Below the pieces are notes generated by a model, which saw only the letters and a list, made by a program, of their open reading frames with translations, was not told the origin of the DNA and made no database searches. Shown here one piece after another: positions 1 to 64,000 of a stretch of 64,000 nucleotides of DNA. The DNA is from Heligmosomoides polygyrus polygyrus (taxonomy: Eukaryota > Nematoda > Chromadorea > Rhabditida > Heligmosomidae), in assembly GCA_947396885.1 (NCBI GenBank), contig OX377202.1, positions 83,184,408-83,248,407 of the forward strand, read 5' to 3'. The position numbers and the translations under genes are program-made. The first letter of the stretch is position 1. Each line of letters begins with the position of its first letter.

Positions 1-69
1 AAACCAGACTGCAGTCACAAGATATATGAACACGGCATGGAGAGTCTCATTACTTCCCCCCACCCTAAT
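1..69 (-). mobile_element. Terminal fragment of a mariner-like element
   Basis: These bases match the right end of the mariner element at 56859-57766: the same run from the ACTGCAG block through GATATATG and GGCATGG to GTCTCATTACTT, a C-rich stretch and CTAA. The body of this copy lies to the left of the window. In the complete-ended copy the transposase is read on the minus strand, so this would be the 5' end of the element. No coding sequence is left inside the window. Confidence 0.75.
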
Positions 70-1295
70 TGTAGGAAAGGTACATAATAAGTGTGAAGAC
101 GCTCTTGAATTTTGAGGTGTGAAGAGGTTGAGCATTGGGTGAACTGAACATGAAACTTGAAACATTTAAACCTGCTCCTCAAACTAGTTTTACCTGTTTG
201 ATGGCTGTGCAGATACAGGTGACATCGTTAATCCGCTGATCACAATGCGTCGTTAGTCTTCGTGACTCACGGATGAATGGAACACCTGAAGGCGTGCAAC
301 GATTTGGGGTCACTATTACGCGCTGTGATATGATCCAGGTATTCAAATACATTCACAGTGGAATGACCTGCCTTACTTTCACTTACTTCCTTCGTTGCAT
401 TTTGGGTACGGCTCTCGACGTGGCCACGCCTTAGCTTGGTTTCGCTGTTTTTGCGGTTTGATCGACGCATAATTTGTGTCGAATGTGAGTATCAACCCAG
501 TTAAAAAGAGAGTGAACCGAACAGCCCTTAAACTAGAAAAACGCTCGAGAAATCAAGATAAAGTACCTTGAATGGTGCGCCAGTGGTTTTTTATTTAACT
601 TGAAGGAGTTCCAGTTCAGCTAGGATTTGTCCCTCCAAAGTAGCGTCAACTTCACAAAGTCTAGCTCCAAATCATGGAGGGTGCGATCAATAGAGAGACA
701 GTCCAAATGCCGAACATAACCGTAGTCCACCGAGGGACCAGTAGACGCAGCGAAGCAGAGAAAGGGTACGGGACAGCATCCGTCTCATTTAAAATGCGAG
801 TTTGAGATAGGGTTTGTGCGCTCACGTTAGGTATACATCGAGAACACTTCACAGTCAGAGGCTTTAGGGGCAAATGAGTAAGTATCGTATCAAAGAATCT
901 TCGTGCTAACCCAACAATTCTTTCTTTTGTGGTAATCCTAGAGCAGCAGAAGATCTAATTTTAAGCTTTTTCTTCTTGTCTACATATTCCTAGATCCTGA
1001 CATGAAGTGATCGGCTGGTTTCCTTGATGTATTGTGCCCCGTGGAATTGTCATGAAATAAGGTAGACACACCAGACAATATGGTGATGCAGTCGCCTTTG
1101 ACACCACCTCTGCAGACCACGCAATACAGTTGGTGCAAAAACGATCGTAGATTCGGTTGGAAAATTAGCTGTTGCTTCATATTACTTAGTGAGAGGTTTA
1201 CAAAGTGATCATGCTTTTTAGCCCCAATCTCTTCTAGCAGTTCCAAATAGAACTGGTTGTTTCACGGCCGACAAACAGCACTAAAAATGGAATTC
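70..1295. other. No recognised gene
   Basis: AT-rich sequence with short open frames on both strands. None shows a recognisable motif, repeat or convincing splice-site pair. A minus-strand frame at 980-1246 is cysteine-bearing but has no family signature. Confidence 0.4.
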
Positions 1296-1297
1296 TA

Positions 1298-2533
1298 TTA
1301 GGGTGTCCAGAAAGTATCTGCAGAAATACGGCAATTTTTTATCCACATTTTATTAATCAACCGAATAATTTCCATCAACATTGGCTACCCTCCTCCAACG
1401 TTCCACAAGACTTCGAATTCCTCTGGCGTAGAACACAGGCGACTTGTAGGCGAAAAAAGCTCGGAGGCCATTTTCGAGGTGGTCGCAATCTTCATTACGC
1501 TTCCATTCCAGATGATGCTGAAGTGATCGAAAAAGGTTTTAGTCACTTGGGGCTAGATCTGCGCTGCATTGTGGATGCGGCAGAACTTCCCATCCGATTC
1601 TAGAATTTTCTGAGAGGTCATCTTCGCTATGTGTGGGCGCGCGTTATCGGGCAGCAAGCGAACTTTGTCGAGCCTGGGCTGTTCCTTGCGCATCTTGTCG
1701 GCCAGCCTCTGCAGTTGGGTAGCGTAGACTTCGGCAGTGACAATCGTGCTGTCAGGCAGCAGCTCGAAATGGTAGATCCCCAAAACTCCCACCAAACGTT
1801 CAGCATGACTTTCCTCGCATGAATTTCACCTTTTACGAAAGATTTCGGCACTTCATCGCGTTGGCTCCACGCACGTGCACGAACGTGGTTGACGTAGAAG
1901 ACCCATTTTCCGTCTCCTGTGACGATGGTGTCCAGCCAGATGAAAGTGCGACTTCGTGAGAGCAGCTGAGTGTATATGTCCAGACGTCTTCGCCGGTTGT
2001 GTCGGCCAGTTCGTGTGGGAGCCACTGACCAAGCTTTTTAACCATTCCAAGAGATCGCAGTCCATTGTCCATGGTGAATTGGAAACAGCCAAGAGCAGCA
2101 GCAAAATAATGCACACCTTCATGGGGATGCTGCTCCGCCAGTTCCCTCAGTCCATCCAAAGATATCTTTGTCGATCGACCAGAGCGAGGCTCAATTTCGA
2201 GACCCCTGTTGCCGCTTCTGAAGCGTTCGAACCAGCTATGCACAGACCGTACAGAAGGAACTTCAAAGCCGAATACACGGCACAAGTTTCGATAGGCTTC
2301 TGTGCCCAGATTGCCCAGATTCGAACTCGTAAAGGAGTGCATGTCTAATATGGGTAGACAGTTCGGCCATCGTACAGTGAAATAGGCAAGGAAGTGGAAG
2401 CTGGATATGCTATGCAGATACAGCAGGATAGTCTCTTTATTATACAAAGCAATTACGTTGAAATCTTCAGAACATCCTAGAAAAAATCTGGAACATTGCG
2501 ATGTTTTCTGCAGATACTTTCTGGACACCCTAA
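1298..2533 (-). mobile_element. Complete-ended mariner transposon, 1236 bp
   Basis: The ends are inverted repeats of about 28 bp beginning TTAGGGTGTCCAGAAAGTAT on the plus strand and mirrored at 2505-2533. TA dinucleotides at 1296-1297 and 2534-2535 are the target duplication of the Tc1/mariner superfamily. The length is normal for a mariner. The transposase inside is read on the minus strand and is broken, so this copy is structurally whole but not autonomous. Confidence 0.93.
1349..2342 (-). pseudogene. Mariner transposase pseudogene (DD34D type)
   Basis: Read from the ATG at 2342 downward, the frame begins with the N-terminal paired-like helix-turn-helix region including SWFERFRSG and EPRSGRS. 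It then reaches a LPHEL block (normally WVPHEL), a VTGDGKW block holding the first catalytic Asp, and LLPDNARPH holding the second. The frame changes between these blocks, at about 2025 and 1795. The third Asp is present in a SADLAPSD block near 1540-1555, but the next codon is TAA where the family has Tyr. The C-terminal part, ending in a RWRRVAN-like block, is still readable to about 1349. It is a clear mariner transposase inactivated by frameshifts and at least one stop. Confidence 0.88.
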
Positions 2534-2935
2534 TAAAAGATGGGTACGATGCCGTTGCGCTATCCTTTCCCTCATCGATGTCATGTCGTTTTAGTGGATT
2601 AGGTTTATGGACACCATAGCCATTTTAGGTAGCTATCGCCGGACCGATTTGTTAGACTACCTTGGCTTATGTTCTTCTGTGCAAACGCTAGCTGTCATAC
2701 GAAACGTGTTCCTTACGCCTGCCTCAGTGTCTGAGTTGGGTAGCTTGTGGACCCTCATGTTCCTTGGCTTTTGACACAATTTGGTACCTCCTACCCATTA
2801 GTTTCACTTGCTCTTCGAGGAACAGAAGCCAATTTCCATAAGGTGATTTCATGTGTGCTCAATATAGTTGGACTGGCTGTTCATTATCTTGAAGTTTCTG
2901 TTCAATTCACCTTGTTTAGACTATAAAACTACTCC

Positions 2936-3210
2936 GACACGCCTAACGGCGTTTCTCCCACTTGCGCGCTTCGCGCGACCTTGCAATATCACTAACCTAC
3001 AAAAGGCCTTTGGTATACTCTCGCGTCGCGCAGGCGACGGGTCGTGCTGTGAGTGTTAAATCAATTTTTGTAAAACTCAAAATCCTGCTGCGTACTTTTG
3101 TATTAATCCGTTCTTCACTTCGGTAATTTTATCATAGGTTTTCTCTCCGTATCGTCCACTAACGTCACTGCTTTGTAATGCTCTGTACTTTTGTGCAACG
3201 CTTATATATA
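2936..3210 (+). repeat. Dispersed repeat family R1, copy 1
   Basis: The core CGCCTAACGGCGT, CACTTGCGCGC, TTCGCGCGAC followed by an ACTAACCTA-like block and TTTTTGTAAAAC recurs at 26995-27210 and 59808-59960 in the same orientation. A fragment with CAACGGCGTG is also near 7695. The copies are clearly diverged. The 5' core is self-complementary (GCGCGC, CGCGCGA), so it may be an old MITE. No coding potential. Confidence 0.6.
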
Positions 3211-3244
3211 GTAGGATAAGTGGCAGCTAGATCATCCAAAAAGG

Positions 3245-3480
3245 CAACATGTTCGGCACGTCTACTGAGTCGCGAGGCACGTTGCACAACTGCAATCCCT
3301 CCATCCCAACACTCCCCCCCCCCCAATACACTCCTCCAGCACAACATCCCCAGGCGCGTTTGGCGACGTGTTCGACATTTCTACTGAGTCGCAGGCACGT
3401 TACACAACTACAGCCCCTCCCCCCATCCTCACACTTTCACCCGACGCACTCCTCCAGCACTCTTGTGCAAACAAACAGAC
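3245..3480 (+). repeat. Two-copy tandem duplication, about 119-bp unit
   Basis: A unit beginning TGTTCGGCACGTCTACTGAG at about 3249 is repeated as TGTTCGACATTTCTACTGAG at about 3368. It continues through CACGTTGCACAACT and C-rich runs to CACTCCTCCAGCAC in both copies. The two units differ at many positions. No function is evident. Confidence 0.7.
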
Positions 3481-5950
3481 AGACAAACGACCGTCCTCGC
3501 TTATTTCTCAGACACTGGGTGAGTTCACCTGCAGGTTAAAAAATGGGTGAACTATCAATGTAATTGTAGGTGATCAGATTTCGACCTACAGGTTTGTGGT
3601 CTAACCATAAGACCTACAGTTAACCGGATTTAGGCGGGAATTTAAAAGGGTCTCCCAGGACGTGAAACTCTCAATGCTATTCACACGTACTGTTAGGATA
3701 TGGTTAAGTATGCTTGGTTTTGGTCTATCCCGCTATCCAAAGGGGTGTACTTCACATATTGCTATAAAACTGTAAGAACTCATCGATGACTCATAGATTT
3801 TTATTACTCAAGCAATAAACATATTGTAAAAATTGAGCATTCTAAAGAGGTCATAAATGCGCTATAACTGTAACCCGATTTTTTGCGACGAAGTAGCCAG
3901 AACCATTAATTCCCCATGAAGGTTCGCAAATTGAAGTTTGATGACTGCTAAAAATAAATCCAACATGTTGTAATGCTTGTTGTATTAACAACAATGCAAT
4001 ATCTGAAATAAACTTACAGTGCCTCACAGTGCTTCCTTTAAAGTATGTCACAAAGACGTTCGAAGAGCAGTTTTTCAAACATTTGCTAAGTCTGGCAGTG
4101 AACATCAAGGATTATTTCACAATAGTATGATGGCGCTTAAATTGCTTTTTCTAAATTACAAGATTAATGTATATAAATAGTAATGCTTCTTTCCGCAGTT
4201 GAAGTATCCTTACATATTTATGTAGAGTTCACCTCTGGACAACTCCACTTAAGGTACATCAATGAGGCTTTGCAAAGCAATATTCCGATATTCACTCACT
4301 TCTCCTGCGATCATAACTAATCCAAAAACCGATGGGAGGGTTATGAAAAATTTGTACATTCGCACGTAACGAGCTGACAAATTTTAAAAAATAAAAATTT
4401 TCACTAACTCGGCACGAGGTAGCCAACGTCTCATGGAAGGAGACTCCGGTGGGTTCACCTATTAGGATATGGTGGATTGGAAATTTCATAAAATACTTTA
4501 TTGTTCTTGGAAGCGTTATCCTCTCCGCACCTGAAAACATTTCTATAGTGTTGTTTGGTCCTTATGCTTTTCCTAAATAGACTGAACAAGCAGTTTAAGA
4601 CACAAAACTACAGGAACCGACCAGACCTTGCGCATTTTCGTCGTCTTCGTCGACCGTGCAAATGAGACTTAAAGGCTGGGCACACTCCTGCTGCTTGACG
4701 CAGCTCCAATAATGAAGGATAGGCTGAGACGCAGAGCAGGTGTCTCTGCTTCAGGGGCGCCCTGCGCTCTTGTTCAGCTTAACGGGATGAGCTCGGTCAT
4801 TCCGTGAAGCTGAAAAAGGTTTTTGCTAAAGGTTCTGCAAGCGACTTACCCGACATTTTTTATCTGCTACACTTTATAATACTTTTGGCTGCTTATCCCT
4901 TCATGTACTTAGAATAGATGCAATACATGCTGAATGTTATTTTTCTCCATTGCTGTTTTCTGTAGCTTTTTTGTGAAAAGGGTCTGGTTGTTAAGCAAAG
5001 TATTTGTCATTCGTGTGCTTTTGTTTCTACCCTTTCAAGAACAACTGCATCTTTTGCCTGTCTGAGTCCATTTGTCTGAATCCAATCCCTTAATTTCGTC
5101 AGTTTTCTGAAATAGGCAAGCCTGTCAAGCTTCGCTTTCCGAGCAGCTCGCATCAGTCGCCACGTTACAGACCTGGAGGGCCATCCAAGTTAGCTCTCCA
5201 CTACGGAATGGCTTTTCCAGCTGCACGGATGCACTAGAACTTAGCTCACAAAAGTTATCAAGATGCTCTTTGCTGGCCGAGTCATCTTTAAATAGGAGAA
5301 GGCAGATCGAGGTCCGCAGATGTATTTTTTACGCAAAAAGCCGCTGTCATCTTTCGAGTTAGTGAAAGCTAATATGCCGTGTAAAGGAGGATGCTGAGCA
5401 CCTGAAACCCTGACGTTCCTTGAGGCAGCTGTAGTTCATCCTTTCTTCTTTCATTTTGAACCACCTTTGTCCGCGATATCACCTTAGCCCGAGAAATTAA
5501 ATCTAAATATAATAAACAAACCTGACACACCCTCTGTGTCCCAAATGAGAAAATGGTATTCTGAGCTCGTGTCTATAATATCGCTCTGATTTTCTATTAT
5601 AGCGCTCGGTGGCAGTTCGCATGCTCAATATGTTACGCTGTTACCTTGCCTACTGCCCTCGAAAGAAAAAAGAAGCAAGACCTTAAAAATGCGCTAGAAG
5701 ACGAGCGGTTGATGAGGAGCACTACTTCTGTTTGAGAGTTTGTCAAGATCCAGGACACCTTAACATGGGAGTGCATGGAATGGAAAAATATTAGCTTCTT
5801 CATCGAATAATCACTCCAAACTAGTCTGTAGGCCAAACAGAACAAATTTCATTTAAGAAGTTGTGACATACTGCTATTAGAAACAAAATATCGCATTATA
5901 TAAGAAATTATATATTATTTCTTCTAAGGGAAACGACTAAAAGGTCCTTA
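3481..5950. other. No recognised gene
   Basis: AT-rich, only short frames. Nothing here resembles a known protein or repeat present elsewhere in the window. A C-tract-rich edge belongs to the tandem duplication on the left. Confidence 0.4.
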
Positions 5951-5953
5951 TAT

Positions 5954-6064
5954 GGCCTATGTCATACCATCACCTAATGATAATCTCCTATATCGATCGC
6001 TTGAGGCGATATGGGAGCCCATCATTAGGCTTCGCTCGGGGTGAGCGATGGTATGACATAGGCC
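5954..6064. repeat. Palindromic MITE, family P1 copy 1
   Basis: The sequence GGCCTATGTCATACCAT at the left end is mirrored by ATGGTATGACATAGGCC at the right end, and CTAATGAT in the left arm pairs with ATCATTAG in the right arm. A second copy lies at 29630-29862, where another small palindrome has inserted into it. It is non-coding and most likely a foldback-type MITE. Confidence 0.8.
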
Positions 6065-6093
6065 TAATGTAAGAAAAGGAAGCGAGATTACAC

Positions 6094-7327
6094 CAGTGAT
6101 GTGCGTAATTACGATTTAGGGCTTTTTTTACAGATTTTTTACGATTTACGATTTACGACATTTTGGTTCGTAAATCGTAAATTTTCGTAAATGTGATCCT
6201 TGATCACCACCAACTGGCGTCCAAATTTATGTGGTGGATGGGGTTGTAAAGATGTGCTCTCTAATGTTGTCCTCTTACGGCTGATTCCCGCTATCCCTAA
6301 GAGTTGTCTTTGATGATCTAATCGCGAAGGCGAACAGTATTGGTAGGTGGGAGCGCATCACTCAATAATAACCAAGCAGAGCACAGGTCGACCACATGCC
6401 AGCAGATGACGGCACGAAGTACACGCCCTCTCTGGATGATACGATCAAGGCGGTCTGATTGGATGGGGCGTTCCCAACCCTAATGCTGCCCGTCTTCGCC
6501 ACATATACCCATATCCACGACCGAACATGATTCGTGATTGGAAGCGGAATCTAGAAAGTTGCTGCATTCATTTGGATAGGATATACCACCAATGTTTCCA
6601 TCGGTTTGCATTGTGTTCACTAATGGGTCGAACTGATTTTGACAATTTTGATCTTCATTTTCTGTGGTGTGATTGAGTTTACCGTATTCACCCTACCTAA
6701 TCCGCTTACGATTCTGAAGACTCTCAGAGAGCAAATGTTTGTTACAGACTTGGCGAGGGGTAGCCTAAGCATGTGCAGAGAATTATTAAATAAAACTGCG
6801 ATATTATAAAGCTTTCGAAATCTTACAAAACAAAACAAAATCATACAAGGAAAACGGCTCATTGGTCAGTGGTGAAATGCTTTTTTAGTTTTTAATTTTA
6901 GCACCGAATATTTCGCTGTTGTGCCTGCTAAACCCTAGTTTTATATGCAAGCTAGGAATTGGTATTAAGTTGGGAATTTAATGAATATTCAAACGTTGCA
7001 GGCTTTTTGTTGGAATACCTTGCATAGGCTTAAATACGGTTTCTGAATTTACAGTTTTTTCGACCTTCTTGAAATGTGTACAGTTTGAGTTGAAAGATGA
7101 CTTACAAGCAAGGCGTGAAAAAAGAAATAGTTTGGGAGGAAAACTGCTCAACATATATTGAAAACAACACGACAAATAAATAAATATTGAATCACATCTG
7201 ATTAACATAGGGAAAAAAGCCTCTGGAAATTTAGTTGTACTGCACCACAGTTCACTGTACGATTTTACGAGTCTAGCTTACGATTTACGGTTTACGAATT
7301 TTCAAATTTCATTTACGCACACCCCTG
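6094..7327. mobile_element. Non-autonomous hAT transposon, 1234 bp
   Basis: The left end CAGTGATGTGCGTAA and the right end (reverse complement) CAGGGGTGTGCGTAA are the short CAG-starting inverted repeats typical of hAT elements. The 8-bp sequence GATTACAC stands directly outside both ends, at 6086-6093 and 7328-7335, and is a perfect target duplication. Sub-terminal copies of TTTACGATTTACGA occur in both ends (about 6140-6190 and 7280-7300), as expected for transposase binding sites. No hAT transposase frame is left inside. The internal stretch 6363-6520 is shared with 33837-33995. Confidence 0.93.
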
Positions 7328-7335
7328 GATTACAC

Positions 7336-8600
7336 TACAGCTTCGACTATGCCATTATACATGAAGGTTATGGCGTGCAATCAGTCGATGTCCCCTGGTC
7401 AGCTCACTGCTTGCGTAAGATACTTGTCAGACCACTTCAAATTATTGCGGATGAGACATTCCTTCGGAAGTTCGTCACTTGATTAATAGAAAAGCCGGAC
7501 ATGGTGACTGCCCCGTCATTGTGGTTGAAAAGCTCGAAAATTGCTTCCACAGCTAACTCACTAGATACGATGCGTTCAGCTGGAATGTAAAGTAACTTTA
7601 TAACGATTAGAATTGAGAAAACTGGCATCAGGAAAAGGCGTTCCACCATAAGGAACCTAAATCTTCGGGAATATATTAGACGCAAGTGCTCCAACACGCG
7701 CAACGGCGTGTTTCTTTGAAGGAAAGGCTAGCGATTCAAAAGTACATTAGGCAGCTTCCCTATTTCAGGAAATATTATAGGATGCAACATAACCCTTATG
7801 AATATAGATAGCAAAGAGACTGGTGAAAAAATCGTTTGCTGCTATGATGTCGGAAGTTTTGCCAGCTGAGTTAATTTTTGCACTTTTCATGCTTATCTTA
7901 TTGTTTAGGGTTCTTTTTGTTCATTGTACGTTGGTTTCGTTGTGCGCTTCATAAAGAGCCACCATGGTTTTAAAGGAAGTGTTAACTTATTTTTGTGAAG
8001 CTTCTGCCGGTCCCAAACCATATTACGGCTGTACATAAACGAATGCCCAATCGTAGTTTGTCGCACTGAACTAGACCTACACCATCATACGACGGTGTAG
8101 ACTCTGAATGATACCGCGTTTCAGGAAGGTTGTTATTGTTGTTCTCTATCAGTTAGGCCGGATATCAGTCGATGTAGTATAATTCCAATGGGTAGAGTCC
8201 AGTTATACTCGAGTCTCATCGGTACGTGTTCGCAGAGTCGGGAAGCTTCCCTGAGTAAGCTACTAGAGTTGTGAATGAGTGTGTGAGATCATTCCTCTAT
8301 TTTCTTTACTTAGTTCGCTTCAAAGACTATCTAATAGCGATAGGAGTAAGGTGGAGATGGAGATTATTAAGGTAACCTTGTCCACTATGTCATTCGCGGG
8401 AGCATTGCACAACCTTAAAGCAAGTGCGCTGAGCTACCTTAACTGGAACGTGAGTTTCTGATCGCCTGTTACTAAATCCAGGTCGCGGCTCTTCTTCCTC
8501 CGTGCAGCCGCGTGCGGTCGCGTCACGTCATAGAAACGGCCGTGGTTTTTTGCTGCCTGCGCCCTCCTGGCTTGCACGTCAGCGTCCACGTTGACACTCG
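7336..8600. other. No recognised gene
   Basis: A minus-strand frame at 7437-7703 contains a fairly protein-like stretch around residues 45-75 but no motif I can name and no clear splice context. The remainder shows nothing identifiable. Confidence 0.35.
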
Positions 8601-8849
8601 ATCGACCTCTTCCCATCAATTGAGCGTCCGCGATGGTTCCCTTGCCAGGCGGATCATGGTGCGGTGAATAGTGGGACGCTTCATGCGAGGAAAGTCAAAG
8701 GTGTTCAGTTTGGCCGAAGGATTAAGGCGAAGGGCGGCTGTTGGCAACATGCCCAGCGACGCACGCGACGCAGCCGCTTGTACTCCACTTTGACGACGGA
8801 GCGCGGTCCGTGCGGTTTGTGCCTCTTATACGCCCGCGAGGCCACCTCT

Positions 8850-9025
8850 GCTAGGCGGGTCGTGGTGCAGTGGGTAGAGCGTCTCACTCTGACGGTTGGG
8901 TCGGGGGTTCAGTTTCTCTGCATGCCGGAGTTTTTGCATTTCAATTGACTGGATGAGATCTCAGGAGTTTTAACGGCCACTCAATTTTCAGGCGTTTTCT
9001 GCCCATTTTCCAGCTGTATGCGGTT
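8850..9025 (+). repeat. tRNA-derived SINE-like segment
   Basis: GTGGTGCAGTGGGTAGAGCG resembles a tRNA A box and GGGGGTTCAGTTTC resembles a B box about 50 nt later, as in an RNA polymerase III promoter. A common body follows: TTGCATTTCAATTGACTGG, GTTTT, CAGGCGTTTTCTG and CATTTTCCAGCTGTA. The same head and body occur at 61120-61290 and inverted at 61925-62130; the body alone occurs at 9645-9735. The acceptor-stem halves do not pair, so it is not a working tRNA gene. Confidence 0.6.
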
Positions 9026-9471
9026 TTGCAGAGCCCAGCTGCGGATTCCCCCTGAGCGACGAAAGCAGTCTCCACACGAGCAGCTTGATCGGCACCCACC
9101 CCGGAGTCCCTTCCCTTGCCTGGTCCTGCGCTCCAAGAGCGCGGAACCCAGCTGCGGACTCCCCTGAGCTACGAAAGCAGTCTCCACACCAGCAGCTTGA
9201 TCGGCACCCACCCTGGAGTCCCTTCCCTAGCCTGGTCCTGCGCTCGAAGAGCGCAGAACCCAGCTGCGGACTCCCATAAGCGACGAAGCAGCCTCCACAC
9301 CAGCAGCTTGATCGGCACGCACCCTGGAGTCCCTTCCCTAGCCTGGTCCTGCGCTCGAAGAGCGCAGAACCCAGCTGCGGACTTCCCTAAGCGACGAAAG
9401 CAGCCTCCACACCAGCAGCTTGATCGGCACCCACCCTGGAGTCCCTTCCCTAGAACCCAGCTGCGGACTCT
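9026..9471 (+). repeat. Tandem repeat, about four copies of 111-112 bp
   Basis: Units start with ACGAAAGCAG at 9059 and 9171, ACGAAGCAG at 9282 and ACGAAAGCAG at 9393. Each contains CAGCTTGATCGGCAC, CTGGAGTCCCTTCCC, GGTCCTGCGCTC and AGAACCCAGCTGCGGACT. The last unit is cut short. A diverged further copy lies at 9739-9870. The neighbouring units are about 95 percent alike by eye, so the array is young. Frames running through it on both strands are a by-product of a period divisible by three. Confidence 0.9.
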
Positions 9472-9871
9472 AAGGATCAGCGCTTCCGATTTCATTTGGT
9501 GTTCACGCGTGTAATGATAGCAGTGAACGATTTCGCGCTCCGTGGCGAACGTACGCAGGGCCGCCGCGCTGCTGGCAAATTGCCAACAGCCGCCCTTCGC
9601 CCAACTAATGCGGCCGTTCAGTTCTCCTGTGTTGCGGCATACTCGCATTTCAGCTGACTTCTTGTGATTTGAGTGGCTTTAACGAGCACGCGATATTGAG
9701 GCATTTTTTGCGCATTTTTCCAGCCGTACGCCTTTCGCCGCTCGAAGGGCGCAGAACCCAGCCGCGGATTCCCCGTGAGCGACGAAACCAGTTTCCACAC
9801 AAGCAGCTTTGATGGCACACACCCTGGAGTCCCTTCCCCCTAGCCTGGTTCTGCGCTCGAAGAGCGTAGGC

Positions 9872-12173
9872 GTAGATTCCAGCCGCGGTCTCCCGACGCA
9901 GGGCTAAGAAGGAAAGGTTTCGCGCTTTGTCGCAAAGATGCGTGAGAACTATCGAGCGGATGTCAATTCGTTAGCCCAAATATTGCGGCAGGTGTGCGCG
10001 TGTGATGATTGCTCGCGGTTTGGGGGAGAAAGGAAAACCGCGATGCTATATCCATTCGGTTGTAAATTTAGGTACCCCAAGTTACGTAGTTTCTCCAACA
10101 TTAACAGAAGGCCCAATGATGAGCTCTCCTCAAGGGTTGCAATAACCAACGCACATAGCTATAGTACGGGCCCAGGAGCCAATCTGAGGAATGACAAACG
10201 ATTGGTATGTAACGGGTTAATGGCATTGGATAATTTTACCAATAGTGGATAGTGGGGAGAAGGCAAGTTTGGTATCCATGATATGATATAATTCGATGAA
10301 TGATATAATTCTACCCACAATTCACCGCCTCGTAGAGGCTCTTTAATCTCTTGGTAATGCCCTAATATCTACCGTCTACCCACATTACCCTGGGTAAAGT
10401 TATTCGTGAATCCAGGGTCTGGTTGCAATGCTTATCCAGAAAAATCCAGTCTTGGGTCCGGACGTTAATCACCCTGTAGATGGGCGCGCCTCTCTGCTAG
10501 CCCTCCCCTTTCGTCGACACTCGTCTAAATGCCCGTTGGAGAGGGTCTGCATATAGCTTACTACAGGTAACCGAATCAGTATATATTCATGGAAGCCCAA
10601 AAAACACTAGGCCAAAATAGTTTAAGAAAATCCCTGATAGGCAACGTCTAACAATAAGTTGGAGTGGGCCAACCTTGTTAGAAAACGAAAACGAGCTGCA
10701 AAAGGGGAACTAAGCATATCCAGCAGTGAATCCATAATTTTTCATCGTCACAGATGGGTTAGCAATGGATAACGTGATAAGTGTATCCATTGTTAATTTA
10801 CAGCTTTTTATTAAACTACACCTTCACTCCAATAACCGCGAGCCACTGATCTGCTGCTTTTAGATAACAAATTATAATCATTGAAACAAAGAGTAGAGCA
10901 AAACATGAAAATGGTCACTTCTTGAAAATTCTTGTTAACTCGAAATTTTCGCAGGAGCACCACAACAAGAAAGCAAAAGGAAAAACGAAAAGGAAGAGGT
11001 CGTCCAAATCGAAGGTTTGTATCTTCTCCGAGAAGTGCTTTACATTTAACAATCGTCAAAGTACTTTTGGCTTACCCTTATCATGCCCGGCTCTCCAATG
11101 GAATAATTGGAAACACTCGACTGCGTGGGTGGTTTCAAGTATTTCATCATCGGGCAGCTGCATTCAGGTACCTGGTAAATAATGTAATAGCTGCGGTGTT
11201 ACGCTTCTCCTTAAGTAAATTCGCTAAACAACAATTCTATCAGGGTTGACTAAACGACACCACTAGCATAGGTGCACAAAAAATCGCTTTCGCACGTAGA
11301 CGACCCAATGATGGACTCATAATAAATAGAAGATCATATGGCTGAAATCACTCCTACCGGCCAAAATAAATTAGAGCCGAATGAGATAACTACAAAAGAA
11401 ATATGGCTCCAGGTTTAATTCCAACGCGACGTCGTGCGATCGACTCGGTGCGCTGAAACGCGAACGTGCGCTCGGGGACGCATGGCTAGCCGCGAAGCAC
11501 GAAATTTTACCAGTGGTGAAGCTCTTCGCCCAGTTTTTGGAGGTTTATTCCTGTTTTCTTCAAGTCCTAGTACCACCAGGTACCTCCAAATGGAAAGAAA
11601 GAAGAGCTCATTCGGTGTAGGCGCTTGGAAAAAATGGAAAGCAGTAACATGCGCTTCTGCTTGTAAATTGGGAAAATACGGAGGTTCTCAGTGTCTTCTA
11701 AAGGGGTGCTTGCCAATGGCATTACACGTGAACTATGACAAGTGGGTGACCAAGTGCAGCGTAAAGTTAGAAGTAAGGGACAAGCTACGGATTAGTGCGC
11801 TCATCCTACTTAATAGAAACTTGCAAACATTTGCTTCTGAAACTTCTAGTTAGTAATCCCGTGCTAGTTCTTCTTTCGAATTCCCCTCACCAATCCTTGA
11901 CCTTTTCCATTCACTCATTCGATCTAGATTGAGTCTCGTTCCGCCCGTACTTTGTTAACAACCACTCCCACTTCCCTACCACGAGACATCAGATTTGTTT
12001 TACCCTCATCTCATGTCTCTTTCCTTCTGCGCGGTCGACGTCGCTGACACACGCTTTCGCGCTCTAGCGCGAGTCACTTGCCGTCGCCGCCTTCGTCGGA
12101 AGAAATCGGACCGCGACAACTCGTCCAATTTCTCCTCACACCGTGCGGGTCGCCAAGGATGGGGGGGGGGTGG
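9872..12173. other. No recognised gene
   Basis: Frames at 9938-10252, 10932-11249 and 11434-11853 on the plus strand are open but show no recognisable domain. The part 12030-12170 is richer in GC and ends in a run of ten G directly beside the LTR. Confidence 0.35.
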
Positions 12174-12657
12174 TAAAATTGCTTCAGTGGTTCAGCGTGA
12201 ACTTTTTGCACTTCTGCCACACGCAAATTTCGATCGACGGTTTATTCGATACCTCAAACTTGGGTAATTAAACCAATTTAATTCACTAATTAAAGTAATT
12301 ATTCAAAAATAAAGCAAGTAAGGCACGATCAAATGATTAAATGGATAAAACGCCAAAGAGGGGTTAAGAAGCACACGATAAAGAGAGAGCGAAATAAGAA
12401 ACAACAGACAAAGAAATGCGAAACTCGAAATTAATAAAAAATTAGTAAGCTCAGCGCCGCGCTTTGCCTGGGAGAAGAGATGTTGAATGAAGCGCATGCC
12501 AACGTACTTATAGGACCGTTGGCATTTCCTTCGCGAGATGGCGAGAAAGATAGCGCGGCGCAAAATGCTACAACAACGGCTGGCATGAGAAAATGGCTTA
12601 ACATTTTTCAAACTACTTTTAAAAAAATAGATCACTTAATCGCGTGGATCCGCGATA
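12174..12657 (-). repeat. BEL/Pao LTR, 3' LTR of the minus-strand part
   Basis: It is homologous to 23540-24019 over its whole length with many substitutions and small indels. Read on the minus strand it begins TATCGCGGATCC. It has a CCTATAAGTACG box about 150 nt in, an AATAAA signal near 12240-12245, and ends AATTTTA. It is preceded by a GGTGGGAG purine stretch just after the accessory ORF, as expected for a polypurine tract. The last 101 nt start with a perfect SL1 leader (12253-12274). The last 57 nt are also present just upstream of gag (15932-15988). Confidence 0.85.
12253..12274 (-). promoter_or_regulatory. Exact SL1 spliced-leader sequence inside the LTR
   Basis: On the minus strand these 22 nt start GGTTTAATTACCC and end AAGTTTGAG, identical to the conserved nematode SL1. 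GTATCG follows directly and provides a GT donor, as in SL RNA. In RNA, GGUUUA can pair with UAAACC 14 nt after the donor, and UACC with GGUA across the splice site, which is the shape of SL RNA stem-loop I. The LTR end is 101 nt from the first base. The match is seen directly; its function is inferred. Confidence 0.9.
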
Positions 12658-12674
12658 CTCCCACCGCCGGCGTC

Positions 12675-14057
12675 CTAGTCATCAAGGTGTCGAAGGTCCT
12701 CCTGTAGAGCACGGATGCGGTCCACGGTAGAGGTCAGCGATCTGCGGGCATTCATAAGATTCTCCGAAATCTCCTCGCTTCGTTCGGGGAGCTCACACAA
12801 GGCGGAATGGTGTTCTCGACTACGACAATGGAAGCAGCGCCAGTTATACTTCGGGCAGTCAGCGCCTCCTGGACAGGGCTCCAAACACAGCACGCATTTC
12901 CCCGCGTCCTCAATTACGTTGCGGCGCTGGCGTGCGGACCGAACTCTGTAGCAGGAGTCGGAGTAGTGATCTCCAACTTCCCTGCAAAAAGCGCAGCGCA
13001 TAAATCGGTCCTCCCTCTGCCGAATACTTCCACGTCCAAACCTCCTTGGACGGCACTGGCGTTGACTGCGCAGATCCCGGATGATGTGCTCCAGGTTGTT
13101 TCGAGCTTGCTGCAGCTGCGCAAGCTCTGCCAAAATCTGGTTTCGGCGCTCTTCGTTGTTGACCTGTCGTTCTGGTTCCGCCTCCAGCTCCACATCTTCT
13201 TCCTGGTCATTGGCCTGCTCAACTTCTTCATTCTGCTCACCTCCAGCCTCATCAACCTCCTCTAAAAATTCCGCGTTGTTGTTGATAACATCCCCTTCGT
13301 GGTCTTCCATAGGGATGTCCTCCGGCGCAGGCGCATTGTTGTTGCGTTGCTCTTGCTGGTCAGGAGGTTGTTGTGCTCTCTGTTCCTCCATCATACGTAA
13401 CAGTTGATTTAGCACTTGTTGGAGGTTTGCCATTTGCGCCGCTATCTGTTGTTGGAACGCTTCGTCCCTCAGGTGTTCCTCAGATGCAAGCGCTGTGCGC
13501 AGCTCTGTTAGTGTAGAGCGATGAGAGTCGAGAACTTGAAGTTGGTCTGCAATGGCCGTTTCGATGACGTTTGGTTTCATGAGGAGCGGCTTTCCGTCAT
13601 CATTAAACTGTGGGTTGCTCATCCAGGCATCCCAGACGTTCTCGCTTATTTTCCCAGTGGCGAAAAGCAGCTCAGGTGCGGCGAAAAGCGTGCGGAGCTG
13701 GCATCGCACGAACAGAAATTCGAGCCTCAGCTTGTCGGCAGTGACTTCCAGAAGCGACAGCTCATGGAGTCGCGCATCCAAATCTTCCTTTGACCTTGCA
13801 AGCGCCCGAATACGTTCTTCTAACTGTGTCATCTTCTTCGTACACGCATGAAACTCGTGGCAACGGTCGATTGTGTTGACGTACAGGCGATCCGGGTCAG
13901 GAAGAGGTGGAAGTGCACGGCGTAGTTTCTTCAATTCATTGGAGACCTCGGCGAGGTTCTTGCGTGCGTCCTCGAGTTCGTGCTTTTTCATGTAATACAT
14001 ATGGCGCAGGCGCTGAACCTCTTCCCTTGCCTCGAACAGTTCTCGCAGCGATTCCAT
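12675..14057 (-). CDS. Gag-like accessory protein of the BEL/Pao element, zinc knuckles
   Basis: This is a 460-residue open frame from ATG 14057 to a stop at 12675, lying between env and the 3' LTR. Residues 1-90 are heptad-like and charged (coiled coil), and residues 220-320 are Gln- and Glu-rich. The C-terminal third holds cysteine motifs: CAFCREVGDHYSDSC, CVLCLEPCPGGADC and a canonical CX2CX4HX4C knuckle, CFHCRSREHHSALC. This suggests a nucleic-acid-binding, Gag-like role, but it is unrelated in sequence to the gag at 16142-17470. A strong splice acceptor lies just before the ATG (14058-14075), so it is probably made from a spliced mRNA. The frame is fully open, so it may still be intact. 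Its exact function is unknown to me. Confidence 0.75.
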   Translation of the reverse strand: MESLRELFEAREEVQRLRHMYYMKKHELEDARKNLAEVSNELKKLRRALPPLPDPDRLYVNTIDRCHEFHACTKKMTQLEERIRALARSKEDLDARLHELSLLEVTADKLRLEFLFVRCQLRTLFAAPELLFATGKISENVWDAWMSNPQFNDDGKPLLMKPNVIETAIADQLQVLDSHRSTLTELRTALASEEHLRDEAFQQQIAAQMANLQQVLNQLLRMMEEQRAQQPPDQQEQRNNNAPAPEDIPMEDHEGDVINNNAEFLEEVDEAGGEQNEEVEQANDQEEDVELEAEPERQVNNEERRNQILAELAQLQQARNNLEHIIRDLRSQRQCRPRRFGRGSIRQREDRFMRCAFCREVGDHYSDSCYRVRSARQRRNVIEDAGKCVLCLEPCPGGADCPKYNWRCFHCRSREHHSALCELPERSEEISENLMNARRSLTSTVDRIRALQEDLRHLDD

Positions 14058-14075
14058 TGTCTGAAAAACAGAAAT
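14058..14075 (-). promoter_or_regulatory. Splice acceptor of the accessory ORF
   Basis: On the minus strand TTCTGTTTTTCAG is followed by ACA and the ATG at 14057. It is a textbook nematode 3' splice site, three bases before the start codon. It could accept SL1 in trans or the SL1-bearing leader of the LTR in cis. Confidence 0.75.
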
Positions 14076-14312
14076 TATGTTTTCGCAGTTAGACTATCAT
14101 GTTTGTGCACTATTTCCAGCGCAGGTGCCAGTGGCTCGTTTACAGGTTTCTGATGACTAATCGTAGTGCAGTGCATAAGAATCGATTATCGATTTCTCAT
14201 TATATTTCATAGCGCAGCGTTCTTCTTGCATGCGAATCGATTATTGGTGACTAAGCAGTTTTCTTAGAGGGCGCGGGCCTATGCGCATATCGACGCCGAA
14301 GAGCGCACATGA

Positions 14313-15983
14313 TCACACAGCCACACGTATAGGCAATCCTATGGCTGCGCACATGGCGCGCACAATGCCAAGTAGGAGACGCGCTCCCACCGTAGTTAGG
14401 CATGTGTAGGACACGAGTAGGGCTAATGCCACTCCAAGAACCGCTAGAAATAAAGTCTTATACCATGACAACATGACATCAATGATGTGTTCAAAGTCAG
14501 GCCAGCGGAATTCATCGTAAATTTTGCTATTTCCTGCTACTTTTGCCAGGTGCAGTAGATGGATGGTATTAACATATTTGAGGATACCGCTGAGTGTGAA
14601 ATGTTTTTTAATCGTACCACATGACACAGTGCAGTATATTAACTGGCGAGCGGAGTCGAACTGAAAATGCAATGTTGATTTAGGTCCTTCTGGTCCACAT
14701 GGAATGACGAAGGTGTTGTCATCACAAAGTACTTCTGCGGTGTTTTCCTTTGAAGACGTACACTGTACAAGAGCATGTGCGCCGCTTGCACAGTTATAAC
14801 ACCCACGTACGGCTGAATTCTCAACTGAACAAATGTTGTCTTGAACCTCAATGACTGCCGTATCAAGCGAGTGGTTAAGATTGAAGATGATTTCGGCTGA
14901 TACCAAATGAGGGATCTTGGCAATGACGGATGTACTATTGCTGCGAGTGAGCTCCCAGAATGCTGTTTTCACAGGAACTTTGAGTGAAATTTGGGCAAAT
15001 TCCTCCTCAATATTAAGGGGAGCGCAGTCGCAGTTAACAGTCGATTCTGCACCTGTGCACTTGCATTTGTCGTGTAAGGTACAGTTCATGGCTTGCGCAT
15101 CCGTCCGTGTTCCGCAGTGTAAAACTGGTGAGAGATGTGTATTCCAAATCGCTGTATCGATACCGTCTGTGATAAAGGTGCTTGCGAGCGCGGGTGTAGG
15201 CGGTAGCGACAGAGACGTCAAAGTGATTTTGAACTGAGGCAACTCAACCGGAACATTTGGGATGGTCCGCACAACAAATTGTTGTTTACACAGTCTACCA
15301 TTGCCGTTTTCAATCTCGACTTCTAGCTTCACTTGCTCCGTCCACCGAACACATCGGAAAATTTCATAGATTTTCCGGGTTTTTGGTGTAGCGAAGACCC
15401 GAAAGAACAGACACCCGCTGCTTAGGTAAAAACAATCGCAACCAGGCCCCCCACAGGACTCTAAACAACCTGTGCGGCCCGGGTAACTGTTCGCCTCCTC
15501 CAGTTCAGGTATGAGACTGGAGCTGTTAACTGCAGCGCACTTCAATCCCGAACAAGACCCCATGTGGGGGCAACGCTTACTAGTAAGAACCTTAAGATCT
15601 GCTGAACGCGTGAAGTACATCGTCTCCTGATTGCAGTGCAAATAAAGGCCCTTCCATCGAATTTTTACGTTTGCCACCAGAGTGGAGTTGTGAGTTAGGC
15701 GCAAGCAAGCCTCCTGCTTGAATGTACTGATTTTCATCACTTCGGATAATGCTATAGAGCACAATTCCATCCCATTTCTTATTCGGCAAACCGTAGAGCG
15801 ATGCTCGAGTATGTTAAGCTCCTGGCAGCTGCTGGCGCGACTAGGAATTTGTAAGAAGAACATTATGATTGCAAGCGCAGCGGCCAAGCGAGCATCTTGG
15901 GCCGGTCGTGGTGCTCTACAAAGTTTTTTGCAAATTTGCGTGTGGCAGAAGTGCAAAAAGTTCACGCTGAACCACTGAAGCAA
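14313..15983 (-). pseudogene. BEL/Pao env-like glycoprotein, 5'-truncated minus-strand copy
   Basis: This is an open frame of about 540 env residues whose first 17 codons are LTR sequence read backwards; there is no ATG, so the 5' part is missing. It belongs to the phlebovirus-G2-like glycoproteins found in nematode BEL/Pao elements: many paired cysteines (CGGPGCDC, CTGAES, NCDC), a hydrophobic segment near the start (AALAIIMFFL) and a C-terminal membrane anchor near residues 500-530 (LFLAVLGVALALLVSY). The overlap with the plus-strand copy (22345-23391) is nearly identical; one visible change is Arg to Gln in the FVV-T-IP stretch. The C-terminus, absent from the plus copy, is complete here. 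Confidence 0.85.
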
Positions 15984-15988
15984 TTTTA
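15932..15988 (+). repeat. Last 57 bp of the 5' LTR of the plus-strand element
   Basis: It matches the end of the LTR (AAATTTGCGTGTGGCAG to CAATTTTA) in the sense orientation of gag. The rest of the LTR, including SL1, is missing because the inverted env copy begins directly at its left edge. TGGTGCATCG at 15989-15998 follows, which is the first ten bases of the primer-binding site seen at the other LTR. Confidence 0.8.
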
Positions 15989-16141
15989 TGGTGCATCGCT
16001 TGATCGGACCAAGGCTGTGAAAGAGGTACGATTCCTCCTATTTCACGTTGGTGCACTAGCGACGCGCAAGCAAAGGTGCTGCAATTTCGACGTCCTTTGA
16101 ATCTCCTTTTTTTCTTTTTCGTCTTTTTGCTCGTATCTACC

Positions 16142-17470
16142 ATGGCCGGCGCTACATCTTTAAAGTCCCATAAGTCGCTCTTAACTCGTTATTGCAATAT
16201 TCTAGAGCGCCTCCTTAAAGATAATGAAAGCGCTGGCGCTGAAAATAGGGACGAGTCTTCTTTATGGAATAGGAATACTTGCGTTCAAATGCAGTCCCTA
16301 GCTCTGCAGATTCATTCAACATCGCAATTGGTTTTGGAGGCTTTGAATTCCTTTACGGCTACGGTAGACTCGGTAATCGATTCACTTAGTGAGGAGCAAG
16401 AGGCACAAGTGGACGAATACATCGAGAAAGCGCACGCAATTCTCGAACGTGCTCGAGTCGTAGCTATCAAAATTGAGTGCAACCGTATCTGTGCCCGTGA
16501 TAATGCGCCACTACAAGGCAGCTCTACGGTACAGCACTCTAGAACCTTGGATAGAGAAGTAGGAGTAGCGCAGGCGAAGCTGCCAGCCATCCCTATTCCA
16601 CTATTTAGTGGTAACATTTGGGAATTTCGAAACTTTTGGACATTATTTGAGGAAAACGTCCATAAACAACCTCTAACCAATTTGCAAAAATTCAACTACT
16701 TGTTGAATGCGCTGCACGGCGAAGCTCTAGCAACTGTACGTCGTTATCCCGTAACGGAGGCCAACTATGAGGCTGCAGTTAACCTCTTGTGCAAGAAATA
16801 TGGCGATGACACGAAGTACATCGCTTGTCTACAGACGCGCTTAGAGGCTGCTAAGGCAGAAAACGTCACCATTGCAGCACAGCGCCGACTGTTGGAATTC
16901 ATTATTCCGATAGTAACCCAACTAGAAGAAAGGGGTGTCTCTCTGGACGGTTCCTTCGTCGTACAAAAAGTGCTCTCAAAGTTTTTTATGGAACTTCAGC
17001 GCAAGGCGCTTGCACGACGAATGGGTCCAGAGGCAGCAGATAAGACTTGGTCTATGAAAGAGACGCTATCTGATCTTGACGAAATTATATCGCTGGAGGA
17101 GCGAATAAACGAAATGGTAGGCAAAAGCCCTGTGGAGGCACATGCAATTACTAGAGAAATCAACCACTATGGGGTTCAATCATCACCTCTGACGCCACAG
17201 TGTTTGTTTTGTGGTAGTAACATCCACAAGTCAATGATGTGTAATAAGTGCTCCACAATTAAGGAAAGAAGCGATGTGTTTCGCGAGCAAAATAGGTGTC
17301 TCAACTGTGCGACACCCGGACATTGGGTAAAGGATTGTCAAAGGAGCGGGTGCAAGACATGCAATGGGAAGAAGCACCACCACACCCTTTGTCCACAACG
17401 AGGCCTGCAACCGCGCAGTGGCGGAGGGAGCTGGCGGTGCAGAGACCTATCGGAGCACAAAGGAACTTGA
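16142..17470 (+). CDS. BEL/Pao Gag
   Basis: The start is the ATG at 16142 in the context ACCATGG; the open frame extends 66 nt upstream but only through a T-rich leader. The product is about 442 residues. Around residues 148-235 lies the core shared by BEL/Pao Gag proteins (DUF1759 type), including FSGNIWEFRNFW and NALHGEAL. The C-terminus has cysteine-histidine nucleic-acid-binding motifs: CLFCGSNIHKSMMCNKC near residue 354 and CLNCATPGHWVKDC near 386. The last 175 nt overlap pol, which is in the -1 frame. I see no classical slippery heptamer in the overlap, so how pol is reached is open. The frame has no stop. Confidence 0.88.
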   Translation: MAGATSLKSHKSLLTRYCNILERLLKDNESAGAENRDESSLWNRNTCVQMQSLALQIHSTSQLVLEALNSFTATVDSVIDSLSEEQEAQVDEYIEKAHAILERARVVAIKIECNRICARDNAPLQGSSTVQHSRTLDREVGVAQAKLPAIPIPLFSGNIWEFRNFWTLFEENVHKQPLTNLQKFNYLLNALHGEALATVRRYPVTEANYEAAVNLLCKKYGDDTKYIACLQTRLEAAKAENVTIAAQRRLLEFIIPIVTQLEERGVSLDGSFVVQKVLSKFFMELQRKALARRMGPEAADKTWSMKETLSDLDEIISLEERINEMVGKSPVEAHAITREINHYGVQSSPLTPQCLFCGSNIHKSMMCNKCSTIKERSDVFREQNRCLNCATPGHWVKDCQRSGCKTCNGKKHHHTLCPQRGLQPRSGGGSWRCRDLSEHKGT

Positions 17471-20400
17471 CGACGACGGCCAGGCAACTACCCCCTAAGC
17501 CCAAACAAGCGCAGGCACACGCATGTGGTACGACCGCCAGCGCAATCGAAACGGCATCTCCCCCCGTAAACACAGACGTGTCAGGGATCGTGCTTTCCAG
17601 CATGAAACGTGATTGTGTACATGCTGATGGTGAAAACGAATGCCTATTTGAACGTAGCAATGTTCTACTACTAACAGGCATAGCTACCGTACGAGACTCC
17701 AGGCGGAACGCCTGGAGAGATGTGGAAATCTTACTAGACACTGGCGCAGACCAATCTTTCATAAGCAATAGTCTAGTGGAAGAGTTGGGTCTCCCGTGTA
17801 AAAAACGAACCGATCTTATTGTATACACTTTCGGAACAAATACGCCAAAACAAACCAAATGTGAGGCCACCACATTGGACTTGTTCGACAACGATGGCGT
17901 TAAGCATGAGTTGTGCCTGTACACCACCCCAGTACTAACTGCTAAGGGTAAAAGTGTGCAGTTAAGCACCGCAGATGTGGAATACATCACGCAACATAAC
18001 ATCCGTCTCTCGAAGGGAAGTGGCCAAAGCGCACAGGCACCGCAAATTCTCTTGGGGTGCGACCAGTTGTGGACTTTTCTTGATGTGCCATCCCCGCACC
18101 ATACCTTGCCGTCTGGACTGCAACTTGTTCCCTCGCGACTAGGCTACTTGCTGAGTGGCAAGCAAAGGTTAGCGCAAGTCAAAGGTAGTGAAGGAAATGA
18201 AGGTGACTCCAACGCTAACGACATGTCGATATCCGTGAATTCACTGGTAAACTTCGACGAAGAGTTGGATAGATGGGATAAATATTGGACTATAGACTCC
18301 GCCGGAGTTTACGAATTTACTGGTACGAAAAATGCAGAAAAGACCGAGATCAACGCGCAAGTAGCCAAGTTTTTTGAGGATAACATCGAACGACGTACAG
18401 ATGGCTACTACATACGCTTTCCTTACAAGGAAAATTGTAGCCAGCTACCGACAAACAAGGCTATTGCGCAGAAACGATTATACTCCGTACTGGAAATGCT
18501 GAAAAAGACACCGCAACTGCTAAGCGACTATAACGAAATCTTCCACGCGCAGCAAGAAAGCGGTATCATTGAAGAGGTTGCGGACTCGTCAACCGCAGAG
18601 GGAGTAATAACCCACTACATCCCTCACCAGCCGGTATTCACACCGCAAAAGGAAACAACCAAATTACGAATTGTTTTCGATGCGTCAGCGCACTTCAAAG
18701 GCAAGCCTTCATTGAATGACGTACTTCATCAAGGACCGCTCATTCTACCGGAGCTTTATGCAATGCTAGTGCGCTTCAGAATTCCGAAGTTTGTTGTGAT
18801 TTCTGACGTTGAAAAGGCGTTTCTACAAGTGCGCTTGCACGAGTCAGACAGAGACGCCACCAGATTTTTATGGGTGCGAGATTTAAATGGCCCACTGGAT
18901 GAACAAAATATTGTGACATTCCGATTTACTCGAGTGACTTTCGGTCTGAATGTCTCTCCATATTTGCTCAGTGGAACCATTCACCATCACCTACGCTGTG
19001 CTGTAGACGACAAAACCTTGGCGGATGAAATTCAAGACAATTTGTACGTCGACAATCTCATACTCTCAGCAACTTCGTTAAAGGAAGCAACCAAGAAGTC
19101 TTTGGATGCGCGCAAAATCTTTAGCGAAATGGGGATGAACCTAAGGGAATTCCTCTCCAATGACAGCACGTTGCTCCATCACTTACCAGAGGAGGCATGT
19201 GCTAAGTCTACTGCAACAAAGGTACTTGGAATACCCTGGGACTCAGAAATGGATACAATGACAGCAGGATGTGTTTTACCTCCATCAGATGCGACAACAA
19301 AACGCACTGTCGCACGCCAAATCGCCTCCGTCTACGATCCCTTAGGATGGCTTGTACCATTGCTAATTCCAGCCAAGGTATTTCAGCAGAACTTGTGGAG
19401 GGAGAGATTTTCATGGGATACTCAGCTACCTCCAGATATGCAGGACAAGTGGATGAAAATTGTAGGCAACATAGACGGTTTTCAAAAGACCATTCCGAGA
19501 CGGTTTTCAAACAATTCTGAAGAACAGAATTTAGCGATTTTCGCAGACGCAAGCGAGGTCGCAATAGCTGCCTGTGGCTATATTTTCACCAGAACCACTT
19601 CTTCGCTGGTGATCGCCAAAAGTAAACTTCCGTCAATTAAGGCAAAGACTACAATGCCAAAATTAGAAATGAACGCGCTAACGATAGCAACACGCTTAGC
19701 GTTATCCATTTCACAAGCAGTAAAGAAAAAGGCCCCAGGATATCCATGGAAGATCTACATTTTCTCTGATTCTCAGATAGTGCTCAATTGGCTTTCTTCA
19801 ACGCGCTGCACAAATTTGGGAGTCCTGGTTTCAAACAGACTTCAAGAAATGCGTCGCATCGTCAGCCAATTGAACAAGGATTCCGTAACTGTTGCCTTCG
19901 GATACGTAAACACCCTAGATAATCCTGCTGATGCAGGTACTCGTGGTCTGACCCGAGTCCAGATGCAAGATCACTTCTGGTGGACAGGACCGGAGTTCCT
20001 GATTAACCCAGTAGAAAACTGGCCTGTAACGTGGTATCCGCTAAGCGACGAAGACAACTGCGACAACGTTGCAATTATGAATGTGGCCAGCGTAGAAAAC
20101 AATGCGGTGACGGAGTTGGTAGATTGGAAGCGATATAGCTCCTTTTCTACCGTGAAGCGTGTAACCGCACTTGTTCTACGGTTCCTCAAGCATCTCATGC
20201 GCTCGTTCAGCAACGCACGAAAGAAAGCAATATTCGAGCGCATTCCAGAGCTCAACGATATAGCTCTTAATTCTGATCCTTTAAATGGACAAGAAATGAG
20301 AGCAGCGAGATTCGCTTTGATTCGCAATCACCAACTTATTCATTTGACAAGTCACTACCGGAAGTCCATGGAGAACACGTTGCGCCTCTATAAGGATACA

Positions 20401-23400
20401 CATGGTATTTGGCGTTCCAGAGGACGAATTGGTCGTTCCACGTTGGACGATAGCGCAAAAAATCCTGTATTTATTGCGCCCAACACCGCACTTGCGCGCC
20501 GTATTATCCAAGAAGCGCATGGAACCTACCACTGTGGCGTTGAACACACAATAGCAGAAGTACGACAGCAATACTGGATTCCAAAGCTACGCCAGCAAGT
20601 TCGGAAAATATCTACGCATTGCGTGAAATGCCGACGATTTAATGCTCTCCCGTATTGCTACCCAGATTCCTCGGATCTACCACTTCAAAGAGTCGTGCGA
20701 TGCAAACCGTTCCAATACACTGGCTTAGATTTTTTCGACCTACCGCCTTGTACTGAAAACGGTGAGAAAACCAAATTATACGGATGCATCTTTACATGCA
20801 CAGTCACTCGGTTACTTCACTTGGAAGTGGTTCGCAGTACAGCAACCAATGAATTTCTAAACGCTTTGCGCCGCTTTGTAGCAAGACGTGGAGTTCCAGA
20901 CTCCATCATTTGCGATAACGCGCCAACCTTCCTACTCAGCGCAAATATCCTGAGTGAGCAAAATGAGGGAGTCCAAGTAGATGTTGCCCGCAGCCTCGCA
21001 GAAAAGGAAATTCGTTGGAAACATATTACGCCCTATGCACCCTGGCAAGGAGGATTTTACGAGAGGTTAATAAAATCGATAAAATATGCCATCTACAAAG
21101 CTTTGCGCGGCGCAAGACAGCGATCGTTTGACGACATTCATACCTTCGTTGTCGAAGTCGAAGCATGCCTAAACTCCCGTCCATTAACTTACCAGGCTTC
21201 ACAACAAGAAGAAATGTCGTCGGTGCGCCCAATTGACTTTTTACAAAAGGATATTACGCTTACTGTGAATCTGTCTCATTTGGAGAACAGCGATGACGAC
21301 TCTGAATACTATCCTCCAGAAATTCTGCGTGCTATTCAAACTCGGAAGCAGGTTATAGACGCCCTATCATCATCGTATAAAGAAACAGAACGCTTCTGGA
21401 CAATCTGGCATCAACAATACTTAACTTCTCTACGAGAAAACCATCGAAGATTGCCGACGAATCGCAGGCTCGGACGAAATATTGCAGCCGTTGGCGATGT
21501 TGTGCTCGTGAGCGACCCCGTTTTGCCCAGAAACGAATGGAAAATGGGGCGTATAACTGACTTGCGAAAAGGCTCGGATGGCGAGGTTCGAGAGGCAGAA
21601 CTTATCACTGGAACAAGAAGGAAAATTCGTCGCCCTGTCAATCTCTTGATTCCCCTCGAAGTTCAAGATGACGAAGAACAGGTGCAATCCCCGGCAGTAA
21701 ATGGGGAACATTCTCAGACCCCTACTGCAGCTCCAACACAACAACAGCGATATAATTTACGCCCCCGGACCCAAGTGCACTATGTTGAGAACAGCACTAC
21801 CGCAGGCAAGAAACTGGCAAAATCTTCGCCTAAGTGGTTCCTATTCCACATAATGCTATTGTGCCTTTTCCAACTAGGAAGTGGAAACGAGATGCGCATG
21901 AGCTGCACACAGAATGGAGTTCTTGTTCATGCTGGAACCTCTCAGAACTTTGAAATTTGCGCAGAGCACGTATGCAAGGCGCAATTCTTCGAAAAGGACC
22001 CACATCTCGTCCGCTTTCCACCAGAAATTACGATTCATCATCACAATGTTATTCTCAAGTGGTACACTGGATCGCAACTGGCAACAATGGAAACAGAATG
22101 CCCTGCTGTGGACTTCTGCTCTAGTATTGACTGCTGGATGTGTCTTTCAGTCCTACTGAACCCAGAATGTTGGCCCCTCGGAGCAATTTCGGTCCTTGCT
22201 CTCATTTTATACAGCGTGATTGCTATATTATACCTCTTGCTGTATGTACCGATGACAATCGGGAAACCCATCCGCATAATGCTAAAGGGTATTCGGATAT
22301 GGTTGACTTTGACTTTGCGCTGTTCAAGGTACTGCCTCACGCGCATTTGCAAAAAACTTTGTAGAGCACCACGACCGGCCCAAGATGCTCGCTTGGCCGC
22401 TGCGCTTGCAATCATAATGTTCTTCTTACAAATTCCTAGTCGCGCCAGCAGCTGCCAGGAGCTTAACATACTCGAGCATCGCTCTACGGTTTGCCGAATA
22501 AGGAATGGGATGGAATTGTGCTCTATAGCATTATCCGAAGTGATGAAAATCAGTACATTCAAGCAGGAGGCTTGCTTGCGCCTAACTCACAACTCCACTC
22601 TGGTGGCAAACGTAAAAATTCGATGGAAGGGCCTTTATTTGCACTGCAATCAGGAGACGATGTACTTCACGCGTTCAGCAGATCTTAAGGTTCTTACTAG
22701 TAAGCGTTGCCCCCACATGGGGTCTTGTTCGGGATTGAAGTGCGCTGCAGTTAACAGCTCCAGTCTCATACCTGAACTGGAGGAGGCGAACAGTTACCCG
22801 GGCCGCACAGGTTGTTTAGAGTCCTGTGGGGGGCCTGGTTGCGATTGTTTTTACCTAAGCAGCGGGTGTCTGTTCTTTCGGGTCTTCGCTACACCAAAAA
22901 CCCGGAAAATCTATGAAATTTTCCGATGTGTTCGGTGGACGGAGCAAGTGAAGCTAGAAGTCGAGATTGAAAACGGCAATGGTAGACTGTGTAAACAACA
23001 ATTTGTTGTGCAGACCATCCCAAATGTTCCGGTTGAGTTGCCTCAGTTCAAAATCACTTTGACGTCTCTGTCGCTACCGCCTACACCCGCGCTCGCAAGC
23101 ACCTTTATCACAGACGGTATCGATACAGCGATTTGGAATACACATCTCTCACCAGTTTTACACTGCGGAACACGGACGGATGCGCAAGCCATGAACTGTA
23201 CCTTACACGACAAATGCAAGTGCACAGGTGCAGAATCGACTGTTAACTGCGACTGCGCTCCCCTTAATATTGAGGAGGAATTTGCCCAAATTTCACTCAA
23301 AGTTCCTGTGAAAACAGCATTCTGGGAGCTCACTCGCAGCAATAGTACATCCGTCATTGCCAAGATCCCTCATTTGGTATCAGCCGAAATCATCTTCGCT

Positions 23401-23424
23401 TGGCCGCTGCGCTTGCAATCATAA
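17296..23424 (+). CDS. BEL/Pao Pol-Env polyprotein, env truncated
   Basis: One 2042-codon frame. In order: aspartic protease with LLDTGADQSFIS near residue 147; reverse transcriptase with DVEKAFLQVRL near 504 and LYVDN (YVDD-type site) near 583; peptidase A17/RNase H region with FADASE near 745; integrase zinc site HX3-H-CX2C type near 1075-1115 (CGVEHT to HCVKCRR); integrase core Asp near 1143, DNAP near 1205 and GGFYERLIKS Glu near 1252; then a DUF5641-like C-terminal domain near 1390-1460. From about residue 1512 an env-like, phlebovirus-G2-type glycoprotein follows with a signal-like hydrophobic stretch and several membrane segments. It breaks off at 23391 and ends in a 29-bp shard of its own 5' part. 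There is no internal stop before the break. Enzymatic domains look intact; env does not. Confidence 0.92.
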   Translation: MSQLCDTRTLGKGLSKERVQDMQWEEAPPHPLSTTRPATAQWRRELAVQRPIGAQRNLTTTARQLPPKPKQAQAHACGTTASAIETASPPVNTDVSGIVLSSMKRDCVHADGENECLFERSNVLLLTGIATVRDSRRNAWRDVEILLDTGADQSFISNSLVEELGLPCKKRTDLIVYTFGTNTPKQTKCEATTLDLFDNDGVKHELCLYTTPVLTAKGKSVQLSTADVEYITQHNIRLSKGSGQSAQAPQILLGCDQLWTFLDVPSPHHTLPSGLQLVPSRLGYLLSGKQRLAQVKGSEGNEGDSNANDMSISVNSLVNFDEELDRWDKYWTIDSAGVYEFTGTKNAEKTEINAQVAKFFEDNIERRTDGYYIRFPYKENCSQLPTNKAIAQKRLYSVLEMLKKTPQLLSDYNEIFHAQQESGIIEEVADSSTAEGVITHYIPHQPVFTPQKETTKLRIVFDASAHFKGKPSLNDVLHQGPLILPELYAMLVRFRIPKFVVISDVEKAFLQVRLHESDRDATRFLWVRDLNGPLDEQNIVTFRFTRVTFGLNVSPYLLSGTIHHHLRCAVDDKTLADEIQDNLYVDNLILSATSLKEATKKSLDARKIFSEMGMNLREFLSNDSTLLHHLPEEACAKSTATKVLGIPWDSEMDTMTAGCVLPPSDATTKRTVARQIASVYDPLGWLVPLLIPAKVFQQNLWRERFSWDTQLPPDMQDKWMKIVGNIDGFQKTIPRRFSNNSEEQNLAIFADASEVAIAACGYIFTRTTSSLVIAKSKLPSIKAKTTMPKLEMNALTIATRLALSISQAVKKKAPGYPWKIYIFSDSQIVLNWLSSTRCTNLGVLVSNRLQEMRRIVSQLNKDSVTVAFGYVNTLDNPADAGTRGLTRVQMQDHFWWTGPEFLINPVENWPVTWYPLSDEDNCDNVAIMNVASVENNAVTELVDWKRYSSFSTVKRVTALVLRFLKHLMRSFSNARKKAIFERIPELNDIALNSDPLNGQEMRAARFALIRNHQLIHLTSHYRKSMENTLRLYKDTHGIWRSRGRIGRSTLDDSAKNPVFIAPNTALARRIIQEAHGTYHCGVEHTIAEVRQQYWIPKLRQQVRKISTHCVKCRRFNALPYCYPDSSDLPLQRVVRCKPFQYTGLDFFDLPPCTENGEKTKLYGCIFTCTVTRLLHLEVVRSTATNEFLNALRRFVARRGVPDSIICDNAPTFLLSANILSEQNEGVQVDVARSLAEKEIRWKHITPYAPWQGGFYERLIKSIKYAIYKALRGARQRSFDDIHTFVVEVEACLNSRPLTYQASQQEEMSSVRPIDFLQKDITLTVNLSHLENSDDDSEYYPPEILRAIQTRKQVIDALSSSYKETERFWTIWHQQYLTSLRENHRRLPTNRRLGRNIAAVGDVVLVSDPVLPRNEWKMGRITDLRKGSDGEVREAELITGTRRKIRRPVNLLIPLEVQDDEEQVQSPAVNGEHSQTPTAAPTQQQRYNLRPRTQVHYVENSTTAGKKLAKSSPKWFLFHIMLLCLFQLGSGNEMRMSCTQNGVLVHAGTSQNFEICAEHVCKAQFFEKDPHLVRFPPEITIHHHNVILKWYTGSQLATMETECPAVDFCSSIDCWMCLSVLLNPECWPLGAISVLALILYSVIAILYLLLYVPMTIGKPIRIMLKGIRIWLTLTLRCSRYCLTRICKKLCRAPRPAQDARLAAALAIIMFFLQIPSRASSCQELNILEHRSTVCRIRNGMELCSIALSEVMKISTFKQEACLRLTHNSTLVANVKIRWKGLYLHCNQETMYFTRSADLKVLTSKRCPHMGSCSGLKCAAVNSSSLIPELEEANSYPGRTGCLESCGGPGCDCFYLSSGCLFFRVFATPKTRKIYEIFRCVRWTEQVKLEVEIENGNGRLCKQQFVVQTIPNVPVELPQFKITLTSLSLPPTPALASTFITDGIDTAIWNTHLSPVLHCGTRTDAQAMNCTLHDKCKCTGAESTVNCDCAPLNIEEEFAQISLKVPVKTAFWELTRSNSTSVIAKIPHLVSAEIIFAWPLRLQS

Positions 23425-23522
23425 TGTCGACGTCCTTTGAATCTCCTTTTTTTCTTTTTCGTCTTTTTGCTCGTATCTACCATGGCCGGCGCTACATCTT
23501 TAAAGTCCCATAAGTCGCTCTT
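23392..23522 (+). other. Rearrangement junction made of element shards
   Basis: After env stops at about 23391, 23397-23426 repeats env 22390-22419. Next, 23427-23522 repeats the gag leader and first codons (16087-16182). Then the primer-binding site and an LTR follow in opposite orientation. This is a patchwork and not a normal 3' end of the element. Confidence 0.85.
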
Positions 23523-23539
23523 TCCCGGCCGATGCACCA
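23522..23539 (-). promoter_or_regulatory. Primer-binding site, matches 3' end of tRNA-Gly
   Basis: On the minus strand TGGTGCATCGGCCGGGAA directly follows the LTR end. Its complement ends CCGGCCGATGCACCA, the 3' end of eukaryotic tRNA-Gly(GCC) with CCA. This fixes the LTR orientation as minus and its end at 23540. Confidence 0.8.
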
Positions 23540-24019
23540 TAAAATGGATCAGTGGTTCAGCTTGAACTTATAGCACTTCTGCCACACACGAAAATCGACC
23601 GATGGTTTATTCGATACCTCAAACTTGGGTAATTAAACCAGTGATAAATAAGTGATTAAAGAAATTATACGTAAGTTCAAAAAATAAGGCACAAATAGAT
23701 GCTTGAATGGATGGATAAGATTAAGTGAAAGGTCAGCGCATAGCTAAAGAGAGCAAGAACTAGGGGAAGTTAAATAAGAATAAGAAACACTGAGAAGAAA
23801 AATTAATAAGCATGAGGCGCCGCGCTGTGCACTGAAGAGAAGATGTTGACTGAAGCGCATGCCGCCGTACTTATAGGACCGTTGGCATTTGCTTCGCGAG
23901 ATGAAGAGATAGATAGCGCGGCGCGAAATGCTACAACGACGGCTGGCATGAGAAAATGACTTAACATTTGCAAACTACTTTACAAAAATTAGATCATTTA
24001 ATCGCGTGGATCCGCGATA
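23540..24019 (-). repeat. BEL/Pao LTR, second copy, with primer-binding site
   Basis: It is homologous to 12174-12657 and in the same (minus) orientation. It begins TATCGCGGATCC, has CCTATAAGTACG, an SL1 copy at 23618-23639 and AATAAA, and ends ATTTTA next to the primer-binding site. By position it is a 5' LTR, yet the sequence beyond the primer-binding site is an inverted gag leader. The two LTRs differ at many sites, so they are not a freshly made pair. Confidence 0.85.
23618..23639 (-). promoter_or_regulatory. Exact SL1 spliced-leader sequence in the second LTR
   Basis: Identical 22 nt to 12253-12274, again followed by GTATCGAATAAACC, so donor and pairing partner are kept. Flanking LTR sequence on the upstream side has diverged strongly between the two copies. 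The distance from the first SL1 base to the LTR end is 100 nt. Both copies also keep a small hairpin (GTTCA, NGC, TGAAC) near the LTR end. Confidence 0.9.
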
Positions 24020-24329
24020 GGTGGGCTCGCCCGGCGTTTGAGTTATGTCTGCCCCTCAAGCAATATAGTGTCGACCGAATATCATCGTGAATTAAACCAG
24101 TAAAACAGTCTTCTATTCTGATGTAGTGCAAAGTGACTCCATGTGGTAGTCACTAGGTGGTTCAATGAGTATCCGTGAACATCAGGAGAAAAAAATACCC
24201 CCATAGCTTCGAGTTGTTTGAGAGTGCTCAAGCATAAGAGTACACATCAGAGCGACTTAACATAATGAGTTTTGCGCCACTTCTAACGTGACGTGTGACG
24301 CCATTACAAGGTCAACTTCGGAGGCGGAT

Positions 24330-25440
24330 GGAACTGATTTCTTCTTATCCTTCTGCTGAGCGTTTAGTCCCGCGCAGTCGTAGAGTGCGTTTCCACCTCA
24401 TTACCAAAGGCGTCGTCTCGCGTGGGGCCGCCTCCAGGAGTTCTCTCTTGATGGCGCTCTTCCAACCTTGCCTTGAGACTCCTCTCGGACGCCTTCCGGT
24501 TGCCTGAAAATCTAGGACTAACCTTATCGGTGATACTCTGGTCTCCTGAGTAGGTGATGCTACTTCTTCCTCCGGGAAAACCTCCACGTCGCGAACGGTT
24601 TTCAGGGCAGGTCTTCGCACCATTACATGGTCCACGTTCGTCCTTCTTCCTCCGCTAGCTTCGCTATTACATCCCTCGTAAAGAAGGTGCTACAGACAGC
24701 CACGTCGTTTGTGACAGCAAGGTCGGATATTCCTCGAATTTTCTTTTTCTGTCCGAGTTGACAAAGCCGGCCTTTTACCTCAACGTACTCCAATCCTCGT
24801 CTGCCAATTCCCACGTGCCCGTTCATTTTCTTGCTGTGGATAGATAGTCGACTCCTTTAACGGACCTTATGATCTCATCAGACGTGAGATAGAAGTCATC
24901 CTTGTCGTTTCATCCTATCTGCGGATCACGATGGTAAAATAATCCCCTTTTACCCAGTCGTAGTGACATGGTGCGGCCATTTATCCATTCGGCAGCAGCT
25001 ACTGAATCCCTGAGGAACTACTGCCCTTACTCCGCTCCTCTTGGTGTTCTTCCCATTGTAAAACAGCTCAACCCCCTTTTCAGTATTCCTGGCTTCGTCC
25101 CTTTCCATCGCGTTTCCAGCAGACAGAGGACTCTATCCTTCTGCGCTTCATCAGGTCAGCAACTTCTCCGGATCTTCTGGTCAGTGTTCCCACATTCACT
25201 CTCCCTATTCGAACTGGCTTCTTTGGCCGAGGTCGTTCAGGCCTCGATAGCCCTTGCATACTGACCGAAGAACTCGGTCGAGAGCTCTACGCTCCACTTC
25301 ATAGTCGTCCTAGCCTTTACAGTGCCTATCAGTGTGGACCTAGAGTTGGATTCGCTTCTATTTTCGCACTTTTTGCTGAGCATGGCGTGCCGGAACCTGT
25401 GAACTCCCTTGTCACCCGTAAGCAGTTCGTATCGCTCCCT
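24330..25440 (-). pseudogene. RTE retrotransposon fragment with internal deletion
   Basis: Read on the minus strand it matches the RTE at 52.8-56.1 kb. The 5' part near 25390 (GGCACGCCATG) and endonuclease blocks (MNGHVGIGRRG, VCSTFF, HVMVRRPALKTVRDV) are followed directly near 24555 by the C-terminal block (IRLVLDF, GRRPRG) and the 3' end. About 1.9 kb covering the reverse transcriptase has been deleted. Frameshifts break the endonuclease part further. It ends in an AGAAGGATAAGAAGAA tail. Confidence 0.85.
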
Positions 25441-26990
25441 TCTTGACTTCGAGGTGTAGTAGTGCAGTGGTTCAGACTTTGCTAGGAGGCTTCCGGAAAA
25501 CTGCCCAACTCCTTTTCAGCTTGGGAGACTTTACCGGACCCTCCATTACTATGCGACGTTTTTAAAGACGGAATCAGTTACCAGTATAAGAAAAGAATTG
25601 CGAATAACCAAAACAATGCCTCGATCGCCTAAAGGTTTCAGGAGCAGGACCTCTGCAAAACTGCGTGTGAGGATGAAAATACAAAATCAAGACATCGTTC
25701 CTCAACAACACAGTCAAAGGTAGTCAAGTCATCAATTCATTTTTGATTCACATTTAAGGGCCTTCGATTTATCAAAAAGTCATCATTTCATTTTTGCTTC
25801 ACATCTAAGGGACTGATGTGTTATTTCGGTCTTAACAGTAGACAGTAGACAACAACACATCGAAGCGCTATTCTGTGGTGTTTCAATGTTTCGTACCCCA
25901 GTGCTTTCTTAACCCAAAAAAGATGCTCCTAACTTCTGAATACAGTATGAGTGTCGCAAAGGAATTTGTCCTCTAAACAAAAGGGTTTCTGTTCTATGCG
26001 AATGGCACTGAAGAGCGTAGTCGGATTGGGCTATGGAACATATCATAGCCATCGGTTATGCAACATGGACGCGAATATCAGTGGGGTGATCCCGAGAAAG
26101 TGAGCTAACTTATCTCTCAATCCCAATTCGAGGAAGAGGGAAGATTTGTCACTTCGGACCGGAAATCAAACAAATACATTGGTGTGCAGTCTGCCTTGTG
26201 GCAACGGTTTGAGGGACCTTTCTTAAATCACCATATCATGTGTAATCGGCGCGATGAGTCTTTCTTCTTCGATCATTTACGGTCAAATGGGGAAGTGAAT
26301 CCTAGCGACTAGGACGTTCTACTTTCGTGTTCAAGGCCGAAGCCGTCAACCAAAGGTTTGTCGGCAACTAGGAGGCTGCCCGTCCATGTCTGATAAATCG
26401 AGTACTCTAATTTACCCGAATGTTTGATTTCACTATGGGTGGCATGTGCATAAATAATTGTTTATAACTTTTTGCATAAAACCACAATATCACAATAAAT
26501 CTGATCGTTTTCATGCTATGGTAAGTTCTATTTTAACTTGAAGGTCACACAAGTTACGCCAGGACTGTATGCTTTGGCATGAATTTAAAGCAAAATATTA
26601 CTTATGGTGTAAGGAAGTAGAAATTGTTGGGCAAAAAAGTGAAATGCGCATCGGGTCATGCGAAAATAAAGACTATTCTTCCCGTGTGTAGCACCCATTT
26701 TAGGTAATTTGCCCTCTGAAATATAATAACTCTAGAAATTTTGTTACAACTAAAGAGTAAATTAATTGCGATCATTCAAAGACCATGTGCATCTAACTAA
26801 AACACTTCATACGGTAAATAAAATCTATTGGGTAGACTACAGTGGAGATGCAAATACTTCTAAAAAATTTAAATTGTTGTCTTCTAGAGTGCGCAGCAGA
26901 AAAGCAGCCAAGACGATGGAAGAAAGAGGAGGAGCATATTTCTTCAAGTGTTTAGGCACAAGGTGAATTTTGAGGAGTGAGATGCTTATT
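25441..26990. other. No recognised gene
   Basis: AT-rich. A short imperfect repeat (CATTTTTGATTCACATTTAAGGG and CATTTTTGCTTCACATCTAAGGG) lies at about 25737-25812. Nothing else is identifiable. Confidence 0.4.
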
Positions 26991-26994
26991 TGGC

Positions 26995-27210
26995 AAATGT
27001 AACGACGTATCACGCACTTGCACGCTTTTTGCGCTATGCAGCGTCACTGAACCACGAAAAGCAATTTTTGTAAAGCTTAAAACTCGCTAACATCTAGGTT
27101 CAGCTGCGTACTATATCTATCTGTACGAAGTCGCTCACACTTCAATACGTACCGAATAGGATCATAAAGTTCTCTCCGGATCATAAAGTAACGTCATTGG
27201 TTTGTACTGT
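26995..27210 (+). repeat. Dispersed repeat family R1, copy 2
   Basis: Shares with 2936-3210 the CACTTGCACGC core, CAATTTTTGTAAA, CTGCGTACT, TTCTCTCCG and the end block AACGTCATTGGTTTGTACTGT (AACGTCACTGCTTTGTAATGC there). Diverged copy, non-coding. Confidence 0.55.
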
Positions 27211-28725
27211 GCAGTAGTTCTGTCCCTCAGGTCGCTCCTCCGCAACCGTTTTCATGCTCAACAGCACCAATTACAGGGCATCGTTCACACAAAATCGGTG
27301 ACAGGTCTTTCGAATCTGGAAGCCTGGTTTTCACTCACTCGTTTCTTCATATTAGATCTCCTTGTTGGTCCACATTTACTGGTTCTTCCTATTCCTCCTT
27401 TCGGGTTCCAACTCCTGGTCCATTTTATTGTTCCCCTTACTGACGCCTGCTGCTTTCCCCGTCCCTGTCCCACCTCTAGGTCCCTCCTCCCTGTTCGCTC
27501 TCCTGGTCCACTCTAGAGGTCCCTATTACTGGCTTCTGCCCTTCTCCCACCCAGTGTATGCACTGAAACGTGGAAGATGTCACCCGCCATTTCTCGACGG
27601 ACATTTCCAACGCAAAAACTTGAAACAAATAATGAGAACATGTTTCGTTCATTTCAATAGACATGACAGAGTGCTTCGCCGTGGTGGTACTCATAAAATT
27701 ATAACTCGACGTCGCGTGTGACTGGCGGAACACACATTGAGTGGTTACATCGACTGTGTAGAGTAACCGTCCACTGGATCCCTTTATCAGCACAACGATC
27801 CAGAGGCCGTAGATGAAGCACATAGCAGCGAACGTTCGTGAATGGTCCGAACATTGCAAACATTTTTTTTTAAATAGTGGGAAAAATATCGCACAAGACC
27901 GACAGCACCATTGAGAGTTCGCCCTGGGAGAACAGGGCATTCACTTTTGATTTGTATATCTTTAAATACCACTTCGGTCTATTTTAATGTCCAATTTACA
28001 CCTGAGCTGTTAGCAGATTTAATCCTTCTTCCGGAGAATCCAAAGGAACAACTCACTATTAAAAATATGGCGAGTTAGCATTTCTCTTGTAGGAGAGTGT
28101 AGACGTTTTTAGGATGAGACCGAAAACTGCAAGACTGCATGTGAGGATGGGAATGTCAAAACCAAACGTAAATCTGTGTCTCGAGTGCAGAAAGTAAGTG
28201 TTGGAAATTGCTGTCATTACAATAATATTGTAGAAATGTAGGAAGGGAATGCACTCCCTTTTCAAAACTGCAAAAATTCGTTATGTAGAAGCGAAAGGAC
28301 AAAACAAAAACATAGATTCTTCTTTGAGGGCTGGAAGTGACAGAAAACATTGTTACAATTTTAAATTTGGGAATTTCCTTTACAGAAGGCTGGCCAACTT
28401 GTCCACAAAATCAGCAACAGCTTACACTTATCTAGAAAAGCATGCATGTAGTAAGATAAGATAGAGGAGCAGCGGCATGTTAAAGCAAACGAAAAGAGTG
28501 CTAGACCCAATAAGCCAGCAAACGCTTAAAGATTAGAAATTATGTAGTGGCTTTGAAACTTTCATAACATAGTTAAAATGTACTTTTTCAGAAGGACACA
28601 GATAATCAGGAAAAGACAGCATTGCCCATACCAGTAAGGGAGAAGAAAGTGAGTAAGTTAGGGGTATCGATAGAACTGTTGACGTCTACAGGCTTCTACA
28701 TACGCACACAGTTTCGAAGTTATGC
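27211..28725. other. No recognised gene
   Basis: Pyrimidine-rich sequence at 27340-27560 gives long but low-complexity frames. The rest is AT-rich with nothing identifiable up to the gap. Confidence 0.4.
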
Positions 28726-28925
28726 NNNNNNNNNNNNNNNNNNNNNNNNNNNNNNNNNNNNNNNNNNNNNNNNNNNNNNNNNNNNNNNNNNNNNNNNNNN
28801 NNNNNNNNNNNNNNNNNNNNNNNNNNNNNNNNNNNNNNNNNNNNNNNNNNNNNNNNNNNNNNNNNNNNNNNNNNNNNNNNNNNNNNNNNNNNNNNNNNNN
28901 NNNNNNNNNNNNNNNNNNNNNNNNN
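28726..28925. other. Assembly gap, 200 N
   Basis: Exactly 200 undetermined bases. The round number suggests a placeholder, so the true length is unknown. Frames drawn across it are meaningless. Confidence 0.98.
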
Positions 28926-28929
28926 GAAG

Positions 28930-29440
28930 AGGTGGAACAAAGATTTTTCGCCCAAATTTTGCTCAGGGGGGGGGCTATTTCGGGTGGTCTTCACTAATCT
29001 TACATTCGCTTTTGTAATTTCGGCCGACTACTGTAGGTACAGGTGAATAAGGCTGCCGAGGTCATAGTCCCCAATTTCGCCCAAACTTCGCCTAGGAGGG
29101 GGGGTTATTCGAGGTGGTAATCTGACATTCATTTTTCGTATTACACTGGAGTCTGGGCTAAGTCGGCGACCACGACCTAATTCATCCACACATACCGTAG
29201 CTTACCGTATTCCAGCGTAAAACGAAAAACGGATGTCAGATTCGTGATCAGCATCCCAAATAACCCCTAAGCGAAGTTTAGGCGAAATCGGCGATTACGA
29301 CCTCGGCAGGCATAGTTACCAGTACCTACAGTAACCTACCGTAATCAGCCAAAATTTCAAAAACAGATGTCACATTCGGGCTCAGCACGCAAAGTAACTC
29401 CCTGGGCCAAATTCGGGAGAAAAATTTTTCGACTTTTCCT
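28930..29440. repeat. Imperfect foldback sequence beside the gap
   Basis: Left arm blocks TTTTTCGCCCAAATTTTGCTC, TTACATTCGCTTTTGTAATTT and TAGGTACAGGT are mirrored in the right arm by CCAAATTCGGGAGAAAAATT, AAAATTTCAAAAACAGATGTCACATT and AGTACCTACAG. The centre is near 29190, where TACCGTAGCTTACCGTA occurs. Such a hairpin of about 500 bp is a plausible cause of the assembly break. Confidence 0.65.
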
Positions 29441-29629
29441 CGACCTCTGGAGTCGTGAAAGTGCAATAGTGCCGAATTTTGTGCTTACTCAAGCAGTGTA
29501 ATTACTTTTCCTAAGACACTCTTCAAGGATAATTTTTTAGTTCAAAAAGTCCGTAGCTATCCCAGAGGGAAGAGCAGAGTTTCACTCTGCCTGTTGGATA
29601 ACGGCGGCAAAATCGAAAGTGAACTATTC

Positions 29630-29862
29630 TAAGGCCTATGTCATACCATCGCTCACCCCGAGCGAAGCCTAATGATAAGCTCCCATATCGATCACGCGAA
29701 GCGATGAGTCGATACGGGAGCCTATCATTAGGCTTCGCTCGGGTGTAGCGATGGTATGACATACAATACCGCTCAAATTCTTTGCAAAGAGGACGCTTTG
29801 CGACGGATTAATCCGTCACAAAGCGTCCTTTTTGCAAAGAATTTGAGCGATATTGTAGGCCT
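29630..29862. repeat. Palindromic MITE, family P1 copy 2, interrupted
   Basis: The arms GGCCTATGTCATACCATCGC and its mirror GCGATGGTATGACATA are the same palindrome as 5954-6064. The right end is split by the 92-bp insertion at 29764-29855 and resumes as TAGGCCTAA. Confidence 0.85.
29764..29855. mobile_element. 92-bp hairpin MITE nested in the P1 palindrome
   Basis: A near-perfect hairpin: CAATACCGCTCAAATTC at the left end, GAATTTGAGCGATATTG at the right end, meeting at GACGGATTAATCCGTC in the middle. TA stands at 29762-29763 and 29856-29857. Removing one TA plus the insert gives GACATAGGCC, exactly the uninterrupted sequence of copy 1, which proves a TA-targeted insertion of the Tc1/mariner kind. 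Confidence 0.92.
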
Positions 29863-31244
29863 AAATGACGACATACTGATGTAGCTGCCAAGAGGACCCT
29901 TTCTTAAAACGTTCCCGCAGAATGACAAAAAAGATGATTGGCAAAGGAAAAGTCAAAATTATATTTTCCTTTAGAAAAAGATGGTTTTAATTTGGTTGGA
30001 CGACGCTTATTGAAAATTTAAATACGTCTAACCTTGTTTAATAAATGCCTATTCCATTCCCAAAGGAGTTAAGATACAAATTATAAAGTGTTCAGTTTAG
30101 ATGAAACGAGTGCGGGCTAAGCGAAAATCATGCACATCGTCATAGTGTTTCAATCTCACTTCGATACGTGCACGTAACGTTTTCACGACGCGATTTCATA
30201 CGAGAAAGCTTGGCAGTGAGACATAGAAATAGGAGAAAAGGACCTCTACTAATCGGAGGGAGGCACATAGTAATCTGCGTCTCCAATCACTTGTTTAATT
30301 TCTACGAGAGCGTCAGCTGCTGTCCCATGACACGATGCCTTTGTTTTAAATGTAGGGGATATGGTTTTGTGGCATGGGGTAAGGTCCGCAGCGGACACTT
30401 TCCAGTTGCCTCCGATAAGCATAGATGCGGAAAAAATGACGTAATTTTCCATAGAGTATATTCGAAATCTCTCCACAAACGCACTGTCTTCACCATGTAA
30501 ACAACGCGATTCAAAGAGTAAACAGAGTAGTGAGGCAAAGAAACAGTAACAAAGAGTTTTTGCAATTTTCCACAAAAAAAAATCAAAAAAAATTTTCCTC
30601 AAACGCACAGTTGTCACCGTATAAATAATACGAACTTAGAACTAACCCATCGGCGAGCTTTGGTGATGATGTTCTTTCGAGTGATAGCTATCAGTCGCCG
30701 CATGCAGCTCATATGACACCGGTCAGGTAGCGCGCTGAAACGAAGTGCGAGCGAATGCAGTGCTTGGCGGACGGCGAAAGTCTCTGAGCACCACCGACCT
30801 CGAACGACGGCAAGAAGTGAATGACCTGACGCCAGCTGATTGTGAGTACCAAGTGATACGCAACGAGGTGCCAGCGGTGAGCAATCACTGACCGCTTCGG
30901 GCTTTTCGAGCGACCGGTAACGGCAGCGTGTTTCAGTCGAAGTGAACGCGCCTGAAGACGGCCTTTCACGTAGGAACATCGGCGGGTCGACAGCAGAGTG
31001 CAGAAGGATCTTATCAACGGGTGATAGCAGCGGCGATCGCCCGGAACCACTCCCAGGAGGATCGCGACAGCACAGCCGACAGGCAGCGGTTCCGTTTACG
31101 CAAACGAGTGACGAAGAACTGTGAAGGCCAGACGCGCTGGCATCGATCTGCGGAGACGGACTTTCCCTGCTGTCCGCTGACGCGCCGTCTCGTCAGAAAT
31201 CACACGTGAATCGCCGCTTCTATAGGGCGACACCTCTCCTGTTG
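29863..31244. other. No recognised gene; GC-rich island and one candidate frame
   Basis: A minus-strand frame at 30249-30617 has a protein-like C-terminal two thirds (residues 40-122) but no motif I recognise. From 30650 to 31210 base composition rises to clearly GC-rich with several overlapping frames on both strands, none convincing. Confidence 0.3.
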
Positions 31245-31274
31245 CAATGAACAACTAGGCAAGTGTAGGCAGTA

Positions 31275-31355
31275 GGCACAACCACAGCTCTATACTGTAC
31301 ACTAGTAAGACCTATTCAGCATTACTTGTGTACAGTATAGAGCTGAGGTTGTGCC
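31275..31355. repeat. 28-bp stem hairpin with 25-nt loop
   Basis: Arms 31275-31302 and 31328-31355 pair with a single mismatch (GGCACAACC to TGTACAC against GTGTACA to GTTGTGCC). Weaker pairing continues outward (AACAAC, AGTGT). The size fits either a tiny MITE or a pre-microRNA-like fold. Which one cannot be told from a single copy. Confidence 0.6.
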
Positions 31356-31582
31356 CACACTTCAACGTTGTTGTTTATATCTTTGGTCAGTTTTTCCTAC
31401 GTTATCACACTGCTTCACCGCATCATTATATGTTATGCCCGTGCATGACGCAAACGAGGAAAGAGATGACCACAAGCTATCTGCAGTACATAGCGCCCGC
31501 ACTCAAACCGCCAAAAGTAGAATGCGTACCGCTTGCCGTAAGTGGGTTGTTATAAGCCGACCTTCATCCTTGAAAGTGGACA

Positions 31583-31600
31583 CGACTGTTTGTAGTACAT
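31583..31600. repeat. 18-bp target site duplication, left copy
   Basis: CGACTGTTTGTAGTACAT is repeated exactly at 32527-32544 and brackets the RTE fragment at 31601-32526. Confidence 0.9.
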
Positions 31601-32526
31601 TATTTTCAGTAGCGTTTGTCCCGCTTGGTGGCGGGGTCCGCTCTTCTGGTGTGGTGACGCCATTTCTCCCGATCAAATGCTTGATCAGGATGCACACCAG
31701 CTATCTTAAAGTCCAAGTACAACGTATCTAGCCAACGTTGCTTCTGGCTTCCCCTGGGCTGCTTTTCAGGGACCTCAAAGTTCAGGCCAATCTTACGGAC
31801 GGTGTCGTCGTTAGCGCGAAGGACATGGCCGTACCATCGAAGACGAGCTTCGCGCAACTTCTCGGCTATCGGGGCGACACCGAACCTCTGTCGTATGGCG
31901 TCGTTGCGAATGCGGTCCAAACGCGTAACACCAGCCGTTCACCGTAGCATTTTCGGCTCCATTATACTGAGGCGGATTTCAATCTCCTTCGTCACGGGCC
32001 AGCACTCAGCACCGTACGTCGCTACTGGGCGGACTACTGTTCTATAAACCTTTGATTTGAGGTGCTCAGGTATTGTCCTGTCGCAAAGCACCCCAGTCAG
32101 CGAGCGCCATTTGGACCAGGCTGCACTCACGCGTGCGTTCACCTCCAACTTTATGCTGCCATCGGACGTGATCGCTGATCCGAGATACTTGAAAGATGTC
32201 ACTCGTGAGAGCTCAGCACCATTGATCTTGATAGATCCGTGCTCAACCACATCCGTCGTCAAGTATTCCGTCTTTTTGACGTTTAGCTGGAGACCGAACA
32301 ATGCCAAGCGATCGCATCACGCCTGTGCCTGTCGCTCGAGTTCAGCTTTGTCTTCACAGGGAAGCATGACGTCATCGGCATACAGCAACGTCCAAGGTGC
32401 CGCCATCTGGAGATCTCGTGATATTGCATCTATCACGACGACGAAGAGCAGTGGGGATAGCACAGATTCTGAGGCACCCATACAGAGATGGGAAATTCCG
32501 TCGTGATGCCCGGTGGCGCTCGCACT
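31601..32526 (-). pseudogene. 5'-truncated RTE retrotransposon with target duplication
   Basis: Read on the minus strand it begins inside the reverse transcriptase just before VLSPLLFVVVIDA. It contains LLYADDVMLP, a thumb region with SAAWSKWRSLTGVL, and the C-terminal block RLRWYGHVLRAN to ADPATKRDKRY. The frame is the same throughout but is cut by two TGA stops (32317-32319, where the family has Trp, and 31939-31941). The perfect 18-bp repeat on both sides is the signature of target-primed reverse transcription with 5' truncation. It represents a third RTE type, distinct from those at 43 and 53 kb. Confidence 0.92.
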
Positions 32527-32833
32527 CGACTGTTTGTAGTACATGCACATAATATGGAATTTAAATAAATAAATAAATAAATAATATGGAATTTAGTAGG
32601 ATAGCTATCATTGCGTGTGGAGATTACAAAACTGGCATAGGGAATTACCTCGCTCATGTTTCCAATTCTAACACAGGCATGGGCTCATCGCGGAGTTCTG
32701 TTCACACAAAGGATAAGAATAAAGGTTGGCGTTACTCTATCACTCTTGGGATGCGCCACGCGGTATCGGGTGCAGCCGTCACCATCTCCGACTGCGTTCC
32801 ACTGACATCAGAGACACCATTCCCGCTAAGTAT

Positions 32834-33676
32834 TAGGTTGATCGAAAAGTCTTGCAACACTTTACGCTACTGCCTGTTAAATTTGTTAAAGCTCTTACAG
32901 ATTTAATTTGTGTGGTGACGTCCAGTGCATTGTCGAAGCTTCCTCAGACATACTACATATATAAGGCCTCGTCGAGTATGAATACAGCAACAATGTCAAC
33001 CCTCCTACAACCTATCGTCTACTACGAATTTCTGCAAGGCCATTCCGCAAGGACTGCAGCCGCCAACATCTACGCTGCATTCAAGCAGGAAGTCATTCAC
33101 TGCTCCACCGTGGCCCATTGGTATCAGCGCTTCAAGGCTGGAGATATCTCTCCCGAAGATCGATCTCGTTCCGGACGCCCCTCTGTTGTGGAAGAAGACT
33201 GCTTGCGCGAAGCCTCCAAGGTGAAGCCAAATTCAACCACTCGCGAATTGGCGGCGACACTTGGATGTCGTGAGGTAGCTGGAGATCCTTGGGTACCGCA
33301 AAGTTCTGTCGTCTTGGGAACCACACGAGCTGCGGGACTCTGACAAGGGATGCCGAATCAGTGTTGCTGACTCGCTGCTTCTTCGCCCGCACAGAAAGGA
33401 CTTTCTGAAGGATATTGTTCATCCACCGTACTCTCCAGACCTCGCTCTTTCTGACTACCACCTGCTCAGAGTTTTGAAGCAGCATCTTCGAGGTAGAGAG
33501 TTCGATGATCGACGTCAACTGGAAATGGAGGATTCTGAATTCCTTTCCTCACTGCCCTCGAATTTCTGGCGGAAAGGAATTGAAAGACTGCCTGAAAGAT
33601 GGGGCACGATCTTAGACTCTTAGATTATATTGCAATATTGTTGTGCTAGTGTTGCAACACTTTTCGATCAACCCAA
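32834..33676 (+). mobile_element. Internally deleted mariner, 843 bp
   Basis: Inverted ends TTAGGTTGATCGAAAAGT (left) and the mirror of TTGGGTTGATCGAAAAGT (right) are flanked by TA at 32832-32833 and 33677-33678. The size is about 450 bp short of a full mariner. Confidence 0.92.
32978..33625 (+). pseudogene. Mariner transposase pseudogene, central part deleted
   Basis: The N-terminal DNA-binding region is present from the ATG near 32978 (YYEFLQGHSARTAA, YQRFKAGDISPEDRSRSGRPS). After about 33280 the frame is lost and sequence jumps to the C-terminal third: HPPYSPDLALSDYHLL (third catalytic Asp) and WRKGIERLPERW to the stop near 33623. The section with the first two catalytic Asp residues is missing, so this copy cannot make active transposase. 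Confidence 0.88.
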
Positions 33677-33836
33677 TACTAAAGCTACAACATATAGCGT
33701 ATCTCTAAAATCAGGTCTTTTAGCGTACAGCTACTTCTTAGAGCTTTTTTCGAAAAATCTTGAAAGAGTAACGTTGCAGTGAATCCTAGTTCACAAAAAC
33801 ATCGGTACGTGTCACGAAGGTGGGAGTGGTCCAGCC

Positions 33837-33995
33837 AATAATAACCAAACAGAGCACAGACCGAACACATGCCACCCGCTCAGGGTACCGACTGTACAAG
33901 ACCGCAATGAATGGCATGCCCATTTAATGTGATCTGATTGGATGGGCGTTTCTATCTCGAGTGCTGCTCGTCTTGGCGATATATACCAAAACATA
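33837..33995 (+). repeat. Segment shared with the inside of the hAT element
   Basis: ATAATAACCAAACAGAGCACAG, CACATGCCA, CTGATTGGATGGGCGTT and GATATATACC match 6363-6520. It is probably another hAT-related or host-derived fragment. Confidence 0.55.
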
Positions 33996-34890
33996 TCGCC
34001 TTCAGTTGAAGAAAAAGGCTAAGTCATGTTGAAATTTTCAAGACACTAAATGAGTTGATCTCCATCTTATTAGAAGAAAATGCTAATTTAGACGTAGTTT
34101 ATTAGAATTTTTGGAAAACCTGTAATCTGGAATTTTTGCAGTAAGATCCTTAGAAGAAAGAGAGTTGCACTATAGACTGCTGACGAGGTTTCATTCAGAT
34201 CGTCGGAGGCCATCCAAGCTTTAATAAATTGATAATGAGACCATCGAGACCAGACTTCCCAAGTTTAAATATTTGGCTACAAAATACTAGGTAATTAGTT
34301 GTTGCGAACGGCGCTTCTAAAACAAATTTAATCACTGATGCTGTCGGTCTATAATCTCATTTATGAGTCCTATTCCTTATTTGAAGAACAACCTATGCAT
34401 CGCGTTCTCGGGACGGTAATCAGAGATCAACTCCAAAATCGGCAGCGTTGCATTGGAAGTGGACTGGGTTAGCGGTCTTCGCTTGATTTATATTTAAAAA
34501 GTGCCTTTGTCTAACACAGTAATGAAAAGATCTGAAAATCCGACTATGAAGACTTGTCTTGTTCATCTGATGTCCACCCGAATCTGTGGTACAGCCCTCA
34601 AACGCCTTCTATTAAATGCATTCTCCTTATCTTGATAAGTAAAATGTCGGGAGCGTTTCAGGTATGTCTCCTCAACACTCCCTTTGAACGTCCAATCCTA
34701 TCGTGATATCGCTGGCTCGTTTACTCTTTACCCATACTTTGCGTGTCACTTTTAAGAGTTGCTTTATGTTTATCGAATAGAATTTTCTGCAGATACAGGC
34801 ATGAGATCTGTGAATGCAAGCGACTTCTGTTACACAAGTTACGCGTTAGTGAAAAGAATAAAAACGGCATCTGGAGGAGAAAATGCTTCG
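33996..34890. other. No recognised gene
   Basis: AT-rich. No frame, repeat or signal worth naming. Confidence 0.4.
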
Positions 34891-34897
34891 TTGCTAT

Positions 34898-36127
34898 TCA
34901 GCGGCAGCGGTTGTTAATGCAGCAGATGCAGTCAACTCCGTTGTTCGATGGGAATCCGGCGGCGTCCTTCTGCAATAAGGAATGCGTGTCGTGATGTCCG
35001 GCGTTGAATACAGAAATGGAGACGGTACCGTTGTGAGTCCGGCGGCGAGCGCTCGAGCTTGGCAGCATCCCGGGCAGCGATCGTGAGGATTCATACCGGG
35101 AACTGTACAGGTGGCCGTCGTGAACGTATTATCGATGTTCACACCAAACTCCGCGTGTCTGGTGCAGCCTGGAAGAGGTACGTGAGGGCACACTTCAGCG
35201 ACTTCAACACCACAGTAAATGCAGCTTTCGACAAAGTCCCCATTTAGAAGGCACACATCGCCTTTTGATAGTCCATTTAGCAATTATGTAGGCTTACATT
35301 CTATATAATTTCGAAACTAGAATTTATCAAGGAACCGGATCAAGGAAGCCATGGAGAGAGAGAAGAGCGAGTGGTTTGGAGAGCCGGTTCTAGTCGTCAA
35401 CGTGGCAACGTAGGCAGGGAGGGGAGCACCGGGCGTATCAAACTTCACAAAGTAACTTCCGAGCCAACAAAAGGGGTACTGCCAGTTGGGTGCTTTGACT
35501 GATTGTGACTGATCACCTTTCCATGTAGGACACATCATCGACTAGTAGCGAAGAGCACAACAAGGCCTCGTGCGAAATCCCCAAAGAATTTTCTTTTCCC
35601 CACCTTTAATATCTCAGTAGAAGTAGAAGTCGAAAGTAAAGACGTCCAGCAGAAAGATGTTTGCGATCACCCACAGCCACAACTTCTCTTTCCTATGCCT
35701 CACCACTCCTTTGAAATTGCCTTAGTGCCCTGACGCCACGAAGCACCCACTGAGTTGCCGAAGAGATTCGCAGTATGGAGCGATTGGACCTAACATCTGC
35801 TGCTCCTCCTGCCTGCAATCTGCACTTGCGAGAATTCTGCCCCTACGTATATATGGACTTCAACGCATGGTCACCTCAGGTGACTATGTCAGAATTGGCT
35901 ACATCGTTGAGATCCTTCCCTTGTCTTCTGGACGCGGTACTCAAACCGAACACACATTTGTACAAGCAGGGAAGGAATTCGCAACGATGAAACCAAAGAA
36001 AACTATGCTCGGACTGGATAGACGTAAAAGCTCATCACTCACTGAATCCGCATGGCCATGGGTTGCTGGGAAATCGCTGCGAGCACACAACGGCCAGCAG
36101 GACGCTCAGAACAACCACTCGAAGCAT
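34898..36127 (-). CDS. Small secreted ten-cysteine protein, gene A (three exons)
   Basis: Exons 36043-36127, 35029-35168 and 34898-34969 (85, 140 and 72 nt) join in frame to 98 residues. The ATG is 2 nt after a T-rich CAG acceptor, so the mRNA is probably SL trans-spliced. Donors read GTGAGT and GTACCG; acceptors CTTCCAG and ATTGCAG. Residues 1-16 (MLRVVVLSVLLAVVCS) are a signal peptide. The mature part has ten Cys: WPCGFSC, a TATC, HDRCPGCCQARA, and the C-terminal DCICCINNRCR. No membrane anchor. Gene B at 41114-41787 has the same exon lengths for exons 2 and 3, the same phases and all ten Cys. I do not recognise the family; the pattern suggests a disulfide-rich extracellular protein. The third exon is too short to stand out as an open frame and was found by comparison with gene B. 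Confidence 0.82.
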
Positions 36128-38327
36128 TTCTGAAAAAAAAAAACGGTGAGATGGTTATAACCGCACTCACCAGCACAAGTCGACTAACGGAATTGATTGC
36201 CAGCAAGAAGTGTTTGGAAAGCTCACGAAGGCGTCATCAACATCGAGTCAACTTTCGAATACACTGTTTGTTCCGATTAATACAATGTTTCCATTTGTAG
36301 GTGCAATCCTGATCCGAAGGGAGACGGGAAACCCAATAACTGAGGCAACCTTTTCACAACAATCTTCTGCCTCCTTCTGCCTCCTCGGATATGGTTCTGA
36401 TCAGCCCATAGCCAAAGGACGATAGCGCGAACACGAACGATCACTTTTCGGTATTCGCAACGACTGCGCTTCCAGAAGCCTTACACCGTGGTCTAACGTT
36501 TCATCTGTTTTTCGCCAGGAGGTTGACCAAATGGCTCTTATTGTGACATCGTTGTGACATAAGGGTCAACATGGTACGCATCTACTGGCAAATAAAATTA
36601 GGAAAAACCTAACAGCTAACAGCTAACAGCTGATACCCGTCTGTTAGCTATGTACCAAACGGTAGATTAAGGCATATGCAGATTTAATCAGTTTTTTCTC
36701 ATCTAGCCATGATTTCGTTATAAAACTGATTCAATTTGTATAACGCTTTGTGAAGAGGGATCGCCGCCAGATAACGTCTTGGCCATAAAAATAAGGACCC
36801 TTAGCAAAACAGACAAAGTAAGTTCTTAGTGGTGCTGGCATGCTCGATAACTCTACCGAACATAGGGTTGCGAGAAGTGAAAGAAAAGAGCGAGGGTAAC
36901 TCGAGGAGAGGACTCTACTTCTGATGAAGGAAAAAAGAACGCATGACACCTGCAGCCAAGTGGTGATTTCTCGAGCACATCTCGCCCTTTTATAGCCGCT
37001 GAAATCGACTGCCGGGAACCCTTGTTGATCAAGAGTTCGTCTTTCACGAAGATCATGATTCCTTTCCATTGCTTACTACGTCAGAAGTTTTAAAAATGAG
37101 GTCTTGAAGGTTAACACTTCAGCCCAAATCTTTTGGGTGCCAGTTCGTTTTTCAGCAGTTTTATTAATGCTGCAGAAATTCTACAAGTGCTGCAGAAGAC
37201 AGATCTCCAAGATTTCTGTACAACCAGCCTCAGACTCCTATTACATTCACAGTTTTCAAATTTGACACTGTTTCTGAGCAAGTCAGCACTCGTTTTTACC
37301 ATAGGAATGACTACTACTTGCTAAACACCGGCGCACATCGCGAGATTATGACACCTTGCTGACCCCATCAACGCCTCCAATGACCACCGCCACATGGCAG
37401 CTGTGATATGCCTCAATCTGCGACGGCAAAGTGATGAACCCAGACATCGCCAGATCAAGAAGAGCCGCACGAGTAGTTGAGCACTGTCTGCAAGCCGAGT
37501 TTCTCAAAGCACTTGAATGACGTGCGGTGCTTTGTTCGGTCAATTTCACAGAGGGCCCTCATTTTAAGGTGGGGTCGCGGATTTTAAGGTCTCCTAACGT
37601 CTTCTATGAGCTCGCCATTACCCGCTTAACCAGATTATCTAAGCCTTCCGATTTCAATCATATTTCAATCTGCGAAATGCTGTTGCTGTCGCTTTATCGA
37701 AATTATGAGCCGGTTGAACAAACGATACTCCTCCGTTCTTGACAGTGTCCCTCGAGCAAGGAGGACCCACTGGGGCACTTTGGCACGCGACAATGGAGAG
37801 CGTTCCCGCTGGAGGAACTCGATGATCAACGAGGCGAAAGGTGAAACAGGTGATAGACTGATCCGTAGGTTGTTGATCATCGACGAAGCGGTTATTTGAG
37901 AAAATGCTTCCGCGTACGCAATGTAAACCGATTGATAAGACTCTCCCATTGTTTTAAGAGATCGGGTTCAATAATTGCCGAGTCCTCAGTGGCTTGCTGC
38001 TTTCAAATATTCTATTAAGAAAAATAGATAAGGGGCTGCGCTAACTGACCCTGGTATGCGCCACGTATTCTATTATTTTAGTTTACGGGGTGTCGTGGAA
38101 GCAAGCTGAATGAGTATTTTACCAGTACAATGACTGAGGTGGCCAACGAATGAAGAAGTCAGTGTTTTATCCTTCCCAACAAATGTGATGCCAATTCACC
38201 AAATCCGAAGTGATGGAAGGCTTGGTCTGCAGAGACGAGAGCTTCAAACCAAGACCCAGATCGGGTGCCGACTCCAGCTGAAAAAATTCTTGGAAATAGA
38301 TTATTAGATAGGTGCGCAGGTAGAGTA
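36128..38327. other. Mostly no recognised gene; one RTE 3' scrap
   Basis: 36130-36150 is the polypyrimidine acceptor upstream of gene A (T-run ending CAG on the minus strand). A possible minus-strand exon of about 130 nt near 37363-37493 has CAG and GT at its ends but no recognisable product. The remainder is AT-rich. The RTE scrap at 37740-37870 is listed separately. Confidence 0.35.
37740..37870 (+). repeat. 3' end fragment of an RTE-1 type element
   Basis: GTGTCCCTCGAGCAAGGAGGA, CTTTGGCACGCGACA, CTCGATGATCAACGAGG and ACAGGTGATAG match the last codons and 3' end of the RTE at 46096-46215. Confidence 0.8.
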
Positions 38328-39063
38328 CAGGGTGCGTAAAAAGTATTGACGCACCTACTTTTTGTTTCAGCTCCAGCTTTCTCTTTCTAGCCCTCTAGGT
38401 TTTTCTGTGTTATTTTTGTTGTCTGTGTTGTGCTCAAAAAACACTCACGAAAAAAAAAAACTGAAGAAACATGATCGTCATCGTTACGGTGGCCCTTTTT
38501 TGTCTGTTTACCCAAAGAGCTGAATACTTCCTTAACAAGAGAATTAGGCGCTGTTCGAAACGGTTGGTGAGGAAAGAGGTCAGCAGCCCAAACGTCAGCC
38601 ACGGCTCTGTCATAACAGATGATGATTACAGGATGTTCAAGCACGATAACGTTCAAATCCAAAATTATCAATCTCTGTCCGATAACGGCAAACAGCTAAC
38701 GCGCGCAGGTGTGGACAGCTTCTCAGACGAGCACAGCTTAAACATGAATCCGCTGGATTACTCTTTCTAGGTGATTTTGAAGAATGAGGTCTGTGCTACT
38801 TTCAACAGAAATGACCAGTCGCAGAAGGCTACCCTGTTCAAAGCACGGGACGAAATCCAAGCGAGTACTTGTGGGGCGTGCTCATGAATTTTTCCGTCGT
38901 TTTCGCTCCTGTATTCTCAGTAAAGGAGCCAATGTCAATTACGAGTTATTCTATGGTGTTTGCAAAACCATTTTCCATATTTCTCAAGCGAATATTTAAA
39001 ACTTACTGCGCAATACTATTTCCACAACCGTCATTTACTGCGTCAATACTTTTACGCACCCTG
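38328..39063 (+). mobile_element. Tc1/mariner-superfamily element, degenerate, 736 bp
   Basis: Inverted ends CAGGGTGCGTAAAAAGTATT and the mirror of CAGGGTGCGTAAAAGTATTG stand inside TA at 38326-38327 and 39064-39065. The transposase-like frame at 38471-38770 ends in NMNPLDYSF, then TAG where the family has Trp, and continues as VILKNEVCATFNRN and FKARDEIQA, the usual C-terminal order of such transposases. The N-terminal half is lost and further stops follow. Confidence 0.82.
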
Positions 39064-39499
39064 TAGTGTTAGTGGGACGCTAGATCTTGCCTGCTGTCGA
39101 ATCAACGCAAGGCCTGGTTTGGAAACAGTTCCTGCAGGGCTTGCATCTGCACTCCCAGATAACGAAATGGTGTTTGATAGAGATTCGTAGGAGGGGGAAG
39201 AAATTGCTCCCATAATGAGTGGTTCAACGCCCCACCCCATCTAGGATTGCACCGATTTTGCACATTTCCAAACTGTTGAGTTGGTACTGGATTCGTTTAG
39301 GAAAGCTAATTTACTGGTGCGTTCCTCTGATAGTATTGGAAGCCACTGAATCGGCAAAGAATGCACATATAGATCCATGTTTTCCCTTACAAATGGAATG
39401 CGCTTGCATCTCTAGAATGAATTGATTAGTTCCGACATCTACTTTTCTTATCAAGGTTTGCAAGGGTTTAATGTAATTTTGGACGCATGAGCGATCTTT

Positions 39500-40150
39500 T
39501 CAAAAGCGTAAAAGAAGTCGTTAGGGAAACGAAGAAGGTCCGACTCCGTGCCCACTATAAATTGGATCCGATCGAAAATCTCCGGATAATTGAAGGACTC
39601 GGATAACGGCAATTCTGCAGGCCTCGAATTTTTGACGATTCGGATCGGAGTATTCGAGAATGTTTCATTTGGATCCAATTTATAGTCCAAACCTATTCGA
39701 CTCTCTGTTCTTCCTGCGCTAACGTACGCCTCAGAGACCTGGGCCATACGAAAGCAGGATGAACACGAGATCGGCTTCGGTAATCGAGAGGACGATGCTC
39801 AGAGTGACACGACTCATGCAAATGAGAGAAGGCTTCCGGAGTTCCGAGATTCGTCAAAGTTAGAAGACCAGGCACTGCCGCATGGGCCAAGCCGTCAAAA
39901 ATTAGGTGGACCGGCTACTTAATGTCTTTCGCAGACATCCGCTGAAGAGAACACCAGGGGGCGCCCACCATTGCGTCGGTCGGAGTTCTTCGTGAAAGCT
40001 CTGAACAAACGATATGACGCTGTTCGTGTCCCTCGAGTGAGGAGGATCTATTGGAGCACTCTGGCACACGACAGGGAAGAATGGATACGCAGCTGGCGCC
40101 CGCTCGAGCAAGTCGTTGATCAAAATGACGACAGTTGACAGGTGATGAGG
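39500..40150 (+). pseudogene. RTE-1 3' fragment, interrupted by a MITE
   Basis: It corresponds to the C-terminal 200 codons and 3' end of the RTE at 43-46 kb: ACGAAGAAGGTCCGACTCCG, GCCTCAGAGACCTGGGC, CGAAAGCAGGATGAACACG, and GTGTCCCTCGAG to GACAGTTGACAGGTGATG. Several indels and stops. The palindromic insertion at 39554-39686 splits it. Confidence 0.85.
39554..39686. mobile_element. 133-bp MITE inside the RTE fragment
   Basis: Ends ACTATAAATTGGATCC and GGATCCAATTTATAGT are perfect 16-bp inverted repeats; inner parts (GATTCGGATCGGAGTATTCGAG) pair partly with the left side. The full-length RTE runs straight through this point, so it is an insertion. Confidence 0.85.
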
Positions 40151-41113
40151 GACCTTAACCGACCTACACAGCTACATCTCTCTGACATGAGGCAATCCTG
40201 TGCAGCACCAGATCACCTTCTCTTTTTTCAGGATACCTTGACTTAAATAAACCTAAGAACACTGGGATCTATCCTAGTCGGAGGGAGGCATGCGTGTTTG
40301 GCCGTTCCGTACTTTTCCTTGAATTGGTTCCAGAGATGATAGGATGGAGAGGTTACGCGGACTCAGAGACTGTGGTGTACTGTGGTAGAATTCTCGACTC
40401 AACTGGCCCCATAGCGCTGGCTACTCCCGATTAGGATGGATCCGAACACTCTTCTGTTCTTATTGGGGAGTCGATATTAGTCTTCAAACAACTAAAACTC
40501 GTTTTTAAATACTCGTTTTGTACATTTTTAATTTTTTTGTCGTCGTGTGAGACGCGAAGTAGGCTATCGCTTGCAGCCGATTCCAGATTCCTGATTCGGA
40601 CTTCCTGCTTAGACCACCCAAGTTTTATCATCTGTCTTTGCGTGGGTTTGGTGTTTGAAAATTTTGTTACAACTCGACTCAAAGTTAGGTTAGGATAGCT
40701 TTGGATATTCCACTTTCTGTAGCACGGTTAAGAGCTGTGTGTTCATCAATATCATGTTCTGAGAGTCTATGTAGCTCCTGTATCCACCTCATAGAACATT
40801 TTTATTTAAACCTTTCATTCTCTACAAAGGGAGCACCTTCGTATCGACAGTGATTAACGTAAGCAGTGAACCACCCGACCTCTATCGTTCTTGTCATCAC
40901 GAAAGTGCACTCAACACTTCAACGCTCCTGAACTGATGGTGAGTTCAAAGAGGTTCACTTCCAGCAACTGTATCGACCCTGCTCTTCTTGTGATCAGCTT
41001 CAGCATTGGCATAAACACTTTATTTGATAGAAACTCTCTGATATCAACTAAACGCCTAGCCTACACTATGAATGGGAGTGGGATAGAACTGTAGAACCTG
41101 CAGGAGGCCGCAT
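40151..41113. other. No recognised gene
   Basis: AT-rich sequence downstream of gene B. It will contain the 3' UTR and polyadenylation site of gene B near its right edge, but I could not fix a signal with confidence. Confidence 0.35.
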
Positions 41114-41787
41114 TCAGCAGCGGTTGTTGTTAATACAGCAGATGCAGTCGGCTCCATTGTTGGATGGGAACCCGGCCGCGTTCTCCTAAATGCAAAATCT
41201 ATTAGGAATTAAAGAGGAAGGAGTCTTATGAGATTCTCATGGTCAGCTGAGGTTAGTGGTACAGAATCACAGAGAGAAAAATAAGTCCCACAGTTGACAG
41301 GCCGGCAGCCATAGCTCGAGCTTGACAGCATCCTCCGCAGCGATCACTGGGGTTCGTGCCGCTGGCCGAGCAAGTGGTGGTGGTCATCGTGTTGTCGATG
41401 TTCACCCGGAATTGCGCTTTCCTTGAGCACGCTGGAAAGGGCAGGGTTAGGAGCACGAATGAGCCATCCGATAAAGAAAACACAGTCCACCGCCTTCACT
41501 ACCCCATTCTTGCAGACGAAACTCCCACGTCCCCAACTTCGAAGACCATTCGAGTAGGACTTTGCTCATAATAACTATTCAGCTAACATTGACACCGGTC
41601 GTTTATCCACGCTCTACAGCTACCCATTTCTAGCTTGGAACAATAAAAATTGGCTTGAGTATGTGCTCCCTAAAAGTGTGTCTAGCATGTCGAGCTTTGT
41701 ACACTCACAGAAACCACATGGAAGATTGTTGCTCTGGCAGAAGGCGACGACGACCAACAAAGAGCTGAGGGCAATCAGCCGCAGCAT
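41114..41787 (-). CDS. Small secreted ten-cysteine protein, gene B (three exons)
   Basis: Exons 41709-41787, 41292-41431 and 41114-41185 (79, 140 and 72 nt) join in frame to 96 residues. The ATG at 41787 is 2 nt after TTCTTCTTCAG. Donors are GTGAGT and GTGGGA; acceptors CTTTCCAG and GCATTTAG. Signal peptide MLRLIALSSLLVVVAFC, then LPCGFSC, TTTTC, SDRCGGCCQARA and the end DCICCINNNRC. All ten cysteines and the blocks VNIDNT and AAGFPSNNG match gene A, while many other residues differ, as expected of a gene under selection. If intron 2 were not removed the protein would instead end in a short hydrophobic tail at 41253; the match of exon 3 to gene A argues against that as the main form. Confidence 0.82.
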
Positions 41788-41789
41788 CC

Positions 41790-42750
41790 CTGAAGAAGAA
41801 TGATTATATCTCAAATCACGACTCCATTCAGAAGTAACGCTGTCGCAGAAACCACGATCTGTCGGTAGCTGTGCTTATCGTGAACACCACGAACTGAGCT
41901 GTCGTCCGCAAACTACAGGACGTCTCAAGAGTTTCACATCTCGTTGAATTCAAGATGAAATCTTGGAGAAAAGCACAGCTAGAAAACAACCCAGCTAATG
42001 TGCACATTCAGCAACAACAAACAAAGACGAGCAGCGGGAGGGTTGTGAGAAGTGAAATAATCCCGATGCTGGAGAAAACACAGCCCACAACCGGCCCACC
42101 AGAGCGGAAATAAGGCTCTGCAATGCAGACTCGATCCCAACGAGACTTCGATTCCTGGCAGTGGCGGGAGATCGAATGGTCATGAATGTCGGATCATGAC
42201 TCCGCCGTCTTTTTATGAAAAGTAAAGCAGCTCGATTTCCCTTTGCGCGGATGATTGAGACAACTGCAGACATGATGTCTTGATCCGTATTCTGTGTTTG
42301 GGCTAGAGTTGTGCACTTTGATTGCAACTATAGAGACTTTTGGAAATGCATTCCGATCCTCACCAAAACAGGTACAATCCCAATAGGGGATCCACCTTAT
42401 GCACACATTTATATAATAGTTGAAATGGAAACACATGCAACATAATGTACAACGAAAAGCAGGCACTAGACTCTCGAGGAAGCTTAGGGGTTGGGGCCAA
42501 GATGGCGAGGGGTAGAACGCACATCCTATTACAAGGTCCCTCATTGGGTTTGCACCACAAAACACATAGAACATTTCAGACACAGTAATAAATGGAAATA
42601 GTGAATTACGGATAGGTGCGAGAAACAACATGAAGATACAGTGCCCACAGCACAACATTGCTTGTCTTCCTTCCAACTCCGCCCTTATCCGTGCTCAACA
42701 TGTCTTCAGTCGTGGTTCAGAGAAGTTCTTCACCATGAAGAAAGGGAAAC
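41790..42750. other. No recognised gene; upstream region of gene B
   Basis: This would hold the promoter of gene B. Overlapping frames at 41995-42676 on the minus strand show no motif or splice pattern that I can support. Confidence 0.35.
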
Positions 42751-42795
42751 AAAATGACGTGTATTTTTGCTCCTATGGAGGAACGTCCACGGATC

Positions 42796-42836
42796 TCCCT
42801 CGATAGAGAGCCTTCGGGCTCTCTTGTCAAGAGGGA
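42796..42836 (+). other. UUCG-capped hairpin in the RTE-1 leader
   Basis: GAGAGCC at 42806-42812 pairs with GGCTCTC at 42817-42823 around a TTCG loop, and TCCCTC pairs with GAGGGA outside it. It is very stable in RNA. RTE and related LINEs often start with a self-cleaving HDV-like ribozyme; whether this hairpin is part of one is not settled. Confidence 0.5.
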
Positions 42837-43291
42837 TCTCGGGCCGCTTGTCGCAGGGCCACGTGGCGCGTCCCCGGGTGGTGGATAGGGGAATTAAACG
42901 CGAACCAAATGCGACCGTGTACTGCCCAGAGACGCAGGTGGGATGCAGGGGATAGACTCCTTGCTCCTGCTGTGTCGGGTCGACGCGTTCCTTGTGCGTG
43001 GGAGCGGCATGTTCGTGCACAGTGTGCGCGGATGTGTCCGTGACTGCGCGGATTGTAACTGTGTCGGCTCGGCCAAAAGCTTGCACTCGGTAGACTGGGA
43101 GTACATCGTAAGGCGATTCGAGGCCGCCTCAAAAGTCTCGCCCCGTCCCTTCGGGCAGTCTGGCTGGCTGCCCGGAGTTCTTCGTCCGCACGACAGAGCC
43201 CGACTACCTACCCGTATGTACTCAAGTCAAAAACAGCAGCACTAAAGGGCCTCATTCCTCTGACCCCGAAAGAGCCCCCATTTCTGCAGCG

Positions 43292-46207
43292 ATGGGAAGG
43301 ACGAGTACGGAGAGGCTGCTAAAATCTCAGGGCCTAACCAGGCTGCGCAAATTGAGAAGGACTACGATGACGATCTGTACTTACAACGCCCGCACGCTTG
43401 CATCGGAAGCATCCGTCGAGGACCTGATGATGCAAGCCAGGAAGATCAAGTACAACGTCATCGGACTGACCGAGACGAGAAGACACCACCCCCTGCACGC
43501 CGCCTACGACTCCGGAGAAGAACTGTTCCTCGGAACATGCGACAGCAGAGGAGTAGGCGGCGTTGGTGTCCTCGTCAACACGCACTTGGCCATGAACATC
43601 GATTCGTACGAGTCTCTGACAAGCCGAATCGGACGTCTGCGACTGAAGCGATGTGGTTCCGTGCCAGCTTTGACTGTATTCGTCGCGTATGCCCCAACAT
43701 CCGACTACGACGACGAAGAAGTCGAAGCCTTCTACGTGGAGCAGGAGAAGTTCTATAAGGAAGATCACACCTTGTACAAGGTGATCGTCGGCGACTTCAA
43801 CGCCAAAATCGGACCGCGAAGGTCGCCGGAAGAACTTCACATCGGAACCCACGGTTTGGAGTGGAACGAGCAAGGTGAAAGGCTGTCTGAGTTTATCACG
43901 TCGACCAAGACCATCCATGGAAACTCGCAGTTCCAGAAGCCTCCCTCCCTACGATGGACCTGGGAATCTCCCGGTGGCCAGTTCCACAACGAGATTGACC
44001 ACATCATCTTCAACCGCAAATATTGCCTGACCGACGTCTCCGTTGTCCCCAAGTTCTACACGGGATCGGACCACCGCCTCCTTCGCGCAAGGTTCCGCTT
44101 TTCGCGTCAAGGAGAGAAGGCCGCGAAGTTCAAGAAGAGGAGTCCCAGAACGACCATCAACTGGGACCTCTACACCTCTCTTGCCGGTCTTTGGGAAGAT
44201 GCCGTCATGGACAACGTCGACGAGGAATACGACCGCTTCGTGCACCATCTCCACGATAGTGCTAAGGGAGCCGAGAGCATGAAGACCACCAAGAGACGTC
44301 TGTCTCCGGAAACTCTCGAGCTGATACGCCAGCGTGGAGCAGCACGAGCGTCAGGTAACTACCAACTGACGTCCGAGCTTGCGAAGCTATGCAGAGAGGC
44401 GATAAAGGAGGATCTTAAGGAGAGAAGGGCGGAAGTGTTGGCTGAAGCTGCAGAGGCAGGGTTGAGCATCCGCAATGCCCGCCGGAACTTCGCCAACTTC
44501 AAGACCAAGATGACAGCTCTCCGACGTCCCGACGGAACCGTCACCTCTTCCAGAAGGACCATGGAGAGGGTCATCCACGTCTTCTACTCCGATCTCTTCG
44601 ATAGCCACGTCCACCTGCCCCCATGCCATCTTCCGCAGGATGGATACGTCGTCCCCTCTGTTCTCCTATCCGAGATCCGACACGCCATCTCGTCGGTGAA
44701 GAAACGTACAGCACCCGGTCCCGACAGGATCAGACCCGAACACCTGAAGAACCTCCCGCCTACGCTCATCAACACCCTGGCGCGGCTCTTCACGCGCTAC
44801 CTGTCGGAGTGCAAGGTTCCATCTCAGTGGAAGACCAGCAGGACCGTCTAGCTGTACAAGAAGGGAGACGTGCACGACATTGGCAACTATCGCCCGATCT
44901 GCCTGCTATCCGTAGTCTACATGCTGTTCACTCGAGTCATCCTGAATAGAATTAGCAGAACGCTGGACGAAGGACAGCCATGCGAGCAAGCAGGATTTTG
45001 GAGAGGGTTCAGCACGATCGACCACATACACACCATTACGAAGCTCATCGAAGTGTCACGAGAGTACAAGCTGCCGCTGTGCCTTACGTTCATCGACCTG
45101 AAGAAGGCATTCGACTCCGTCGAGACTGAAGCGGTCCTCGAAGCCCTGCTCACTCAGGGCGTTCCTACTCAGTACATCAGAGTCCTCCGAGAGCTGTACA
45201 GTGGATTCACGACCAAGATCTCACCATTCTACAACGACGTCGTCGTCGACGTGAAGAGAGGGGTTCGGCAAGGGGATACCATATCCCCGAAGCTCTTCAG
45301 CGCCACTCTCGAAAACTTTACGCGCGGACTAGAATGGGAAGACATGGGAGTGAAGGTCGACGGCCGGCAACTACATCATCTGCGCTTCGTTGACGACATC
45401 GTGCTCATAACACCGAGCATCAGCCAGGCGGAGCGAATGCTGGCCGACTTCGATCGTGTATGTGGAAACGTTGGACTGCAGCTGAATCTTACGAAGACGA
45501 TGTTCATGAGGAACGGATGGGTTTCTGATGCCCCATTCTCGCTCAACGGAACGAACATCTCCGAATGCTCCAGCTATGTGTATCTGGGTCGCGAAGTCAA
45601 CATGGCCAACGACCTAGCACCAGAGCTGAGCAGGAGGAGAAGAGCGGCTTGGGGAGCTTTCAAGAGCGTCGAAGAAGTCGCGAAGAAGACGAAGAACGTC
45701 CGACTCCGTGCCTACCTATTCGACTCCACTGTTCTTCCTGCCCTAACATACGCCTCAGAAACCTGGGCTATACGAAAGCAGGATGAACACGCGATAAGCG
45801 TCGCGCAGCGTGGAATCGAGAGGACGATGCTCGGAGTGACACGACTCACGCAAGTGAGAGAAGGCCTCCGGAGTTCCGAACTTCGCCGACCCTCGAAGAT
45901 CAGAGACGCTGTCGCGTGGGCCAAGTTGTCGAAAATTAGGTGGGCCGGCCACGTAATGCGCTTCGCAGACACCCGCTGGACGAGAGCCATCACCGACTGG
46001 ATTCCGCGGGATGTCAAAAGAATACCAGGACGCCCACCAACGCGTTGGTCGGACTTCTTCGTTAAAGCTCTGAACGACCGATATGACGCTCTTCGTGTCC
46101 CTCGAGCGAGGAGGATCCATTGGACCACTCTGGCACGCGGCAGGGACGAATGGAGACGCTGCTGGCACCCGCTCGAGCAATTCGATGATCAACGGGACGA
46201 CAGGTGA
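43292..46207 (+). pseudogene. RTE endonuclease-reverse transcriptase, one in-frame stop
   Basis: A frame of 971 codons from ATG 43292 is interrupted only by TAG at 44849-44851 (codon 520), between RT motifs. The apurinic-like endonuclease holds TYNARTL, LTETRR, VGDFNAKIG and SDHRLLRAR in residues 25-270. RT begins with RTAPGPDRIRPEHL near 467; beyond the stop come NYRPICLLS, FIDLKKAFDSV, RQGDTISPKLF and the active site RFVDDIVLI (Val where YADD-type sites have Ala, a common RTE variant). The C-terminal block WAGHVMRF and GRPPTRW is typical of the clade. No frameshift is visible, so the copy is young and barely damaged. ATG-start peptides on either side of the stop should not be taken as separate genes. 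Confidence 0.9.
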
Positions 46208-46344
46208 CAGGTGACAGTTGATGGAGGAACGTAGAGATGGATGTATTATTGACTTCCTCGCAATTCAGACGATTATAATGCGAAACTTGCTAACTTTAAC
46301 TTTTGCTAACGTACATTGCTTGAAAAGTCTCAATCGCAGTTAGG

Positions 46345-46498
46345 TGTCGACATGTCGTTAGAGGGTACATTGTTGGGGTAGTAGGAAATGAGGAGTAGCG
46401 GGCTGGATAAGTGAAGGAAGTCACTATAATAAACACATGGTGTATATAAACCCGTTGAGGTAGGAATAAAGAGCTCTACCCGTCTTTGTATCTCTACA
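46345..46498 (+). repeat. Possible short LTR of a Gypsy-like element
   Basis: Begins TGTCGACATG and ends TCTCTACA (TG..CA borders). It has TATATAAA at 46442-46449 and AATAAA at 46465-46470, in the right order for an LTR promoter and polyadenylation signal. The usual primer-binding site directly after the LTR is not obvious; TGGCGATCAGG starts 13 nt later. No gag or pol is found in the next kilobase, so it would be a solo LTR or a scrap. Confidence 0.3.
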
Positions 46499-47454
46499 GG
46501 CCAATTTAACTGGCGATCAGGTCGGATAGCAGAAGGAGTCTCGAACCGAATACAACACCAGTAGAATACTGTCGGAAGTCGAGGCAATAACAGCGGCGAG
46601 GATGGAACCGGTCGTGAAGAAGAAGGGTCGAAGAAGTAACAGCAAGCGCTGCCGTTAACCTGGAGGGCCAAATGGTTGCGGATATGCGCTGTACAAGTTG
46701 GGGGAAACTTCCTCCAAGCGCGCCGCGCCGCACCCCTGCACGGTATATACCGGGCATGGCGTGACGCACTTGGTAGAAGCTGTTCACCAACTTTTTGACA
46801 AGACAAGTGTCTGAAGAAGACTAGCGATTAGTCTTCCTGGAAGAGGTAGGTAATTTTAATTATGAGCTGCTAGATTAACTTGTGCAAGGACGTGAGTTAG
46901 AGGAGGTTCCATTAGCGGAAATTCGCCGGCAATGGAAGGATATTTCCAGCCGCGTAAATAATCTTGGCAGAATGGTTTGGACTAATTTCCAAAGTTCAGA
47001 AATTGAACCAGGCGTTAAATGAGTATTATGGGAAACTTCAGAAGGCCGCAAACACCTGCCGGGTTGAGACGTACAGAATCATGGTGACGCGATAGTTACA
47101 ATGGTTTTCTCAGGTGGATTACAATCAGTCGAGACAAGGAAGCGTCTGGTAGAATGGGAGGAGTTAACCTCAACAAAAAAACTTCGGAACAAGTAGATCC
47201 ATATGAGCGTGTAGGATTAGAAGTTACGTATCTCAAGAAGGGCCCTCAAATAGTGGAAGTGACCCTTGTAAACTTGACAAAAAGCTGTGAGTCCCCACTA
47301 GTGATGTCGCAGTCCGTCATTAGAACAAGAGGTCACCATTTTCGATTACTTCCTGGAGGAGCCTGCACGCGACTTCATGCAGAGTCCTTTTGATGCAGAG
47401 TGATGGTACATGGAACCAGCTCCCAGCGACGTTCCTTATGTAACCATCTACTGC
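46499..47454. other. No recognised gene
   Basis: Moderately GC-rich to 46800, then AT-rich. A frame at 47154-47393 has no motif. Could be leader sequence of the putative LTR element on its left. Confidence 0.3.
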
Positions 47455-48985
47455 TACAATACCCACCATAAGGATTGGAAAAAGGGCGCCGTAGGCGCGT
47501 TTTCCACGTTCTTTCTTTTCTTTTGCTGTAGCCGTCTTGATCTTAATCCTTTTTGAAAAAATCACATACCGTCGTGATCACCTCGACGAGATCTACCCAC
47601 CGCCACAAAAACGTTTTTCGATACTCCATTTTTGACCGCTATTTTTTTGAAAGCGCCAGGGGGTACTCATTAGCGAGCGACGCCTCCACTAATTGCGCCC
47701 GAAGGACATTTAAGCACGCGGATTCAAAGCCAGCGCGGTGACAGTAGTAAAAGTTTAGTAGATCGAAAACTTTATAAAAGCACTGGCATACTAATATATT
47801 ATATATAATTTATTTTAATTTATTTTTCGATTTCTCTAAAAAGCACTATTAAATTTCTCAATTATCTAGCCAGCACTAGCAAAAAAATCTCTTTATCTGG
47901 TCACATCAAGAAAGATGATAAACGAGGATAGAAGGCGGTGCGGCAAATTCCGAATTGGAACGCGCCATGCACTCTACTTCTGCGGGATATTATAGAGAAT
48001 TGAACCCACAGTTGGTCTAACAACAAACGGTGCCTGAAGACGGGGAAATGTTTGGTCGTTGCTGATAGGAAGATATCGGGGATTGAAGGGGTTGCTTGAC
48101 CAGGACGGCGGCAGAACAAGGGGTCTCTGCTTTGCGGCAAACGACAGCCAGCGTGCCCTCTGATAGCGCTACTTCTGCGTAGTATGTCTGTAACTTTCTT
48201 AAACGGAAAGATACAAAGTTGAAATTCTTCTGAGCTCTAAAGCATAAATAGGGGCTACAAGTTTGCATAGTTAACTTAGAAAAAAAGGAAAATTTTTAAC
48301 TCTAAGTCCATTGTACCTCACTCTAAGCAATGGATTCCGTGCTGTAACTTTTTAAAGAAGGAGGCTAGAGTGCTGCTATGTTTTCTTTGCAAAATATGCT
48401 TCAATGGCTCTGACATAGGCAACGCATGAAGAGTTGCGCTCACTCTAATAGACTTTTTTCAGGTGTCAAAACTCGAGAAAAATCTACAACTTCCTGATCC
48501 CATTTTGTTTTCAAAATTTAGGACTCCACACTAGCCAGTCCTTCAAATGCTTGAGACAGCACATCTCACCACTGCAAGGGCTTTCTGACACTGTAGCTTT
48601 ATAAAATTTGAAGAGAGTCGACATTTGGACTTTTCCGCCGAAGTCGATTTCTAGGCAGCGCTCGGCTCGACCTGGGCTCTGCGCTCATCGCCCGCGTCCA
48701 CTGTAGGTCGTCCTCGCACCTGGGTGCGAGACCCAGCGGTACTACGCCATTTCTAGGGAGCGGCACACACCGTTGGACCAACGGGACTATTGATTGCCCC
48801 TACTTGTCTCATGGGTTTTTTTTTGAAAGTTTTTCATACATATCAAATAATAGAAATATTCTTTCGTTCTGAAACATACCATATTCAACTACCAGTTTTT
48901 CTGTCACCTACTTTGCATGCGTGGAAGAGCGCCAATCAAAACTATTCCATTGCGCTGTGCACCTACATTCCCCATCTTTATCAAA
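47455..48985 (-). repeat. Left arm of a large inverted duplication
   Basis: This stretch is matched in inverse order by 57845-59555 (see the right arm). Shared landmarks are CACCATAAGGATTGGAAAAAGG, AATTGCGCCCGAAGGACATTTAAG, GCGCCATGCA, the block around 48599-48781 with GGTGCGAGACCCAGCGG, and TTTGCATGCGTGGAAGAGCG. The match is interrupted by AT-rich unmatched parts at 47745-47890 and 48000-48330. No protein is recognisable; short frames shared by both arms (48790-48970 against 57850-58040) simply follow the DNA identity. Confidence 0.8.
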
Positions 48986-49774
48986 ATTCGATACGCTGCA
49001 TATCACGCTTGACTAACTTCCCTCCGCATGCTTATGACACCACCTCATGTAACGATACATTTGATTCTGTTTTTGGTCGTCCATTGGTACCGCAGCCAAT
49101 ATGAAGCGTTGGTTTCTGCGAATCACAAAGTGATTTTATTCTTGATTCTGGTCTTTGGTTTGTGGTTATCTCGAAACTCATTTCTTTCAACTTATTTGGT
49201 TAAGGTTGCGAGTTCCGAGGACGCAGAACTCTCTTGCGTGCCTCCTGAGTGGAAGCTGTAAGGTTCGGATCTCATCCAGAGCAGCCAATAGTTCTTTCCT
49301 CCGAGATCATTAATTTGATAAAAGAGACGTCGGAGGATAAGACAGTGATTTGTTCACCATTGACCACCACTATTCATTGTGTGATCCATACAGTTATTTA
49401 GATTACCTTTTTGATAGCCTGTAGAACTAGAATTCACGGCGTATTCTACAAGGGGATATATCAACTCCGATCTCCTTTCTTCTAATCCCTTTATTTTTCT
49501 CGACATCAACATAAGAAAATAATTCATGGCTTTCGTTCAGCGCAAAACAACGAGCCAGTGCTAAAAATATGTTGCTTTCTTACAATATCTCTTTCCTGAT
49601 TGTCCAATATACCTATTTTACCGAGATTTTTTGTGCTATTTGTACGACTCTGATCTGACTTGCTATATAGGAAGGGTTCAACAATCTTGTACCGCCCTTT
49701 CAAAAGTAACTAATTTTCTCAACGTATTTTCTTTGAAAACCCATAAAGTATAAAGGATAAAGGACGGCGTTACT

Positions 49775-49952
49775 CAATCCCTTTTGAGATGCGTCACGCC
49801 TTCTACTTCTACGGGATGTCGTGGAGGTGACTTAATTGAATATTTGGCCGTACAATGACTTGCGGTGGCGAGCCGATGAACAAGTCAGCGCTTTCCTTCC
49901 CAGAAAAGTCTGGTACCAACTGACACCGGAGGGATGGAAGGCTTGGCTGGTC
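49775..49952 (+). repeat. Dispersed repeat family R2, copy
   Basis: GCGTCACGCCTTCTACTTCTACGG, TGTCGTGGAGGTGA, CAATGACTTGCGGTGGC, AACAAGTCAGCGCTTTCCTTCCC and GGAAGGCTTGGCTGG recur at 38030-38240 (plus) and, inverted, at about 58865-59085 and 63350-63570. A short end piece lies at 56130-56165. The family is non-coding and many copies are heavily diverged. Confidence 0.65.
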
Positions 49953-50009
49953 TAGGAGGGAAATCCGAATCCGCTCCAGAATCTGGAGCGGATTCGGATT
50001 TCCCTCCTA
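49953..50009. repeat. Perfect 28-bp palindrome with a 1-nt loop
   Basis: 49953-49980 (starting TAGGAGGGAAATCC) is the exact reverse complement of 49982-50009, separated by a single A. The left arm continues the R2 repeat, the right arm is its mirror. Such a perfect snap-back is either a very recent event or a sequencing or assembly artefact. Confidence 0.95.
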
Positions 50010-50204
50010 TCGCATGCACGCGACAGGCGGCACCTTCTCCGACCTCGCTACACTCGCTCATCCTTTTAAGCGATCAAAATTGATAGGTTGCGTTTGCCAG
50101 TCCTTTTAAAATTTTTCGAGAAGGAATTGCCCATCAAGTGGCCACCTTAAATCATTGTAGACCAAACACGCATTCAAATTCAATTTTTTTTCATATTCAA
50201 TATT

Positions 50205-52745
50205 TCCTTTTTGTTAGGTGACGTTCCTCAGCTCTGGAAGGAGGCGTTGGTTACTCCGATTCCTAAAGCCTCTGAAAACAATCTTTTGAGCAACTTTCGC
50301 CCAATTAGTCTTACACCAACTCCTGTTAAAGTTATGGAAAAGATCATCAGTGATAGAGTACTCAATTTCTTAAACAAGAATGGAATGATTCCCGCTGAGC
50401 AGCACGGCTTTCTACCCGGAGCTTCTACCCTGACTAACTTGCTGGACTCCTATTATGACTGGACTTGCGCCCTCAATGAGGGGAAGTTTTTGGACATCTT
50501 TTACTTTGATCTTTCAAAGGCTTTCGACAGAGTCTCTCACAGTAAACTGTTGACCTGTCTTCAATCTTTGGGTGTTCATGGTAACCTCTTGAAATGGCTT
50601 GAATCCTACCTGCAGGAGAGACATATGACTGTTAGGGTCAAGAACTCCTACTCTACTAGGTATCAGTGTACCAGTGGGGTTCCTCAGGGAGGTGTGCTAT
50701 CTCCGTTACTGTTTTTGATGTACACAATTGAACTACCCATGCTCCTAAAAACTCATCCCGACATTAGAGTCCAGATGTATGCTGATGACATTAAGTTGTA
50801 CTGTGCCTATACTCAAGGCAGTTCCTCAGAGATTAGTAGTGCTCTTAGAACCAGCATTGCTAGACTGGTCTCTTGGACTTCTGATCATAGTATTCCATTT
50901 AATCTGAACAAGTCTATGGTTTTGCATCTAGGTGGAAGCAATGTAACTGAGTACGAAATTAATGGTGTCAAACTCAATTCATGTTCTCTGGCCAGAGATC
51001 TTGGTGTTACTATAGACACAAAACTTAACTTCTCAGTGCATGTGGATTATGTAGTGAAGAAGGCTCTGGCAACGCTTTTCGCCTTATTTCGTAACACCCG
51101 ATGCACAGATGCTGCAACACTTGTACGTCTCTACAAGGCTTATGTGCTGCCACATCTGGAGTATTGTTCCCAACTTTGGTGCCCTGTACTAAAGAAAGAT
51201 GCACTTAAAATCGAAAGGGTCCAGCAAATTTTCACGCGTCTACTTTGGTATAGGACTTTGGGTGAAATGAGAGGATCTACCCTTCCCAGCTACAGTGAGA
51301 GGTTAAACCTGTTTTCGTTAGACTCTTTGCAGTACAGGCGGATTTTGGCTGACTTGGTTTTTTGCTTCAGGCTTCTCAGAGGTGAGACAAAGCTCAAAGC
51401 CAGCAAATACTGGGTTTTTATGCCCACTAGCCTAAGGCGGAATCGCTTCATTCTTCATTATCGGAAAATCCACAAAAGGAACTATTCCAGAATGTTTAAC
51501 ACAGTCTTCTGTAGGTGCGCGCGATGGTTCCGTCGCATTCCACCTGAAGTTTTCGTCGCAGATTCTAGTGAAGCTTTCAAAGGGAAGTTGAAAAAGCTTG
51601 ATTTGTTCCACCTACTTAATGAACAGCCTGTGTATCTGTAAAGAGTTTCAGACATCTGCCGTTTCGCATGTCATCTGCCACCGACAAGAATTGTCTGTTC
51701 CACTGCCATGAACCTTAGATTCGCAGGATGGATACATCCTCGTCTGGTACTGGCTATCGAGCCCTCTTCCTCTGTTGGCTTACTCCATCTATGGTGTTGT
51801 TTAGCTCAAGACTTGTTGTTTTCAATTTTCAGTTTACTTCATCTATGGTTTTGTTTAGCTGGTGATTTTTTTTAAATTTTTGCTTCTCGCAGTGGGTTTA
51901 AACTGAGCGGATGTTTCACTCTTCTCTCACATAATTTTTTCAAGCTGGGGGTACGGTCTAATTATGTTTAGCTGTCTTTATATTGTGTCCTTTTCTCCCT
52001 AAATACTTTCCTTTCCATTATCAAATTCCTTGTTATGCCTCCTGTACTTCGTTCACGGTGTGGAGGCTCCTACATAAATAGCCACCCCGGCTTGTCGTTT
52101 TCGACTCCCAATACTGGCTATTAACCAGCACTTGGACTGATGTCTTTTTACATGCCGATTTCATTTCTTTTCCTTCCTGGCCGCCGCCGAGGTGCGTACC
52201 AGTATAATGAGGTCTCTGAAAGACGGGACCCGCCTGGCGGTGCGTGCCCTGAGAGCTATGGACTAAACACATTACACATTGTTTAACTTGAAATGTTAGC
52301 TGGTTCTCACCCCTACACCGTATATTTCAGTACTACTATATATACGCGAATTTTTCTCAAATAAATAATTGATTTTAATATCAATATTCCACTATAGTTA
52401 TTCTTCTATTGAAAAATGCTCTTCTATTAAAGCTCCTCTCAGCAGGTTTCAAGTCTGTGCTGGGGGAGTGAAACATCTGCTATGAAAGCTCCCTTTCTTA
52501 TTGTTTAGTTGGTCACAAAGGATTCTGTCATTTCGCTCTTTCTTCTATCTAGCCGATTTAATGGGTCCTATCCAATTGTGCTCTCTTTCTTTTCTGATGT
52601 TATTTTTGTTTGTTTCGTTTCTCCTACTGAAACCTTTTATCCATCACTATTGGGTTTTTGTGTTCGGTTCCTTGGAGTGCTTCCTTTATGGCTGACTGTC
52701 TGGTGGTGCACGCCGTCTTGCGGCGTATTAAATAAATAAATAAAT
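50205..52745 (+). mobile_element. 5'-truncated CR1-type LINE
   Basis: The element begins inside its reverse transcriptase at about 50205, continues through a 1.1-kb 3' untranslated part and ends in a TAAATAAATAAATAAA run at 52729-52744, the short tandem tail of CR1-like elements. The upstream endonuclease part is missing, the usual result of incomplete reverse transcription. Confidence 0.85.
50211..51641 (+). pseudogene. CR1/Jockey-type reverse transcriptase, N-terminally truncated
   Basis: The 476-codon frame has no internal stop. It shows RT blocks in order: LVTPIPK, NFRPISLTPTPVKVMEKII near 27, EQHGFLPGASTLTNLL near 62, YFDLSKAFDRVSHSKLL near 97, TSGVPQGGVLSPLLFLMYT near 155 and the active site MYADDIKLY near 190. 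Then follow the thumb region (FNLNKSMVLHLG, ARDLGVTID) and the C-terminal LPHLEYCSQLWCP and HLLNEQPV. A normal element has about 450 further residues with an endonuclease in front. The first Met shown is not a natural start; the frame is a truncated remnant even though it is open. Confidence 0.88.
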
Positions 52746-52779
52746 TGCTTTCAAAAATTGCTTTTACTCCCACATGGTT

Positions 52780-55700
52780 CAGCGCCTCATCGTGGCGTGG
52801 GGGTGGCAATGGGTGTCGAACTGCGATGTACAGCGGAGGTTTTCAATCTCCGGCAGGGTCTCCCAGGCTGAGAAGGAGTTCGACAATTCTTCGGAAGCCT
52901 AGCGAAGTCTGAATCACAGCACGCCCCGAAGGCACGAAAGGGGCACCCCGAAGGCAAGAAAGGGGTGATACGAGCTCCGCCCGGGGCGAGAAGGGAGGTA
53001 GACACCACAAACGGTTATTGGTTTTGTGGTGTCACCTCATGTGAAGTCCGGCACGCCATGCCCTGCAGAAATTGCAAAAATGGCAACGGTTCCAGCGTCA
53101 GGCCCAGGTTGACAGGCCGGCTGATGGAGAAACCTGTCACAAACCATGATCAAAAGTCGCAATGGAATCAGTATAAAGGCTAGGACGTCACCCGGAAGTG
53201 ACGCGCAGAACCCCCGCCCGAGTTCTGCGGTCAGTAGGCGAGGGCTACCGAGGGCAGAACGACCTCGGCCAAAGAAGCTAGTTCGAGTGGGGACTCTGAA
53301 TGTGGGAACGCTGACCGGAAGATCCAGAGAGGTGGCCGACTTGATGAAGCGCAGAAAGATAGAAGTCCTGTGTCTGCAGGAAACGAGATGGAAAGGAGCG
53401 AAGGCCAAGGAGATTGGAGAAGGGGTCAAGCTGTTCTACAACGGAGAGGATACGAAGAGGAACGGTGTCGGGATAGCTGTCGCAGAGTCCCTCAGGGATT
53501 CGGTAGCTGCTGTTCAAAGGATAAACGACCGCATCATGTCACTGCGGCTCGACACGAAGGAGGGTTACTGGACTGTCATGTCCGTCTACGCCCCTCAGAC
53601 CGGATGCCCCGAGCACGAGAAAGATGATTTCTACTTCACGCTCGAGGAGGCCATAAGGTCCGTACCAGAAGGCGATTACCTGTCCATAGCAGGGGACATG
53701 AATGGCCACGTAGGGAGTGGCAGAAGAGGAGTAGAAAGGGTTCATGGAGGTAAAGGGGTCGGCTTGATGAACCCAGATGGAGAAAGAATTCTCGAGCTGG
53801 CTATTTCCCACGACCTGGTGGTCTGTAGCACCTTCTTCGCGAAGAGGGAGAGCCAGAAGGTGACCTATGCTAGCGGAGGAAGAAGGACGGAAGTCGACCA
53901 CATCCTAGTGCGAAGACCTGCCTTGAAAACTGTCCGGGATGTGAAGGTCCTTCCGGCTGAAGATGTAGCACCACAGCACAGGCCATTGGTAGCTGACCTG
54001 GCCATACCTCTACCCAGCAAACCCAAGGTAAGAACAAAACCCAGAATCCGATGGTGGAAACTGCGGGGTTCAGAGCGCAACGAGCTACGAAGGAGGGTGC
54101 TCGATGCAGGTCTTCCGGATCCAACTGGTCCCGTGAACGAGACCTGGAGGAGGGTGACCCAAACGATTCTACGATGTGCCAAGGAAACCCTCGGTGAAAC
54201 AAAGGGAGGGATCAGAGGAGATAAGGCTGCATGGTTCTGGAATGAAGAGGTGCAGGCGGCGGTGAGGAAAAAGAAGGAGGCCTATAAGCAGTGGCAAACG
54301 ACAAGCGCACCCGAGCATCTTACAGTCTATAGGAAGATGAAGAGCCTGGCAAAAGCAGCTGTAGCGAAAGCGAAGAGAGCGGAGATGGATGCCCTATATG
54401 AGAAGCTAGACGGGCCACAGGGAGAGAAGTTTGCTATCCGGCTGGCTAAGGCGCGGCATAGAGCTTGCGCCGACATTCGAGTGGTCAAGACAGTGAGGGG
54501 TGCTGACGGCAGGGTACTACGGAGGCCAGTCGAGGTCAGAAAAAGATGGGAGGAGTACTTCAAGGAGCTCCTGAATGAAGAATTGCCTCGTCGCGAAGTT
54601 CAAGAAGAACAACCAACGGAAGGACCCATCCCATCCTGGACGCGGGAAGAGGTTCGCAACGCCATAGGAAAGATGAAGCTCGGGAAGGCAGCTGGACCTG
54701 ATGGGGTGCCAGTAGAGGCTTGGAAGGTGCTTGGGGACTGTGGAGTCAATTGGCTGACACAGTTCTTCAACAGAGTCATGATAGACAGTAAGATGCCGGA
54801 TGACTGGAGGGACAGCATCATAGTCCCCATCTTCAAACAGAAAGGGGACTCGTCCGAGTGCTCCAACTACCGAGGGATCAAACTGATCTCGCACACGATG
54901 AAGATCTACGAACGTCTGGTTGACTCGAGGCTGAGGGAGATGGTGACAATCTCCCAGGAGCAGTGGGGCTTCATGCCTGAGAGGTCCACCACAGACGCCA
55001 TCTTCATCGCTCGCCAGGTAATGGAGAAATATCGGGAGAAACGAAAGCCCTACTACATGGCCCTTCTGGACTTGGAGAAAGCCTACGACAGGCTACCCCG
55101 GGCCGTGCTCTGGAAATCGCTCCGAGGTAGAGGTGTCCCGGAACGTCTGATCACAGTCGTAAAGGACATGTACGAAGGCTCGAAAGCGGCGGTACGAACC
55201 CCACACGGAATGACAAAGAAGATGGACATCACAGTGGGTGTACATCAAGGGTCGGCTCTGAGTCCGTTCCTCTTCGTGCTGACGCTTGACTGCATAGTGA
55301 AACTCCTGGAGGAAGGCCCTCTCAGGACCATCCTCTACGCGGACGATATCGCTCTAGTAGCCGACAGCCGGGAGGAGCTGGAGGAGAAGGTGAGGCTGTG
55401 GCAAGTAGCCCTCGCGGATAATGGCCTGCGGCTGAACGTGAAGAAGACCAAGTTTATCAGCTCTGAGCAGTGCACTAGACCGATCCTAGACTGCCAAGGG
55501 GAGGCGATCGAGAAGGTGAAAGAATTCCGCTACCTCGGAAGTGACCTATCCGAGGAAGGAAGTGTGGACCAGGCGGTCAGGGGACGGATAAACGCAGCCT
55601 GGCTCAAATGGAGGGAGTCCACAGGAATCCTCTGCGACCGTAGGTGCTCCAGGACACTCAAAGGAAAGCTCTATAGAACAGTGGTGAGGCCTGCCCTCCT

Positions 55701-56126
55701 CTACGGCAGTGAGTGCTGGGCCCTAGGTAAAGCGCAGGAGCGGCAATTGCACGCGGCGGAAATGAGGATGCTCAGGTGGGCTTGTGGATGGACCCGTCGG
55801 GACAGGGTGCGAAACGAGGATGTTAGGGCAGTGATGAAGACAGCTCCGATCCAGCTGAAGATGAGGGAGCAGCGCCTGAGGTGGTATGGACACGTCCTCA
55901 GAAGACCAGAGGATCACCCCATAAGGTTGGCCCTAGATTTCGAGGCACCCGGAAAGCGTCCGAGAGGAGCCCCAAGGAAAAGGTGGAAGGATGTCATCAA
56001 GAAAGATCTCTCTGAAGTCGGCGCCATGCCAGACGACGCCTTTGATAGGATGAGGTGGCGACGGATCATAAGAACAGCGGACCCTGCGACTGCGCGGGAC
56101 TAAACGCTCGGGAGAAGAAGAAGAAG
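52780..56126 (+). mobile_element. RTE-clade LINE (RTE-2 type), apparently full coding length
   Basis: A GC-rich leader of about 370 bp precedes a 985-codon ORF, followed directly by a short 3' end with a GAAGAAGAAG tail at 56114-56125. The leader contains two near-identical 20-bp hairpin units at 52924-52943 and 52948-52967 (CCCCGAAGGCACGAAAGGGG and CCCCGAAGGCAAGAAAGGGG). The sequence GCTTTCAA occurs close to both ends (52745-52752 and 56127-56134) and may be the target duplication. It lies immediately downstream of the CR1 tail. Confidence 0.85.
53146..56103 (+). CDS. RTE endonuclease-reverse transcriptase, 985 residues
   Basis: An uninterrupted frame from ATG 53146. Endonuclease: VGTLNVGTLTGR near residue 46, CLQETRWKG near 76, YAPQTG, SIAGDMNGHVGSG near 182, EVDHILVRR near 246 and QHRPLVADL near 275. 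RT: GKAAGPDGVPVEAWK near 513, CSNYRGIKLISHTMKIYERLV near 577, LLDLEKAYDRLPR near 640, GVHQGSALSPFLF near 698 and LYADDIALVADS near 726. C-terminal block RLRWYGHVLRRP and KRPRGAPRKRW ends the protein. All catalytic blocks look intact, so this copy could encode active enzyme. Upstream in-frame sequence has no better Met; the ATG-rich leader has other frames that are shadows. A deleted copy lies at 24.3-25.4 kb. Confidence 0.9.
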   Translation: MIKSRNGISIKARTSPGSDAQNPRPSSAVSRRGLPRAERPRPKKLVRVGTLNVGTLTGRSREVADLMKRRKIEVLCLQETRWKGAKAKEIGEGVKLFYNGEDTKRNGVGIAVAESLRDSVAAVQRINDRIMSLRLDTKEGYWTVMSVYAPQTGCPEHEKDDFYFTLEEAIRSVPEGDYLSIAGDMNGHVGSGRRGVERVHGGKGVGLMNPDGERILELAISHDLVVCSTFFAKRESQKVTYASGGRRTEVDHILVRRPALKTVRDVKVLPAEDVAPQHRPLVADLAIPLPSKPKVRTKPRIRWWKLRGSERNELRRRVLDAGLPDPTGPVNETWRRVTQTILRCAKETLGETKGGIRGDKAAWFWNEEVQAAVRKKKEAYKQWQTTSAPEHLTVYRKMKSLAKAAVAKAKRAEMDALYEKLDGPQGEKFAIRLAKARHRACADIRVVKTVRGADGRVLRRPVEVRKRWEEYFKELLNEELPRREVQEEQPTEGPIPSWTREEVRNAIGKMKLGKAAGPDGVPVEAWKVLGDCGVNWLTQFFNRVMIDSKMPDDWRDSIIVPIFKQKGDSSECSNYRGIKLISHTMKIYERLVDSRLREMVTISQEQWGFMPERSTTDAIFIARQVMEKYREKRKPYYMALLDLEKAYDRLPRAVLWKSLRGRGVPERLITVVKDMYEGSKAAVRTPHGMTKKMDITVGVHQGSALSPFLFVLTLDCIVKLLEEGPLRTILYADDIALVADSREELEEKVRLWQVALADNGLRLNVKKTKFISSEQCTRPILDCQGEAIEKVKEFRYLGSDLSEEGSVDQAVRGRINAAWLKWRESTGILCDRRCSRTLKGKLYRTVVRPALLYGSECWALGKAQERQLHAAEMRMLRWACGWTRRDRVRNEDVRAVMKTAPIQLKMREQRLRWYGHVLRRPEDHPIRLALDFEAPGKRPRGAPRKRWKDVIKKDLSEVGAMPDDAFDRMRWRRIIRTADPATARD

Positions 56127-56858
56127 CTTTCAATACATCCCGCAGAAGCGGAGCGCATGGCGGATCCCTCAAAAAGATCAGCTAACGCCAATTTTTATTC
56201 TTTATCTTCTATCTTGAATGTCTCGAAGTTCTAGCTATTCTCTCGTTTTCAAGCAGCATTGTTTTGGATCTTCATCAAGGATATCTAAGAACTGAAGAAG
56301 TTAGGGTTAATCTACCTCTTTGTGGAGTCAGACACGTATTCTGTGTACGTGTACCGTGAAACAGATTATTTTTAAATAAATCTGTGCGAAAGAAGAACGT
56401 TGTTCTCTTCGTAACATTTGCTGTACATACAGCGGCAATTGAAACCCAACTAGTTTAGGAGAATTTTAGAAATACCTTTGAGGTGAAGAAGGAATATTTT
56501 GAGATTTTGCTGCTTCTGTATGTATGGAATTATTAACGTCCTTTTATTAAAAAAACTGCCCGTTTTTGTCGTAACGCCGTCGTATACAATTGATAAAAGG
56601 CGTGTGAGGTTTTGAAATTGTTCAATTTTAAAAGAAGACGACACATCAAATGATGAAATCCTCCCTCCAGTCCTGAAGAGCTGCTAATTACACGCTATTC
56701 CAACTACCAGATAATCACGCCGCTTATGTAAAAAATTGAATAAAAATAGGTAACTTGGTTAACACAAAGGCGTCAATACGCAATCAATAGGTCAGCATTG
56801 GATGCAGACCTGTCTCGTGTTAGTGTTTAGTGTAACAATAGCCTAACACACTAATTTA
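56127..56858. other. No recognised gene; small R2 scrap
   Basis: 56127-56165 carries the CCCGCAGAAGCGGAGCGCATGG end of repeat family R2. The remainder is AT-rich and has no identifiable feature. Confidence 0.45.
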
Positions 56859-57766
56859 TTAGGAGGGGGGCAAAAGTAATGAGACAAAATGAAAAAAATC
56901 TTTATCTCCTTATAACTCAATTACAACTCAACGATGCTGAGGAATGTATTTGCCATTAAGGGCAAGGACCTTGCTGCCATCGCTCAGACAACTTCCTGAT
57001 CCCATCCTTCCAGAACTGCTTGAGCCTGGTGTTGATCAACTGCTCGATATGGTTGTTAAGGACTGCTTGGGTTCTTGTGTCCCTTCCGACTAGGAAGTCC
57101 TGTAGGCTCAAGTAGTAGTGGTAGTTGCATGGAGAGATGTCCAGCGAATACGGTGGGTGAGGCATGTGAACGTAGCCCAGCTGGCCAAGCTTATCCGTGC
57201 TTACTTGTTCTCGATGGGGTGCGGCGTTGTCGAAGAGGAGGACCTTCTTGAAGCGCTGCGAACGAATAAGAGCGAGTCGCCGGCCCATCTCTTTTATTAC
57301 GTTCACCATGGCCTTGGAATTCATCGTAGTGCTTTTGGGAAACAGCTTCCAGTAAACCGATCCATGGGCGCAGACCCAAAAGCTCCAAAGATGCTTCTCG
57401 CCGTGAACATCTCGCCGAACGAAGGTCGGTAACAATTCACCAGGCCTCACCCAGACTCGCTGTTTGGCAGGGTTAAGGTAGAAGACGTACTTCTCATCTT
57501 GCGTGAATATTGAGCCCAGCCTGCTCGGGGTTGGGAATTGGGGGAGATTTGCGCGACACAGGTCGACTCGTCAGACTGGGGTTTCGGCATGAGACAGGCT
57601 GGGGCTTTTGGCATGCTTCTGGAAAGAGCGGAAGTGGTAAATTTTCAGATGAGCTTCAGTAAGTAGCATACAAACATACAAATACAACAAGTACAAATCC
57701 AGACTGCAGCCATGAGATATATGGACATGGCATGGGGTGTCTCATTACTTTTGCCCCCCCCCCTAA
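56859..57766 (-). mobile_element. Internally deleted mariner, 908 bp
   Basis: Inverted ends TTAGGAGGGGGGCAAAAGTA (left) and the mirror of TTAGGGGGGGGGCAAAAGTA (right) lie between TA at 56857-56858 and 57767-57768. The fragment at 1-69 is the same family. It is about 400 bp shorter than a normal mariner. Confidence 0.92.
56956..57450 (-). pseudogene. Mariner transposase C-terminal half
   Basis: The frame begins where the first catalytic Asp region has just ended (VRRDVHGEKHLWSFWVC). It contains LLFDNAAPHRE with the second Asp and HPPYSLDISPCNYH with the third, then the end block FWKDGIRKLSERWQ. N-terminal DNA-binding sequence is deleted; some upstream coding sequence (YFLNPAKQRVW-like, 57450-57500) is still readable in the same strand. 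It is a dead transposase. Confidence 0.85.
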
Positions 57767-57844
57767 TACTTTACATAGAGCAAAGATAAGCCATAGGAAA
57801 GAGTAGGGATTTCCATATTTTCTACCCACCATAAGAATTGAACC

Positions 57845-59555
57845 TTTGTTTAAATGTTTCATAGTCCAAAAGATGAGGAATGTAGGTGCACAGCGCAATG
57901 GAATAGTTTTGATTGGCGCTCTTCCACGCATGCAAAGTAGGTGACAGAGAAACTGGTAGTTGAATATGGTATGTTTCAGAATGAAAGAATATTTCTATTA
58001 ATTGATATGTATGAAAAACTTTCAAAACAAACCAATGAGACAAGTAGGGGCAATCAATACAATCAATAGTCCCGTTGGTCCAACGGTGTGTGCCGCTCCC
58101 TAGAAATGGCGTAGTACCGCTGGGTCTCGCACCCAGGTGCGAGGACGACCTACAGTGGACGCGGGCGATGAGCGCAGAGCCCAGGTCGAGCCGAGCGCTG
58201 CCTAGAAATCGACTTCGGCGGAAAAGTCCAAATGTCGACTCTCTTCAAATTTTATAAAGCTACAGTGTCAGAAAGCCCATGCAGTGGTGAGATGTGCTGT
58301 CTCAAGCATTTGAAGGACTGGCTAGTGTGGAGTCCTAAACTTTGAAAACAAAATGGGATCAGGAAGTTGTAGATTTTTCTCGAGTTTAGACACCTGAAAA
58401 AGACTATTAGAATAAGCTAGGCTCTTCCTGCCTGGCCTATATCAGAGCCATTGAACCCAATTTTGCATTTAAAAAAATTTCATAACACTGGCTTCTGTTC
58501 TTAGAAAATTACAGCACGCAAAACGTTGCAAAAAAAACATTGCTGAACGTGGTGCGCAGTGGATTTGTGGCTGGCAAAACTTTCCTTTTTAATTTATAAG
58601 TTTTAATTTATAAGATATAATTTATCTGCAATCCACGTTCGTACTCTAGAGTTCAGAGAAAGTTTTAACTTCGTAACCTCCTTCTTAAAAAAGTTACAGT
58701 ACCTGTTATACAGAAAAAGCTCATTGCTTGTCAAGAATGGAGAACGGGTTGTGGATATGAATTCTGGACATTTATTCAGATATGATTCCCTTTCTAAGTC
58801 GATAGAGCTGCAAAGAAATTTTCAGTGCGAGTGGTAGCGCAATTGGAGGATACGCCGGCTGTCGTATACTGGAGAGTCGAGGTCCTTGGGCTGGGCGCAC
58901 TCCAGACCAACCAAACCTTCAAATTTCCGGAGTAGGCTAATCGGTATTTTAGCCTTGTCTAGCAAGTACAAAACACTGACTTATTCATAACTGCTATTCG
59001 TTGTGTGGACCAAGAATAAATTGAAATCTCCTCCAAGATATCTCGCAGAAGTAGTATGCATGGCGCGTCCCAATTAGAAATTTTCATCTATTGTGAGTTT
59101 TCCTCCTTGATGTGGCCAAATAAAGTCAGTTGTCGGCAGTACCCGGTAGACAAAGAAAAAATTGTTACTCCTTATTAGAATAATCAAAAAATAATGTAGA
59201 GTAGAATAATATATCTATGATCTAACAAGCTTGCCGGTCTACAGAATATTCCCTAAGGAGGAGCTACTGTCAACGCGCTGGCTTTGAATCCGCGCGCTTA
59301 AATGTCCTTCGGGCGCAATTAGTGGAGACGCCGCTCGCTAATGGGTATCCCTATCCCTTCAAAAAAATAGTGGTCAAAAACGGAGTATCGAAAAATGTTT
59401 TTGTGGCCGTGGGTAGATCTCGTCGAGGTGATCACTGCGGTATGTGAGTTTTTCAAAAAGGATGAAGTTCAAGACGGCTACAGCAAAAGAACAGAAAGGA
59501 TGCGGAAAACGCGAATACCGCGCCCTTTTTCCAATCCTTATGGTGGGTATTGAAG
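57845..59555 (+). repeat. Right arm of a large inverted duplication
   Basis: Mirror of 47455-48985. Landmarks in order on the plus strand: CGCTCTTCCACGCATGCAAAG, CCCGTTGGTCCAACGG, CTGGGTCTCGCACCCAGGTG, AAATGTCGACTCTCTTCAAA, CTTAAATGTCCTTCGGGCGC and CCAATCCTTATGGTGGGTATTG. It includes the R2-type block at 58865-59085. The arms differ by many small changes, so the duplication is not recent. Confidence 0.8.
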
Positions 59556-60140
59556 CTTCAGTCGACAACTTGAAGGCTTTTTTAAAAAAAAGAGGGGTAT
59601 TTTTTGATTCTAACAACTTTTGGCTTACGTAAACAACTACACTATAATTTCGAGCAACTTTCCTTACTAGTTGTTAAAACGATTCTGTCCATCTGATCAT
59701 CCGAGATAAATTTTCTAGTTAGCATAGTAGTCTCCTCCACAGCCACTGTCATGAACAATTCCAAAGTCACATGCCTTCGCAACTGTAATATAAGAAACAA
59801 GTGCTCCTACACGCCTAACGGCGTGTCTCGCACTTGCGCGCTTCGCGCGACTTTGTAGCACCGCTGACCTATTGAAAGTAGTTTTTGTAAAACATAAAAT
59901 TCTGGACTTGGTGCGTGCTTTATCGGCATCAAGCGCTTCACCACTTCTAGCTTTCTTAGTCGGGCCCTGTTAGGCTTCCTTGTGTTATACAGCCTCAAGG
60001 AGGCACCAAAGCGTTGTTCACGCACTCCTCATGCGGAAGAATCAAAATTCATAAATTTTATTAAACACTGACAACTAAATAGATCTCAAATAGAATTTTC
60101 AAAGTGCTGCAAACGCTTTCATATACCCGTGCTCTACTCT
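59556..60140 (+). repeat. R1 repeat copy 3 in otherwise empty sequence
   Basis: 59808-59960 carries the R1 core CACGCCTAACGGCGTGTCTC, CACTTGCGCGCTTCGCGCGAC, CTGACCTA and TTTTTGTAAAAC. Around it is AT-rich sequence. The part 60060-60140 lies directly downstream of the glucuronosyltransferase stop codon and should hold its 3' UTR. Confidence 0.6.
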
Positions 60141-63109
60141 TCAGTCTATTGCGTAGCCGCGTTTCGGCCCTCTCGCCCTTGTTTTCAACGTCCTCGTGTG
60201 CCAAACGAGAATTTCCTTCGGATAGTCCTTATACCCAAACGGCTCCAGGTCTTCCTTGTTGAATCCGAATTGCGATAGGAAGCAGGATTCAGGTCCTTGA
60301 TTGTAGGTCTTTGCACATCTCGAGTTGAACGAGGCGCTGAAGTGCCAAAGATTTATGGGCTTCTTCGAGGAAGAAGGACGTATGCACTCACTCTCGTGCT
60401 CGGAAGACCTCCTTGACGTTGATCGCAAAACCGGCCATGTCTGTTGCGAATGGTCGACCTGGCGCGAACATAACGTCCCATGCGATCACCTTCCCTTTTG
60501 CTGATACGTGTGGAGCTTCAACCCATGCACCGCCTACCAGACCTGGAACTTTGTTGCTGGGTATCTGTAGAGCTGCCGAGAAGCGACTGCAAATATTTTC
60601 CTTATTATGGAATGCAAAGCGGTGCTTAAGCAATTGTTGAAGAAAACATTAGATAACGATGTAGGCGTAGCCAGTGAAGAGGTTGCAGCCACCATTAACT
60701 TAACCATTTAAAGCAAAGGTAGAAAGGTCGATCTTAGGCAGCTCGGATCTGTAGTATTCGAAGAGGGCTTCGCTGCCGAAGTGAACAAATCACAAACTCG
60801 GTGACGCTTCTCGGCATTAAATTGCAGATAAGGGTTCTTTCATAAGCTAATTCGGAGTATTGTTTTCGTAAAATAGTTCAATTGCCATTGTATGTCATTG
60901 TCAAAGAAGCTACTTGATGAGCTCCTTCTATTAACAAGGGAAGGGTTTGAAGCGTATGTCTGGACGGGGGAGCGAGTCATATATAGGGAGAATCCTCACC
61001 CCTGAATTGTTTTGAAAAAGTGTTTATTTTTTGCCAAGTCATCAAACCCAAAGAGTAGGGGTCACAATGGGATACGGCGAAGCACGCGTTTAGGGGTCTT
61101 GTACGCCCGCGATGATTCTTCAGCTCCGAGCGCAGGTGGGTAGAGGGTTGACTCATGCCAGAGAGGTCAGGGGTTTGACTCCTCTGCGTTGCTGCACTTT
61201 TGCATTTCAACTGATTGGTTGAGATTTGGGGGATTCTGACGTCTATACCATTTTCAGACGTTTTCTGCGCATTTTTCCAGCTGTACGCTGTGGTATTCAA
61301 CATGGTGATAAATGTTCAACACCAGTGAACAGGTACAAAGTGCATGAAGCACCACTGGGCACATTACGGGTAGTGCACAAAGGCTACAGGCTCTTCATAG
61401 TCTGTTTCCATACATGGACCAAAGGCCGCGGGAAAAAAACCATCCTGCTCGGATTTTCAAGGAAGACCACGTTGTGACGTCGGAGGTGGTTCAAATGAGA
61501 AACGAGGTGTGCGGATCCCGCAAATTAAGCTAAACGGCATCGTTACACTCTTTCCCTCATGTCTGCCTGTCACCTGGTGGTGATCCACCTTTAGACAAGG
61601 AATCTTCGAGGGAAGAAATCAAGCTGGCCGAACGAATGACCAGCATACTCAAAGTCCGTCAACTTGAAGTTGACGAAGGCGAACAGCTGGAAGTGGTGGA
61701 AGAAGAAGAGGAAGATTGGGATCCGCAAGATGAACTGATGGACGTGGAGAGGCAAGGAAGCAGTGGGCATACGATAACGTTTTCGGGTGGAACTCTTGTT
61801 TCGAAGGAAAGAGTAGGTCTTCAATTGGATTTCGGTTGCGTGCTCATAACGATGGAGGAAGACACCGCGATTCAGTAGACAGGCACTTTGTACCTGTGTA
61901 TCACTGGTGCTGAACATTTATCACCATGTTGAATACCACAGCGTACATCTGGAAAAATGAGCAGAAAACGTCTGAAAATGGTATAGACGTCAGAATCCCC
62001 CAAATCTCAACCAATCAGTTGAAATGCAAAAACGCAGCAGTACAAAGGAACCAAACCCCTGACCTTCCTCGCACGAGACAACCCACTACCCACCCGCGTT
62101 CCGTGCCACTGGTTGCAGACGCATCGCAGGAGTACAAGACCCCCAAACGAGTGCTGCGCCGTATCCCATTGTGACCCCCTACTCCTTTGGTTTAGCGACT
62201 TGGCAAAAAATAAACACATTTTCAAACCAATTGAGGGGTGATGATTCTCCCTATAGGACTCGCTCCCCCGTTCAGACATACGCTTCAGACCCTTCCCTTG
62301 TAAGATAGTCCCCTTGCGTTTGGGTACGCCACACGTTATGGAACAACTTGGATTAAGCTCGATTGCTTGTATACAAAACTTTAAGCAACCATGAAACGAA
62401 TTATGCGGTGGCTTTTTCTCTCCCATTGACAAAGAGGAATGAAAAACTTGTTTGATCTAAGTTAGACTCGAATCTTAAAGCGATTCATTTCCTTACGCCT
62501 GAAGGGAATGTTACCGAGGTTGTAAGCTCTCATAAACATGTTGTATTTCCAACAAAACTCTAGCGCCAGGCGGAACTTGAACCTACATCCCTGCTGACCA
62601 CGTAAGATGCTAAATCATTTTATTACACCACCACGGGATACTGCTTCCACGGTTGAGTGCTGATGCTTTGCAACAAGGATAGCGTGGAAGTTCGCCTACG
62701 ATCTGACACCGGCTGGGGTCTGATGGTGCAGCATCTTGTCCGGTTAAAAGTGTTGCCTGTTCGACATCCGCCGGGTTTGATCGCAGTATCAATTCAAGTC
62801 GTCACGTAAGATAATGCCTCTTGTCCACTTTGCTGTCACCGCCTCTAACGCGACGAGTAACCTCTTCGACCTACCGACTGCCCACACTCCAATTCTGGCC
62901 ACTTTGCGGATGTAGTCGTTGAAGAGGCGGACGTCGTATGCGTTGTCGTCATCGGCGAAATAGAGTACTCCTGTGAGATTCCGCTCATAGTTCTCTCTTA
63001 TGTATTGTAGTGCCAGATTTCGGTGTGACCATCCCCGTCCTGAAAGTACTGCGATATATAGTGTGCAGCGCAACACGATCAGCTTTTTCACTAAAAGTTC
63101 GCAGTGTTT
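60141..63109 (-). CDS. GLCT-type beta-1,3-glucuronosyltransferase, C-terminal exons
   Basis: Golgi enzyme family that transfers glucuronic acid from UDP-GlcA to galactose-ended glycans (B3GAT / nematode GLCT). Three exons join in phase: 62875-63109, 60392-60542 and 60141-60336, with stop TGA at 60141. The first carries GRGWSHRNLALQYI and the metal-binding FADDDNAYD; its last codon joins to give GVWAVG plus LVGGAW, the family's invariant block. The second holds APGRPF and DMAGFAIN, the third LEPFGY and LVWHTRT. Donors are GTAGGT and GTGAGT; acceptors TTCCAG, TTTTTTCCAG and ACTTCAG. Introns are 2332 and 55 nt. A further exon may end at 63177 (CTCG before GTAAGC), giving a 67-nt intron; N-terminal anchor and more exons lie upstream. 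The frame is intact where seen. Confidence 0.9.
60934..62303. mobile_element. Foldback element with 400-bp inverted arms, in a GLCT intron
   Basis: Left arm 60934-61345 is mirrored by right arm 61880-62303, from ACAAGGGAAGGGT-TGAAGCG at the outer ends to GGTGATAAATGTTCA and GGTACAAAGTGC at the inner ends. Each arm contains the SINE-like head and body described at 8850-9025. The 535-bp centre is unique and contains open frames on the plus strand. No transposase is present. Long arms with a unique centre fit a Foldback or MULE-type non-autonomous element. I see no clear target duplication. Confidence 0.85.
61593..61878 (+). CDS. Acidic frame in the centre of the foldback element
   Basis: An open frame ends with TAG at 61876-61878 and has ATG at 61636. 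It can be read back to TTAGACAAG at about 61593, where CACCTTTAG could be a splice acceptor. The reading is LDKESSREE, LAERMTSILKVRQLE, then an acidic run VVEEEEEDWDPQDELMDVER. The composition is protein-like and unlike the AT-rich surroundings. A second protein-like piece (HEAPLGTLRVVHKGYRLF) lies at 61340-61477 in the same direction. These may be captured gene fragments; I do not recognise the source. It is antisense to the GLCT gene. Confidence 0.35.
62560..62632 (-). repeat. tRNA-like (Pol III box) sequence in the GLCT intron
   Basis: On the minus strand GTGGTGTAATAAAATG resembles an A box and GGTTCAAGTTCC a B box about 45 nt later, ending in CGCC. The acceptor halves do not pair, so it is a tRNA-derived repeat and not a tRNA. 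A similar head (GATGGTGCAGCATCTTG, then GGGTTTGATCGC) lies on the plus strand at 62722-62785. Confidence 0.4.
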
Positions 63110-63177
63110 CTGGAAAAAAATTTAGTAGAATATAGAATATATACAAACCCTAGGCAACATGTAGCAGCTAGCTTACC

Positions 63178-64000
63178 GAGCTGCATCCCGTGAAGGTGCT
63201 AACTCTTTCCGCTTTTTCCTTTAATCTATTGCTCAAGGGGTATCGAATAGCACTGTTTTGCGATAACTTGCTTGATAACTTCGAGGTAAGGCATTTCACA
63301 GCCGGATTCAAAATCTTGAAGCACGGTATACTATTTAAAAAAGATATGGGCGCTTAAAGTGCAGTAGGAGGAGTAACAGGCTGCCAGGCCAACCAAGCCT
63401 TCTTTCCCACCTGGATCGAGGAATTGGCACCAGACTTATCTAGGAGGGACAAAGCACTGACTTTCTACCCGCTGGCTACCGCAAGTCTTGTTTTGGCCAG
63501 TTACACATTTGGTTTTTTGCTTCCGTAACATTCCGTAGAAGTTAAGTGCGTGGCGCATCTCATAAAATAGCTGATTAACGTTGTCCTTCACCCCGTATCC
63601 CGGGAGCATTGGTTCTGTGCTGTGCCAAAAGTAAGCAACGGGAGTACGACTTTATATTCAGAGCCAAGTATTATGGGAATATTATGGGAACCTAAATTTT
63701 ATTAAACCGTGACGCGAACATGTTTACCGTGTGCATACACACTCGATGGAAGCAAATGGCCTTTACTCTCCCCTGAGTTGCAGGTTCTTCAACAAGTTTC
63801 GCTAGTTTCGCTTTCGGTTACCAGATTATTCTGAAAAACGTCGAAATCGGAAGAAAGCTCGGTGTTAAGTTGATCTCAAACCGCACCCTAGGATTATCTT
63901 CTCTCGATCTCGTTTGCTGTACCGAAACCGGATTTGGAATGTTTGCAGAGCCGATTTTGGTTTTTCTTGCATATGAGTTTGATCTAGAGCTCATCCACCT
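63178..64000 (-). repeat. R2 repeat copy; further GLCT exons not resolved
   Basis: 63350-63570 is an R2 repeat read on the minus strand (CCAACCAAGCCTTC, ATTGGCACCAGAC, CAAAGCACTGACTT, CGTAGAAGTTAAGTGCGTGGCGC). A plus-minus scan for the next upstream GLCT exon gives one possible open stretch at 63178-63270 that is in phase with a donor at 63177 but has no family motif. The rest shows nothing. Confidence 0.5.

Follow-up and report, generated by a model that had tools for sequence, protein, structure and literature searches.

Exact SL1 spliced leaders in the long terminal repeats of BEL/Pao elements of Heligmosomoides polygyrus: a probable R region

Why do both long terminal repeats (LTRs) of a retroelement from Heligmosomoides polygyrus contain the nematode spliced leader SL1, and what would it do there? 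The window, which is the whole 64,000-nt stretch analysed here, contains two minus-strand copies of SL1, each exact over 22/22 nt and situated in one of two terminal repeats (Table 1); these were its sole matches to SL1 at up to three mismatches, and none appeared in 100 shuffles. Each copy is followed by GTATCGAA, and the first base of SL1 is 101 nt from the end of the left LTR and 100 nt from the end of the right one; the exact leaders and both distances agree with a preliminary description of this locus. In a self-comparison the two LTRs are 78.9 % identical, and the 36-nt block formed by SL1 and GTATCGAATAAACC lacks any mismatch, as against 75.9 % identity in U3 and 81.5 % in the remainder of U5. 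The preliminary description had emphasized that this block was kept while its upstream flank diverged; the difference was reproduced, but a perfect run of at least 36 nt between the LTRs also occurred in 64/5000 shuffles.

The primer-binding site TGGTGCATCGGCCGGGAA, which we take to be of the tRNA-Gly type, and the purine tract both lie on the minus strand, indicating that the repeats are minus-strand LTRs and that SL1 is in sense orientation within them. The two LTRs belong to different subfamilies, yet GGTGG is common to both outer flanks. Elsewhere in the window, positions 9049–9838 contain direct repeats, spaced by ~112 nt in four of five copies.

Gene content supports the earlier assignment of these LTRs to a BEL/Pao element. 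Searched in pieces, the window gave Pfam matches to DUF1759 (7e-20), Peptidase_A17 (8.3e-23), RVT_1 (9.1e-08) and Integrase_H2C2 (2.2e-13), that is, the gag with DUF1759 and the Pao-type pol of Belpaoviridae (BEL/Pao). Its env matched PF07245 (2.6e-94) and, as the closest solved structure, 7a4a (5.9e-30), presumably the Gc of Atlas virus; it codes for a class II, Gc-like Env of the phlebovirus-like Atlas type. The named gag relatives among the matches listed (19 proteins, with 8000 candidates scored) were from Ancylostoma, Necator, Haemonchus, Trichostrongylus, Ostertagia and Angiostrongylus, the best of them being hookworm proteins. The terminal features also agree with the ICTV profile of Belpaoviridae, which gives a tRNA-Gly or tRNA-Arg primer site, a purine tract of ~10 nt and LTRs of 0.2–1.2 kb: TGGTGCATCGGCCGGGAA adjoins the right LTR and the purine-rich tract the left one, and the LTRs are 484 and 480 nt long.

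The interior of the provirus (12658–23539) is rearranged, as indicated by three features: the LTRs, primer site and purine tract are on the minus strand and the gag-pol-env genes between them on the plus strand; the env copies at 14883–15948 and 22332–23397 are inverted repeats with 99.5 % identity over 1066 nt; and a plus-strand piece of U5 precedes gag.

Table 1. Positions of the element and its parts in the window.
Feature	Position	Strand	Basis
Left terminal repeat, 3′ LTR in minus-strand orientation, 484 nt	12174..12657	-	self-comparison; ends and flanks
Right terminal repeat, 5′ LTR in minus-strand orientation, 480 nt	23540..24019	-	self-comparison; ends and flanks
Exact SL1 exon, left LTR	12253..12274	-	motif search
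Exact SL1 exon, right LTR	23618..23639	-	motif search
36-nt perfect block, SL1 and GTATCGAATAAACC, left LTR; putative R region, or at least the 5′ part of R	12239..12274	-	LTR comparison; mosaic LTRs
36-nt perfect block, SL1 and GTATCGAATAAACC, right LTR	23604..23639	-	LTR comparison
AATAAA poly(A) signal, +7 after SL1, left LTR	12241..12246	-	
AATAAA poly(A) signal, +7 after SL1, right LTR	23606..23611	-	
GU-rich motif CGTGTGGC, possible downstream poly(A) element	12216..12223	-	
Remainder of U5, left LTR, L type	12174..12238	-	LTR comparisons
Remainder of U5, right LTR, R type	23540..23603	-	LTR comparisons
Primer-binding site TGGTGCATCGGCCGGGAA, complementary to the tRNA-Gly 3′ end, directly after right LTR	23522..23539	-	
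Purine-rich tract with one T, directly before left LTR, candidate polypurine tract	12658..12668	-	
GGTGG, candidate target-site duplication, outer side of left LTR	12169..12173	.	
GGTGG, candidate target-site duplication, outer side of right LTR	24020..24024	.	
gag with DUF1759 (zinc knuckle below cut-off), strand opposite to LTRs	16142..17470	+	
Open pol-env frame: protease, RT, Pao peptidase, integrase, Phlebovirus_G2	17296..23424	+	searched in three pieces
Second env copy, inverted	14313..16037	-	
Terminal piece of U5 with beginning of primer site, preceding gag; 57 nt match left LTR end exactly	15932..15998	+	
Open frame, 472 aa, without Pfam match	12675..14093	-	

Leaders of this kind are numerous in the host genome (656 Mb), with 2235 exact copies of SL1 (1197 + 1038; control, 0) and 4594 at up to one mismatch. 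An exact SL1 precedes the tRNA-Gly primer site TGGTGCATCG by 94–124 nt in 80 cases genome-wide, with TGGTGCATCG coming 72–102 nt after the leader, and in none of the reversed control. Comparison of the first 58 bases of U5, with an edit-distance limit of 18 (the minimum of 300 shuffled comparisons being 24), assigned these 80 copies to 17 U5 families. Three young LTR pairs show the same organization: their LTRs are 813, 448 and ~192 nt long and 99.0, 99.1 and 99.5 % identical, SL1 begins 104, 122 and ~111–114 nt before the LTR end, a tRNA-Gly primer site follows one copy in each, and the flanks, judged by eye, contain the 5-bp duplications TGTCC, CACAC and TGGAG. Of nine frames scanned behind or beside LTRs with SL1, the gag-side frame had DUF1759, the BEL gag domain, in five of the six elements with such a frame (L073, L076, L049, L090 and L085), and only a weak GIY-YIG match in L015; a second frame of L076 and the 3′-side frame of L072 had no match, and the 3′-side frame of L075 stayed below the cut-off. 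When the first 25 of the 437 tRNA-Gly primer sites were examined, SL1 was present 87–161 nt before the site in nine (five exact, four with one or two mismatches) and not in 16. SL1 is thus a mark of one class of tRNA-Gly-primed LTRs, not of all. No exact SL1 was found in the viral contigs searched, and a C. elegans-type SL2 pattern, which may not fit this worm, had 0 matches in this genome.

SL1 also occurs in other settings. The first 92 exact SL1 places on contig 1 (loci L001–L090), which we examined individually, comprise LTR-like families, an CTGAAGAAGGC...GCCGAAACG repeat, likely retrocopies of host mRNAs and single cases, and GT immediately follows SL1 in 54 of them. The CTGAAGAAGGC...GCCGAAACG repeat, presumably Penelope-like to judge from its appearance, has SL1 at its head in L004, L010, L018, L027, L030, L047, L068 and L086, sometimes in head-to-head pairs. 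L020 (C1:3439104-3440136) is a tandem array of six SL1-bearing LTR-like pieces with a period of ~200 nt. Two SL1-headed frames resemble copies of mRNAs, for which we assume the gene names NEDD8-like and CNBP-like: L087 (C1:23721588, minus) is intronless and looks like a NEDD8-like mRNA copy, and L079 (C1:16850959, plus) has a CNBP-like mRNA likeness over its start only.

In the LTRs, conservation of the leader extends little beyond its 3′ end. When seven of the 22 SL1 positions were freed, the count rose only from 80 to 90, in a sample conditioned on the other 15 positions; four of the ten additional variants were readable, with T5C in three families and A7G in one. No T5C SL RNA gene was found, the T5C exon with the first 11 bases of the intron having no exact match in the genome, and a host SL variant as the source of T5C was for that reason rejected. 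Among the representatives of the 17 families, the first position past SL1 (+1) is occupied by G in 15 cases and by A in two, and position +2 by T in 14 and by C in three, resulting in the dinucleotides GT (12/17), GC (3/17) and AT (2/17); from +3 on there is no base preference, and +3 to +6 do not show that of a splice donor. An obligatory splice donor was accordingly discarded, GT being absent from five families. The 36-mer of the window family, at up to three mismatches, occurs in 22 places, 13 of them exact; the nine variants contain five changes in the 22 bases of SL1 (two of which represent one duplicated insertion) and 14 changes in the 14 bases that follow (a single shift accounting for three of them). 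A7G, shared by two places, was not retained as an inherited variant of the leader, since the places have common outer flanks and probably derive from one duplicated insertion.

Poly(A) signals occur on both sides of the leader. In 94 contexts (the 92 places on contig 1 and the two window copies), AATAAA was found within 60 nt upstream of SL1 in eight, always at distance 0 (two of them being one LTR pair), and within 60 nt downstream at +7 in seven and at +37 to +39 in eight. Genome-wide, AATAAA directly precedes 260 of the 2235 exact copies, and it is situated at +4 to +16 in six of the 17 families, including that of the window. In lying within the LTR and adjoining a poly(A) signal, SL1 corresponds to a retroviral R, although AATAAA is not present in every family; from these positions, poly(A) sites would fall within or just after SL1. 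A motif, CGCGTGGC, recurs ~16–52 nt after SL1 in the otherwise different U5s of many SL1 LTRs (e.g., L073, L082 and L085), and is possibly a downstream poly(A) or packaging element.

Some LTRs are mosaics with a switch at the leader. The left window LTR shares 98 % identity with L118 and L119 in U5 and 61 and 60 %, respectively, in U3, whereas the right one is 96 % identical to L118 in U3 and 77 % in U5; in the comparison of the left LTR with L118, the two sequences disagree at the base preceding SL1, and their identity sets in with SL1 base 1. Likewise, L082 and L090 are 99 % identical in U5 and 61 % in U3 (shuffled mean 51, maximum 58), and as both have AATAAA directly before SL1, the position of the switch is uncertain by the length of this signal. 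A less convincing mosaic is L029, with 97 % identity in U3 and 72 % in U5 to L078, and 90 % in U5 and 78 % in U3 to L006. Two other candidates were discarded: the duplicated copies L088 and L089 have the same U3 plus a ~270-nt insertion exactly between U3 and SL1, rather than a template switch, and the pairs of L045 with like U3 and unlike U5 reflect that its U5 is cut short after ~22 nt. Mosaics of this type are the trace expected if R-U5 strong-stop cDNA moves to another RNA. They are few and could have been made by ordinary recombination or conversion, although a preference for SL1 base 1 is not what one expects of ordinary recombination.

We consider it probable that SL1 represents R, or the first 22 bases of R, in these LTRs. 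To judge from the arrangement of the LTRs, the RNA of the element probably starts with SL1. Its 5′ end would be SL1 base 1, and its other end would extend into the SL1 copy of the 3′ LTR, up to a poly(A) site that the neighbouring AATAAA would determine. In reverse transcription, pairing through SL1 would then bring the initial cDNA (R-U5) to the far end, and, different BEL/Pao families having the same R, the U5 of one could become joined to the U3 of another. The leader may have entered as a spliced exon, by copying of a trans-spliced element RNA into DNA: the edges of the shared block approximate those of the SL1 exon (base 1 at one side, the splice junction plus a two-base preference at the other), which points to the copying of a trans-spliced RNA and to a source in the spliced leader instead of an SL RNA gene. 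The SL1-headed intronless NEDD8-like copy also suggests that trans-spliced RNAs get copied into this genome. The predominance of G and T at +1 and +2 (15 and 14 of 17 families) is not explained by a plain R region.

Other origins of the leader are less consistent with these data. Chance had already been dismissed in the preliminary description, which named one recent insertion of an SL1-bearing cDNA as the event that would undermine its reading; either origin is hardly tenable since, even if SL1-headed retrocopies seem to exist, the leader is found at a like LTR position in 17 families, with 0 in the control and none in 100 window shuffles, which rules out a single recent insertion. The preliminary description itself proposed that an SL RNA was either the source or the model of the LTR end, and that the element could donate SL1 in cis or in trans. 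This proposal agrees with the exact SL1, with GT in 12 of 17 families, with a total length near 100 nt and with the pairing it predicted across the splice site, GGUUUA with UAAACC and UACC with GGUA, which is possible in the window LTRs and resembles stem I. UAAACC is, however, the tail of AATAAACC, a poly(A) signal, so that the pairing bases belong to AATAAA; AT or GC replaces GT in five families, and no donor preference exists at +3 to +6. For comparison, we used the presumed true SL1 RNA genes of this worm, a tandem array (C13:83947888-83994891) with a spacing of mostly ~1117 bp, situated ~0.7 Mb from the window. Against the Rfam SL1 model (RF00198), a check suggested in the preliminary description, the LTR tails scored 21.0 and 19.8 bits, below the cut-off of 75, although falling short of it says little by itself, because the presumed true genes, which were identified by their tandem arrangement, an Sm-like site and a 3′ stem, have best scores of no more than 43–46 bits (43.1 for the array). 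A scan of the window against Rfam found no family at its cut-off. The LTRs share the 22-nt exon with the nematode SL1 RNA gene, including the presumed host gene (L091), as well as, for the majority of families, the two bases next to it; beyond these they differ from L091, the tails having no likeness to its intron in 19 comparisons (p 0.05–0.95). The 101- and 100-nt tails have ordinary folds (z -0.74 and -0.93 against shuffles), that of the 36-nt block being slightly better (z -1.83; 8/200 shuffles as good). An SL RNA derivation or mimicry is thus improbable; what stands of that interpretation is that SL1 is conserved in the LTRs and has to do with the 5′ terminus of the element RNA. An SL1 exon spliced in cis may still occur, but none of the analyses gave a sign of it.

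How SL1 would be maintained as R can be conceived in two ways. Host SL1 RNA might trans-splice the pre-RNA of the element in every round, the fresh 5′ R then overwriting R in the new DNA, a possibility that we hold tentatively. It would fit with the block edges being close to the exon edges and the tails unlike the SL RNA intron, with the rarity of SL1 variants in spite of the differences among the U5s of 17 families, and with the apparent origin of the sole shared variant of the window family (two places with shared flanks) from a duplicated insertion. It also agrees with the lack of a fixed -30 TATA box in 29 hand-picked upstream regions. On the other hand, SL1 must then itself be the acceptor, and a leader ending in GAG is a poor splice acceptor, which somewhat weakens repeated trans-splicing at SL1; T5C recurs with no T5C SL RNA gene, and the preference for mostly GT is left unaccounted for. 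The inference of the Brugia malayi authors that leaders were added to Pao RNAs (PMC7181701) is in line with trans-splicing in every round. Alternatively, and with some doubt, SL1 could have been captured once and kept as transcription initiates there, the 22 nt and the GT acting as a promoter element. Hannon and co-workers reportedly described in 1990 such a role for the 22 nt and GT of the Ascaris SL RNA gene. Initiation at SL1 would account for a preference extending two bases past the exon, with the G and T of the SL RNA in 15 and 14 of 17 families, and would place an AATAAA preceding SL1 upstream of the RNA start; TATAATT is also present at -30 in the right window LTR. This was the only such case among the 29 hand-picked upstream regions, and a general TATA box at -30 was accordingly rejected; five regions score >5 at -15, in AT-rich sequence. 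In a promoter element, moreover, one would expect greater tolerance of substitutions than was found. The GT preference does not clearly favour either trans-splicing in every round or initiation at SL1.

SL1 next to elements of this type has a precedent in Brugia malayi, a distantly related nematode. The preliminary description had suggested a search of the earlier literature on nematode BEL elements, which led to this case: of the 120 copies of SL1 situated apart from SL genes, 60 are no more than 1 kb away from a Pao element, sometimes two flanking one element on the same strand, and the authors inferred that leaders had been added to expressed Pao elements and integrated with them (PMC7181701). 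There SL1 is described as flanking within 1 kb, and the passages concerned give no LTR position, R, poly(A) signal or mosaic. Atlas virus and the endogenous belpaoviruses of Ancylostoma ceylanicum (PMC9094657) likewise have a BEL/Pao gag-pol-env with a phlebovirus-like Gc; the LTRs of Atlas virus are 271 nt, and the term "spliced leader" is absent from the text. The RNA of another nematode LTR element, Cer1 (Ty3/gypsy) of C. elegans, likewise meets SL1 trans-splicing, but in this case SL1 is on a spliced 2.4-kb mRNA and the 8-kb genomic RNA is not trans-spliced at that site, and the passages on Cer1 mention no SL1 within its LTR (PMC3315495). The presence of SL1 beside Pao elements is thus already known from Brugia malayi, whereas a role as R region, or any SL1 in the R of an LTR, was not found in the literature searched, which left out most subscription papers.

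It is conceivable, if short of probable, that host trans-splicing installs the 5′ repeat in each cycle, that the 3′ LTR carries a matching SL1 and that this common R lets otherwise dissimilar families exchange U3 and U5, in which case a whole class of nematode retroelements would lack an R of its own. If this were true, the joining of retroelement RNA ends would hang on a product of host RNA processing, in many families at once. It would explain the exact SL1 in LTRs that otherwise differ, the reshuffling of U3 and U5, and the scatter of SL1 in worm genomes, which is a nuisance for SL-based annotation. The finding bears on how the belpaoviruses of nematodes, some of them with open envelope genes, form the 5′ end of their RNA.
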